Shown here piece by piece: positions 1-49,633 of a stretch of DNA of 49,633 nucleotides (positions are counted from its first letter, which is position 1; each line of letters opens with the position of its first letter). This DNA is from Bacillota bacterium (lineage in GTDB: Bacteria; Sysuimicrobiota; Sysuimicrobiia; Sysuimicrobiales; Segetimicrobiaceae), in the NCBI GenBank assembly GCA_021324975.1, contig JAJPIA010000035.1, positions 1 to 49,633 on the forward strand. Reading direction: 5' to 3'. The translations under genes were made by a program, and so were the position numbers. The notes under the pieces are model-generated. The model was not told the DNA's origin. It did no database searches and worked only from the letters and a program-made list of their open reading frames with translations.

Positions 1-1440
1 GACCCGCGAGATGAGCGGGGCCTGGACCGCCTTGGGCGGGGTCATGACGTCCTGGAGGACGCCGTCGATGCGAAACCGGACCTTCACTTCCCGCCGGTGG
101 GGCTCGACGTGGATGTCGCTGGCCTCGGCGAGCACGGCCTGGGCGAGGATCTGGTTGACCGCCCGGACGATCGGCGCATCCTCGACCATCGCGCGGAGGT
201 GCTCGACGGTCGCCTCCTCCGCGGGCGCCTCGCGGACTGTTTCCGCCTCGACCGAGCCGCGGAGAATCTCCTCGATGTCGGCCTGGCCGCCGTAGACCAT
301 CGCGTGCACCCGCGCGATGTCGACGGGGCTCGCGATGACCAGGTCCACGTCGAGGCCGCTCACCAGCCGGATGTCGTCGATCGCGACCACGTTGGCGGGA
401 TCCGCGATCGCCACGACCAGGCGGTTGCCGGTGCGGCGGACGGGGACGAAACCGTGGCGCCGGGCGACGTACGCCGGCACGAGGCGGGCCGCCTCCCCGT
501 CGACGTCCCGATCTGGCAGGTTGGTGAACGGCAGGTTCCATTGGACCGCCAGCGCCATCGCCAGCTGCTCCTCGGTCAGCGCGTGCATGTTCACCAGGAT
601 GCGGCCGAGCGGCGCGCCGTTCCGCTGCTGGGAGCTGAGCGCTTCCTTGACCTGCTCCGGCGTCACCCACCCCTTCCGGACGATAATCTCGCCGAGGAGC
701 GCGCCCCACCGTTGCCGCGTCGCCGGTCCGTCGGGGGGGGGCGAGTCCACCGGCACGGTCGGCGCGGTCTCGGGCGCAGGGGGAGCGGCGGCCGCGTCCA
801 TGCCGGGATCGCCGAGCGCAGGTGCGGGGTCCGCGATGATCTCGACCTCGTCCGCTTGGTCGGCCGGGGCCCACGAGGCGTCCGCGTCCACGGCGGTCGC
901 CGGCGACGCGCTCCCGGGCGCCTCGGAGGCGCCCGGGGGCGGCGATCGCCGCTTCCGTGCCGCGCGGATGGCGTCATCGATGGTCGCCAGCTGGCGCGTG
1001 TGCCCCGCGTACTCGGCCGCACGCCGGAGCGACGCCAGGATGTCCGTGTCGTCGGGTGCCAACTCAGCGGCGCGGGCAAACGCGCGGTTCGCCTCCGTCC
1101 AGCGGCCCCGTTCGAGGCAACGGTCACCGAGGGCCGTGAGCACCATCACGGCCGGCCGCGTATCGGCCTGGGCGGCGTACAGCCCCGCGAGCTCCCAGTA
1201 CGCCCAGGGGTCGTCCGGGGCCAGCTCGATGACCTTTTTGAAGCACCCCACCGCCGCGTCGGCATCCCCGAGGCGGTGCCGCAGCATGCCCTCGTGAAAC
1301 CAGACGGCGACGTCGAGCGTCGTGTCGTGCTCCGCCAGCGAGAGCGCGGCGCGGTAGGCGGCGAGCCGGTCGCGCATGCGCTGATCCGCCCCGGCGCGGT
1401 CGCCGGCGGCGCGCAGGCCCTCGACGCGGTCTACAGGCAC
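1..1440 (-). CDS. pilB: PilB/GspE-type type IV pilus assembly ATPase with N-terminal TPR region (partial, C-terminus beyond left edge)
   Basis: The frame is open for 480 codons from a GTG at 1440 to the window edge, so the C-terminal part with Walker A and B boxes is missing. Residues about 10-110 read as tetratricopeptide-like helices (VIELAPDDPWAYWELAGLYA). An acidic Pro/Ala linker (about 150-240) follows. Residues about 245-390 form an MshEN/T2SSE-N domain (LGEIIVRKGWVTPEQVKEAL), and the start of the secretion ATPase domain shows SDIHVEPH at about 441-448 and VRFRIDGVL. PilB ATPases power pilus extension at the inner membrane, and MshEN domains can bind c-di-GMP in some homologues. The TPR extension is unusual. 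The GTG overlaps the end of the upstream Roadblock gene by 10 bases, so translation is probably coupled. ATG at 1377 is an alternative start. GspE of a type II secretion system is the main alternative identity. Confidence 0.9.
   Translation of the reverse strand, partial: MPVDRVEGLRAAGDRAGADQRMRDRLAAYRAALSLAEHDTTLDVAVWFHEGMLRHRLGDADAAVGCFKKVIELAPDDPWAYWELAGLYAAQADTRPAVMVLTALGDRCLERGRWTEANRAFARAAELAPDDTDILASLRRAAEYAGHTRQLATIDDAIRAARKRRSPPPGASEAPGSASPATAVDADASWAPADQADEVEIIADPAPALGDPGMDAAAAPPAPETAPTVPVDSPPPDGPATRQRWGALLGEIIVRKGWVTPEQVKEALSSQQRNGAPLGRILVNMHALTEEQLAMALAVQWNLPFTNLPDRDVDGEAARLVPAYVARRHGFVPVRRTGNRLVVAIADPANVVAIDDIRLVSGLDVDLVIASPVDIARVHAMVYGGQADIEEILRGSVEAETVREAPAEEATVEHLRAMVEDAPIVRAVNQILAQAVLAEASDIHVEPHRREVKVRFRIDGVLQDVMTPPKAVQAPLISRV
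913..937. repeat. Perfect inverted repeat inside the pilB linker
   Basis: Two perfectly complementary 11-base arms (913-923 and 927-937) are separated by three bases. The repeat lies in the low-complexity linker between the TPR and MshEN parts of the PilB gene. Its location inside a coding linker makes a terminator role unlikely, and no T-run follows. Confidence 0.5.
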
Positions 1441-1802
1441 TCAGCCACCACGGTGCGCGCGCGCTGGGTCTCGACCCGGATCCGGCCGAGGTTGCAGAAG
1501 CGGCTCCCCATGAGCACGAGCATCGCGTCCTTGTTGACCTGGGTCACGGCGATCGGTCCGGCCGGAAACTCGGCCAGCACGACCTCCGGTGGGTCGCTCG
1601 CCGAGATCTCCGTGGCGACGGCCTCCCAGGCCAGCATCGCGCTGCTCACGAGCGCGCCGATCGCGTCGAGGTCGACCTCCTCCGATTTCGCCCCGTCGAT
1701 GACGAACCCGTCCCGGCTCACCGCGACGGCGGCGACGATCGACCCCTTGTGCGTCAGGTCGTTCAGGATGTCCTTGAGGCTTCCCGTCAGATTTGTGACC
1801 AC
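1431..1802 (-). CDS. Roadblock/LC7 domain protein (second of a pair)
   Basis: This 123-residue protein has the compact alpha/beta Roadblock/LC7 fold pattern: an N-terminal helix, the strand pair AAVAVSRDGFVIDG, a central helix (LDAIGALVSSAMLAWEAVA), then strands ending VNKDAMLVLMG. Family members such as MglB act as small-GTPase activating or scaffold proteins in cell polarity, gliding and pilus control. No MglA-type GTPase is seen in the window. One could lie past the left edge. The gene sits 30 bases after the first Roadblock gene and overlaps the PilB start by 10 bases, so it belongs to the same operon. A role in positioning or regulating the PilB motor is inferred from this context only. 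Confidence 0.85.
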   Translation of the reverse strand: MVTNLTGSLKDILNDLTHKGSIVAAVAVSRDGFVIDGAKSEEVDLDAIGALVSSAMLAWEAVATEISASDPPEVVLAEFPAGPIAVTQVNKDAMLVLMGSRFCNLGRIRVETQRARTVVAECL

Positions 1803-1832
1803 GATCCACCCCCCAAGATTGGCTGGCTGGCC

Positions 1833-2207
1833 TTACCCTGCAAGTGTCTCCGTCGCCGACGCCAGGGCCGGCAGGTGCCGGCGGAGCTGCACGCGCGCGG
1901 TGCCGACGTTGGCCTTGCCGCCGAGGAACACGACCACGCACCGGTCGACGGCCGGCTGCGCCACCAGCACCGTGAACCGCTCGCAGCTCATCATGAAGTC
2001 GTGGAACGCCGGGTCGTGCAGCTTGCGGCACGTGTAGACCAGGAGCTTGACGAGCGTGGCGATCTCCTGGGTCACGGCCTCCAGCGGAAAGTGCGCGTCG
2101 AGCTTGACCACGTCGATCGGCGTCCCGTCCATCGCGAGCACACCCGCCCCCAAGACGCCGGGCGTGCCGGAGACGATGGAGTCTAGGATCTCGCGCGTTC
2201 TCGTCAT
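1833..2207 (-). CDS. Roadblock/LC7 domain protein (first of a pair)
   Basis: This 124-residue protein starts at the ATG at 2207, which follows an AGGAG site by about six bases. A longer in-frame start at 2243 lacks a comparable site. The pattern GVLGAGVLAMDGTPIDVVKL, a helix LEAVTQEIATLVKLLVYTCRKL and strands around RFTVLVAQPAVDRCVVVFLG match the Roadblock/LC7 fold. It is a diverged paralogue of the next gene downstream. The two may form a heterodimer, as Roadblock proteins commonly dimerise. It is encoded between the sigma factor gene at 2282-3118 and the second Roadblock gene. Its biochemical partner is unknown. Confidence 0.82.
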   Translation of the reverse strand: MTRTREILDSIVSGTPGVLGAGVLAMDGTPIDVVKLDAHFPLEAVTQEIATLVKLLVYTCRKLHDPAFHDFMMSCERFTVLVAQPAVDRCVVVFLGGKANVGTARVQLRRHLPALASATETLAG

Positions 2208-2281
2208 GAACCGCTCCTCGGGCTTCTGGCGCTGGTGCGTCATCGCTTACCGCGGCAAGGGCCGGCGCCGGGATGAAGACA

Positions 2282-3118
2282 TTAGCGGCGGTGCAGGTCC
2301 GCGACGTGCGTCATCGCGGCGAGGCGCTTGAGCGCCGCGGCCAGCACCCGCGACACGTGCCGCTGCGAGATGCCGAGGCGCGCGGCGACCTCGCTGTGAC
2401 TGAGGTCCATGTAGAAGAGGTAGTACACGATCTTCCGTTGGAGGTCGGCGAGCCGCTCGACGGCCTGCAGCAGGACGATGCGGTCCTCCACGGGCAGCTG
2501 AAACGACACGTACCGTTGATGGGTGATGGCCTCCCGCCGGACGCCCGCTTCCGCGATGACGTCGTCGATCGACCGCACGCTCGTGGAGTCGTAGGCCCGA
2601 ATGATCTCGTCGACCCCTTTTTCCGTGGTGTTCATGCGGACCGCGATCTCCGCGTGGGTCGGCGTCCGGCCCAGCTCCTGCTGCAGATCCGCCACCGCCG
2701 TCGTGAGCTCGCCGTAGAGCTTTCGCGCCCACCGCGGCACCTGCACGGTACCCGCGTCGTCACGGAGGTAGTGCCGGATGTGACCGGAGACGTGGCTGAA
2801 CGCGTACGCCTCGAACCGGACGCCACGATCCGGGTCGAAGTTCCGGACCGCGTGCATCAGGCCGATCGTCCCCACCTGGGTCAGGTCCTCGAGCGCCACG
2901 GAAGGCCGCACGTACCGGTGGGCCACCTTGCGCACGAGCGGCAGAAACCGGCAGACGAGGTCCTCGAAGAGATCGGTGCTGCGCGTCTGCCGGTACTCGC
3001 GAAACAGCGCGAGGATGCCGTCCTCGGCCGCGGACGGCGCGGCAGGGAACGACGCCGGCGGCGGGGGCGCCGGATAGTCGTCCGTGGGCGACCGGTGGTC
3101 GACCCGCACGGTCACCAA
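2282..3118 (-). CDS. RNA polymerase sigma factor, SigB/SigF/SigG-like (downstream paralogue)
   Basis: The 278-residue product is a sigma-70 family protein with regions 2, 3 and 4 but no region 1.1. Region 2 reads LPLVRKVAHRYVRPSVALED followed by LTQVGTIGLMHAVRNFDP. Region 3 lies near HYLRDDAGTVQVPRWARKLY. The region 4 helix-turn-helix is HSEVAARLGISQRHVSRVLA. It is closely similar to the product of 3517-4299, so a duplication gave the pair. The start is uncertain: TTG at 3118 and GTG at 3115 are adjacent and neither has a strong ribosome site. The MerR gene ends only 16 bases upstream, so the genes are co-transcribed. No anti-sigma or anti-anti-sigma gene is adjacent, unlike classical sigB loci, so control may come from the c-di-GMP leader. 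Confidence 0.92.
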   Translation of the reverse strand: MVTVRVDHRSPTDDYPAPPPPASFPAAPSAAEDGILALFREYRQTRSTDLFEDLVCRFLPLVRKVAHRYVRPSVALEDLTQVGTIGLMHAVRNFDPDRGVRFEAYAFSHVSGHIRHYLRDDAGTVQVPRWARKLYGELTTAVADLQQELGRTPTHAEIAVRMNTTEKGVDEIIRAYDSTSVRSIDDVIAEAGVRREAITHQRYVSFQLPVEDRIVLLQAVERLADLQRKIVYYLFYMDLSHSEVAARLGISQRHVSRVLAAALKRLAAMTHVADLHRR

Positions 3119-3134
3119 GACACCAGAGGGGCGG

Positions 3135-3482
3135 CTAGCCGCTCCGCCGCTCGCCGGCGGTCACGGGCGTCTGCGAAGGGTCGGGGGGTTCTACGGGTTC
3201 TACGGGATCGTCGCCGCCGTCCTCCGCCCGCTCGGGCGGTTGGGCGGCGAGCCACGCGCCGACGCCCTGCAGGCTCATCCCCTGCTCCTCGATGAGGCGA
3301 CGGATCTGGCGGATGAGTTCCAGGTCTTTCATCGAGTAGAGCCGGTGATGCCCTCGCGTCCGCGCCGGCTGCAGCAGGCGGTATTCCACCTCCCACATGC
3401 GCAGCCGGCGAGGCTCCACGCCCGTGAGCGCCGCGGCGGTCCGGATGGGGTAGATCGGCAGGGTGCTGAGCCTTGGTCCCAT
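3135..3482 (-). CDS. MerR-family transcriptional regulator
   Basis: The ATG at 3482 is preceded by AAAGGAG at a spacing of about 10 bases and gives 115 residues. An in-frame TTG at 3503 overlaps that ribosome site and is rejected. The N-terminal winged helix-turn-helix contains YPIRTAAALTGVEPRRLRMW and the wing with RGHHRLYSMKDLELIRQI, typical of the MerR/HspR group. It lacks the cysteine-rich metal loop of MerR and the long effector domain of BmrR. The Pro/Glu-rich tail looks disordered. It lies between two paralogous sigma genes, 34 bases after one stop and 16 bases before the next start. It probably regulates this operon or the pilus regulon. Confidence 0.85.
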   Translation of the reverse strand: MGPRLSTLPIYPIRTAAALTGVEPRRLRMWEVEYRLLQPARTRGHHRLYSMKDLELIRQIRRLIEEQGMSLQGVGAWLAAQPPERAEDGGDDPVEPVEPPDPSQTPVTAGERRSG

Positions 3483-3516
3483 GACCCCGTTGTCTCCTTT
3501 CAACGTAATCGACGGG

Positions 3517-4299
3517 TTACGCGCCGTCGGCGCCGACGGTCTGCACGAGCGGCGCGAGACGCTTGAGTGCGGCGGCCAGCAGCCGCGATACGTGCCGCTG
3601 GGAGATCCCCATGAGCTTGGCGGTCTCGCTCTGCGTGAGATCGAGGTAGAACAGGTAGTAGACGGCTTTGCGCTGCACCTCCGCCAACCGTTCGATCGCC
3701 TGCAGCAGCATCACGCGATCTTCGACCGGGAGCTGGAACGATGCGTAGCGCTGGCGGGGCTGCGGCGCCGCGTCGCCCGCCGCGCCCTCGTCGTTGATCC
3801 GCTCGACGCGCGTCGCGCCGTACGCCCGGAGCACCTCGCGCAATTCTTCCTCGCTCAGGTCCATGCGCTCGGCGACCTCCGCGAGGCTGGCCGACCGGCC
3901 GAGTGCCTGCTGCAGCTCGGCCGCGGCGGCCTTCATCTCGCCGTAGCGCTTGCGCGCCCATCGGGGCGTCCGCATGAGGTCCGCGTCGTCGCGGAGATAG
4001 TGACGGATCTCGCCGGCCACGTGGTGGTACGCGTAGGTCTCGAACTTGACGTTGCGCGCGGGGTCGAAGGTATTGACGGCCGTCATCAGGCCGATCGAGC
4101 CGACCTGGACCAGGTCGTCCAAGGACACCGATTGCCGCACGTAGCGGCGGGCAATCTTGCGGACGAGCGGCAGGTACTGGCAGATCAGTTGATGGTAGAG
4201 CCGGACGTCTTTGGTCCGCCGGTATTGTTGAAACGCCTCGTCGACCGTCGGCCCGCCCGAGTCCACATCCTGCCTCGCGGCTAACGCACTGCTGCCCAT
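3517..4299 (-). CDS. RNA polymerase sigma factor, SigB/SigF/SigG-like (first gene of riboswitch operon)
   Basis: The 260-residue product from the ATG at 4299, just after a G-rich tract able to act as ribosome site, carries sigma region 2 (QYLPLVRKIARRYVRQSVSL, then DDLVQVGSIGLM), region 3 (HYLRDDADLMRTPRWARKRY) and region 4 (TQSETAKLMGISQRHVSRLL). It is the first gene downstream of the GEMM-I riboswitch and terminator at 4494-4632. Transcription of this sigma factor and everything after it should therefore respond to the ligand. Paired with its paralogue at 2282-3118 it could direct polymerase to pilus or motility promoters. That regulon is inference. The in-frame extension upstream to 4428 is arginine-rich non-family sequence and is rejected. 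Confidence 0.92.
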   Translation of the reverse strand: MGSSALAARQDVDSGGPTVDEAFQQYRRTKDVRLYHQLICQYLPLVRKIARRYVRQSVSLDDLVQVGSIGLMTAVNTFDPARNVKFETYAYHHVAGEIRHYLRDDADLMRTPRWARKRYGEMKAAAAELQQALGRSASLAEVAERMDLSEEELREVLRAYGATRVERINDEGAAGDAAPQPRQRYASFQLPVEDRVMLLQAIERLAEVQRKAVYYLFYLDLTQSETAKLMGISQRHVSRLLAAALKRLAPLVQTVGADGA

Positions 4300-4493
4300 G
4301 GTCCCCCCCCGTTCCGGTGCACCCACACGCCGCGGCCCGCCCTGCGGGCGCGGCGCAGACCTGTACCGCCTCCGCGTCTCCGCGGCAGATCGAACCCGAT
4401 CGTGGCGGGTCACTCCGTGGGGGCACACACAGACATAAAGGAGGAGGGAGACGGAAAAGCCGTGGGCCGTGGCGCGCGGGTGGCTCGTAGGCG

Positions 4494-4528
4494 AAAAACA
4501 AAGCCTCCCGCAACGCGTTCACGGGAGG
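4494..4528 (-). terminator. Intrinsic terminator (expression platform of the riboswitch)
   Basis: On the minus strand CCTCCCG and CGGGAGG pair across an 11-base loop and are followed by CTTTGTTTTT. The hairpin begins 11 bases after the aptamer closes and lies about 195 bases before the first sigma gene. This is the layout of a riboswitch that controls transcription termination. Confidence 0.9.
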
Positions 4529-4539
4529 TTCCGGTCATT

Positions 4540-4632
4540 CGCTCCGGCAACCCGGCTGACTTGCCAGCTTTCGCTGGCCTGTCCCGTGGCTTTGCGTCCC
4601 CAGATCTCTCTGGGTTTGCCCCTACAGAAGCG
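4540..4632 (-). promoter_or_regulatory. GEMM-I cyclic di-GMP riboswitch aptamer
   Basis: The minus strand carries the conserved GEMM-I blocks in order: GGGCAAACC, a CCCAGA/TCTGGG stem capped by a GAGA tetraloop, GGGACGCAAAGCCACGGG, a second stem GCCAGC/GCTGGC capped by GAAA, then CAGCCGGGTTGCCGG. The outer P1 helix can form between CGCTTC (4632-4627) and GGAGCG (4545-4540). The GNRA loop and its receptor region are as in known class I c-di-GMP aptamers. The position corresponding to the ligand-contacting G20 of the Vibrio Vc2 aptamer appears to be G, which favours c-di-GMP over cGAMP. That alignment was done by eye. The aptamer precedes a terminator and the sigma/MerR/Roadblock/PilB operon. 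Confidence 0.93.
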
Positions 4633-4668
4633 GTTTAGCTATGGAGTTGTCCCCATTAGAAAAGCATA

Positions 4669-4697
4669 TTCATAGAAACTTGTCAAGAGACTGTCTA
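4669..4697 (-). promoter_or_regulatory. Probable promoter of the riboswitch operon
   Basis: This is an AT-rich island in GC-rich DNA, upstream of the aptamer. It holds TAGACA (4697-4692) 17 bases before TATGAA (4674-4669). A perfect TTGACA is also present at 4686-4681, but no good -10 box follows it at 16-18 bases. Either placement starts the transcript shortly before the aptamer. Confidence 0.5.
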
Positions 4698-4792
4698 AAG
4701 GTTGTGACTGCTAGTGGACCGACCGCCCAGAAATCAACTGTGAGGATCCGGACTGGACACGAATGTCGCCATCATGCTCGGGTCGCCGCAGG

Positions 4793-5239
4793 TCACGCGT
4801 CGGACGATCCGCGCTCGGCCCGCGGCGCATCGAGCGCATCGAGCCGCGACTGCAACACCATGGCCGCGGCGATGCGGTCGCGCGCCTCGCGCCGCGCCTC
4901 CCGGCGGACGCCGCCACGGATCATGGCCCGGTCCGCTGCCACCGTCGACAAGCGCTCGTCCCACAACTCCACCGAGAGCCCGGTGTCGGCGCGGAGTCGT
5001 GCCGCAAACGCCTCCGCCTGCCGCGCGGCGGGGCCGAGGCTGCCGTCCATGTTGCGCGGCCACCCGACCACCACCCGCTCGACGCCGTGCGCGGCGCAGA
5101 GGCCCGCCACATGCGCGGCGTCCTCGCGCAGCGACCGGTGCGCAAATGTCGCGAGCGGCGACGCGAGGATGCCGCTCGGGTCGCTCAGCGCAACGCCGAC
5201 GCGTTTCGTGCCGAGGTCGACGCCGAGGTAGCGCGTCAC
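4793..5239 (-). CDS. ruvX: Putative pre-16S rRNA nuclease / Holliday junction resolvase-like RuvX (YqgF)
   Basis: The 148-residue protein opens with RYLGVDLGTKRVGVALSDPS, the RNase H-fold signature of YqgF/RuvX. It also has VVGWPRNMDGSLG and the acidic motif ELWDERLSTVAADRAM. Homologues process the 5' end of 16S rRNA and also resemble Holliday junction resolvases. The length matches the family. The start overlaps the end of alaS by four bases, the usual alaS-ruvX arrangement. No terminator is seen after it before the riboswitch operon begins. Confidence 0.93.
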   Translation of the reverse strand: MTRYLGVDLGTKRVGVALSDPSGILASPLATFAHRSLREDAAHVAGLCAAHGVERVVVGWPRNMDGSLGPAARQAEAFAARLRADTGLSVELWDERLSTVAADRAMIRGGVRREARREARDRIAAAMVLQSRLDALDAPRAERGSSDA

Positions 5240-7953
5240 CGCCGTTCCCGGGCGGTGTCTGCGAGCACCGCGCGCACGATCTCCGGCAGCGCATCGATCG
5301 CATCGTCCAGACGCTCCGGATCGCCGCCGCCCCCTTGCGCCAGCTCCGGCCGCCCACCGCCGCGGGTGCCGAGCCGGCGGTTGAGCGCCTGCATGATCTT
5401 CGAGGCCGCGGCGCCTCGCGCCACCGCCCCCTGGGTCGCCATCACCACGACCTCGATCCGGCCGTCCGCGCCGCCGGCCGCCACGATGACACCGGCCTGC
5501 AGGCGGCCCTTGACCCGGTCGCCGAGCGCCCGCAGCGACGCCTGATCGGCGCCGGGGACCGTGAGGCCCACGACCGCGATGCCGTCGACGTCGCGCGCCG
5601 ACCGTACCGCTTCCTCGAGATCCGGCGTCGCCTCTTGGGCGCGCGCGCGCTCTGCGCGCTGTTGCACGGCGCGCCGCCGCTGGTCGAGTTGTCGGATGCG
5701 CTCGGGCAGCGACTCGGGCGCGACCCGCAGCTCGGCCGCGGCGTCGCGGAGCTTCGCCTGCGCGTCCCGCAGGCGATCGAGCGCGCCCCGGCCGGTCACG
5801 GCTTCCAGACGCCGCGTCCCGGCTCCAACGGACCCCTCACCGGTCACGAGAAACAGGCCGATCTCCGAGGTATCGCCCACATGCGTGCCGCCGCACAGCT
5901 CGCGGCTGTACGCGTCGAGGCTGACGACGCGCACCTCGTCGCCGTACTTCTCGCCAAAGAGCGCCGTCGCGCCGGCCTCAAGGGCGTCTCGATAGGGCAT
6001 CACCACGGTCGCGACCGGGAGCGCGGCCAGGATCTGCGCGTTTACGCGATCCTCGACGCGTGTGAGATCGTCCGGCGTGAGCGCGGCCATGTGGGTGAAG
6101 TCGAACCGCAGCCGGTCCGGCGCCACGAGCGATCCCGCCTGGCGCGCGTGCTCGCCGAGAATCTCGCGCAGGGCCTTGTGCAGCAGGTGTGTGGCCGTGT
6201 GATTGCGGGCCACGTCGGCGCGCCGCGCGCCGTCGACCGCGAGACGCACCCGGTCGCCTGTCTCGATCCGGCCCTCGGTCACCCGCCCGCGGTGCACCCA
6301 CAGGCCCGGCACCGGGCGCTGCGTGTCCTCCACCGTCACCGTCCCGGCGGGCCCGCGGATGGTCCCGGTGTCGCCGACCTGGCCTCCGGCCTCGGCGTAG
6401 AACGGCGTGCGGTCGCAGACGATCTCCGCGTCCTGGCCGGCCTCCGCGGCGCGGACGCGCGCCCCGCGCGCGACGACCGCGACGACCCGGCCGTCCGCCT
6501 CCAGCGCGTCGTAGCCCGTGAAGACCGTCTCGATCCCGGCATCCCGCAGCTCGGCGTACACCGTCCGGTCGGGCGCCTCGAACTTGAACGCGAGGGCGCC
6601 GCGGGACCGCTCGCGCTGCCGGTCCATCTCCGCGCGGAAGCCTCTCTCGTCCACCTCCATGCCGTGCTCGCGCGCGACGTCCCGCGTGAGGTCGATCGGA
6701 AAGCCGTAGGTGTCGTACAGCCGAAACACGTCCGCGCCGGGCAGCACCGCGCCGCCCCCGCCGCGGGTGGCGGCGATCAGCGTATCGAGCCGCGCGAGCC
6801 CGTCGTCCAGGGTCCGCTCGAATCGGGATTCCTCGGCGGCGAGGACCTGGTGAATGTACGATCGCTGCGCCACCAGCTCCGGGTACGCGCCGCCGAGCAG
6901 GGCGATCACCTCGTCGGCGATCTGGGGCAGCAGGGCCTCCGGCGTCCCGGGCGGGCGCCGCCCCGGATCGGTCGTCAGCATGCGGCGGGCGAAGCGCATC
7001 GCGCGGCGGATGATCATCCGCAGCACGTAGTTGCGGCCTTCGTTGCCCGGCGTGACCCCGTCGGCGACGAGGAACGTCATGGCCCGCCCGTGGTCCGCGA
7101 GCACGCGATACGCGATCGTGTGCGCCGCGCGCTGCGCGGCGGTGTGGCCGAGGATCCGGGTCTGCAGCCCGTCGAGGATCGGCAAAAAGAGATCGGTGTC
7201 GTAGTTGGTCGGCGCGCCCTGCAGCACCGAGGCGATGCGCTCGAGTCCCATGCCGGTGTCGACGCCGGGCTTGGGGAGCCGCGTGCGGCTGCCGTCCGGG
7301 GCCTGGTTGAACTCCATGAACACGAGGTTCCAGATTTCGACCCAGCGGGCGCAGCCGTTGTCCAATGCGACCCCGCAGTCCGGCCGGCGACACGTGCACG
7401 CCTCCGGCCCGCGGTCGTAGTGCAGCTCGCTGGTCGGGCCGCACGGCCCGACGTCGCCCATCATCCAGAAGTTCGTGCGCTCTCCCATGCGCACGACACG
7501 GTCCGCCGGCACCCCGAGCGCCGCCCACGCGGCCGCCGCATCGTCGTCGGCCTCGAACACCGTAAAGACCAGCCGCTCCCGGGGGATCCGGAGGGTCCCG
7601 GTGACGAGCTCCAGGGCGAATCGCACGGCGTCGCCCTTGAAGTAGTCGCCGAAACTGAAGTTGCCGAGCATCTCGAAGAACGTGTGATGCCACGGCGACG
7701 GCCCCACGCTCTCCAGGTCGTTGTGCTTGCCGCTCACGCGCATGCACTTCTGCGCGGTCGTGGCGCGTACGTACGGCCGCTGCTCGAGCCCGAGGAACAC
7801 GTCTTTGAACTGCACCATGCCGGCGTTGGCAAACAGCAGGGTGGGATCGCCCGCCGGCACGAGGGAGCCGCTCGGGACGCGGGTGTGCCCCTGCCCCTCG
7901 AAGTACCGGAGAAAGGCCTCCCGGATGTCGGCGCCGGTCATCGTCTGGCGCAC
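5236..7953 (-). CDS. alaS: Alanine--tRNA ligase
   Basis: The 905-residue protein has the full AlaRS architecture. The class II catalytic domain (residues 1-260) contains PSGSLVPAGDPTLLFANAGM and GSRTRLPKPGVDTGMGLERI. The central tRNA-binding region follows. The editing domain carries zinc-site motifs NHTATHLLH near 582-590 and LCGGTHVGDTSEIG near 684-698. A glycine-rich C-terminal C-Ala domain ends the protein. It charges tRNA-Ala and hydrolyses mischarged Ser- and Gly-tRNA-Ala. GTG at 7953, with GAGG eight bases upstream, and ATG at 7941 are both possible starts. A tRNA-Ala(GGC) gene lies at 37973-38047. It follows the aminotransferase gene by seven bases and overlaps ruvX by four. Confidence 0.98.
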   Translation of the reverse strand: MRQTMTGADIREAFLRYFEGQGHTRVPSGSLVPAGDPTLLFANAGMVQFKDVFLGLEQRPYVRATTAQKCMRVSGKHNDLESVGPSPWHHTFFEMLGNFSFGDYFKGDAVRFALELVTGTLRIPRERLVFTVFEADDDAAAAWAALGVPADRVVRMGERTNFWMMGDVGPCGPTSELHYDRGPEACTCRRPDCGVALDNGCARWVEIWNLVFMEFNQAPDGSRTRLPKPGVDTGMGLERIASVLQGAPTNYDTDLFLPILDGLQTRILGHTAAQRAAHTIAYRVLADHGRAMTFLVADGVTPGNEGRNYVLRMIIRRAMRFARRMLTTDPGRRPPGTPEALLPQIADEVIALLGGAYPELVAQRSYIHQVLAAEESRFERTLDDGLARLDTLIAATRGGGGAVLPGADVFRLYDTYGFPIDLTRDVAREHGMEVDERGFRAEMDRQRERSRGALAFKFEAPDRTVYAELRDAGIETVFTGYDALEADGRVVAVVARGARVRAAEAGQDAEIVCDRTPFYAEAGGQVGDTGTIRGPAGTVTVEDTQRPVPGLWVHRGRVTEGRIETGDRVRLAVDGARRADVARNHTATHLLHKALREILGEHARQAGSLVAPDRLRFDFTHMAALTPDDLTRVEDRVNAQILAALPVATVVMPYRDALEAGATALFGEKYGDEVRVVSLDAYSRELCGGTHVGDTSEIGLFLVTGEGSVGAGTRRLEAVTGRGALDRLRDAQAKLRDAAAELRVAPESLPERIRQLDQRRRAVQQRAERARAQEATPDLEEAVRSARDVDGIAVVGLTVPGADQASLRALGDRVKGRLQAGVIVAAGGADGRIEVVVMATQGAVARGAAASKIMQALNRRLGTRGGGRPELAQGGGGDPERLDDAIDALPEIVRAVLADTARERR

Positions 7954-7959
7954 GGCGCC

Positions 7960-9303
7960 TCAGGCGCGCTCCGCCGCCGCCGCGCGGACGGAGGCCAGCA
8001 CGCGGTCCGCCTCCGCGACCGCCCGGTCGATGCCCGCGGCGGCGCGGTCGATCAGGTCCGGCGTGATCGTGAGCGGCGGCGCGATGCGGATGACCTCGGG
8101 CTTGTTCAGCGTGTAGAACGTGATGACACCGCGGTGGCCGGCCTCGGCGGCGACCATGAGCGCGTAGTCGCTGTGCACGAACTCGACGCCCAGCAGGAGG
8201 CCGCGTCCCCGCACGTCGCGGATCACGGCCGGGTACCGGCGCCGGAGGTCGTGGAGCCGCCCGAGGAACCGCTCGCCCATCGCCGCGGCCCGCTCGGGGA
8301 GGCGCTCCCCCTCCAAGACCTCGAGGGTCGCGATGGCGGCGCGGCATGCCAGGGGATTGCCTCCGAACGTGGACGAGTGGATATACGGCTGGCGCCCGAA
8401 CGGACCCCACAGCGCCGGGCGGGCGATAAACGCGCCGATCGGGATGACGCCGCCGCCGAGCGCCTTGGCCACCGTGAGGATGTCCGGGACGACGTCCTCG
8501 TGATCGACGCCGAACCGCCGCCCGGTGCGGCCGAGGCCCGATTGAATCTCGTCGGCAATCAGCAACACCCCGCGACGGTCGCAGATCCCCCGCACCTCGC
8601 GCAGGTATCCCGGCGGCGGTACGATGACGCCCGCCTCGCCCTGGATCGGCTCCAGGATCACCGCGGCGGTGTCGGGCCCGATCGCGTCGTCCACGGCGCC
8701 GGCGTCGCCGAAGGGCACGTGCGTGAATCCCGGCACGAGCGGCGCGAACGGAGCCCGGTAGTACTCCCGGCCGGTGGCCGAGAGCGCCCCCAACGTCTTG
8801 CCGTGAAACGCCTCCTGCATCGCCACGAACCCGACGCGGCCGGTCACCAGGCGCGCGAGCTTGAGGGCCCCCTCCACCGCCTCCGCGCCGCTGTTGCAGA
8901 CAAAGGTGTAGCACAAGTCCCCCGGCGTGAACGCGGCGAGGCGCTCGGCCAGCTCCGCGAGCGCGGCGCTCGGCATCGTCCGCACCGACATCGGCATCCG
9001 GTCCAGTTGGTCGCGAACGGCGGCCAGGACCCGCGGGTGCCGGTGGCCCACGTTGAAGATCGCCGGGCCGCACGCGCAGTCCACGTACTCGCGCCCGTGC
9101 GCATCCCAGACCAGGCAGTCCAGCGCGGCCCACTCCACGGTCTCGGAACCGCCAAACTTGAACAGCCGCGCGAGCCCGGGATTGACGTAGCGCTGGTACC
9201 GGTCGATCGTCTCCGCCACGAGACGCTCACGCGCCGCCGGAGGGAGCAGCGGCACCGGGCACCGGCTCGCCGGAGCGGGCTCACGCGATTCCGGGATCAC
9301 CAT
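7960..9303 (-). CDS. Class III PLP aminotransferase, putrescine aminotransferase-like
   Basis: The 447-residue fold-type I enzyme carries the class III markers. These are NSGAEAVEGALKLAR (about 138-151), FHGKTLGALS (166-175), the PLP aspartate in LLIADEIQSGLGRTG (Asp251), and Lys280 in TVAKALGGG as the expected Schiff-base lysine. The N-terminal stretch YVNPGLARLFKFGGSETVEW is characteristic of the YgjG/PatA putrescine transaminase subgroup rather than ornithine or acetylornithine enzymes. Such enzymes convert putrescine and 2-oxoglutarate to 4-aminobutanal and glutamate. A PvlArgDC-SpeE-SpeB polyamine cluster lies 2.8 kb away, which supports a polyamine substrate. It overlaps the Nudix gene end by 23 bases. 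Confidence 0.85.
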   Translation of the reverse strand: MVIPESREPAPASRCPVPLLPPAARERLVAETIDRYQRYVNPGLARLFKFGGSETVEWAALDCLVWDAHGREYVDCACGPAIFNVGHRHPRVLAAVRDQLDRMPMSVRTMPSAALAELAERLAAFTPGDLCYTFVCNSGAEAVEGALKLARLVTGRVGFVAMQEAFHGKTLGALSATGREYYRAPFAPLVPGFTHVPFGDAGAVDDAIGPDTAAVILEPIQGEAGVIVPPPGYLREVRGICDRRGVLLIADEIQSGLGRTGRRFGVDHEDVVPDILTVAKALGGGVIPIGAFIARPALWGPFGRQPYIHSSTFGGNPLACRAAIATLEVLEGERLPERAAAMGERFLGRLHDLRRRYPAVIRDVRGRGLLLGVEFVHSDYALMVAAEAGHRGVITFYTLNKPEVIRIAPPLTITPDLIDRAAAGIDRAVAEADRVLASVRAAAAERA

Positions 9304-9796
9304 GCGCCTCCGCCTGGCCCGCGGCGTCGGGCACCGGCTGCGTCAAGGCCGCCTGCGCGCGCCGGACCACCTGGCGCGTCTCCTTGTACTTGATGCGATC
9401 CAGCGCCTCCTCGGGCGTGACCCACTCGCAGCGCACGAAGCCCTCCTCGCGCTGCGGGGAGGCCTCTTCGCCGCCCAGGAACTCCATGAGATAGTAGTGC
9501 ACGGTCTTGTCGTAGTAGGTGTCCTCCGCCTTCCAAAAAAACGTGTAGCGCTCCTCGCCGAGATCGGAGACGATGCGCACGTTGCGGATTCCCGTCTCCT
9601 CCGCGACTTCGCGGCGCGCCACGGCCTCGGGGGTCTCACCCGCTTCGATCGTGCCCTTGGGGAGCATCCACTTGCCGGTCTCGTGCTGCAGGAGCAGGAT
9701 GCGCACGTCGTCCTGGGGGCGGGCTACGGCGCTCCGTCGAAACACGACGCCGCCCGCGCTGCGGGCCGGCTTGACCTTGCGCCACGGCTGCGGCAC
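9281..9796 (-). CDS. Nudix hydrolase
   Basis: The 171-residue protein has a complete Nudix box at residues 48-70 (GTIEAGETPEAVARREVAEE then TGI), matching G-x5-E-x7-RE-x2-EE-x-G. These residues bind the divalent metals that hydrolyse a nucleoside diphosphate linked to another group. The preceding LLLQHETGKWMLPKG is typical of the MutT/Ap4A-type branch. The substrate cannot be told from the sequence. An extended Ala/Pro-rich C-terminal tail overlaps the aminotransferase start. It lies 143 bases after rpsU in the same direction. Confidence 0.92.
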   Translation of the reverse strand: MPQPWRKVKPARSAGGVVFRRSAVARPQDDVRILLLQHETGKWMLPKGTIEAGETPEAVARREVAEETGIRNVRIVSDLGEERYTFFWKAEDTYYDKTVHYYLMEFLGGEEASPQREEGFVRCEWVTPEEALDRIKYKETRQVVRRAQAALTQPVPDAAGQAEAHGDPGIA

Positions 9797-9939
9797 CGTC
9801 GTCCTCCTGCGCCTGCGCAGACGCGCCGTCCGAGAGGTAGGCCGCGGCCGGCGGTCCCGGCACCGGCGGACCGTTCCGACACCGGGCGCGTACCCCCGAC
9901 CGATCCGGCGCGCCCGGAACCTATCCGTCGAACCCGCGG

Positions 9940-10107
9940 CTAGTGGCGCTTACGGCGAACGGCGCGGCGGCGGCGCTTCTGGCTCGGCTTCTCGTAGTGC
10001 TCGTGACGCTTGGCGTCGGTGAGGATTCCGGACCGCTTGACTTGCCGTTTGAATCGACGGAGCGCGCTATCCAGCGTCTCGTCCTTGCCGACTCGAACCT
10101 CGGTCAA
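9940..10107 (-). CDS. rpsU: Small ribosomal subunit protein bS21
   Basis: The product is 55 residues beginning [20 protein letters not shown] after an initiator TTG at 10107. It ends in the basic tail [13 protein letters not shown] of bS21, which helps mRNA selection near the 3' end of 16S rRNA. The TTG start is chosen because GGAGGTG at 10120-10114 sits six bases before it and the family starts at this point. An in-frame ATG further upstream at 10173 would add non-family residues and lies within the promoter. A TTG start on a ribosomal protein gene may lower its initiation rate. Confidence 0.93.
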
Positions 10108-10143
10108 CCGGCCCACCTCCACGACGCGCGCGACAATGGGGCC

Positions 10144-10173
10144 ACTATACACGACCGGGCGCGAGACCATCAA
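10144..10173 (-). promoter_or_regulatory. Sigma-70-type promoter of rpsU
   Basis: TTGATG (10173-10168) lies 18 bases before TATAGT (10149-10144) on the minus strand. This would start transcription near 10137, about 30 bases before the TTG start of rpsU. The downstream Nudix, aminotransferase, alaS and ruvX genes could all be read from it. Confidence 0.7.
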
Positions 10174-10284
10174 CCGATCGCGCGCGCCGTGCGTGCCGCC
10201 TACGTCGCATCGAGGCGCGTGCGCGCCGCGTCATGCGGGCGCGCGGCTCGAGGCGCCGCACGGCGGCCGCGTCGATGCGCCGAG

Positions 10285-12003
10285 TCAATGCGCCGGCACC
10301 CCCGCCGCCACCCGCTGCACGCTCACCGACCGCACCACGAGATTTTCCTTGCGGTCGCCGGCGCCGTTGATCGCGAAATCCCAGCCCCACGTTTTCGAGA
10401 AGTCGGCGTCCGTGATGCGAAACGTGTAGGTCGCCCACCCGCTCCCCGCATCTACCCACTGCCACGGCGTAAACCGGTAGCCGGTCATCGAGTCATACAT
10501 CAGGTTGAACCCGACGAGCTGGGCCGCGCTGGCCCGGTGCGCTTCCACGGTCACCACAAAATCGTACCGGCCGTTGTTGAAGTACGCGAACGTGTTGTCC
10601 AGCATGAAATACACGTAGACGGCCTCCGTGCTCGCGTCGGTGCGCACGGCCGGGCTGCCGTCCACCGTGACGGGGATGATCCCGCCTGACGGCAGGGCGC
10701 GGAGCCGCTGGTTGTACAACCCGTGCTCGTCGTCGGTCGGGCCGAGCTGGGCCGAGACCGCGTCCGCATGCGAGAAATCATGGGCGGGGTCGACCACCGC
10801 GGTGAGCGGCCCCTGCGCCGCCGCTCGCGCCGCCTCGTCCACGAGCGCCCGGTCGGGGTTCGTCACGAACACCGGGCCCGGCCCGACCGTGATCTTGCCG
10901 GCCTCGCCCGGGGCAACGAGCGCAGGCTGGCCCGATGCGCCGACCACGGCGGCGGGCCCGATCGTGGGGATGGCCACCGGCTGCGGCTCGCCCGTCGTCC
11001 AGGCCACGACCGTGGGGGTGTCCCCTTTCTCAAACATCAACGCCACGATGCCCGGGCCTCGGTCGAGCGGCCCCACGTACCGGGCGCCGCCGAGATAGCG
11101 CATCGCCGTCAGCATCGACGGGTCGAGCGCCGGCCAGAACTCGCGCGTGACGCCCTCGGCCAGGCCGAGCGCCGCGAGCTGGACCGGCGCGCCCCAGTCC
11201 TGCCGGCCGTACATCCAGAGCTGGTGCCGCGCGTCCGTGAGGATCCGGGCGTGGATCGTGCTGAGGGCCTCGAGAGCCTCGTCGGGTCGCCGCCCGCGCG
11301 GGTAGAGCATGATCGCATCGAAATCGCCGCCGTTTTTGGTCAGCATCGTCTGCATGTACGGCAGGTCAAACCCGCCCGGCGACGCGGCGACCACCAGGGC
11401 CCCGGGGTTCGCGCGCCTGGCGGCCGTGCGCACGACGTGAAGCATCGCCACGTAGTCCTGTGCGGTGCCGCGGAAGTCGGCGAGATCCAACGATGGCTCC
11501 ACCTGCCACGCCGCCACCCGGCTCCCGTAGCGCAGGGTGATGGAGGTGACAAACGCGGCCCAATCCGCGAGGCGCTGCGGCGGCTGCCGGCTCCAGACCG
11601 AGGCCGGCGCGTCGGGCGTCATGGCCGCCCATCGCGGGGTGCCCTGCAGCAACAGGACCACGTGTGTCTTGGCGGCCGCGGCCTGCCGGATCGCCGCATC
11701 CAGCGGCGTCCAGCGGTAGGCGCCGCGGGTTGGCGCGAGCACGGCCCAATCGGCGACGATGCGGACCCAGCCGATGCCGCCGAGCGCCACGGCGGACGGG
11801 CTGGCCGCGGTGCCGGTCGGGTGTTGCGGCGAGGCGAGGTCGATGCCGAACGTGTCACCACCCGGCGTGGCCGACGGCGAGGGGGGCGGCGTCTGGGCGG
11901 ACGCCAACACGAGCGGCGCCGCCGCGATCAGCAGCGAGGCGAGCACGATCGGCCGTAACGGGCGCAATGGTCTCCTCCGTACCAATCCGTCGTGGGGGCA
12001 CAT
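10285..12003 (-). CDS. Secreted glycoside hydrolase-like protein
   Basis: From ATG at 12003 the product has 572 residues. It begins with a basic stretch and a hydrophobic signal segment (PIVLASLLIAAAPLVLASAQ, about residues 17-36). The next about 300 residues resemble a (beta/alpha)8 glycosidase of the GH39/GH5/GH42 type: a WVRIVADW segment, GAYRWTPLDAAIRQA and HVVLLLQGTPRWA. The putative acid/base region WQVEPSLDLADFRG departs from the usual Asn-Glu pair, so activity is doubtful. The last about 200 residues look beta-rich, like a carbohydrate-binding or jelly-roll domain. No strong ribosome site precedes the ATG, and an AT-rich block 10-25 bases upstream suggests a short leader. It is divergent from the polyamine operon. 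Substrate unknown. Confidence 0.65.
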   Translation of the reverse strand: MCPHDGLVRRRPLRPLRPIVLASLLIAAAPLVLASAQTPPPSPSATPGGDTFGIDLASPQHPTGTAASPSAVALGGIGWVRIVADWAVLAPTRGAYRWTPLDAAIRQAAAAKTHVVLLLQGTPRWAAMTPDAPASVWSRQPPQRLADWAAFVTSITLRYGSRVAAWQVEPSLDLADFRGTAQDYVAMLHVVRTAARRANPGALVVAASPGGFDLPYMQTMLTKNGGDFDAIMLYPRGRRPDEALEALSTIHARILTDARHQLWMYGRQDWGAPVQLAALGLAEGVTREFWPALDPSMLTAMRYLGGARYVGPLDRGPGIVALMFEKGDTPTVVAWTTGEPQPVAIPTIGPAAVVGASGQPALVAPGEAGKITVGPGPVFVTNPDRALVDEAARAAAQGPLTAVVDPAHDFSHADAVSAQLGPTDDEHGLYNQRLRALPSGGIIPVTVDGSPAVRTDASTEAVYVYFMLDNTFAYFNNGRYDFVVTVEAHRASAAQLVGFNLMYDSMTGYRFTPWQWVDAGSGWATYTFRITDADFSKTWGWDFAINGAGDRKENLVVRSVSVQRVAAGVPAH

Positions 12004-12088
12004 GGCTACAATTCCGATATAGTATCCTCCGCGGCGAACGCGCATCCCCTTCAGAGGAGGCCCCCCGCTCGGGTGGAATCTGACGCCT

Positions 12089-12568
12089 ATGTGGCAACTA
12101 CCCAAGGCGGTCTCCCTCGTCGCGGGACACGGCGAGGGGGGCACTGAGATCAATGCGTTCGATCGCGCGCTGATGGACGCGGGCGCCGCGGACCTCAATT
12201 TCCTGCGGGTGACCAGCATCCTGCCGCCGGGCGCGCGTGTCATCGAGCTGCCTCCGTATCCCCCCGGCGTGCTGATGCCCGCCGTCTACGCGCGGATCGT
12301 GAGCACCCGGCCGGGCGACCGCATCAGCGCGGCGATCGGCGTCGGGCTCTCCCGGGAGAGCCACGGCGTGATCATGGAGTACACGGGACACACCTCGCGC
12401 GCGGAGGCCGAGGCCGCGGCACGTCGCATGGTGATCGAAGGGTTCGAGATACGGCGCCTGCGGCTCGAGGAGATCGTGGTGGCGGCCGCGGAGCACGCCG
12501 TGGAGCGTGCCGGTTGCGCGGTCGCGCTCGCGTTGTTCTGGCCGACCCCGACCGGCCTGCCCCGATGA
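12089..12568 (+). CDS. Pyruvoyl-dependent arginine decarboxylase
   Basis: The 159-residue protein matches PvlArgDC, which converts arginine to agmatine using a self-made pyruvoyl group. The self-cleavage site is LRVTSILPPGA, with Ser43 becoming the pyruvoyl cap of the alpha chain after Thr42-Ser43 cleavage. The M. jannaschii enzyme cleaves Ser-Ser. GEGGTEINAFDRALMDAG and the late segment GDRISAAIGVGLS are also family features. It overlaps speE by four bases (ATGA) and heads the three-gene polyamine operon. A purine-rich AGAGGAGG is about 30 bases before the ATG, too far to be the ribosome site, so initiation signals are weak. Confidence 0.93.
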   Translation: MWQLPKAVSLVAGHGEGGTEINAFDRALMDAGAADLNFLRVTSILPPGARVIELPPYPPGVLMPAVYARIVSTRPGDRISAAIGVGLSRESHGVIMEYTGHTSRAEAEAAARRMVIEGFEIRRLRLEEIVVAAAEHAVERAGCAVALALFWPTPTGLPR

Positions 12569-13413
12569 GGGGCGCGTGGCTCACGGACCAGGGGTGCGTC
12601 GACCTCACGACGAGCTTTTTGGTCACGCGCCGGCTCCACGAGGAGCAGACGCCCTACCAGCATCTCGAGATCTACGAGAGCCCCAGGTTCGGCCGGATGC
12701 TCGTGCTGGACGGCGCCGTGCAGACGACGGAGGCGGACGAGTTCATCTACCATGAGATGCTCGCGCATCCGGGGCTCCTCACGCACCCGGCCCCGCGACA
12801 GGCGCTGATCATCGGCGGCGGCGACGGCGGGCTGCTGGAGGAGGCGTTGAAACATCCGCTGGAGCGGGCCACGATCGTGGAGATCGACGGCGCCGTCGTG
12901 CGCCGGAGCCGCGAGTACCTCGATGTGATCTCCGCCGGGGCATTTGACGATCCCCGCGCCCGGCTCGTCATCGGCGACGGCATCGCCTACGTGGCGAACG
13001 CGCCCGACCGGATCGACGTTGCGCTGGTCGACTCGACCGATCCGGTCGGCCCCGCGGCCGGCCTCTTCAGCGTGGAGTTCTACGCCGCCCTCGCCGACCG
13101 CCTCACGCCGGATGGCGTGGCCGTCGTCCAGTCCGGCTCGGCGGTGTACCAGCACGAGTTGATCGCGATGGTCCGCCGCAACATGGCGCCGTCGTTCCGG
13201 GTCGTGCGCACCTACGCGGCGACCGTCCTGGCGTATCCCGGCGTCCTCTGGTCGTTCACGATCGGCTCGCTCGGGCGCGACCCGATCGACGTCCACTCGA
13301 GCGAGATCGCGCGCCGGACCGAGGGCTTCGGCCTCCGTTACTACACGCCCGCCGGCCACCAGGCCGCGTTCGATCTGCCGCCGTATCTCAGGGACGCGAT
13401 CGCGGCACGATGA
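12565..13413 (+). CDS. speE: Polyamine aminopropyltransferase (spermidine synthase family)
   Basis: The 282-residue product starts at the ATG inside the ATGA overlap with the decarboxylase gene. It has the N-terminal beta-domain with YQHLEIYESPRFGRMLVLDG, the binding loop IIGGGDGGLLEEAL (84-89 core), the acidic IVEID strand and the catalytic VDSTDPVGPA (Asp156/Asp159). These bind decarboxylated S-adenosylmethionine and the amine acceptor. Because the upstream product makes agmatine and the downstream one is a ureohydrolase, the acceptor may be agmatine, giving N1-aminopropylagmatine as in Thermus, rather than putrescine. No SAM decarboxylase (speD) is present in the window. Confidence 0.95.
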   Translation: MRGAWLTDQGCVDLTTSFLVTRRLHEEQTPYQHLEIYESPRFGRMLVLDGAVQTTEADEFIYHEMLAHPGLLTHPAPRQALIIGGGDGGLLEEALKHPLERATIVEIDGAVVRRSREYLDVISAGAFDDPRARLVIGDGIAYVANAPDRIDVALVDSTDPVGPAAGLFSVEFYAALADRLTPDGVAVVQSGSAVYQHELIAMVRRNMAPSFRVVRTYAATVLAYPGVLWSFTIGSLGRDPIDVHSSEIARRTEGFGLRYYTPAGHQAAFDLPPYLRDAIAAR

Positions 13414-14228
13414 CGTTCCTCGGGGCTCGCCCACCGGGCGCCGCGACGGCCGCGCGGATCACGTTGCTTGGCGGGCCCTATGACGCCACGGCCTCGTTTC
13501 GCCGCGGCAGCCGGTTTGCGCCCGACGCGATCCGGCATGCGTCCGAGAGCATCGAGACCTACAGCCCCGTGCTGGATCGCGACCTCGGCGACATCGCGTT
13601 CACCGACGCGGGCGACCTCCGGCTGGAGGGTCTCACCCCGGCGGAAATGGTCAAGACGATCCGCCGGCAGATGCCTCCCGGGGTCCCGCTGTTGCTGGGC
13701 GGCGAGCACACGATCACGCTCGGTGCCGTCCAGGGCCTCACACCGCGCGTCCCCGACCTCATGGTGGTGCAGTGGGACGCGCACACCGACCTGCGGGACG
13801 AATACGCGGGCGAGCGCACGTCCCACGCCACCGTGATGCGGCGTCTCGTCGACGGCGGGCTGCCGCTCGTGCAGCTCGGGATCCGCGCCGGCACGCGCGA
13901 GGAGTTTGCGCTCGCCGAGAAGCGGTGCGTGCATTCGGCCCGCGACCTCCGGGTGCCCGCGGCGCTCGGGGACCGCCTACGGACCACACCGCTGTATCTC
14001 AGCGTGGACGTCGACGTTCTCGATCCAGCGATCGCGCCCGGCACCGGCAACCCGGAGCCCGACGGCGCGGGGTACGGCGATCTGCTTCAGAGCCTGCGGA
14101 GCCTGGCGGGGTGCCGGGTCGTGGGGATGGATGTCGTCGAGGTCGCACCGGCCCTGGACCCGAGCGGCCGGACCCCGATCATCGCCGCGTCGCTCGTGCG
14201 CGAGATGCTGCTGCTCTTCGGCGCCTAG
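13410..14228 (+). CDS. speB: Agmatinase / aminopropylagmatine ureohydrolase (arginase family)
   Basis: The 272-residue protein contains all manganese-site motifs of the ureohydrolase family: LLGGEHTITLG (His100), VVQWDAHTDLRD (Asp123, His125, Asp127) and YLSVDVDVLDPAIAPGTGNP (Asp200, Asp202). It removes urea from agmatine to give putrescine, or from N1-aminopropylagmatine to give spermidine. The start ATG overlaps speE by four bases, so all three operon genes are translationally coupled. Its 3' end overlaps the convergent MazG-like gene by 50 bases. Confidence 0.93.
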   Translation: MTFLGARPPGAATAARITLLGGPYDATASFRRGSRFAPDAIRHASESIETYSPVLDRDLGDIAFTDAGDLRLEGLTPAEMVKTIRRQMPPGVPLLLGGEHTITLGAVQGLTPRVPDLMVVQWDAHTDLRDEYAGERTSHATVMRRLVDGGLPLVQLGIRAGTREEFALAEKRCVHSARDLRVPAALGDRLRTTPLYLSVDVDVLDPAIAPGTGNPEPDGAGYGDLLQSLRSLAGCRVVGMDVVEVAPALDPSGRTPIIAASLVREMLLLFGA

Positions 14229-14646
14229 CGGTGCGCGCGGGCCGGCCTACCTCCACCGCTCCGGCTCTCGCGTGTCCAAAGAAGGCGGGGGCGCGCCTGT
14301 CCCCGCGCGCGGCGACGGGCGCCCAGTCCTGCGGACAGCGGCATGGCGACGCACCGCACCGCGGGCAGCCGGCGCCGTACCGGCGCGCGACGCGGGCGAG
14401 ATCGACGCCGCCTAGCACGGCGACGCTCACCGTCCACGCCAGCACGTCGGACAGCTCGAGGGCCAGGGCGCGCCGATCGCGGTGACGGAGACTCTTCGCC
14501 ACCTCGCCGACCTCCTCGACGAGGCGGCGGAACGTGCCGTCCATGCCGCGCGCCCGGTCGCGCGCGCCGAACGTCCGGGCGATCGCCTGCTGGAGCGCGC
14601 CGAGGTCGAGGCCGCGCGGACCCGCCTTCTGTGGAACGGGGGTCAC
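14179..14646 (-). CDS. MazG-like nucleotide pyrophosphohydrolase domain protein
   Basis: The 155-residue protein has the all-alpha NTP-PPase helix pair RLVEEVGEVAKSLRHRD and ALALELSDVLAWTVSVAVLG, with the metal-binding E-x2-E and E-x2-D residues of MazG enzymes. It continues to a short CPRCGASPCRC knuckle that could bind zinc, as in a known MazG subgroup. The last about 50 residues are Arg/Ala-rich without family similarity and overlap the 3' end of speB, so the tail may be fortuitous. Translation begins at a GTG overlapping the stop of the upstream secreted-protein gene (GTGA). Such enzymes hydrolyse (d)NTPs to monophosphates. The substrate is unknown. Confidence 0.75.
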   Translation of the reverse strand: MTPVPQKAGPRGLDLGALQQAIARTFGARDRARGMDGTFRRLVEEVGEVAKSLRHRDRRALALELSDVLAWTVSVAVLGGVDLARVARRYGAGCPRCGASPCRCPQDWAPVAARGDRRAPAFFGHARAGAVEVGRPARTARRRRAAASRARATRR

Positions 14647-15590
14647 CGAATCACGACGACGCGTGCGCTGAGGCCGATCGGCGTGGCGCGGTCGAGGACC
14701 GGCACGCCGTAGACGACGGTCGGCCGCCCCGGCACGACCTGGGAGAGCTCGGCGCGTCCGTTTGCACGCAGCACATAGGTGTCCGCCGTGGTCGCAACCA
14801 TGGTTTGGGCGACCACAAGGCCGCCGAGACCGGTGACCACTTCCTCCACCGGGCCCGAAATCCGCGCGGCGTCGGGCGCCGAGAACTCGATATCGATCAA
14901 GGTGGCGGCCAGGCTGCCGTCAGAGTTGAGGGGACCGCCGACCCGGAGGATGTCGTACGGGGCGACGGTCCCGGCCGGCACGGCCTGGCCGTTCAGCCGC
15001 ACTACGGTCGCGCCGGTCAGGATGATGCTGCGCCGGGTGCCGGCGCTCGTCAGCAGGTCGACGGTGGATCCGGAGCGCCCAAGGACCACGCCGGTGCGCG
15101 ACACGGGCCCCGGCGGCGCGGTTGCCATGGCGACGCGGGGCGACGCGATCTCCACGGTCAGGCAGACCACCTCGCCGTCCGGCTGCGCCACGGCCCACAG
15201 GATCGCCGGCGCTCCCGGCCGGACTCCGGCGATCGGCACCACCCGCCCGCTCGCATCGACGATGACGCTCGCGCCGAGGAGGCGGACCCGCCGCGTCCCG
15301 GTGAGCGTATCCCGGCGCCACGCGGTGCCGCCCCGGGCCCAATCCACGTGGCCGTCCCCTGTGATCGCGAGCGTGAGCGCGCCGCGGCTCGGCTCGACGC
15401 TCATGATGGTCCCGGACGCGACGACGCGGCCCCATCCCTTCGCCAGCGGCGCGGCGCCTCCCGGCGCCCCATGCCCCGGTGTTGGCGCGCAGATCGACGC
15501 GACCACGGCCACGGCCGCGGCCAGCAGGCCGGCACTCCGCCACACTCTCGCTGTCGTGTTTGTCAAAGGCCCCCCGTCCTCATGTCGCAC
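14643..15590 (-). CDS. Secreted beta-rich protein of unknown function (DUF5666-like)
   Basis: The product has 315 residues from GTG at 15590, which has GAGGA about 10 bases upstream. TTG at 15566 gives 307 residues. A signal peptide covers about residues 16-40 (SAGLLAAAVAVVASICAPTP). The mature part is built of repeated short beta-strand units such as VVASGTIMSVEPSRGALTLA, RTGVVLGRSGSTVDLLTSAG and ISGPVEEVVTGLGGLVVAQT, resembling OB-like DUF5666 repeats. No catalytic motif is visible. It follows the RseB/MucB-like gene by 56 bases in the ECF sigma cluster, so it may be an envelope-stress-linked exported protein. Confidence 0.6.
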   Translation of the reverse strand: MRHEDGGPLTNTTARVWRSAGLLAAAVAVVASICAPTPGHGAPGGAAPLAKGWGRVVASGTIMSVEPSRGALTLAITGDGHVDWARGGTAWRRDTLTGTRRVRLLGASVIVDASGRVVPIAGVRPGAPAILWAVAQPDGEVVCLTVEIASPRVAMATAPPGPVSRTGVVLGRSGSTVDLLTSAGTRRSIILTGATVVRLNGQAVPAGTVAPYDILRVGGPLNSDGSLAATLIDIEFSAPDAARISGPVEEVVTGLGGLVVAQTMVATTADTYVLRANGRAELSQVVPGRPTVVYGVPVLDRATPIGLSARVVVIR

Positions 15591-15646
15591 AGTTCGGCCG
15601 TCCTCGCGCCGCAACGTTCGGCCCGGGCGCACCCAGGCACGGCGCC

Positions 15647-16966
15647 TTAGTGCGCCGGCAGGTGCGGTCCGACCGAGGATGCCTGCTCGAGCGCCTCGCG
15701 CACCCCTCGCTGCAGCGCCGCGGGGCTGACCCCGACCGTGTGGGCCAGCTGTGCGGTCGACAGGCGCCCCTGCAGGAAGCGCACCGCCGTGGGCACGTCG
15801 ATGCCGAGCCGCTGCGACAGGACCACGGCGCGCGTGATCTCGGGGAACGTGAGCCCCTCGCGCCGCAGCCGGTTGACCGTCCCCGGATCCACGGCGACCT
15901 GCTGCGATACCGAGTGGGCCAGCGCTTGCTCCTGCGCCGAGAGGAGCTGCCCGGCGATGGCCAGCAACGTCTCGGTCGGCATCGTACCCACCGCCGTGAG
16001 GTGCAGGCCCCGCTGATCCCAGATCAGCACTCGAAAGTATCCGAGATCGACGAACCTCGCGGGGCGCCCGCCGACCCGGACGTCCTGGCCAAACGCCGGC
16101 GCGCCGATCGATCCTGCGGGCGCCTCGAACAGCGACATGAGACTGTCCCCGTCGCTGTATTGCAGATTGACCGACGTCAGACTCCCGAACCGGCTGATCC
16201 CGCCGCCGCTGAAGGTGTAGCCCTCGGGGAGCACTGGGGGCACCAGCACCGTGAAGCCGGCCTGGCGTCCCAAGACTTCGGGGGTGGCCGCCTCGTCGAC
16301 CGTGGGAAACAAGTGCAGCACGCGCGCGCCGGCCGGCAGGCGGAACCGGAAGTACGCGGCCGGGAGATTGAGGCTGAAGCTGATGCGCGAAAAATACGTG
16401 GTGAGCACGACGCCGCGCGACGGGTCCCGCTCTTCGGTGCGCAGCACGGTGCCGGTCGCCTGGTCGATCCACAGCTCCCGGCTCACCCCCGGCCCGTTGG
16501 GCGTGAGCAGGACGACGTAGGCCTGCCGCCCGATGACTTCCTCGGTGCCGAGTTCAGTCACCCGGTAGTTGCGGTGCAGCAGGCTCAGGTCGCCGCGCAG
16601 CAGCCCGGTGTTCATCGTCGGCCCTTCGAACGCCGTGTTCAGGCGTGGCTCGTAATGCCACGAGGTGGCGCCGTCGTCGACGATCAGCCGCCCCGCGACG
16701 TCCTCCGGCGACAGATACTCCAGGCGGGTCATGTTGGGCCGCTTGTGGAACTCGGCCGCGGTAACGGTCTCCGTCCGCCCGTTCCGCAGCACCGTGATGA
16801 TCTTCGTGCCCTCGTAGTCGATGACGCGCGGCGCGTCGAGGGCGAGCTGCAGCACGCGGTCCACCGAGCCCGGCGCCGGCGGCGCCGGCGCGGCGAGCGT
16901 CGTGCCCATCGCGACCAAGACCACCAGGAGCGCGGGCGCGAGAACCGCGGCGGCCCGGACCCCCAT
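15647..16966 (-). CDS. RseB/MucB-like secreted regulator (LolA-fold, DUF4367-like C-part)
   Basis: The ATG at 16966 shares a base with the anti-sigma stop (TGATG). The 439-residue product has a signal peptide (LAPALLVVLVAMGTTLAAPA). A LolA/RseB-like beta domain follows (DYEGTKIITVLRNGRTETVT, SRELWIDQATGTVLRTEERD). A DUF4367-like segment comes next (PPVLPEGYTFSGGGISRFGS to GTMPTETLLAIAGQLLS). The last about 100 residues are helical with ITRAVVLSQRLGIDVPTAV and LAHTVGVSPAALQRGVREAL. RseB/MucB proteins bind anti-sigma factors outside the membrane and sense envelope lipids or proteins. Position directly after a zinc anti-sigma gene supports that role. The helical tail is not part of RseB. Confidence 0.78.
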   Translation of the reverse strand: MGVRAAAVLAPALLVVLVAMGTTLAAPAPPAPGSVDRVLQLALDAPRVIDYEGTKIITVLRNGRTETVTAAEFHKRPNMTRLEYLSPEDVAGRLIVDDGATSWHYEPRLNTAFEGPTMNTGLLRGDLSLLHRNYRVTELGTEEVIGRQAYVVLLTPNGPGVSRELWIDQATGTVLRTEERDPSRGVVLTTYFSRISFSLNLPAAYFRFRLPAGARVLHLFPTVDEAATPEVLGRQAGFTVLVPPVLPEGYTFSGGGISRFGSLTSVNLQYSDGDSLMSLFEAPAGSIGAPAFGQDVRVGGRPARFVDLGYFRVLIWDQRGLHLTAVGTMPTETLLAIAGQLLSAQEQALAHSVSQQVAVDPGTVNRLRREGLTFPEITRAVVLSQRLGIDVPTAVRFLQGRLSTAQLAHTVGVSPAALQRGVREALEQASSVGPHLPAH

Positions 16967-17472
16967 CACCGGGGTGCCGCCCCCGCCGGCGGGGCGTCCC
17001 CGCTCAGCACCAGATCCGCGTCGCCCGTCGTGAGTCCCAGGTAGGCGCGGTCCGTGAACGGCTCGGCGCCCATCGCCTGCGCATGCTGCCGCACGTACAG
17101 ATCGACGCCGATCTCCGAGGCGTGCAGGCGGTCGATCGTCCCCTTGACGAGCGGGGTCGCGGCGAGCGCCAGCGCGAGCACCGCGGCGGCCGACGCCCAC
17201 GCCACGCGGCGGCCGAAGACGCCGCGGATCCGGGCCGCTGCGGCGCGACGATCGAGCCACGGCGCGCGGACGGCGGCCCAAAACCCCGCCGGCGGCTCGG
17301 CGACCGGCAGCTCGCCCAGGAGCTCCTTGGTCGTGCGCAGGCCCTCGTACGCGGCGCGGCACGACGCGCAGTCGAGCAGGTGCTCCTGCACCGCCGCGGT
17401 CTCGGCCGGCCCGAGCTCACGGTCCAGATAGGCGGACAGCAATTGGCTCACCCGATGATGATTGAGCGTCAT
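16966..17472 (-). CDS. Zinc-containing anti-sigma factor, membrane anchored
   Basis: The start at 17472 is the ATG of an ATGA overlap with the ECF sigma stop. The 168-residue product carries the ZAS/zf-HC2 motif: an early His in NHHRVSQLLSAYLDREL and HLLDCASC (H-x3-C-x2-C). A single hydrophobic segment AWASAAAVLALALAATPLV (about residues 90-110) separates a cytoplasmic sigma-binding domain from an extracytoplasmic part. It should hold the upstream ECF sigma factor inactive at the membrane until an envelope signal releases it. It is coupled to both neighbours by overlapping stop and start codons. Confidence 0.9.
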   Translation of the reverse strand: MTLNHHRVSQLLSAYLDRELGPAETAAVQEHLLDCASCRAAYEGLRTTKELLGELPVAEPPAGFWAAVRAPWLDRRAAAARIRGVFGRRVAWASAAAVLALALAATPLVKGTIDRLHASEIGVDLYVRQHAQAMGAEPFTDRAYLGLTTGDADLVLSGDAPPAGAAPR

Positions 17473-18092
17473 GGTTCCCACCCCCGGCGCCGCGCCTCCA
17501 CGTAGCGCGCCAGCCGCTGCTGCAGGATCTGACGGGCGCGGTGGAGCCGGGACTTCACGGTCCCCAGCGGCACGCGCAAGAACATCGCGATCTCCTCGTA
17601 CGAATACCCCTCGACGTCGCTCAGCACTACGACCATGCGCAGGTCCGGACTCAGCGTCCCGAGCGCCCGCTGGATCGTCGCGTCGAGCTGCTCGCGCTCG
17701 ATGATGGCCTCGGGGCTCGAGCCGGGATCGGGCATCTCCCGGAGGAGCTCACCCCGGGGGGTGTCGACCGGCGCGTCCAGCGACTCGACGCGGCCGCGCG
17801 GACGCTTGCGTAGCAGATCGATATGGAGATTGCTGACGATCCGGTACAGCCAGCTCTCGAGCGGGGCGTCCGGCTCCACGCGGCGCAACGCCCGGTAGAC
17901 TCGCAGGAACGTCTCCTGCGCGAGGTCGCGCGCGTCGGCCTCGTTCCCCGTCATCCGATACGCGACGTTGTAGACGTGGCGGGCGTACCGCTGGACGATC
18001 GCCTCGTACCGCGCGAGCTCCTCCGTCGTGTACGAGACGGCCTGCGAGGCGTTGGGTCGCGCCATCGACACCACCGCGGCCGGCCTGCCCAT
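17469..18092 (-). CDS. ECF-family RNA polymerase sigma factor (RpoE-like)
   Basis: The product has up to 207 residues. Sigma region 2 is YARHVYNVAYRMTGNEADAR, then DLAQETFLRVYRAL and WLYRIVSNLHIDLLRKRPR. Region 4 is LSPDLRMVVVLSDVEGYSYE and IAMFLRVPLGTVKSRLHRAR. The inter-region linker is acidic. ATG at 18092 is only a few bases from the predicted transcription start of the promoter at 18102-18130. The internal ATG at 18065 (MARPNASQ) may therefore be the true start. It heads a sigma/anti-sigma/RseB-like cluster and is likely autoregulated. Confidence 0.94.
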   Translation of the reverse strand: MGRPAAVVSMARPNASQAVSYTTEELARYEAIVQRYARHVYNVAYRMTGNEADARDLAQETFLRVYRALRRVEPDAPLESWLYRIVSNLHIDLLRKRPRGRVESLDAPVDTPRGELLREMPDPGSSPEAIIEREQLDATIQRALGTLSPDLRMVVVLSDVEGYSYEEIAMFLRVPLGTVKSRLHRARQILQQRLARYVEARRRGWEP

Positions 18093-18101
18093 TTATCCAG
18101 C

Positions 18102-18130
18102 TACAACGGGCGGCACCGGCAAAAAGTTCG
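18102..18130 (-). promoter_or_regulatory. Putative autoregulated ECF sigma promoter
   Basis: GAAC (18129-18126), continuing into a T-run, lies exactly 17 bases before CGT (18108-18106) on the minus strand. That is the GAAC-N16/17-CGT form recognised by many ECF sigma factors. It lies just upstream of the ECF sigma gene itself, the usual place for an autoregulatory promoter. A chance match cannot be excluded. Confidence 0.5.
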
Positions 18131-18141
18131 TGGGGCGCGGG

Positions 18142-20586
18142 CTATCGCGCGACGACGTTGACCAGCTTGCCGGGCACCACGACGACGTCTTCGACGGACT
18201 TGCCGTCGAGAAACTTGCGCACCTTGTCGCTGCCGAACGCCGCTTCCCGTAGACGCGCCGCGTCGAATTCCGCCGGCACGGTCACGCGATCGCGCACGCG
18301 GCCGTTGACCTGCAGCACGACCGTGATCGTGTCCTCCCGCACGGCGTCGGGATCCCACGCCGGCCACGGCTGGCGGTGGACGCTGTACGCTTCGCCCAGT
18401 CGGGCCCACAGCTCTTCGGCGAGGTGCGGCATCAGCGGCGCGAGCATCAGCACGAGCGTGCGCGCCGCCGGCCGCCATTCGCCGGTCGCCGCGGCCCCCT
18501 GCTCGCGCAGCCGCGCGAGCGCGTTCGCGCACTCCATCAGCGCCGCCACGGCGGTGTTGAACCGGAACCCCTCGAGATCGCCGGTCACGCGCCGGAGCGT
18601 CTGGTGGATCGCGCGCCGCACCTGCGCCCCCAGCTGCGGCGACGCCGCCGGGCCGCCCGCCGGCGCGTCCGCGGTCACGAGGTGCCAGATGCGCTGCGCG
18701 AACCGGTGCACGCCTTCGATGCCCTTGGGGTTCCACGGGCCGCCGCCGTCCCACGGACCGATGAACATCAGGTAGGCGCGCACGACGTCCGCCCCCATCG
18801 TGCCCACATAGTCGTCGGGGTTGACGACGTTGCCGCGCGACTTGCTCATGCGGTTGCCGTCCGGGCCCAGGATGATGCCCTGGTTGAACAGGCGCAGCAT
18901 CGGCTCGTCGAAGGGCAGGAGCCCGAGATCGCGCATGGCCTTCGTGAAAAACCGCGTGTACATGAGGTGCAGCACCGCGTGCTCGATCCCACCCGTGTAC
19001 TGGTCCACCGGCCCCCACCGGCGAACGCGCGCCGCGTCGAAGGGAGCGTCGTGGTTGTGCGGGTCGAGGTAGCGAAATTGGTACCACGACGAGTCCACGA
19101 ACGTGTCCATCGTGTCCGTCTCGCGCTCCGCCGGACCCCTGCATTCGGGGCAGGTCGTCTTACGAAACGCGTCATTGCGCTTGAGCGGGGACTCGCCGGT
19201 CGGCAGAAACTCCGCGTCCTCCGGCAGCAGCACCGGCAGGTCACGGTACGGCACCGGCACCGCCCCGCACGCGGGACAGTAGATGATGGGGATGGGCGTT
19301 CCCCAGTACCGCTGCCGGCTGATCAGCCAGTCGCGCAGGCGGTAGGTCACCGCGGCGCGCCCGCGGCCGGCCTGCGCGAGCGCTTCGGTGATCCGGCGGC
19401 GGGCCTCCTCGCTCGGCAGCCCGTCGAACGCGCCGGAGTTGACGAGCGTTCCTTCGCCCGGATAGGCCTCCGCGAGCGGCTTGCCGTCCCAGTCCGGCGG
19501 CGCGACCACGACCGGTGTGTCGAGGTGGTGCCGGCGCGCGAACTCGTAGTCGCGGCTGTCGTGCGCCGGCACGGCGTGGATCGCCCCGGTTCCGTACGTC
19601 AGCAACACATAGTCGCCGATGTAGATGGGGACCCGCGCGTTCGTGAGCGGATGCCGGGCGTACGCGCCGATCCACACCCCGGTTTTCTCCCGGTCCTCCG
19701 CGAGCCGCTCGATCTCGGATTGCCGGCGCGTCCGGTGGACATACGCCGCCACCTCCGGCCGGCGGTCCGGCGTCGTCAGCTTCTCGACGAGCGGGTGCTC
19801 CGGCGCGAGCACCAGGAAAGTCGCGCCAAACAACGTGTCCGGCCGCGTGGTAAACACGGTGATCGCATCGCCCTGCTCGCTCCGGTAGACGATCTCCGCC
19901 CCTTCGCTACGCCCGATCCAGTTGCGCTGCAGCGTCTCCACGCGCTCGGGCCAGTCCATCTTGCTGAAGTCCAGGAGTTCCTCCGCGTACTTCGTAATGC
20001 GGAAGTACCACTGCTCCAGATCCTTTTTGATCACGGGCGTCCCGCAGCGCTCGCAGACGCGGTCGGCGCCGATCACCTGCTCCCGCGCGAGCGTCGTGTT
20101 GCAGTGGGGGCACCAGTCGACGGCCGCCAGCGCCCGGTACGCGAGCCCCTTCTCGTAAAACTTGAGGAAGAACCACTGGTTCCACACGTAGTAGCCGGGC
20201 TGGCAGGTGACGACTTCGCGCGACCAGTCGAACATCGTGCCCATCGACCGCAGCTGGCCGCGCATCCGCTCGATGTTTGCCATGGTCCACTTGTAGGGAT
20301 GGATGCCGTGCTGGATCGCGGCGTTTTCGGCCGGCAGCCCAAAGGCGTCGAACCCGATCGGGAAGATGACGTTCTGGCCGCGCATGGTGAGGAAGCGCGC
20401 CCGGGCGTCCGACGGCGTCATCGCGTACCAGTGACCGATGTGCAGGTCCCCGCTCGGATACGGGTACATCGTGACGAACAGGTACTTCGGGCGCGGTGCG
20501 CGCTCGTCGAACTGGTACAGGCCGTCGGCCGCCCACTTGGCCTGCCACTTCGCCTCGATTGCGTTTGGGTCGTAGTGATCGCTCAT
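18142..20586 (-). CDS. leuS: Leucine--tRNA ligase
   Basis: The product has 814 residues from ATG at 20586 (MSDHYDPNAIEAKWQAKW). An ATG 12 bases further upstream is also possible. The class I signatures are PYPSGDLHIGHW near 42-53 and NRMSKSRGN near 575-583. Between them lies the CP1 editing domain and a four-cysteine zinc module (CPHCN and CERCG). QYTGGIEHAVLHLMYTRFF and the C-terminal anticodon-binding region are typical of bacterial LeuRS. It charges tRNA-Leu. The leader contains TATGATAAG about 40 bases upstream, a plausible -10 region. The -35 is unclear. Confidence 0.98.
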   Translation of the reverse strand: MSDHYDPNAIEAKWQAKWAADGLYQFDERAPRPKYLFVTMYPYPSGDLHIGHWYAMTPSDARARFLTMRGQNVIFPIGFDAFGLPAENAAIQHGIHPYKWTMANIERMRGQLRSMGTMFDWSREVVTCQPGYYVWNQWFFLKFYEKGLAYRALAAVDWCPHCNTTLAREQVIGADRVCERCGTPVIKKDLEQWYFRITKYAEELLDFSKMDWPERVETLQRNWIGRSEGAEIVYRSEQGDAITVFTTRPDTLFGATFLVLAPEHPLVEKLTTPDRRPEVAAYVHRTRRQSEIERLAEDREKTGVWIGAYARHPLTNARVPIYIGDYVLLTYGTGAIHAVPAHDSRDYEFARRHHLDTPVVVAPPDWDGKPLAEAYPGEGTLVNSGAFDGLPSEEARRRITEALAQAGRGRAAVTYRLRDWLISRQRYWGTPIPIIYCPACGAVPVPYRDLPVLLPEDAEFLPTGESPLKRNDAFRKTTCPECRGPAERETDTMDTFVDSSWYQFRYLDPHNHDAPFDAARVRRWGPVDQYTGGIEHAVLHLMYTRFFTKAMRDLGLLPFDEPMLRLFNQGIILGPDGNRMSKSRGNVVNPDDYVGTMGADVVRAYLMFIGPWDGGGPWNPKGIEGVHRFAQRIWHLVTADAPAGGPAASPQLGAQVRRAIHQTLRRVTGDLEGFRFNTAVAALMECANALARLREQGAAATGEWRPAARTLVLMLAPLMPHLAEELWARLGEAYSVHRQPWPAWDPDAVREDTITVVLQVNGRVRDRVTVPAEFDAARLREAAFGSDKVRKFLDGKSVEDVVVVPGKLVNVVAR

Positions 20587-20634
20587 GGTTACCCACATTC
20601 TATGCCGATCTGGCGATAACTTATCATACTCCGG

Positions 20635-21033
20635 CTACATCACGTCGCGCACCTGGGCGCCGAGGTACCCGGCCGCGACGATCAGGATCGCACCCGCGAG
20701 CGAGAGAGGCAGCAACGCCCGCCCGGCGGTGTTGCCGGTCCGCCACCGCCACAGGAAGTTTGCGAGGTACGCTGCCGTGGCCCCGTACGCGATCCAGCTA
20801 TGGAGCTGATGCCGCGTCACCAGCGCGGTGCCGACGCCCTGCGCCTCGACCGCGAACAGGTCCGTCCAGCCCAGGGCGATCGAAACCCCCGCGCCGAGCA
20901 GGCCGAGGCCGACCAACCAATAGGCCATGCGCCGGTAGAGCGGATCCTGAGACCGCCAGCCCACGACGTCGAACAGCGCGCTGGCCAACCAGAGAGCGAT
21001 GGGAAAATGCACCACCATGGGATGGATCAGCAT
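20635..21033 (-). CDS. DUF2231 family membrane protein
   Basis: The product has 132 residues with four hydrophobic segments. The first carries the family hallmark IHPMVVHFPIALWLASALFD. Two further His residues (TRHQLHSWIAYG) in the third segment resemble those in DUF2231 proteins, which have been suggested to interact with haem or metal. That function is unproven. The start at 21033 is preceded by GGTGG. GTG at 21039 is an alternative. It is upstream of leuS in the same direction, separated by about 50 bases. Confidence 0.8.
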   Translation of the reverse strand: MLIHPMVVHFPIALWLASALFDVVGWRSQDPLYRRMAYWLVGLGLLGAGVSIALGWTDLFAVEAQGVGTALVTRHQLHSWIAYGATAAYLANFLWRWRTGNTAGRALLPLSLAGAILIVAAGYLGAQVRDVM

Positions 21034-21346
21034 AGCCACCCATCCCCAAGACGGCGCGCCGGCGCCGTCGCCCGCACATGAGCCACCTCATCCCCCCTGC
21101 GAGACACCAGCCCGCAGCGCCTGTGGTTCCGCCACACGACGGCCGATCCCTGCCCTGTGGCGAACCGGCGCGTGTGTGCGCTGCGCCCGGCTCCGCGTGC
21201 CGGCGTGGCGGGCATACGCCCGCGCCGCGGCGTGAAACGACACCGCCCCGTGGATGGAGCACTGTTGTGGCCCTGGACGCGCCCCGCACACGCGACGGCC
21301 CCGGCGGGCGATATCCCCCGGGGCCGGTGTATCGGTGCCGGGATTG
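21034..21346. other. Intergenic stretch with one hairpin
   Basis: No convincing gene was found on either strand. The only structure is a perfect 9-base inverted repeat, 21296-21304 and 21318-21326, with a 13-base loop. It lies just past the stop of the 21347-21820 gene and has no T-run, so it may act in transcript ending or stability. Confidence 0.5.
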
Positions 21347-21820
21347 TTACTGCGCCTGGCCGAGGTCCTGGGACGCCGCCTGCAGGTGCCGGGAGACGAC
21401 GAGGACATAGGGCTGCGCCTCGTTGAGGTTGGTGGACGCGAGCGCCTGCTTCGCGAGGTTCTGGCAGATCATAGCCTCCTGCAGCGCCGCCTGCGCCCCG
21501 GCGACGTTGTGCATCGTCGCAGCCTGGAGATCAGGGATGATCCCGTTGCCCTGCGACTGGCACGGATTGCCTGCCTGGGCGAAAAAGTCGGCGCCCTTCG
21601 GCCCCTCCAGGCAGTTCAGCACATGATGGGTATGCAGCTGAACGCCCGCGAGCGCGTTCGCCTTCTGGGCCAGCTCACCGGCATGGAACATCGCGGTCTT
21701 GAGCTCCATCTGGATCTGGTCCGCGGACCCGGCCGTCATGCTTTGCCCGGAGCCCGCGAGCGGCATGCCGAGCACCCCCAGGCACGCGAGCGCCACTGCC
21801 CCGATCGCGATCGTCCTCAC
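21347..21820 (-). CDS. Small secreted helical protein of unknown function
   Basis: A GTG at 21820 follows GGGAGGACCAC, a strong ribosome site, and gives 157 residues. A signal peptide (TIAIGAVALACLGVLGMPLA) is followed by a mature all-helical region. That region contains LKTAMFHAGELAQKANALAG, QLHTHHVLNCLEG, FFAQAGNPCQ and QEAMICQNLAKQAL. The three cysteines and a THH motif could bind a metal or form disulfides. The motif order LHTHHVLNCLEGP recalls small periplasmic helical proteins, but I do not recognise the family with confidence. Confidence 0.7.
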   Translation of the reverse strand: MRTIAIGAVALACLGVLGMPLAGSGQSMTAGSADQIQMELKTAMFHAGELAQKANALAGVQLHTHHVLNCLEGPKGADFFAQAGNPCQSQGNGIIPDLQAATMHNVAGAQAALQEAMICQNLAKQALASTNLNEAQPYVLVVSRHLQAASQDLGQAQ

Positions 21821-22138
21821 GTGGTCCTCCCCTCGTCGTTGTCGGATCTGTCCGGGCCCATGATCCCGAGTCAATGTAACAGGGGCGTGTCGGCGGGCAC
21901 GGTTCCTCCTTGTCCGCGCCGCCGCCTGCGTCCGCCTGTGACGTGCGTCTCCAGGGCGCGGCGAGACGTCATACGGCCGTCATGCCCGCCGGGCTATGCT
22001 GGGCCCAGCCCGTTGCACTGGGGTTCAACACGCGCCCGCACCCGCGACCGGCATGGGGTGCCGGCGTCCTGACGGACCTAACGAATCCGATGGTGGAAAC
22101 GCGGGACTTCGGCTCGACCCGGATAGGAGGCCCGGACC
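21821..22138. other. Intergenic stretch between divergent genes
   Basis: This is the divergent upstream region of the secreted 157-residue protein (minus) and the 51-residue gene (plus). Apart from the two ribosome sites, GGGAGG near 21830 and AGGAGG near 22126-22131, I see no recognisable RNA, repeat or promoter pair. Confidence 0.4.
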
Positions 22139-22294
22139 ATGAAGAGCCAACATGAGATGACGGAACTCGCCCTGACCGAAGTGCGGTTGCGCATCGTGCG
22201 TACCAAGCTCCGTGAATGGCGGAAAATTCAGCGGCAGCTGGAACGGCGGGCGCGCATCCTGCGGCGCGTGCTGGCGATCCGAACCGTGCACTGA
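22139..22294 (+). CDS. Small basic helical protein, 51 residues, unknown
   Basis: An ATG at 22139 sits seven to eight bases after a consensus AGGAGG and opens a 51-codon frame ending in TGA at 22292-22294. The product is strongly predicted helical and basic: 15 Arg/Lys against 5 Glu, with repeating units such as TEVRLRIVRTKLREWRKI and ERRARILRRVLAIR. It has no signal peptide or membrane segment and could bind nucleic acid or form a coiled coil. It stands alone on the plus strand, converging on the HlyD/M23 gene 28 bases away. The ribosome site is the main evidence that it is real. Confidence 0.6.
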   Translation: MKSQHEMTELALTEVRLRIVRTKLREWRKIQRQLERRARILRRVLAIRTVH

Positions 22295-22322
22295 GGGCCT
22301 GTCGCACTCGTACCACCGTCCG

Positions 22323-24129
22323 CTACGGCGCGATCGGGTCGATGGGCTGCCCATTGTCCCGCACCTCGAAAAAAAGATGCGGGCCGGTGCTCCAGCCGCT
22401 ACTGCCGACCGTCGCGATGAGCTGCCCCCTGCGCACGTGCTGGCCCGCGTGGACGGCGCTCGACAACAGGTGTGAGTAGGTCGTCGACATGCCGTTGCCG
22501 TGGTCGATAACGACCAGCATGCCGCTGGCCGGCATCCGGCCGGCGAAGAGCACCGTCCCGTCCGCCGGGGCGCGCACCGGCGCTCCCAACGCGGCGGCGA
22601 TGTCGATGCCTGTGTGAAACTCCGGGGTATGGAATAGCGGGTGGACTCGCCAGCCATACGGTGACGTCACCCGCCCGATGACCGGCCACGGCAGTCCATC
22701 GCGGAGGAGCGCGGGGACCGTGCCGGTCGAAGAAATCGACCCTGAGCGCAGGACGATCGCCTGGATCTCCGCCGACTCGGCATCGAGGCGCGCAAGAATT
22801 TGCCGCTCCTGCTCCGCGATGCGCCCCAGGCGCTCGCGGCTCGCGCCCGCGCTGTTCCGAATTGCGCGAAGAGCGCTGGGCGGGCTCCCCGCCTCGCGCT
22901 GCGGGGTGACGCCGGCGACGGTCTTCGTCGCGGAGCCTAACGGATGGGCTGCGTCCGCGGCGCCGGGATCGATCGCGATCCACAACAGCAGCCTGCCCGG
23001 CTGCGCGACCTCGCCCGGTCTCACGCCGCCCGCCGTGACCCATCCGCTCGCGGGCGCGCGGACCAGGGTCCCCGCGAGACGCACGCGCGCCTCGCGGACC
23101 GCGGTCTCCGCGGCCAGGACTCGGGCCTGCGCCGCGGCAAGATCCTGGGCCTGAGCGCGGGCGGCGCCGATCTCCGATTCCGCACGCCGGGCCAGCGATT
23201 GCGCGCGCGCCGTCCGCTGTGCGGCCGCGGCGGCGGCCTGTTGTGCCGCGGCCGCGTTGTGGCGTGCGACCCGCAGCGACTCGAGCCGAGCCTCGGCCTG
23301 CCGCGTCGTGGCGGCCGCGGCCTCCGCCGCGGCCTCCGCTCCCCGATATGCCTCCTTATCCTTGGCGAGCTGCTGCGCCGGAATCGCGCCCTGGGCCAGC
23401 AAGCCGGTGTCCCGGTCGACGGTGCGCGCTGCGGCGTCGAGCGACGCCCGAGCCGCGGCCTCGTCGCGCCGTGCTACCGCCAGCGCGGCCTGGGCGCGGT
23501 CGACATCCGCCGGCCCGGCCTGATCGGCGGGTTGGGCGTGAAGCACCCCGGCCCGGCGCACGAGCGTCGGCCGCGCGTGCCCGGGCCGCCCGCAGGACGT
23601 CGTGCGCGGCGACGGCCATGTCGCGCTGGGCCTGGCCAAGCGCTCGCTCGGTGCTGAGGTCACCCGCGCGCGTCCCCCCGGGCGCATGAGGCCTGAGGTC
23701 GGCCGTTTGCTCGAGCTGCCGTACGGCAAGGCTCGTGTCGGCGCTCGCGGCGCGTTCGCGCTGCGTGAGGGCCGCCGCTGCGCGGTCGGCGTCGGCGCGA
23801 GCTCGGGCCAGGCGCGTCTGTACCTCGGCAAGCGCACGGCGGGCAGGCGCAACATCCAGTTGGAGGAGCACGGCCCCGTTGCGAACGTACTGGCCCTCGG
23901 CCGCACCAACGGCCACGACCCGCCCCGAGGATGGCGTGGACACGGGCACCAGCACCCGGGCGGGCGGCGGCAGGCTCTCTTGGATGCGGGAGGATGACGC
24001 GACGGGCGAAAGGCGCGGGCCGCCCCCGCGAACGTCGCCGAGGAGCGCGGGTTGAGACACGACGAGCACTGTGAGTGCCAGGAGTAGCCGTCTCGCCCGG
24101 ATCCCTGACGGGCGCCACGATCTCGTCAT
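22323..24129 (-). pseudogene. HlyD-like barrel-sandwich/coiled-coil protein fused to an M23 peptidase domain, interrupted by a frameshift
   Basis: Two overlapping frames together make one protein of about 600 residues. The first frame, from ATG at 24129, gives a signal peptide (LLLALTVLVVSQPALL), half a barrel-sandwich domain (TPSSGRVVAVGAAEGQYVRN) and a first coiled-coil arm to about 23560. The second frame continues with the returning coiled coil, the other barrel half (LVRAPASGWVTAGGVRPGEV) and a C-terminal M23/LytM domain (HTGIDIAAALGAPVRAPADG, TTYSHLLS). A single base removed from the GGGCCGGGG run near 23545-23556 joins the frames smoothly. In the LytM part the usual HLH zinc motif reads HLF (GPHLFFEV), so one ligand is missing. 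It may be a pseudogene, a sequencing error or a real slip site. Confidence 0.75.
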
Positions 24130-24322
24130 CGCCGACCTTCAAAAGGAGGATGCCGACCTACCCTCTGTGAGGATACCCAAGGGCCATTCCCAAGGTACGA
24201 GGGCGGTGCGGCCGTGTCAAACTGAAGCACATCTGAAGAGCATGGAAAACATCGCCGCGCGGCAAGGAGCCGATCGTGGGAATGGAGTAGTAATCGCCAT
24301 CCCGGAAAGGAGCGCGGCCTCC

Positions 24323-25045
24323 ATGGATTGGCAGGCAACCGCCGCTGGATTTGGGCCATTGTCATGGGACGCCTGGACCGCGATCGGGACCTGGTGCCTT
24401 GCGGTTGTCTCGGTTGCGGTCACGTTGAGCCTGGTGCGCGGTGTGCACCGCACCGCCCGCGCACAGATCGACACGATCCGGGACGCGGCCACGGCGCAGG
24501 TGGCCGCGGCGGAGCAGGCGGCCATCGAGCAGCGCGATATCACCGAGCGCATGGCCCAGGCCCACGCGGACATGATGCGCGAGGACCTGCGGGCGCGGTT
24601 GCTGCTCTACTACGCAACGCAGTGGGGCTCGGCCCGCATGATCGAGCAACGGAAGCGCTTTGCGGGCATGCTGCTGTCTTCGACGCACGGGCCCGCGGAC
24701 GGCGTGAACGGCGTCGGGTACGACGTCCCCAACTTCTTCGAGTCGCTCGGCCTCCTGCTGCAGCGCGGACAACTCGACGCGGAGATGCTCTGGCACACGC
24801 TCGGCTACGACGCCGCGCGGTACGGGCGAATCCTGCGGGGATTTATCGTGCGCGACCGCGAGACGCATGCGGACCCACACCTGTGGGCCGCCGCGCTCGA
24901 GTTGTTCGCGTCGCTGCGGAAGATCGAGGAAGCGCACACGAAGCGCGCCCCGACGGAATTCTCGCGCGACGAGCTCATCAAGTTCCTGCGGGAGGAAACG
25001 CACGGTGCCGTACCGGCCCCGGTACCGGCCCGGTCCCACCGATAG
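24323..25045 (+). CDS. Membrane-anchored cytoplasmic protein of unknown function
   Basis: From ATG at 24323, with AAAGGAG about 11 bases upstream, the product has 240 residues. Residues about 18-40 form one membrane segment (AIGTWCLAVVSVAVTLSLVR). A coiled-coil stretch follows (ARAQIDTIRDAATAQVAAAE). The rest is a helical domain with YDVPNFFESLGLLLQRGQLD and DPHLWAAALELFASLRKIEE, similar in layout to DUF4760-type proteins. In-frame codons upstream of 24323 do not look protein-like. It is divergent from the HlyD/M23 gene. No function is assigned. Confidence 0.65.
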   Translation: MDWQATAAGFGPLSWDAWTAIGTWCLAVVSVAVTLSLVRGVHRTARAQIDTIRDAATAQVAAAEQAAIEQRDITERMAQAHADMMREDLRARLLLYYATQWGSARMIEQRKRFAGMLLSSTHGPADGVNGVGYDVPNFFESLGLLLQRGQLDAEMLWHTLGYDAARYGRILRGFIVRDRETHADPHLWAAALELFASLRKIEEAHTKRAPTEFSRDELIKFLREETHGAVPAPVPARSHR

Positions 25046-25147
25046 CGGTCCCCGCGGCGGACGCGCGGCGGGATTGCGTGGCACCGTCACGTGCGTCAAC
25101 TGCTGCTCGGACACTTGGCCGCGGGCCACGTGCGGCGGCTCGCCCAC

Positions 25148-26806
25148 CTACTTGTTCAACCAGGCCCGGCTGAAGCCGACCACGCGCCCGTGCCACTGCA
25201 TGTCGTAGTCTTTGACGTAGGGCTGGAGACCGGTGAGCGACTCGCCGTGCCACAACCACACGGTCAACTGGTTTTCCTGATAGAGCGTCTGGGCTTGGTT
25301 CGCCAGCGCTCGGCGTTTCGCGACATCGGGCGTCGCCAGCACCTGATCCGCGATGGATTGGAGCTGCTGGGTCAACCGCTGCATCTGAGGGTCCGTGCTC
25401 TTGCGGATCTGACAGATGTTCCAGAACGCGTTCGGCTGCCAGGAACATTCGAGCACGGCCGTCGACGCGTACACGGACCCCTGCGAGTGATAGGTGATGT
25501 TCCACCCGTTGCGGTTCTCGCGCCACGTGTCGAGATACGCACCCCACTCGAGTGAGGTGATCTTGGACTCGATGCCCACGGCCCGAAGCTGCTCCTGGAT
25601 GACCTGATTGTAGAGGCTCCAGTCCTGGAACGTCGTCGAGAGCATCGCCAGGCTCAACCGCTTCCCGTCGCGCTGGCGGATGCCATCCGGCCCCAGCTTC
25701 CAGCCGGCCTCGTCGAGAATGCGCGCGGCTTCGCCCGGGTTGTAGGCGATCATCGGGACGTCGGCGTTGTAGTAGTGTGAGCCGGGCGACGCCCCGGCGC
25801 GGGCTTTGACCGCGTACCCGTACAGCAGCTTCTTGATCATCGCGTCGCGGTCAACGGCGCGGGCAATGGCCTTTCGCACCGCGAGCTCGGACGTAGGCTC
25901 CTGGGTGACGTTGAGGCTGATGAACTGCGCGCCGGGCACGGTCCGCGCCTCCACCACAGCCCCCATGCGCTTGACCCCGTCGACGTCCTTGGGATTGATG
26001 TAGTACAGCACGTCCAACGTCTTCGCCTGCAGGTTGTCCATCTCCACATTCACATCGGGCACGATGTTGACCCGCAGCCCGTCGAGCATCGGCGCCCCGC
26101 GCCAGTATTGATCGTTGCGGCCGTACTCGATGTGGCTGTCCGACACGTACGCCTGGAACTTAAACGGCCCCGTGCCCACGGGGTGGGATGCGAAGTTGGC
26201 GCCGAGCCGCTGGACCGCGGACGGGCTGAGCTGGATGGCGCCCCAGTCCGCGAAGTTGTAGAGCATGTCCGCGTTGACCGTCTTGAGCACGACGCGTACC
26301 GTCGTATCGTCCGGCGTCTCGATGCGGTCGATCATCTCGAAGGTCGGATAGTACCGCGAGTTCCGGTTCGTCGTGTGGCGCTCGAAGTTGAACTTGACGG
26401 CCGCCGCGTTGAAGGGCGTCCCGTCATGAAAGACGACGCCGTGGCGCAGCTTGAGCGTGTAGGTGAGCCCGTCCCGGGACACGGCCCACGAGGTCGCGAG
26501 CATCGGCTTGAGATTTTCCTTGTCGTCCGCGTCGAGCAGCCGGTCGTAGAGATAATTTACGGCGCTCCAGGTAATCCAGTCGGCTTTTGTCAGATCCCAC
26601 GCCGTCGGGCTTGCCGTGGCCGGCACGACGACGCTGCCACCGCGAGCGGCGGCCGCCGCCCCCGGAAGCGCCGGCCCGACGAGCCGGCCGAGCGGGAACG
26701 CCGCCGCGCCCGCCGCGAGGGCGGCGCGAGTGAGCAACGCACGCCGCGAGCTCCGCGCATAGAGCGCGCCGCCTGCGACGCCACGACCGGGCATCGACCG
26801 ATCCAT
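25148..26806 (-). CDS. ABC transporter substrate-binding protein, peptide/nickel (SBP_bac_5) family
   Basis: The 552-residue protein has a twin-arginine-type leader (SSRRALLTRAALAAGAAAFP) suggesting export folded through the Tat system. A tatA gene lies at the right edge of the window. The mature part shows DppA/OppA family features: LKPMLATSWAVSRDGLTYTL, KLRHGVVFHDGTPFNAAAVK, HPVGTGPFKFQAYV and IARAVDRDAMIKKLLYGYA. The last about 40 residues include VWLWHGESLTGLQPYVKDYD. It captures peptides or other solutes outside the membrane and passes them to the two permeases encoded upstream. It is the last gene of this operon, 70 bases after the second permease. Confidence 0.93.
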   Translation of the reverse strand: MDRSMPGRGVAGGALYARSSRRALLTRAALAAGAAAFPLGRLVGPALPGAAAAARGGSVVVPATASPTAWDLTKADWITWSAVNYLYDRLLDADDKENLKPMLATSWAVSRDGLTYTLKLRHGVVFHDGTPFNAAAVKFNFERHTTNRNSRYYPTFEMIDRIETPDDTTVRVVLKTVNADMLYNFADWGAIQLSPSAVQRLGANFASHPVGTGPFKFQAYVSDSHIEYGRNDQYWRGAPMLDGLRVNIVPDVNVEMDNLQAKTLDVLYYINPKDVDGVKRMGAVVEARTVPGAQFISLNVTQEPTSELAVRKAIARAVDRDAMIKKLLYGYAVKARAGASPGSHYYNADVPMIAYNPGEAARILDEAGWKLGPDGIRQRDGKRLSLAMLSTTFQDWSLYNQVIQEQLRAVGIESKITSLEWGAYLDTWRENRNGWNITYHSQGSVYASTAVLECSWQPNAFWNICQIRKSTDPQMQRLTQQLQSIADQVLATPDVAKRRALANQAQTLYQENQLTVWLWHGESLTGLQPYVKDYDMQWHGRVVGFSRAWLNK

Positions 26807-26876
26807 ACCTGATCCCCTCCCTCCACGTCTCGTGCCGGCACCGGTGCACCGGACCGTGATGCGATGGCCGCCCCGC

Positions 26877-27770
26877 TCACCGCAGGTGCGGGTCGAGGGC
26901 GTCGCGCAGCGTATCGCCGACCAGGTTGACGGACAGGACCGTCAGAAAAATCAACACGCCTGGGAACGTCACCAAGAAGGAGGCGTTTCGCATATACTCC
27001 TGCCCCGCGCTCAGCATGGCACCCCACTCCGCCGTCGGCGGCTGCACGCCGACGCCGAGGAACCCGAGCGCCGCCGCGGTCAGGAGCGCCCCCGCGACGC
27101 TGAGCGTGGCGTGGACGATGATGGGTGCGAGGGTATTCGGCACGAGGTGGCGGAACACCACGCGCGGCTGCGTGGCGCCGATCGCGCGCGCCGCTTCGAT
27201 AAACTCGCGCGGCTTCAAGGACAGGACGCTGGCGCGGACGATCCGCGCCAGCGTGGGCGCGCTGAAGACCGTCAGCGCGATGATGAGATTGACGAGGCTC
27301 GGCCCCATCACGGCGACGATGAGGATCGCGAGCAGGATGCCCGGGAACGCGTACATGATATCCACCAGACGCATCGTGAGGTGGTCCAGGCTCCCGCCGA
27401 AGAATCCCCCGATCAACCCCAGCGCCGTGCCCAGGAGGACGCCGCCCGCCGTGCCGCCGAGCGCGATGAATAAGGACACACGGGCGCCATAGATCAGCCG
27501 CGACAACTCGTCGCGGCCGGCCTCGTCGGTGCCCAGCCAGTGTTGGGACGACGGCGGATCCAACCGGCTGAGGAGATCTTGTTTGTCCGGGGCGTAGGGC
27601 GCCACCAACGACGCCGTGGACGCCGCGACCAGGACCACGGCAAGATACGCCGCGCCGGCGAGCGCAAGGCGATTGCCCGCGAGGTGCCGCCGCAGGCGCA
27701 AGAGCGCGCCGCTCGACCGCCCCGCGCGTGCGCCGGGCCACCTGGCAACCCTAACGCCCGAGTCCACCAT
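26877..27770 (-). CDS. ABC transporter permease, DppC/OppC type
   Basis: The 297-residue protein has the N-terminal OppC_N segment (HLAGNRLALAGAAYLAVVLV, then HWLGTDEAGRDELSRLIYGA). Five or six membrane helices follow, with the ATPase-contacting EAA loop REFIEAARAIGATQPRVVFR. It is the second permease of a peptide/nickel-type importer, 39 bases downstream of the DppB-type gene. No ATPase gene is present nearby. The start is approximate. An internal Val start would shorten the basic N-terminus. Confidence 0.93.
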   Translation of the reverse strand: MVDSGVRVARWPGARAGRSSGALLRLRRHLAGNRLALAGAAYLAVVLVAASTASLVAPYAPDKQDLLSRLDPPSSQHWLGTDEAGRDELSRLIYGARVSLFIALGGTAGGVLLGTALGLIGGFFGGSLDHLTMRLVDIMYAFPGILLAILIVAVMGPSLVNLIIALTVFSAPTLARIVRASVLSLKPREFIEAARAIGATQPRVVFRHLVPNTLAPIIVHATLSVAGALLTAAALGFLGVGVQPPTAEWGAMLSAGQEYMRNASFLVTFPGVLIFLTVLSVNLVGDTLRDALDPHLR

Positions 27771-27809
27771 CGGCGAATAGTACCAACCGCTGTTCCCGCT
27801 TGATGTGCG

Positions 27810-28763
27810 TCATTGATACTTGATCCGGGGATCGACGTACGCGAGCGTCAGATCTGTCAGCAGATTGGCCATAACAAACGACACCGCGACGAGCAGCACC
27901 GTCGCCTGCACAACCGGATAGTCTCGGCCGTTGATGCCGCTGACCAGATACCGCCCAACACCGGGCCATCCGAACACGGTCTCCACAATGACCGTGCCGC
28001 CCAGCACCCGGCCGAATCCCAATCCGAGCAGCGTGATGATGGTCGGCAACGACGTGCGAAGGACGTGCCTGAGGATCACGGCAGACTCGCGGAGCCCCTT
28101 CGCCCGCGCCGTGCGCACGTAGTCGTGGTTGATCACCTCCAGCATGCTGGACCGTGTGTACCGCGCAAGCGCGCCGGCGCTTCCAAAGGCCAGCACCACG
28201 GCGGGAAGGATCAGGTGACGCAGGCCCGCGCCGGTGTAGGCCGGGCCGCCCCATCCCGACGGAGGGAGTAGCGGCACCCACAGGGCGAGGGCGAGGATGA
28301 GCATGAGCGCCAGCCAGAAGTCGGGCACGGACACGCCGAACAGCGCGCTCGCCATCGCGGCGCCGTCCATCCACGTGCCGCGGCGCACCGCCGACACCGT
28401 GCCCAGCACGATGCCGAGGACGACCGACAGCACGAACGCGGGGATCCCGAGCTCCAGCGTGTTCGGCACCCGGAACCCGAGGTCCGCGGACACGAGCGTG
28501 TTCTGCCGGATCGAGCGACCGAAATCCCCGCTCGCCATTTGACGCAGGTACACCGCGTACTGCTCGTACAGTGGCCGGTCGAAACCGAACTCGTGGCGGA
28601 TTCTCGCGGCCACCGCGGCGGTGCTCGGGCCGGGCGTGTCGGGCGGGATCAACAACGCGACCGGGTCTCCGGGGACCACGCGCATGACGAAGAACACCAG
28701 CGTTACCGCTCCGAGCACCGTCGGGACCGAAAGCAGAAGACGTCTGAGGAAATAACTCCACAC
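27810..28763 (-). CDS. ABC transporter permease, DppB/OppB type
   Basis: The 317-residue protein begins MWSYFLRRLLLSVPTVLGAV and VFFVMRVVPGDPV, the standard OppB/DppB N-terminus. It has six membrane helices and the EAA loop DYVRTARAKGLRESAVILRH. The C-terminus ends TLAYVDPRIKYQ, typical of the family. It is the first gene of the B-C-substrate-binding operon. A GGAGG site lies about eight bases before the ATG. The missing dppD/dppF ATPases must be supplied from elsewhere. Confidence 0.94.
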   Translation of the reverse strand: MWSYFLRRLLLSVPTVLGAVTLVFFVMRVVPGDPVALLIPPDTPGPSTAAVAARIRHEFGFDRPLYEQYAVYLRQMASGDFGRSIRQNTLVSADLGFRVPNTLELGIPAFVLSVVLGIVLGTVSAVRRGTWMDGAAMASALFGVSVPDFWLALMLILALALWVPLLPPSGWGGPAYTGAGLRHLILPAVVLAFGSAGALARYTRSSMLEVINHDYVRTARAKGLRESAVILRHVLRTSLPTIITLLGLGFGRVLGGTVIVETVFGWPGVGRYLVSGINGRDYPVVQATVLLVAVSFVMANLLTDLTLAYVDPRIKYQ

Positions 28764-29083
28764 GCCTTGCCTCCTGACACGCGCGCAGCCGGCCGAGACC
28801 CTCGGTGCGGGCCCGGCGGATGCACCACCGCGAACGGCGGTGCTCTCCGGGTAGTGTTATGATAGCCGCCGCTCTGGATCCTGTATCGAAAGAATCTCAG
28901 CGCCGCTCCTCTGACTGGCGCCAGCTTTACAACGGTCACGCTCCCGTCTATCGTAGGGAAGGATCCAAACACACCAAAGGACCCCGTCATCGTGCCAACC
29001 GCTTCGTGCAATGCGCATACGGCGATCGCGCGCCGCGCGACGCGGCGTGGCGAGACGCAAACCCGACCGGTGCCACAGGATCG
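28764..29083. other. Divergent intergenic region
   Basis: This 320-base gap separates the DppB-type gene (minus) and the S9 peptidase (plus). TATGAT on the plus strand and TATCAT on the minus strand overlap at about 28857-28864, so a shared or back-to-back -10 region is possible. Neither has a clear -35. Open frames across the gap lack protein-like content. Confidence 0.4.
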
Positions 29084-31405
29084 ATGACGGCACACCGGGG
29101 CAACACCGCGCCCCCGGCGCTGGCCGCCGGCGTGTACGCGCGCGCCGAGCGCTTTCTGCCGTGGCGCGTGCGCCGCTCGCTGTTCGGGATGCTCGTGGAG
29201 CCCCACTGGCTCGACGACGGCGTGCGGTTCTGGTATCGCGTCCGAACACGGACGGGCATGCGATTCATGCTCGTCGATCCGCGCCGCGGCATCCGCGAGC
29301 CGGCCTTCGACCACGCCCGCCTCGCGGATGCGCTCGCGCGGGCGTCCGGCTCTCCCTGCGGGTCCCGGGCGTTGCCGTTCGAGCGCATCCGGATCGTGGG
29401 CGACGGCGGGGTCGTTGAGTTCGACGTGGGGCCCGTCCGCTGGGCCTACGATGTCCGGAGCGGGGCGTGTGAGCGGTTGGGGGACGCCCTGCCGGACGAC
29501 GGCGCAAGATCGCCCGACGGCCGCTGGACCGCGGTCATCGAGCACCACAATCTCCTCGTGAGGTCGGCGACGGGCGAGACGCGGGCGCTCACAACGGACG
29601 GTCGGCCCGATCAAGCTTACGGGACCCCGCTGCGGTCCCCGCTCGGTGATGCCGGCATCCCCGTGGCCGACCCGGCGCCGGCCACGGCGGTGCTCTGGTC
29701 GCCCGACAGCCGGCGCGTCCTTTCCTACCGGGTCGACCGGCGTCGCGCCGGCATGTACCATCTGATCCAAGCCGTCCCGAGAAACGGCAGCCGGCGGCCC
29801 GTCCTGCACTCGTACGCGTATCCGCTCCCCGGCGACGAGCCGGTGCCGGTGGCCGAGCTCGTGATCTTCGACGTGGAGAGCGGCTCGTCGCGCGTGGTGG
29901 ACGGCGAGGGCATCCCGCTACTCTACTACGGCTCTCCGCTGCGCCCGGGCTGGATCTGGTGGAGCACAGACGCAACCAAAGTCTACGCCGTGACGCGAGG
30001 CCGCGGGTACACCTCGTACCGCCTCACCGTCATCGACGCCGCCTCCGGAACCTGTCGCGTCCTGGTGGAAGAGCGCGCCGAGGGCGCGATCGATCCCCAC
30101 CCCGCGCACGGCGGGGCGCCGGTGGTCCGGGTGTGCCGCGACGGCGTCCTATGGTATGCGGATCGCGATGGCTGGGGGCATCTCTACCTCTACGATGGCG
30201 CGACCGGGGCGCTCCGGCGGCAGGTCACAGCGGGCGCGTGGACCGTGACGGACATCGTGCATGTCGACGACAGCCGGGGCTGTGTCTACTTCACGGCCGT
30301 GGGGCGCGAACCCGGGCGCGACCCGTACTTCAACCATCTATACCGCGCGGGCCTCGACGGGGAGCCGCCGCTCCTGTTGACGCCCGAAGACGCGACGCAT
30401 GAGATCAGCTTTGCGCCGTCCGGCGCTTGCCTCGTGGATTCCTTTTCGCGGGTCGAGCAGCCGCCGGTCGCCGTCCTGCGCGCGGCGGACGGCGGGATCA
30501 TCTGCGAGCTCGAACGGGGCGATGCACAGGACCTGCGCGAGGGCGGCTGGACGCCCCCGGAGCGCTTCCGCGTCAAGGGCCGCGACGGCGTGACGGACAT
30601 CTACGGAGTCCTGATCCGCCCGTCGAACTTCGACGCCGCGGCGACCGGCACGCTACCGGTGCTGGACAGCATCTATGCGGGTCCCCAGACGAATCAGGCG
30701 CCGACGTCGTTCGGGGGTTATTCGTCGACGGGCGCCGTGCCGAACAAGTCTCGCGATCTGTGGCACGCACACGCGCTCGCGGAGCTAGGCTTTGCCGTGG
30801 TCATGATCGACGGGCTCGGCATGCCGTTCCGGTCGAAAGCATTCGGCGAGCGGTCGTACCGGGCGCTCGGGGACGGCGGCATCGCGGACCACGTGGCGGC
30901 GATCCGGCAGCTGGCGGCGCGGTATCCCTACCTCGACCTGGATCGCGTGGGGATCTACGGCCACTCCGCGGGCGGCTATGCGTCGTTGCATGCCATGCTC
31001 GTGTTCCCGGACTTCTACAAGGTGGCGGTCTCGTCGGCGGGCAATCACGACCACCGGTTGGACAAGGCGTCGTGGGTGGAGCGCTATATGGGGCTGCCGG
31101 CGGGCGACCACTACCGGGAGCAGTCCAACGTCACGCTGGCGCACCGGCTCGCGGGCAAGCTGTTGCTCGTGCACGGCGAAATGGACGAGAACGTGCATCC
31201 GGCCTCGACGCTGCAGGTCGTGGACGCGCTCGTCGCGGCGAACAAAGACTTCGATCTCCTGATCCTGCCGAACCGGCCGCACAGCTGCACGAGCGACCCG
31301 TACTTTGTCCGGCGCCGCTGGGACTACTTCGTCCGGCACCTGCTCGCCGCAACGCCTCCGGCCGGCTACCGGATCGCCGGGGACGACGCCAACGACGCGC
31401 CGTGA
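29084..31405 (+). CDS. Prolyl oligopeptidase-family serine peptidase (S9, DPP4-like)
   Basis: From ATG at 29084, with AGGA five bases upstream, the product has 773 residues. The N-terminal about 500 residues form a DPP_IV-type beta-propeller (AVLWSPDSRRVLSYRVDRRR, WADRDGWGHLYLY-like blades). The C-terminal alpha/beta-hydrolase domain carries the triad: Ser628 in GIYGHSAGGYAS, Asp701 in VHGEMDENVHP and His733 in LPNRPHSCT. No signal peptide is seen, so it may be cytoplasmic. It would release short peptides, possibly dipeptides after proline. Adjacency to a peptide-type ABC importer suggests peptide use. The 93 upstream in-frame codons are rejected as non-family sequence. Confidence 0.92.
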   Translation: MTAHRGNTAPPALAAGVYARAERFLPWRVRRSLFGMLVEPHWLDDGVRFWYRVRTRTGMRFMLVDPRRGIREPAFDHARLADALARASGSPCGSRALPFERIRIVGDGGVVEFDVGPVRWAYDVRSGACERLGDALPDDGARSPDGRWTAVIEHHNLLVRSATGETRALTTDGRPDQAYGTPLRSPLGDAGIPVADPAPATAVLWSPDSRRVLSYRVDRRRAGMYHLIQAVPRNGSRRPVLHSYAYPLPGDEPVPVAELVIFDVESGSSRVVDGEGIPLLYYGSPLRPGWIWWSTDATKVYAVTRGRGYTSYRLTVIDAASGTCRVLVEERAEGAIDPHPAHGGAPVVRVCRDGVLWYADRDGWGHLYLYDGATGALRRQVTAGAWTVTDIVHVDDSRGCVYFTAVGREPGRDPYFNHLYRAGLDGEPPLLLTPEDATHEISFAPSGACLVDSFSRVEQPPVAVLRAADGGIICELERGDAQDLREGGWTPPERFRVKGRDGVTDIYGVLIRPSNFDAAATGTLPVLDSIYAGPQTNQAPTSFGGYSSTGAVPNKSRDLWHAHALAELGFAVVMIDGLGMPFRSKAFGERSYRALGDGGIADHVAAIRQLAARYPYLDLDRVGIYGHSAGGYASLHAMLVFPDFYKVAVSSAGNHDHRLDKASWVERYMGLPAGDHYREQSNVTLAHRLAGKLLLVHGEMDENVHPASTLQVVDALVAANKDFDLLILPNRPHSCTSDPYFVRRRWDYFVRHLLAATPPAGYRIAGDDANDAP

Positions 31406-31411
31406 CCTAGC

Positions 31412-31430
31412 GCGCCCGCACGGCGGGCGC
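31412..31430. terminator. Inverted repeat between convergent genes, possible bidirectional terminator
   Basis: GCGCCCGC and GCGGGCGC form a perfect 8-base stem with a 3-base loop. It starts seven bases after the stop of the S9 peptidase and lies 24 bases beyond the stop of the convergent OsmC-family gene. There is no T-run, so termination is plausible but unproven. Confidence 0.5.
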
Positions 31431-31453
31431 ACCATCGTGGACCACCCCGGAGC

Positions 31454-31924
31454 CTAGGGGGTGTCCTCTTCGACGATCTCCGAGGCATGCGTGATCCGCA
31501 CGCACCCCTTGAGCGTCTGCGCCACCGGGCACCCGCGCTCGAACACGGCCAGCGCACGCTCCGCTTCCTCGCGCTTGCCGCGGGGAATCACCAGGTGGTA
31601 CCTGACCCGGATCTCCGTGACACGCATCACGCGATCCGGCGCCTCGATCGTCCCTTCCGCTTCGGTCCAGAGTTTGTCGGGAAAGCTTGGGATCCCGCGC
31701 GCCTCCAGCGCGCCCGCGAGGGTGCCGGTAAGTCACCCCGCCGCTGCCCCGACCAGATGGTCGAGCGTGCTCGGTAGCTCCTCCTCCGGCTCCAGCCCGT
31801 AAAAGGCCTTGACCCCGGTGTTCACCCCGTAGCGGACGGGCTCAGGGAAGCCCCCGATGTAGGCGCGACGGTTCGGCCGCTTGTCTTGATACACGCGAAC
31901 CCTGGCGATATGGACCGCTGCCAT
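31454..31924 (-). CDS. OsmC-family protein, predicted selenoprotein (UGA at codon 64)
   Basis: Read with UGA (31735-31733) as selenocysteine, this is a continuous 156-residue OsmC-family protein ending at TAG (31456-31454). The part before the UGA includes RPNRRAYIGGFPEPVRYGVN and LPSTLDHLVGAAAG. The part after begins LTGTLAGALEARGIPSF and includes RVRYHLVIPRGKREEAERAL and FERGCPVAQTLKGCVRITHA. In family members the reactive Cys follows the AAGG-like turn exactly at residue 64, and the second Cys lies in the GCPVAQ motif. Both halves stay in one frame, so this is not a frameshift. A hairpin fitting a bacterial SECIS follows the UGA. OsmC proteins reduce organic peroxides through these residues. 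It is the last gene of the nitrile hydratase operon, 22 bases after the accessory gene. Read as a stop, the product would end after 63 residues. Confidence 0.85.
31697..31735 (-). promoter_or_regulatory. Candidate bacterial SECIS element downstream of in-frame UGA
   Basis: After the UGA at 31735-31733 there are 25 bases to an apical loop TGGAG (31707-31703). The loop is closed by six GC pairs, GCGCGC with GCGCGC. Bacterial SECIS elements have a short stem, a small loop with a G at its first or second position and a UGA-to-loop distance of roughly 16-37 bases. All three hold here. CCC and GGG can extend the stem across a bulge. Confidence 0.7.
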
Positions 31925-31946
31925 GCCACCACCCCACAAAACGTCG

Positions 31947-32354
31947 TCAGCGCGGGCGCGACTCCTCGGCCCCGGAAGGGTGTAGCTCCACCGGCTTCCC
32001 GTGCGGCGTACGGCGATAAGCCTCGGCCCACGCCTCCTTCCGCAACCGCAGGGCCTGCGGGTCGGCGAGCCCCTTGGCGGCGACGAGCCGTTCCAGCACC
32101 GCGAGCCAGTGCCGATAGTAGTGCGATCCGTCATCCGGCTCACCACGACCGGTGGCCGTCCGGAGCTCATCCCCGAGCGCCGCCGACCACTCGGTCCACG
32201 AAAAGTAGCCACGATCGGCGAGCGTCACGGCCAACGCGAACGCTTGAGCCTCCCACGGCTCGGCGAACGTCCGCTCGTCCGTGTCCCGGGGGAGACGAGG
32301 CGGTGCGGGATGCCCGGCCTCGGACGGCCGATCAGGCCGCTTCAAGGTACTCAT
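31947..32354 (-). CDS. Nitrile hydratase accessory (activator) protein
   Basis: The 135-residue product from ATG at 32354 matches the nitrile hydratase accessory family. That family resembles the N-terminal half of the beta subunit: FAEPWEAQAFALAVTLADRG, YFSWTEWSAALGDELR and GSHYYRHWLAVLERLVAAKG. Such proteins help insert cobalt and assemble the alpha subunit. The start lies inside the end of the beta gene (23-base overlap), so translation is coupled. The alternative reading is a split beta subunit, as in some three-subunit hydratases. Confidence 0.88.
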   Translation of the reverse strand: MSTLKRPDRPSEAGHPAPPRLPRDTDERTFAEPWEAQAFALAVTLADRGYFSWTEWSAALGDELRTATGRGEPDDGSHYYRHWLAVLERLVAAKGLADPQALRLRKEAWAEAYRRTPHGKPVELHPSGAEESRPR

Positions 32355-32991
32355 CCCACAGATCGAGGTAGACGGCGTCGCGCGCGGAGGCCTGGTCTCC
32401 CCACAGCTCGCGCGCGGCAAAGCGGACGGAGTACACGTGCTGCGGGCGCTCCCCCGCAAACAGCGCATTGGAATCGGGAAATACGTAGATCCCCTGATCG
32501 CGCTCCACCGTACCGACCCTGCCGCGGACATAGCGCGGCAGGCGTGTATGCCCCTGGGGATGCATCATGCGGGCACGCACGCGGTCATGGACGCGAAAGC
32601 GCGGGGCGACCGGCAGATCGCGGCTCGCAGCCGATCCCGTTCGGGTCATCGACGACACGCGCGCAGCCGTGAGCGGCGGCTCAGCCTTGGCCGTGCCCGG
32701 CGCTGGTCTCCCCGCGGCCACCTCCTCCCGCGCGACCAGACCGGTCTTGACCATGAGCTCCACGAGCCGCGCGAACCATCGCTCGTAGTAGCTCATGCAC
32801 AGGTACTCGGCCGGGGGAATGAGCTCGATCTCGTAGCGGCCCGCGTCGATGTTCCACTTGCGCCACGCCCGCATGGCGAGGTTCAGCGCGAAGACCCGTC
32901 CCTCCCACGGCTCATGAAACACGGGCTCATCGCGCTCATACCGGATCCGACCCATGCCGTGCAAACCGCCCATGTCGTGCACGCCGTTCAT
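32332..32991 (-). CDS. nthB: Nitrile hydratase subunit beta
   Basis: The 219-residue protein opens with [20 protein letters not shown], the hallmark of the beta subunit. [15 protein letters not shown] and [20 protein letters not shown] follow. The C-terminal SH3-like barrel holds [20 protein letters not shown] and [14 protein letters not shown]. It forms the substrate-access channel over the metal site of the alpha subunit. The ATG overlaps the alpha gene by four bases. The length matches cobalt-type enzymes. Confidence 0.96.
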
Positions 32992-33662
32992 GATTGCACG
33001 GCCGCCGGGGGGATCGTCACTGTCGCGACGCCGACCATGGCGTCACGCGTGACGAGCGCCGCGAGCTCGTCCTCGCTCAGGTGCTCGCTGTGTGCGGGCC
33101 GCTCAGGCAGCACGAGATAGCGTAGCTCGGCCGTGCTGTCCCACACGCGCACTTCCACATTGTCTGCGAGCTCGAGTCCGAACTCGCGGAGCACCCCGCG
33201 AGGATCGATCACCGCCCGCGAGCGGTAGGCCGCCGATTTGTACCACACGGGCGGCAGGCCCAGCACCGACCACGGGTAGCAGGAGCACAAGGTGCACACG
33301 ATGAGATTGTGGACGGCCGGCGTGTTCTCCACCACGCGCATGTGCTCGCCCTGGGTGCCGCCGTATCCAAGTTCCGCGATTGCCGCCGTGCCGTCTGTGA
33401 GGAGGCGCTTCTTGTACGCGGAGTCTACCCACGCCCGCGCGACAACGCGGGCGCCGTTGCGGGGTCCGATCTTGTGCTCGTACATGTCCACCAGGGCATC
33501 CAGCCCGGCCGGATCCACGAGCCCTTTGTCGACCAACAGCGACTCGAGGGCTTTCACCCGGAGGGCGAGGTCCGAGGGCACCGCCTGATGCTCGTGGCCG
33601 CCGTGGTGGTCGTGCGCCCCGTGGTGCTCAGCGTGGTGATGAGCCGGCTGATGGTCATTCAT
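32988..33662 (-). CDS. nthA: Nitrile hydratase subunit alpha, cobalt type, with His-rich N-terminus
   Basis: The 224-residue product from ATG at 33662, with GGAG eight bases upstream, carries the metal-binding site [10 protein letters not shown] (Cys123, Cys126, Cys128). The Thr at the second position indicates a low-spin cobalt enzyme. Iron types have Ser there. Two of these cysteines are normally oxidised to sulfinic and sulfenic acid. The body includes [20 protein letters not shown] and [13 protein letters not shown]. Eleven of the first 26 residues are His, an extension that could bind or buffer cobalt. The enzyme hydrates nitriles to amides. No amidase gene is present in the window. The gene heads an alpha-beta-accessory-OsmC operon. 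Confidence 0.96.
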
Positions 33663-33702
33663 GCGAACGCTCCGACGCTCGTGACGCATATCGACGGATG
33701 AC

Positions 33703-33953
33703 ATGATCTCGACCGAGCTGGCGGCCCTGCGGTATCGTTTGGCAGTACCCGAGCCCTCTCCTGCTCGCGCAGCGCCCGGGTTCGCGCGGATCAGGTTGCA
33801 GCAACTCAATCGCGGGCCTCTGCCCAAACCTCTGCGGCTTCGCGGCGATGTCGTGGACCTGCTGCTTGAAGAACGACAAAGCTACCGGTGATCGCCTACG
33901 TCGATGCTTCGGTCTTGCTGAGAGTAGCCCTCGGTCAGCCGAACCTCCTCCTG
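33703..33953 (+). pseudogene. Relic of a VapBC-type toxin-antitoxin pair
   Basis: A 62-codon frame (33703-33891) ends in an antitoxin-like tail, [20 protein letters not shown]. Its stop overlaps the GTG at 33888. That GTG begins VIAYVDASVLLRVALGQPNL, the N-terminus of a PIN-domain VapC with its first catalytic Asp. After about 21 codons the similarity stops where the convergent SRPBCC gene ends at 33958. The rest of the about 130-residue toxin is absent. The antitoxin's DNA-binding part is also not recognisable. The pair is therefore most likely a truncated remnant. Confidence 0.6.
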
Positions 33954-33957
33954 CGCG

Positions 33958-34527
33958 TCAACGCTTCGGCGCGCTGGACGGCGAACTGGGGGGCTCAACG
34001 CCGAGTTGCTTGGCGTACTCGGCGATTAATCGCTGCCAGCCGCCGAAGGTCATGGCCTCCGCACCGGCGATGCGTCCAATCGGCTCACCCGCGAGGAGCC
34101 GCTCAAGGACGTCGAAGCAGATGTGCCACCCCGCGGCGCCCCACGAGACGAAGCGGCGATGGATGTTGTGCCAGAGCGTGAGTCGCGTGCCGCTGCCGAG
34201 CGGCTCGAGCTCCCAGCGAAGGTCGCCGCCACCCCAGGTGTACTCGAGCAGCCTCGGCGCTTCGGCCCGCTTCACCGTGGTCTCGGAGACCTGCGGCGTC
34301 GGCGTCCCGACCGTCGACAACTTCACCGTGGCACCGACCGTATCCAGGCTCCCGTCGGCGTCGAAGGGCGCCCACTCGCGCAAATGCGCAGGGTCGGTGA
34401 GTGCGCGCCAGACCGTTTCCGGTGCGTGGCGCAATTCTCTGACGAGAACGAGCGTCCAGTCGTCTCCGGCCTTTCGTACCTCGGCCCCGCGGGCCGGACC
34501 CGGCGCGTACTGCGTGCGAGCGCTCAT
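33958..34527 (-). CDS. SRPBCC/AHSA1-like (START-fold) domain protein
   Basis: The 189-residue product starts at the ATG at 34527, seven bases after AGAGGAG. It has the AHSA1/CalC pattern LVLVRELRHAPETVWRALTD, HLREWAPFDADGSLDTVG, LEYTWGGGDLRWELEPLGSG and LTLWHNIHRRFVSWGAAGWH, ending MTFGGWQRLIAEYAKQLG. Such proteins bind hydrophobic ligands. With the VOC and ArsR genes upstream it forms a common three-gene cassette (ArsR-VOC-SRPBCC). The VOC gene ends 156 bases upstream. Its ligand is unknown. Confidence 0.88.
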   Translation of the reverse strand: MSARTQYAPGPARGAEVRKAGDDWTLVLVRELRHAPETVWRALTDPAHLREWAPFDADGSLDTVGATVKLSTVGTPTPQVSETTVKRAEAPRLLEYTWGGGDLRWELEPLGSGTRLTLWHNIHRRFVSWGAAGWHICFDVLERLLAGEPIGRIAGAEAMTFGGWQRLIAEYAKQLGVEPPSSPSSAPKR

Positions 34528-34683
34528 CTGTCTTCTCCTCTTCCCCCTGCCGCCGCGGATACGGCGCGCCATCAGCCCGCGACCGTGCACACGATGGTTG
34601 AAAGCTTGGCCTCGACCGCATCATCCAGCGCGGCGAGATCCGCCGGGTACCGATCGCGATCGGTCATCTACCCGTTCGCCCGC

Positions 34684-35073
34684 TCAATAGCGTAGCTGGA
34701 CGAGCTGAACGAGATTGCCGCAGGTGTCGTTCAGCATCGCAATGGTCGAACCGGTTACATCGGTGGGCGGCATCTTGAACTCGGCGCCGCGGGCCTTGAT
34801 CCGCTCGTAGTCGCCCTTGATGTCGTCGGTGTAGAACATGAGCGCGGGCTGGCCCTGTTGAAAGATGGCCTGTTGATACGCTTTGGCCGCGGGGTTGTTG
34901 TTCAGCGCCAGCTGCAGCTGACTGCCGTCCGGCTCCTCGGGCGAAGCCACGGTCAGCCAGCGAAATGAGCCCTGACTGAAATCGGCCTTCTTGGCAAAGC
35001 CCAACACCTCGGTATAGAAGCGCAGGGCCTTGTCCTGGTCGTCCACGTATACGCTCGTCAACTTGATCTTCAT
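34684..35073 (-). CDS. VOC superfamily (glyoxalase/bleomycin resistance-like) protein
   Basis: The product from ATG at 35073, preceded by AAGGAGG, has 129 residues with two beta-alpha-beta-beta-beta modules. The first starts IKLTSVYVDDQDKALRFYTE and VLGF. The second has LMFYTDDIKGDYERIKARGA and MLNDTCGNLVQLVQL. The usual metal ligands of glyoxalase I are not clearly all present, so the enzyme reaction is open. It lies 14 bases after the arsR gene in one operon. Confidence 0.9.
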   Translation of the reverse strand: MKIKLTSVYVDDQDKALRFYTEVLGFAKKADFSQGSFRWLTVASPEEPDGSQLQLALNNNPAAKAYQQAIFQQGQPALMFYTDDIKGDYERIKARGAEFKMPPTDVTGSTIAMLNDTCGNLVQLVQLRY

Positions 35074-35087
35074 GTGGCCCTCCTTGG

Positions 35088-35453
35088 TCACGTTTCGCGG
35101 TTTGGACTGCGCCGCTTTCTCGGTGTCTTGCCTTGTGGTGATGTTGACTGATCCATGCGGTCGAGGTGGCGTTCGAGCGCATCGACGTGCGTGGACCAGT
35201 ACCGGCGGAACGGCGCCAGCCAGTCATACACCTCCCGAAGTGATTCCGGCTTCAGTCGGTAGAGCCGGCGCTGGGCGTCGACCGTGGATTCGACGAAACC
35301 CGCTTCGCGCAGCACTCGCAGGTGCTTGGACACGGTCGGCTGTGGCAGCCGGAGCTGACGCTCGATCTCCCCCACCGACCGCTGCGAGGAGACCAGGAGG
35401 CTCAAGATCGCCCGGCGATTCGGCTCCGCAATGATTTCGAAGGCAGATTCCAT
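35088..35453 (-). CDS. ArsR-family transcriptional regulator
   Basis: The 121-residue product from ATG at 35453 shows the winged helix EIIAEPNRRAILSLLVSSQR, the recognition helix LPQPTVSKHLRVLREAGFVE and the wing STVDAQRRLYRLKPESLREV. It has no Cys pair of the metal-sensing ArsR or CadC type. The ATG coincides with the predicted transcription start of the promoter at 35460-35489, so the mRNA looks leaderless. It probably represses its own operon with the VOC and SRPBCC genes. Confidence 0.92.
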   Translation of the reverse strand: MESAFEIIAEPNRRAILSLLVSSQRSVGEIERQLRLPQPTVSKHLRVLREAGFVESTVDAQRRLYRLKPESLREVYDWLAPFRRYWSTHVDALERHLDRMDQSTSPQGKTPRKRRSPNRET

Positions 35454-35459
35454 GGCCCG

Positions 35460-35489
35460 AGCATACTCCAGAACGTATATACTTGTCAA
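35460..35489 (-). promoter_or_regulatory. Promoter and likely operator of the arsR operon
   Basis: A perfect TTGACA (35489-35484) lies 18 bases before TATGCT (35465-35460). The spacer holds the palindrome GTATATAC, a plausible ArsR operator. The -10 box ends six bases before the ATG, so transcription would begin at or next to the start codon. Confidence 0.8.
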
Positions 35490-35495
35490 GGCATA

Positions 35496-36629
35496 TTATC
35501 TGTCGCGCGGCAGCGTGGCGAGGAATCGGTCGATCTCCGCCTCGGTGTTGTAGAAGTGGGGCGAGACGCGAACCGCGCCTTCCCGCAGGCTCGTCACGAT
35601 CCGGGCCTCCCGCAGGCGCGCGTGGAGGTCCGCCGAGGCGTGGCGGGCGCTCACGAAGGTCACGGCCCCGGACTTTTCGGACGGTCCGCGCGGGGAGCGC
35701 AGCCGGTACCCGCGTGCGGCGAGCCCCTCGCAGAGCCGATCGGTCAGCGCGACCACGCGCGCGGCGACTGCGTCAAGGCCGACCGTGTGGAACAGGTCGA
35801 GCGAGGCGCTGAGCCCGAACACCCCAGCGAAATTGGGCGCACTCGCCTCGAACTTCTCTGCGGTCGGGCGGAAAGTGAGGTTGTAGTGAGTGTAGTGGTC
35901 TGGATCTTGCTCCACCGAGTGGTGCCCGACCTCCGCGGGCCACACCACGCGTTGGACGTCTCGGCGCAGGTACAGGAACCCGAGCCCGAGCGGGCCCAGC
36001 AGCCACTTGTGGCCGCCGGACGCCAGGAAGTCGACCGGCGTGGCGGACACGTCGAGCGGCACGGCGCCGAGACCTTGAATCCCGTCGACGCAGAGGTAGA
36101 TGCCGCGACCGCGACAGTAGGCGCCGAGGCGGTCGAGATCCACGCGAAACCCGTTGGAGAACTGAACGAAGCTCACGGCGACGAGGCGGGTATGCGCGTC
36201 GCAGGCGGCGATCAGGTCGTCCACCACCACCCGGCCGTCGCGGGCGGGTACGAAGTACGTCTCGACGCCGTAGCGCGCCTTGAGGTTGAGCCAGGGGTAG
36301 ACGTTCGCAGGAAACTCGATGTTGTCGGTGACGACGCGGTCGCCCTCACGCCACGGCAGCCCGGCGGCCACCGCGCTCAGGCCTTCCGCGGTGTTGCGGG
36401 TCAGGGCGATTTCCTGCGGTGAGGCGCCGATGAGCCGCGCGATCTTCTCCTTGAGGACGTCGACGGCCGCGGCGAGGCGCTGTGCGCCGACCGATCCCTC
36501 GCCCTGCAGAGCCAGCGCTTCGGCGGCGGCCTGCCGGACCGACAGCGAAAGCGGCCCGAGCGCGCTGTGGTCGAGGTAGGTCAGCTCGCTGAGGATCGGA
36601 AACTGCGAGCGGATCTTGGCGAGGTCCAT
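35496..36629 (-). CDS. Class V PLP aminotransferase (cysteine desulfurase/isopenicillin N epimerase-like)
   Basis: The 377-residue fold-type I enzyme has YLDHSALGPLS, LTRNTAEGLSAVAAG, the PLP aspartate in YLCVDGIQGLGAVPLDV and Lys208 in LASGGHKWLLGPLGLGF as the Schiff-base lysine. The C-terminal part, with RESlike SLREGAVRVSPHFYNTEAEI, follows the SufS/CsdA/Kynureninase-like branch of class V. The conserved catalytic Cys loop of SufS desulfurases is not evident, so it is not assigned as SufS. No iron-sulfur or thiamine genes are nearby. It lies seven bases from the arsR promoter, on the same strand. Confidence 0.85.
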   Translation of the reverse strand: MDLAKIRSQFPILSELTYLDHSALGPLSLSVRQAAAEALALQGEGSVGAQRLAAAVDVLKEKIARLIGASPQEIALTRNTAEGLSAVAAGLPWREGDRVVTDNIEFPANVYPWLNLKARYGVETYFVPARDGRVVVDDLIAACDAHTRLVAVSFVQFSNGFRVDLDRLGAYCRGRGIYLCVDGIQGLGAVPLDVSATPVDFLASGGHKWLLGPLGLGFLYLRRDVQRVVWPAEVGHHSVEQDPDHYTHYNLTFRPTAEKFEASAPNFAGVFGLSASLDLFHTVGLDAVAARVVALTDRLCEGLAARGYRLRSPRGPSEKSGAVTFVSARHASADLHARLREARIVTSLREGAVRVSPHFYNTEAEIDRFLATLPRDR

Positions 36630-36926
36630 GGCGGCGGCGCCTCCGTGAACGTCTCAGTAAAGCGGTGGTGCGTCGAGGTCGAAATACACCCAGTAGGGCC
36701 AAAACGCCGGAAACGTGTAGAACGGCTGCAGGAACCGCGTGTGACGCGCCCATCCCCGCCTCCCTCCGTGGTGCGCGCCGCAGGACCGTGACGTCGGAGA
36801 TACAGTCGCACCCCTTCGGGGTTCTCCAGCAGTGTTCGCGAGATCCCCCCAGGGGGTTCCGGCCCTGGTCCGGTACGCACGCGTAATTCGCCATGGCCAG
36901 GCGCTGGCGCGCGCGGATGGGTACTT
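36630..36926. other. Gap with an aromatic-rich open stretch but no clear gene
   Basis: This lies between the class V aminotransferase and the hydrolase. On the minus strand 36752-36654 reads as an aromatic-rich peptide end (RFLQPFYTFPAFWPYWVY then FDLDAPPLY and a stop). No start codon with a ribosome site lies upstream in its frame. It may be the tail of a decayed gene. Other frames here are not protein-like. Confidence 0.4.
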
Positions 36927-37859
36927 CTACGGAGAACCGCGCTCGAGTCTTATGGGCTCGAACGCAGGCGGCATCGGACCGCCGGTCAGGAACGCTCGAA
37001 TCGCGTCGGCGCATAGTCGCGCGTCGCCGACCGGCCAGGGATGCGTCCGTCCTTGCACAGCGTACGCTCTCGCATTGCGAAGTGCGTGAAAAAGGTCCCC
37101 GGCAGAGTCCTTCACCACTCGCGGCTCCTTCTCGCCAACGGCGATCAGAACGGGAATCTCGACCCGGTGGAGCTCCGGTGGAATACGAAACGCCTGGTTC
37201 TCTGACACGATGCGCGCAAGTGCCCCCGGAGAGAACATGCGAACGTCTGCGGCGAAATCTTCGAGATGCTCGGGTGGCACGCCGATGGCGTGCGCCTGCG
37301 CCCGGACAAGCCGGGCGACCGTTCGCAATGGAACATACAGGCCCGCAAGCGCTTTGAGGAGACGCCGGGATCGGAGCCCTGGAATCGGCAGGGAGCGCAC
37401 GGTGCAACCCGTGACGAAGGCGCTTGCCACGACGTCCGGCGCGCTCGCAGTCAGTTGGACGGCGACCTGCGCACCGAGGGAAAGACCAACGACGTGGACG
37501 TTACGCCCCACGCGTTTCCTGATCACCTCGGCGACCATCCTCGCGGCAAACTCGATCGTGAATGGCCCTACGTTAGCGCTCTGTCCGTGGTCGGGGAGAT
37601 CGACGAGAAGTGAACGATACTCGGGGAGCAATTCGGCCACCGCTCGCCATGACCAGCCGCTGAGGCCGCCGCCCGGCAGAAAGGCGATGGTTCCGCGGCT
37701 TGCCGACGTGACGTGCAGGTCTTCGCCAAACAGCGCTGCGGTCGGCACGCGTGTTTTTTCGTCCGCCCACCGGCTGTTTCCCACGCGGAGTTGCCGACCC
37801 TGCGCGGCTTCCAGCGCTGCGTGTGGTCGGCGCGAGCCAGCTTCGCCTCGAACCGACAC
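36927..37859 (-). CDS. Alpha/beta-hydrolase fold protein
   Basis: The frame has up to 310 residues. The recognisable fold begins near residue 53 with RGTIAFLPGGGLSGWSWRAV, an oxyanion-type loop. The rest contains LLVDLPDHGQSA, the nucleophile elbow VHVVGLSLGAQVAVQL (Ser of GLSLG), IPVLIAVGEKEPRVVKDSAG for the acid and VQGRTHPWPVG for the His. The first about 40 residues look non-family, so translation probably starts at an internal Val (GTG) codon. The substrate is unknown, and ester or lactone hydrolysis is most likely. A tRNA gene follows on the same strand. Confidence 0.85.
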   Translation of the reverse strand: MSVRGEAGSRRPHAALEAAQGRQLRVGNSRWADEKTRVPTAALFGEDLHVTSASRGTIAFLPGGGLSGWSWRAVAELLPEYRSLLVDLPDHGQSANVGPFTIEFAARMVAEVIRKRVGRNVHVVGLSLGAQVAVQLTASAPDVVASAFVTGCTVRSLPIPGLRSRRLLKALAGLYVPLRTVARLVRAQAHAIGVPPEHLEDFAADVRMFSPGALARIVSENQAFRIPPELHRVEIPVLIAVGEKEPRVVKDSAGDLFHALRNARAYAVQGRTHPWPVGDARLCADAIRAFLTGGPMPPAFEPIRLERGSP

Positions 37860-37972
37860 GCGGTGATATCGGGCGGCCCTACTACATCGCCCGATCGTCG
37901 CTCAATGCTCTCGCGCTACTGGAAACGCCGTCCGACAACGGCCAGGTGTGCATCGGTTCGAATTCTTGAGGG

Positions 37973-38047
37973 TGGTGGAGCTGGAGGGAATTGAACCCTC
38001 GACCTCCTCTACGCCAAAGAGGCGCTCTCCCGCTGAGCTACAGCCCC
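37973..38047 (-). tRNA. tRNA-Ala(GGC) with encoded CCA
   Basis: The minus strand folds into a complete cloverleaf. The acceptor stem GGGGCTG/CAGCTCC includes the G3:U70 wobble that identifies tRNA-Ala. The D arm is GCTC/GAGC, the anticodon stem CCTCT/AGAGG with loop TTGGCGT (anticodon GGC), and the T arm GAGGG/CCCTC with loop TTCAATT. Discriminator A is followed by CCA in the DNA. The alanyl-tRNA synthetase that charges it is encoded at 5236-7953. Confidence 0.98.
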
Positions 38048-38074
38048 ACGCACGTACAGACGCGGAACGCTCGT

Positions 38075-38103
38075 ATTATAGCGACAAGGGACACGCAGGT
38101 CCA
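38075..38103 (-). promoter_or_regulatory. Promoter of the tRNA-Ala gene
   Basis: A consensus TATAAT (38080-38075) lies 17 bases after TGGACC (38103-38098, four of six matches to TTGACA). Transcription would begin about 20 bases before the tRNA 5' end. Confidence 0.8.
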
Positions 38104-38113
38104 TAGGCCCGAT

Positions 38114-38451
38114 CTAGCGCTCCACGATGGGCGCATCGCCCCACAGCCGCTCGAGGTTGTAAAAGGCCCGCTCCCGCGGATCGAAGATGTGGACGACCAC
38201 GTCGCCGAAGTCGAGCAGCACCCACCGGGCGTCGCGCCGCCCCTCCGCGCGGTGCGCGTGCTCCCCGGACGCTTCCAACGCCTCCTCGACGGCTTCCATA
38301 ATCGCCTTGATCTGGACCCGGTTGCTGCCGCTCCCGATCACGAAAAAGTCGGTGACGGGACTGTGCTCCTGCAGATCCAGGACGAGAACGTCGCCCGCCT
38401 GCTTGGACTCCGCGGCGGCCGCCGCCAGCAGCGCCTTTCGCCGTGCCTCCA

Positions 38452-38452
<1 letters not shown>
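38114..38452 (-). CDS. rsfS: Ribosomal silencing factor RsfS
   Basis: The 112-residue protein begins at a GTG overlapping the nadD stop (TAGTG), nine bases after GGGAGG. It has the RsfS/Iojap pattern GDVLVLDLQEHSPVTDFFVI, GSGSNRVQIKAIMEAVEEAL and WVLLDFGDVVVHIFDPRERA with the FYNLERLWGDAP tail. RsfS binds ribosomal protein uL14 and blocks subunit joining in starved cells. The nadD-rsfS order is common. Confidence 0.94.
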
Positions 38453-40524
<2,072 letters not shown>

Positions 40525-40525
40525 G

Positions 40526-40849
40526 CTAGCCCTCCTGCCCGGCCGTGACGCGCTCGATCCGCAGCCGGCTCCGGGGCTGCCGGTGCCCGACCCGCCGCCG
40601 GTAGTGTTTCTTCGGCCGGAACTTCCCGACGAGCAGCTTGCGGGTTCGGAAGTGGCCGAGCACGGTCGCGACCACGCCGGCGCCCGAGACCTCGGGTGCG
40701 CCGCAGGTCACGGTGTCGCCGTCCACGACCATCAAAACGCGGCCCAGCGACACCTCCGCGCCCGGATCGCCCGCGACGCGGTCCAGCTCCACCACCTGCC
40801 CGGTCTCGACCCGCAACTGCTTGCCGCCGACTTCGATCACCGCGTACAT
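40526..40849 (-). CDS. rplU: Large ribosomal subunit protein bL21
   Basis: The 107-residue protein starts [20 protein letters not shown] and contains [20 protein letters not shown] and RRRVGHRQP, all bL21 marks. No ysxB/prp gene lies between it and rpmA. In Bacillota that protease gene accompanies an extended L27, and here L27 has no extension, which is consistent. A good promoter precedes it. Confidence 0.97.
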
Positions 40850-40882
40850 ACCGCGCCCCCACCCTCTTATTACGACCCGGAA

Positions 40883-40911
40883 ATCGTAGCATGCGACCCC
40901 GGGGGTGTCAA
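40883..40911 (-). promoter_or_regulatory. Promoter of rplU-rpmA
   Basis: TTGACA (40911-40906) and TACGAT (40888-40883) are separated by 17 bases on the minus strand. The -35 box overlaps the rng stop codon. The transcript would start about 27 bases before the rplU ATG. Confidence 0.85.
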
Positions 40912-42656
40912 CGACCCGGCGTGCGCCCCGCGCCGGCCGGATTGGCCGGCGCGTGCGGCCCGGCGCCCCGCGCGACCCGTCGTCCCGGCCCGGACGTGAT
41001 GAGACGCCACAGGCGGCCGAGCCATCCGGACGGCAGCGCCTCGGAGCCTCCCGCGCCCACGATCCCGTGCTCCCGCACCTCGTCCTCGGGCAGGTCCAGC
41101 CCCTCGCCGTGGATCGGATCCAGCCAGAGGACCTGCGCGGCCTTCGCCGCCTGTCCGTTGGTAGCGGCCCGCTCCGCAGCCGCCAGGTCGTCGCCCTGGG
41201 CCACGACGATCCGGTCGAGGTGCATGCCCGGCCGCGCGCGCACGGCGATTGTCTTGCCGCGATCGTCGCTCAACGCCTGCAGCCACTCCGCGTGCTCCTC
41301 CATGATGCGGGCCACCTCGGGGTGCACATACCCGACCAGCGCCCGGCCGCGGGCGGTCGCCGCCGCGCGCCGCAGCTCGCGCCCGGCGCGCACCGCCGCG
41401 CTCTCCGGCGACAGAACGCGTCCGCGCCCCTCGCAGTACGGGCACGGCATCCGCATCAGCTCTTCCAAATCTTGGTAGACGCGCTTGCGCGTGATCTCGA
41501 CGAGGCCGAGCTGCGTGAGATCGATGACGTGCATCTTGGTGCGGTCCGCGCGGACGGCGTCGTGGAGCGCGGCCAGCACCCGGCGCCGGTGCTTCTCTGT
41601 CTCCATGTCGATGAAGTCGACGAGGATGATGCCGCCGATGTCGCGGAGGCGGATCTGACGCGCGATCTCGTCCGCCGCCTCGAGGTTCGTGCGCAGGATC
41701 GTGCTCGCGAGGTCCGTCTTGCCCACGTACTTGCCGGTGTTGACGTCGATGACGGTCGCGGCCTCCGTCCGGTCGAAGACGAGGTACCCGCCGCTCCGCA
41801 GCCACACCTTGCGGTGCAGCGCGCGCTCGATCTCCCGCTCCACGCCGTACGCGTCGAAGATCGGTTCCGGTCCCCGGTGGAGCTGCACCCGGTCGCGCAG
41901 CTCCCCCCCGAACGCGCCGACAAGGTCCTGGACCCGCTCGTACTCCTCCGCGGAGTCCAGGATGAAGCGGTCCACGTCGCCGGTGAACAGGTCCCGCACC
42001 ACCCGCTGGATCAGCCCGAGATCCTGATAGAGCACGGCGGGCGCGCGGCTCGTCGCGGCGGCGTCCGTGATCTTGGCCCACACCCGTTCGAGGAAGCGCA
42101 CATCGTCGCCGAGGTCGTGTTCCGCCACGCCTTCCGCCGCCGTCCGTACGATCAGGCCCATGCCGTCCGGGCGCAACCGCTCCGCCGCGGCGCGGAGGCG
42201 CTTGCGCTCCGGTTCGCTGTCGATGCGGCGGCTGACCCCGACCCCGGTCACGGTCGGCATCAGGACCACGTGGTGCCCGGGCAGCGCGACGTACGTCGTG
42301 GCGCGGGCGCCCTTGGTCCCCCGCGGCTCCTTGGTCACCTGCACGAGGATCTCCTGACCCACGCGCAGCCGGTCCGCGATCGTACCGCGGCCGATGCGGT
42401 CCTCGAGCTCGTCGCCGGTTTCGGGCTCGATCCGGCTCGACCGGATATCCGTGACGTGCAAAAACGCGTTGCGCTCCAGGCCGATGTCGACGAACGCCGC
42501 CTCCATCCCCGGGAGCACGCTGGCGACCCGCCCCTTGTACACGTTGCCCGCGAGCGGCTGGCTGCGCTCGAGGAAAATGCCCGTCAGGCGGCCGTCCTCC
42601 AGCACAGCGACGCGCGCCTCGAACGGGTCCACGTTAGCGAGAATGTCCTTCCCCAT
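40908..42656 (-). CDS. rng: Ribonuclease G/E family endoribonuclease
   Basis: The 582-residue product from ATG at 42656, with AAAGGAG ten bases upstream, has an S1 domain ([20 protein letters not shown], then LERNAFLHV). The RNase E/G catalytic core carries the metal-binding aspartates in [10 protein letters not shown] (about 302) and ILVDFIDME (about 345). The zinc-link CPYCEGRG is near 405. It lacks the long scaffold tail of RNase E, so it is RNase G-like, and processes rRNA and decays mRNA. It sits between rodA and rplU. Confidence 0.95.
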
Positions 42657-42689
42657 CGTCTCCAAACTCCTTTGCGGGGCGGCGGGCCG

Positions 42690-43838
42690 CTAGAACAGGA
42701 TCTTTTGGCGCCGCATCCCGATGTTGAGCAGCAGCGCCGTCGCCCACAGCATCGTCATCAATGCGCTCCCCCCATAAGAGATAAACGGCAGCGGAATCCC
42801 GGTGATGGGCATGATGCCGACGGTCATGCCCACGTTGACGAACACGTGAAACGCCACCATCGACACGATCCCGACGGCCGCCAGCGCCCCGAACCGGTCG
42901 CGCGCCACCGCGGCGGCGCGGACCCCGCGCCACAGCCAGATCAAGAACAGGGCGAGCAGTGCCAGGCCGCCCACGAAGCCCAGCTCCTCGCCGATGACCG
43001 AAAAGATGAAGTCCGTGTGGTGCTCGGGCACGAACTGCAGCAGGTTTTGCGTACCGGCAAACAGGCCCTTGCCCCACATCAGCCCGCTGCCGACGGCGAT
43101 CTTGGACTGGATGATGCCGTACCCGGCGCCGCGCGGATCGAGCGCCGGATCGAGGAACACCATCAGCCGCCGGCGCTGGTACTCCTTGAGGAAGTGCCAC
43201 AGCACGGGCGACACGAGGCACGCCGCGGCCCCGAGCGCGGCGAGATCCCGGCGGCGCGCCCCGCCGGCGAACAGCATCCCGGCAAAGATCGCGCCGTACA
43301 CCAGCGCCGTCCCGAGATCCGGCTGCCGGAAGATCAGCACCATCGGGATGGCCACGTGGATGAGAAAGGGCATGAGATCTACGACGGAGCGGTACGGCCC
43401 GGGACGGTCGGCCATGTGCTTGGCGAGCGTGATCACGATGACGAGTTTCGCGAGCTCTGAGGGCTGAAACTGTCCGAACGGCCCGAGCGGGATCCAGCGC
43501 TGCGCGCCCAGGCTGCTGCGCCCGATGACCAGCACCGCGGCGAGCATCAGCAGGTTCGCGACGTACAGCCAGCGCCACCCGGAGGCGAGCGTCCGGTAAT
43601 CCGCGGCGACGAGCACGATCCCTACCCCGACGCCGATCAGGAGGTGGAGCATCTGGCTGCGGGTGTATGCCAGAGGGTGCGGCATGGACCGCGTCGTGCT
43701 GTAGACCATGAGCAGCCCGAACGCCACGAGCACCGCGGTCGACGCGAGGAGCAGCGGATCCAGGTTGCGGACGAGCCTCCGCCGGCGCGCCTGCGGGGCG
43801 TCGAGCGCGGTGGGCGCCGCCGCGGTGGCCGTGCTCAC
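42690..43838 (-). CDS. rodA: Rod shape-determining peptidoglycan glycosyltransferase RodA
   Basis: The 382-residue SEDS protein has about ten membrane helices. Motifs include LGAQRWIPLGPFGQFQPSEL and PDLGTALVYGAIFAGMLFAG, with the SEDS-type aspartate region DPALDPRGAGYGIIQSKIAV. The C-terminal GIMPITGIPLPFISYGGSAL is typical. It polymerises glycan strands with PBP2 in the elongasome. The start overlaps the PBP2 gene by four bases. Confidence 0.96.
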   Translation of the reverse strand: MSTATAAAPTALDAPQARRRRLVRNLDPLLLASTAVLVAFGLLMVYSTTRSMPHPLAYTRSQMLHLLIGVGVGIVLVAADYRTLASGWRWLYVANLLMLAAVLVIGRSSLGAQRWIPLGPFGQFQPSELAKLVIVITLAKHMADRPGPYRSVVDLMPFLIHVAIPMVLIFRQPDLGTALVYGAIFAGMLFAGGARRRDLAALGAAACLVSPVLWHFLKEYQRRRLMVFLDPALDPRGAGYGIIQSKIAVGSGLMWGKGLFAGTQNLLQFVPEHHTDFIFSVIGEELGFVGGLALLALFLIWLWRGVRAAAVARDRFGALAAVGIVSMVAFHVFVNVGMTVGIMPITGIPLPFISYGGSALMTMLWATALLLNIGMRRQKILF

Positions 43839-45610
43839 GGCTTGGGGTCTCCGGGCTGGGCCGGAGGCGTCATGCCAAAGGCGACCTCCAGCACGCGCTG
43901 CACGATCGGGGCGGCGAACTCGGCGCCGTACCCGGCGTTTTCCACCATCGCGACGACGACGACCTTGGGATCATCCGCCGGCGCGTACCCCACGAACCAC
44001 GCGTACGGCTTGCCGTGGCCGCTCTCCGCCGTGCCGGTCTTGCCTGCGACCGCCAGTCCTGGGATCTGAATCGACGTGGCGGTGCCGCGCGTGACGACGG
44101 CCGCCAATCCGGTGCGCAGCGTCGCCAGCGTCTGCGGGCTGAGCGGGACCCGGCCGGCCGGCGGTGGGGCGATGCGCTCCACGATCTGGCCCGTCGGCGC
44201 GCGAATTTCCACGGCGATGTGCGGGGTGACGAGCGTCCCGCCGTTGGCAACGGCGGCGACCATGCGCGCCGCCTGGATCGGCGTGACCAGCACGTACCCC
44301 TGGCCCACCGCGGTGTTGAGCGTGTCGCCGCCGTACCACGGCTGGTGGTACACGCGCCGCTTCCAGGCGGGGTCGGGCACGACGCCCGCGATCTCATCGG
44401 GTAGGTCCACCCCCGTGCGCGTCCCCAGCCCGTACAGGTGCGCGTACTCGGAGATGTGCTCGGGCCCCACGGCCCGGCCGATGGTCCAGAACACGACGTT
44501 CGAGGAGACGGCGATGGCCTGCAGGAAGCTCAGGTGACCGAACGCCTCATTCTCATTGTCGTGGAAGATCCGCCCGTTGAGATTGTAGTATCCCGGGTCG
44601 TAGAAGCCCGTGTCGGCGTTGACGAGACCCAACTCCAACGCCGCGGTCGCGGTGACGATCTTGAAGACCGACCCGGTGGGATACCCGGCCTGCGCCGCGC
44701 GATCGATCAGGGGTTGCCGGGGATCGTGCAGGAGCGCATTCCAGTCGCGGGCGTGGATGCCGGTGGAGAACAGGTCGGGATCGAACGCGGGGTGGCTGAC
44801 GAACGCCTCCACGGCCCCGGTCTGCGGGTCCATGGCGACGACGGCGCCGAGCCGGTTGCCGAGCGCCGCCTCCGCGGCCTGCTGCATGGGGAGATCGATG
44901 CCGAGCACGAGCGTGTCGCCCGGAACGGCCGGGATCGTCCGCAGCGTGCGAGACAGGCGACCCATCGCGTCGACCTCGGCCTGCAGCTCGCCGCTACGCC
45001 CGCGCAGATATCGATCGTAGACGCGCTCCACGCCGGCCTTGCCGATCAAATCACCCGATTCGTAGCCGTCCGCCCGAAGCCGGCGCAGGTCCGCGTCGCC
45101 GATCTCGCCGAGATATCCCAGCATATGGGCGCCGAGCTCTCGGTACAGGTAATCCCGCACCGGCTCGATCTCGATCAGGACGCCCGGCAGGTCCATGCGG
45201 CTCTCCTCCAGCGCCGCGATCACGTCCTTCGGGACGTCCCGGCGGAGCCGCACAGGCTCAAACGGCCGCTCGCGCCCGGCGGCGAGCCGCTGCCGGATTT
45301 CGGCCGGATCCATCGAGAGAAAGCGGGCAACGCGGGGGATCTCCTCGTGGGGGCGCACCATCTCGGTCGGCATGAGCGCGACCGTGAACGCAGGCCGGTT
45401 GACCACGAGCGGCCGGCCGGCGCGGTCGACGATCAGCCCGCGGGGCGCGGCAACGCTGGTCACACGCAGGCGGTTCTCGTCCGCGAGACGGGCGAAGTAA
45501 TCGCCCTGCACGACCTGCACCTGCCACAACCGCACGGAGAGCACGGCGAGCAGGGCGACCACCGCGGTGAAGAGGACGACGAGCCTCCGCTCGAAGGTCT
45601 CGTGGTCCAT
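43835..45610 (-). CDS. mrdA: Penicillin-binding protein 2 (class B, elongation)
   Basis: The 591-residue protein has an N-terminal membrane anchor (LVVLFTAVVALLAVLSVRLW), a pedestal domain (APRGLIVDRAGRPLVVNRPA) and the transpeptidase domain. The catalytic Ser is in GYPTGSVFKIVT (near 312), with SSN in AVSSNVVFW and KTGT in VAGKTGTAESG (near 524). It cross-links peptidoglycan for rod growth beside RodA. GGAGG lies before the ATG. Confidence 0.96.
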   Translation of the reverse strand: MDHETFERRLVVLFTAVVALLAVLSVRLWQVQVVQGDYFARLADENRLRVTSVAAPRGLIVDRAGRPLVVNRPAFTVALMPTEMVRPHEEIPRVARFLSMDPAEIRQRLAAGRERPFEPVRLRRDVPKDVIAALEESRMDLPGVLIEIEPVRDYLYRELGAHMLGYLGEIGDADLRRLRADGYESGDLIGKAGVERVYDRYLRGRSGELQAEVDAMGRLSRTLRTIPAVPGDTLVLGIDLPMQQAAEAALGNRLGAVVAMDPQTGAVEAFVSHPAFDPDLFSTGIHARDWNALLHDPRQPLIDRAAQAGYPTGSVFKIVTATAALELGLVNADTGFYDPGYYNLNGRIFHDNENEAFGHLSFLQAIAVSSNVVFWTIGRAVGPEHISEYAHLYGLGTRTGVDLPDEIAGVVPDPAWKRRVYHQPWYGGDTLNTAVGQGYVLVTPIQAARMVAAVANGGTLVTPHIAVEIRAPTGQIVERIAPPPAGRVPLSPQTLATLRTGLAAVVTRGTATSIQIPGLAVAGKTGTAESGHGKPYAWFVGYAPADDPKVVVVAMVENAGYGAEFAAPIVQRVLEVAFGMTPPAQPGDPKP

Positions 45611-45808
45611 CTACCCCGGACCTCCGGCGGTTCCGCGGGCACACCACCCCGCCCCCCTCACACGGTGCGGGGCAGCCTGGGGCGCGCACGCTCCGATAGG
45701 GCGGGCCGTCGCGCCCGCGCTACGTCTCCGTGGCCCCCCCGGCGGGGTCCGCCACGTCTCGCCGTACCTCAACGTCACGAGTAACGCCCGCGTTCGCCGG
45801 GACCGCTG

Positions 45809-46315
45809 TTACCGCGGCCGATCGGACAGCCGCTCCAGCCTCCCGTCGAGCCGGCGGAGCCATTGAAACATCGGAATTGCGATACAACCATTATAGCATG
45901 CGCTCAGCAACGTCACCCGCAGGGCCTCTGCGACGGGGGCGTCCACGAGCCCGACGAGGTGCCCCGCGCCGATCCAGACGGCGTTGCGCACGACCGTCAG
46001 GGCAAAGGCGGCGATCCCGGGAAGCCACGCATCCTCGAGGTAGATCCGGCCTTCGCCCAATCCCGCCCCAAACCCGGCACACAGGTTACCAAGCATCCCC
46101 AACCCGAGCGGCACGCCCGTTGCCACGTCCTGCATCCACCCCGCCGCGGCGCCTGCAGCGGCGCCCACTTCCGGCCCGCGCAGCAGACCGGCGCTCACGA
46201 CCAGCACGAGCAACGGATCGATGACGGCCCCCCATGGCCGAAACACGGCGAGCCACGTGACCTCGAGCGCGAGGGAGGCGGTGGCGAGGAGGCCGTAGGC
46301 GACGACGCGGGTCAC
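45809..46315 (-). CDS. mreD: Rod shape-determining protein MreD
   Basis: A GTG at 46315 overlaps the mreC stop (GTGA) and gives 168 residues. About five membrane helices are seen, including LLATASLALEVTWLAVFRPW and GAVIDPLLVLVVSAGLL. The segment GWMQDVATGVPLGLGMLGNL is typical of MreD. It links MreB and MreC to the cell-wall machinery. The 198-base gap to the PBP2 gene holds nothing recognisable. Confidence 0.92.
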   Translation of the reverse strand: MTRVVAYGLLATASLALEVTWLAVFRPWGAVIDPLLVLVVSAGLLRGPEVGAAAGAAAGWMQDVATGVPLGLGMLGNLCAGFGAGLGEGRIYLEDAWLPGIAAFALTVVRNAVWIGAGHLVGLVDAPVAEALRVTLLSACYNGCIAIPMFQWLRRLDGRLERLSDRPR

Positions 46316-47154
46316 CGGGCCACCGATTCGCCGCCCCGGATGATGACCAGCACTTCTTCGAGGTGCGTGAGATCCGCGGACGGCCGCACGGTCGCTTCCT
46401 CGAACATGTCGCCCGCGGCACGCGCCACCTGCACGACGCTCCCCACGACGAGGCTCGGCGGGTAGATCTGGCCCAATCCGGACGTCACCACCTCGTCCCC
46501 CGGCTGGACGTCCGCGTCGCGCGCGAGGTACTTGACGCGAAGGAGCGGCTGCCCCAGCCCTTCGACCACGCCGGCTTCGCGGGAGCGCACCACGAGCACA
46601 CCGACGGCGCTGCGCGGATCCGGCAGCAGGAGGACCCGCGACCACGTCGGGCCGGCCTCGATGACGTGCCCGACCAGGCCGTCGCTCGTGACCACGGGGT
46701 CGTTGCGCCGCACGCCGCCGAACGTTCCCCGATCGACGAGCACGGTGCTGAACCAGTCGCTCGGGTCCCGTCCGATCACGCGGCCCGCCGCGGTTTGATA
46801 CGGCTGCTGCTCCTTGAAGCCGAGCAGCGCGCGGAGCCGCGCGTTTTCTTGCGCGGCCGGACGCAGCCGCGCGTTCTCTTCGCGGAGCCGCCCAACCTCG
46901 GCCCGCAGGCGGGCGTTTTCGGTGCGGAGCGTGCCGATCTCGGTCAGGAGCGACCAGGCCCCGGCGACGCTGCCGCTCAAGCGCGACAACACCGCCGCGG
47001 CCGGGGCCACTGCCAGCTCCACGGCCGCGCCCGCCCACCCGATCCGGCGCCGCTCCGGCGTCCGGACCTGTGCCGTCAGCACGGCGAGTGCCACGATGCC
47101 GAGCGTCAGGAAGACGATGAGGCGTCGGTGCCGGAGCAGCGTGAAGAACAGCAT
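46312..47154 (-). CDS. mreC: Rod shape-determining protein MreC
   Basis: The 280-residue protein has an N-terminal membrane helix (LIVFLTLGIVALAVLTAQVR). A coiled coil with regular heptads follows (LRTENARLRAEVGRLREENA). The two beta-barrel domains have GRDPSDWFSTVLVDRGTFGG and GDEVVTSGLGQIYPPSLVVG. It is the scaffold that activates PBP2/RodA in the periplasm or wall zone. It follows mreB by six bases. Confidence 0.95.
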   Translation of the reverse strand: MLFFTLLRHRRLIVFLTLGIVALAVLTAQVRTPERRRIGWAGAAVELAVAPAAAVLSRLSGSVAGAWSLLTEIGTLRTENARLRAEVGRLREENARLRPAAQENARLRALLGFKEQQPYQTAAGRVIGRDPSDWFSTVLVDRGTFGGVRRNDPVVTSDGLVGHVIEAGPTWSRVLLLPDPRSAVGVLVVRSREAGVVEGLGQPLLRVKYLARDADVQPGDEVVTSGLGQIYPPSLVVGSVVQVARAAGDMFEEATVRPSADLTHLEEVLVIIRGGESVAR

Positions 47155-47160
47155 GTGGCG

Positions 47161-48198
47161 CTACATCTTCTTACTGGTGATGAGGACCTTCTTGAGCGTC
47201 TCGATCTCTTCCAGCGCGCGCCCCGTCCCGAGCACGACGCTGCTCAGCGGGTCTTCCGTGATCATGACGGGCATGCCGGTCTCCTCGGCCAGGAGCCGCT
47301 CCAGCCCGCGCAGCAACGCGCCGCCGCCCGCCATGATGATCCCTCGGTCGACGATGTCGGAGGCCAGCTCCGGGGGCGTCCGCTCCAGCGTCATCTTCAC
47401 CGCCTCGACGATCGCGGCGATCGGCTCCGCCATCGCCTCCCGGATCTCGGTGCCCGTCATGCGCACGGTCCGCGGCAGGCCCGAGACGAGGTCGCGCCCG
47501 CGCACCTCAATCGACTGGTCCTCCTTCTGCGGGTACGCGGAGCCGATCTTGATCTTGATGTCTTCGGCGGTGCGCTCCCCGATCAAGAGGTTGTATGCCT
47601 TGCGCGCGTATTGAATGATGGCCTCGTCCATCTCGTCGCCGGCCACCCGGATGCTGCGCGCGGTCACGATGCCTCCGAGCGCGATCACCGCGACCTCCGT
47701 CGTCCCGCCTCCGATGTCCACGACCATGCTCCCCACAGGTTCCGAGACCGGCAGCCCCGCGCCGATCGCGGCGGCCATCGGTTCTTCGATGAGGTACGCC
47801 TCGCGCGCGCCGGCCTGCAGCGTCGCGTCGACCACGGCCCGCTTCTCCACCTCCGTGACGCCGCTCGGAATGCCCACGATGACCCGCGGGCGCATGAACC
47901 CGCGCCCGCGCAGCCCGCGCTTGATGAAGTACGAGAGCATCGAGGCCGTGGTGTCGAAGTCCGCGATCACACCGTCCCTGAGCGGCCGCGTGGCGATGAT
48001 GTCCCCCGGCGTGCGTCCGATCATCTTCTTGGCCTCGTCGCCGACCGCCAGCACCTCGCCCCCGTCGACCCGGCGCGCCACCACCGACGGCTCCCGGAGC
48101 ACGATGCCCTCGCGCCGCACGTACACAAGCGTGTTCGCGGTGCCGAGATCCACCCCCATGTCCCGCGTGAACCGGCTGAACAAGCCGTTGAAGATCAT
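47161..48198 (-). CDS. mreB: Rod shape-determining protein MreB (bacterial actin)
   Basis: The 345-residue actin-fold protein has phosphate-1 motif [34 protein letters not shown], phosphate-2 [18 protein letters not shown] and the adenosine motif [16 protein letters not shown]. It polymerises under the membrane and guides RodA/PBP2. The N-terminal region [20 protein letters not shown] has a short amphipathic start for membrane binding. It lies 17 bases after radC. Confidence 0.98.
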
Positions 48199-48215
48199 CC
48201 CCCCTCACACTCCTC

Positions 48216-48977
48216 TCAGGCCCGGTCCGCGCCGGTTCCCCTCCGCGGCCGGCGCGGCGCATCCGTGATCGGGACGAACGGACCGCCGTGTTCGCGCAGG
48301 CTGACGTAGCGGCCGTCTCCCACGATCAGATGGTCCAGCACGGGGATCCCCATGAGCCGTCCCGCCCGGTGGAGCCGTGCCGTGAGCGCCAGATCGGCCC
48401 GGCTCGGCGTGGGATCGCCCGACGGATGATTATGCACCAAAATCACGGCGGCAGCGCCTCCGCGCACCGCCGCCCGGAAGACCTCCCGTGGATGCACCGG
48501 CGAGCTCGCGAGGCCGCCGCGGGCGAGCTCGATCCGATCGAGCACCTCATGGCGGGTGTTGAGCAGCAGCGCCCAGCACCGCTCGGTCTCGCAAAAGCGC
48601 AGCTCGTCCATGACGAGCGCCGCCGCGTCCGCGGGCCGATGAACGAGCGGCCGCGCGCGCGGCGGCAGCGCCCGGAGCCGCCGGCCCAACTCGAACGCGG
48701 CGAGCAGGTGCAAGGCCTTGACCTCGCCGACGCCCGGTGTGCGGCGCAACTCCGACGAGGTGGCGCCCGCCAGGCGGTCCAGCGTTCCGTGGCGGCCGAG
48801 GAGGGTCGTGGCGACGTCGAGCGCGCCGTGATCGCGAAAGCCGGTGCGGAGAAGAACGGCGAGCAGTTCCGCGGTGCTGAGCGCCGCCGGCCCGTGTCGC
48901 AGGAGCCGCTCGCGGGGGCGGATCTCCTGCGGCAGGTCTGCAATCCGGCGTGGTGATTCGCTCAGCCCAGCACCCAA
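48216..48977 (-). CDS. radC: RadC family JAMM/MPN domain protein
   Basis: The 253-residue protein has a helix-hairpin-helix region (TPGVGEVKALHLLAAFELGR) and the metallo-site HNHPSGDPTPSRAD near 181-194, completed by the upstream Glu of the MPN fold. The start is a TTG at 48977 with no strong ribosome site. A better start was not found in frame. Its biochemical role is unsettled. The radC-mreBCD order is common in Bacillota. Confidence 0.93.
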   Translation of the reverse strand: MGAGLSESPRRIADLPQEIRPRERLLRHGPAALSTAELLAVLLRTGFRDHGALDVATTLLGRHGTLDRLAGATSSELRRTPGVGEVKALHLLAAFELGRRLRALPPRARPLVHRPADAAALVMDELRFCETERCWALLLNTRHEVLDRIELARGGLASSPVHPREVFRAAVRGGAAAVILVHNHPSGDPTPSRADLALTARLHRAGRLMGIPVLDHLIVGDGRYVSLREHGGPFVPITDAPRRPRRGTGADRA

Positions 48978-49102
48978 ACAACCAAAATCGCGGGCGCCGC
49001 CAACGATGCCACGGGCGGCCGGTCCGCGTGATGGAACAACGATGGGGCGAGTTCGGCGTCAGACCCCGCCGCCCCCACCCCCTCGCTCGCTTCCGAACGC
49101 AT

Positions 49103-49363
49103 TCACAGGACGCGGAACACGTAAATCGCGACAATTATACCAGCGACAATCGCGAGGTTCAACCGCACCGTGAAGCCGAGCGTGACCGTGAACACGCGCA
49201 GGTCGAGCGTCACCGGCGGATCCACGCCGAACGCGACCGAGTGCCCGAGCGGCGCGAGGTAGGTGAACTGGCCGACCGCGTCAGCGAAGACGCTGCCCAG
49301 CATGGCGCCGGCGATCACGATGACCACCAGCACCCACCACGGCTCGCGCGTCTTCTTGGCCAC
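49103..49363 (-). CDS. DUF4321-like membrane protein
   Basis: From GTG at 49363, with GGTGG upstream, the product has 86 residues with two membrane segments (WWVLVVIVIAGAMLGSVFAD and LNLAIVAGIIVAIYVFRVL). Between them is FTVTLGFTVRLN. This is the pattern of DUF4321 proteins found next to radC/mreB in Bacillota. Two further in-frame GTG codons lie just upstream. Function unknown. Confidence 0.75.
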   Translation of the reverse strand: MAKKTREPWWVLVVIVIAGAMLGSVFADAVGQFTYLAPLGHSVAFGVDPPVTLDLRVFTVTLGFTVRLNLAIVAGIIVAIYVFRVL

Positions 49364-49398
49364 CGGCGCCACCTGGCACCCCCATCGCGAATCCACAT

Positions 49399-49424
49399 AA
49401 AAAAGGAGCGGCGCGAACCGCTCC
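49399..49424 (-). terminator. Intrinsic terminator after tatA
   Basis: GGAGCGG and CCGCTCC form a perfect 7-base stem with a 6-base loop, followed by six T residues on the minus strand. It ends the tatA transcript and lies 35 bases before the DUF4321-like start. Confidence 0.93.
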
Positions 49425-49480
49425 CCGGTCACGCGTGCCGGCCGCCGAGGCCGCTACGCCGCCCGCGCTCCCTCTCGGGG

Positions 49481-49633
49481 TCAGCTCTTCTCCCCGGCGC
49501 TCTTGTCCGAGCCGGGTGGCTTGTGGTCGTCCGGTCTCGTCGCGTCCTTGAACTCCCGCATGGCCTTGCCCACCGCGCCGCCCAGGCCGGCCAGCCGGCT
49601 CGGGCCGAACAGCAGGATGATGATGGCCAGCAC
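49481..49633 (-). CDS. tatA: Sec-independent protein translocase TatA/TatE (partial, N-terminus beyond right edge)
   Basis: The last 50 codons of the gene are present. They read VLAIIILLFGPSRLAGLGGA, VGKAMREFKDATR and an acidic/Lys-rich tail ending at TGA (49483-49481). The hydrophobic helix followed by the LFGPSRL hinge and the amphipathic helix are TatA/TatB marks. The short tail suggests TatA rather than TatB. It forms the pore that exports folded proteins. The substrate-binding protein at 25148-26806 has a twin-arginine-type leader. Confidence 0.9.
   Translation of the reverse strand: MLAIIILLFGPSRLAGLGGAVGKAMREFKDATRPDDHKPPGSDKSAGEKS

Follow-up and report, generated by a model that had tools for sequence, protein, structure and literature searches.

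The DNA analyzed here (the window, meaning the whole stretch of 49,633 nucleotides) carries on its reverse strand an osmC-like gene whose ATG at 31924 opens a frame of 156 codons that runs to 31457, is closed by a TAG and contains a single TGA, at codon 64 (Table 1). An initial annotation made from the letters of the window had placed a UGA at codon 64 inside a 156-residue OsmC frame ending at a TAG, and its coordinates were borne out by translation. It had also expected gene calling to truncate the product at 63 residues, and a standard caller does end at codon 63. On the same strand, the gene for a nitrile hydratase accessory protein lies 22 bp upstream of the OsmC start, and genes for the beta and alpha subunits are found beyond it. 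Elsewhere in the window we noted a c-di-GMP-I riboswitch at 4543-4630 on the reverse strand (72 bits). A codon-usage scan of the window for other genes with an in-frame UGA returned nothing convincing; its top candidate, at 7962, appeared by eye to be an ordinary gene end before the start of an alanyl-tRNA synthetase gene.

Table 1. Features of the osmC-like locus (window coordinates) and of the selenocysteine machinery in the same genome (contig coordinates)
Feature	Location	Strand	Basis or remark
osmC-like selenoprotein gene	31454..31924	-	156 codons plus TAG; translation, Pfam OsmC, orthologues
In-frame UGA, codon 64, predicted to be read as selenocysteine	31733..31735	-	Aligned to OsmC reactive Cys
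Predicted SECIS stem-loop	31697..31713	-	6-bp stem, 31713-31708 with 31702-31697; loop UGGAG, 31707-31703
Cys132 codon, second (putatively resolving) cysteine, GCPVAQ	31529..31531	-	Invariant; aligns to second Cys of 1ukk
TAG terminator of osmC-like gene	31454..31456	-	Translation
Nitrile hydratase accessory protein	31947..32396	-	TIGR03889, 8.1e-25; own start uncertain
Nitrile hydratase beta subunit	32332..32991	-	TIGR03888, 4.2e-72
Nitrile hydratase alpha subunit	32988..33743	-	TIGR01323, 7.2e-92; start uncertain
tRNA-Sec, anticodon UCA	C119:52283-52373		Same genome as window gene
selA	C119:33248-34633		535 bits; same genome as window gene
selB	C119:34736-36604		336 bits; same genome as window gene
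selD	C97:34566-35486 (L133, G000)		380 bits; in-frame UGA at active site (ACAGUASKLSP)

The product is an OsmC protein across the UGA, as the initial annotation had recognized. Residues 50-146 match the Pfam OsmC model (PF02566; E = 7.4e-14, 52.4 bits versus a gathering score of 27.5), and the same model was matched in 32/32 members of the subfamily. Using phmmer against solved structures, we recovered the Thermus OsmC protein (1ukk), and in this alignment residue 64 falls on the reactive cysteine (AGCFSMAL) and Cys132 on the second one (GCPVSRAL), in agreement with the earlier claims that the UGA occupies the reactive position of the family and that the second cysteine is intact. The AlphaFold2 model, built from 32 aligned sequences, had a pLDDT of 95.9 and a pTM of 0.88, and the best solved matches to it in Foldseek were the OsmC proteins 2onf, 1qwi and 1ukk (query TM of 0.69-0.78). 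Residues invariant among 32 diverse members include Thr53-Leu54-Asp55, Sec64, Gly67 and Cys132. Profile comparison with cysteine-containing OsmC proteins gave an alignment from residue 56 on, with the N-terminal half, which in OsmC holds the TRFE and PEEL motifs, left unaligned, and the protein scored far below the cut-offs of the NCBIfam OsmC and Ohr models. The invariant Asp55 lies near the site of the OsmC glutamate and Arg19 is conserved; the two could be stand-ins for the missing Glu/Arg pair.

How far the gene and its UGA are shared was assessed with searches in which stop codons were read through and cysteine forms were scored equally. Within the order, a protein search detected the gene in 21/43 genomes at 53-95% identity to the window copy, with TGA at the same codon in all 21 orthologues. 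Wider searches used a profile made from alignment A1 and found the gene in 58/95 genomes from the phylum of a Methylomirabilota MAG, in 37 genomes of a draw of 400 from the phylum of an Anaerolineales MAG and in 34/386 genomes of a broad domain sample that included the window's order, nearly always with one TGA per gene. Carriers among public contigs comprised Bacillota, Acidobacteria, Methylomirabilota and Anaerolineales MAGs. Across the 89 distinct members that were long enough for the tree, drawn from several phyla, the codon for residue 64 was UGA in 87, Cys in one (L115, GCMTG) and Trp in one (L114, TGG at the codon), and the UGA genes formed one group with two losses. The Cys homologue supplies the Sec/Cys pair within the clade that the initial annotation had proposed to look for at this residue. 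Retention of the codon in all 21 orthologues of the order and in 87 of the 89 members is far more than chance would give. Protein conservation carries on past the UGA. One Methylomirabilis copy (L051/L059, L051:8160-8210) is broken within the UGA codon itself, with TG kept and followed by unrelated sequence.

The genome also holds selA, selB, selC and selD, all four of the genes for which a search had been suggested (Table 1). The active-site region of selD also contains an in-frame UGA, so that this gene is likely to encode a selenoprotein itself. Of the 21 carriers in the order, 18 had a SelB match above the cut-off; the remaining three were incomplete or, in the case of G018, had a selB gene interrupted by the end of its contig. 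The osmC-like gene was also absent from nearly complete relatives that had no selB match above the cut-off and no strong tRNA-Sec match (for example, G014, G025 and G031). One genome, G008, apparently has two selB/tRNA-Sec pairs, on C34 and C11, which could represent a second selenocysteine system or contamination; its G008:C34:5051-7033 was the best selB match found (452 bits).

The initial annotation had described a six-pair hairpin with the loop TGGAG 25 bases past the UGA, and this element proved to be both conserved and covarying. In the window, the stem begins 20 bases and the loop 25 nt past the UGA. The main type of segment was represented by 55 distinct sequences, in which synonymous variation collapses at codons +7 to +12, which correspond exactly to stem and loop: wobble entropy over these six codons was 0.46, 0.66, 0.00, 0.92, 0.00 and 0.38, the value of 0.92 coming from a Glu codon of the loop, which has two synonymous forms, compared with mostly about 1.3-2.0 bits in the flanks (up to +6 and from +14) at codons with three or more choices. 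Codon choice inside the element is nearly frozen, with CTG in 55/55 and GCG in 46/46 cases. The helix was 97% paired over 28 distinct rows; the stem pair 27-35 occurs as G-C, C-G, A-U or G-U, with five changes on the tree, and neither the covariation score nor the count of double-change cells was reached by any of 500 shuffles. Folding energy of the 39 nt past the UGA was weakly low relative to synonymous recodings (mean z of -1.46; 17/55 below p = 0.05), probably because much of the stem is dictated by the encoded amino acids (A-L-E-A-R), and we therefore used wobble entropy and pair covariation instead. When the window's 45 bases past the UGA were folded alone, the minimum-energy fold was a competing structure. 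The case for the window hairpin is comparative, and by the pattern of codon constraint and covariation the predicted SECIS element is real.

A second group of segments (n = 23) has the hairpin in a different register; these came almost entirely from the search of the Methylomirabilota phylum, with L048 (Acidobacteria) and G040 (the window's order) in addition. In 20 of the 23, at least six of seven positions pair in a shifted hairpin that joins positions 14-20 with 27-33 around a loop at 21-26. This structure is built with rare CTA leucine codons (in L061-L084, L048 and L130, mostly from the Methylomirabilota phylum search), which make up 29/46 of the Leu codons at +5 and +9 compared to 2/136 elsewhere in the same genes. 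Two segments of the group, L057 and L062, have no shifted hairpin and keep the ordinary one. It looks as though the SECIS element has moved several bases beneath a conserved protein sequence.

A UGA at this position might instead be a sequencing error for TGC or TGT, or the gene might be decaying and have acquired a nonsense mutation. The assembly to which the window contig belongs is fragmented, the Methylomirabilis copy is broken at this very codon and the Trp homologue has TGG there, all of which would fit such an origin; however, the same UGA recurs in 87 distinct genes that come from independent assemblies, with conservation past it, and because the codon is conserved we consider error or decay refuted, with a negligible residual probability. 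Hardly more credence can be given to a genome-wide reassignment of UGA, or to its reading as another amino acid without a SECIS element. The frame would be open under such a code, which is all that speaks for it, but the first stop after the matched region is itself UGA in 39/89 genes, so UGA has not simply been reassigned, and both the codon-level constraint on the hairpin and the full selenocysteine system of the genome argue in the same direction. In many genes of the clade, UGA is both the selenocysteine codon and the stop. From the conserved codon, the hairpin and the machinery, each of which the sequence comparisons show, we infer selenocysteine decoding at codon 64 with near certainty.

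OsmC-like selenoproteins as such are not new. They were first described from the Sargasso Sea in 2005 with the motif UxxT (PMC1088965), in a survey that counted more Cys homologues than Sec forms (Table 2 of PMC1088965), and were met again in the GOS data in 2008 (PMC2398784). Reviews published in 2022 and 2026 list them as a single family (PMC9312934, PMC13188914). The NCBIfam model NF041052 (OsmC_like_Se) presumably describes this Sargasso family, given the common UxxT motif. Its members resemble the window protein in having an OsmC domain, selenocysteine in place of the reactive cysteine and a bacterial SECIS hairpin past the UGA, but they differ in motif: they carry UxxT or, in some cases, UxxV (G-F-U-L-L-T-Q or G-F-U-E-E-V-Q), compared to U-L-T-G-T (UxxG) in the window protein and U-[LM]-[TY]-G-T in most members of its subfamily. 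Membership of the window protein in NF041052 was rejected at 14.5 bits versus a curated cut-off of 95. When a tree was built with the Sec residue masked, the window subfamily and NF041052 formed separate clades, the latter flanked by Cys proteins. A single Sec clade, and with it a single origin for both subfamilies, was rejected by the AU test (p-AU = 8e-5, with long branches involved). The NF041052 family is also present in the window's phylum in UxxT and UxxV variants (L168-L179, for example, L175-L178), and both subfamilies occur together in G003, G008, G011 and G026.

OsmC peroxidases (E. coli 1qwi/1nye and Thermus 1ukk) have the fold (TM of about 0.7) and both redox positions in common with the window protein, which differs from them in having Sec for the first cysteine and a different N-terminal half and in scoring 32.6 bits against TIGR03562 (cut-off of 85.8). 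The Ohr and YhfA groups carry a two-Cys redox pair on the same fold where the window protein has Sec/Cys; the Ohr model was unmatched, and PRK10738 (OsmC family protein) gave 12 bits versus a cut-off of 138. No NCBIfam model was matched over its cut-off by the window subfamily, and we found no paper on it in the openly accessible literature. Because the NF041052 score is below the cut-off and the AU test rejects one common Sec clade, sequence comparison identifies the window protein as a member of a second Sec-OsmC subfamily, distinct and near-obligately Sec. The initial annotation had called OsmC-like selenoproteins known but rare; this description needs changing, as the window gene lies outside the catalogued family, in a Sec subfamily of its own that is far more widespread.

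Overall, we consider it very likely that the gene encodes an OsmC-fold selenoprotein with UGA decoded through the hairpin and SelB, in a Sec-OsmC subfamily apart from the UxxT proteins; its chemistry is probably of the OsmC/Ohr type. When the ribosome reaches codon 64, the hairpin just past the UGA would recruit SelB with Sec-tRNA(UCA), placing selenocysteine where OsmC/Ohr proteins carry their peroxidatic cysteine. OsmC/Ohr enzymes use reactive thiols to reduce organic hydroperoxides, form an intramolecular disulfide and have lipoylated proteins as reductant (PMC8945050). By analogy with that family, the Sec64 selenolate would reduce an organic hydroperoxide, Cys132 would resolve the resulting selenenic acid to give a selenenylsulfide, which would in turn be reduced by a dihydrolipoyl protein or some other thiol system. 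Such a lipoyl- or thiol-dependent peroxidase seems the probable function, and it is less certain than Sec insertion because the assisting Arg/Glu residues could not be confidently located.

The location of the gene next to a nitrile hydratase operon might suggest a dedicated partner of that enzyme, for example one handling oxidized active-site cysteines. Close spacing on one strand, repeated in G002, favors such a role, but adjacency is kept in G000 and G002 only, which belong to one genus; none of the other orthologous loci examined had a nitrile hydratase gene nearby, and flanking genes differ between genera. With linkage limited to two genomes and variable flanks, the Sec-OsmC protein is not part of nitrile hydratase, and a dedicated partnership is very improbable. 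Neither a conserved operon partner (16 neighborhoods) nor a conserved set of genes hinting at a substrate was seen in the neighborhoods examined. By inspection, enoyl-CoA-hydratase-like genes recur near the Sec-OsmC gene in sister genomes, and in G001 a gene resembling AhpC/TSA-type peroxiredoxins by eye lies just upstream of it (L116:8965-9768). A more serious contender, though still the less likely one, is a Sec protein without OsmC/Ohr hydroperoxidase function, similar to YhfA in lacking Arg/Glu and acting on another substrate, such as sulfur species or a protein disulfide. Homology to Cys-OsmC that is clear only from residue 56, with the TRFE/PEEL half unaligned, and the low NCBIfam OsmC and Ohr scores point this way, as does the YhfA group, whose proteins have both cysteines, lack the catalytic Arg/Glu and are of unknown role (PMC8945050). 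Against it, the protein retains both redox positions, and E. coli OsmC, an Ohr/OsmC peroxidase, is among its closest structural matches. More speculatively, the subfamily may be an OsmC-fold selenoenzyme that arose independently and is nearly obligate, present in several phyla and with non-hydroperoxidase chemistry, in which Cys is unable to replace Sec as the reaction needs selenium; we regard this as rather doubtful and favor the OsmC/Ohr-type peroxidase.

Since standard calling ends at codon 63 and NCBIfam has no model that the subfamily matches at cut-off, annotations of uncultured bacteria probably get this widespread redox protein wrong. That one clade has its hairpin in a shifted position suggests that a SECIS element can move within a conserved coding sequence. 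With 87 Sec, one Cys and one Trp form, the Sec:Cys ratio of the clade is opposite to that of the 2005 survey, and the subfamily provides a clear-cut system in which to ask why certain lineages are unable to dispense with selenium.
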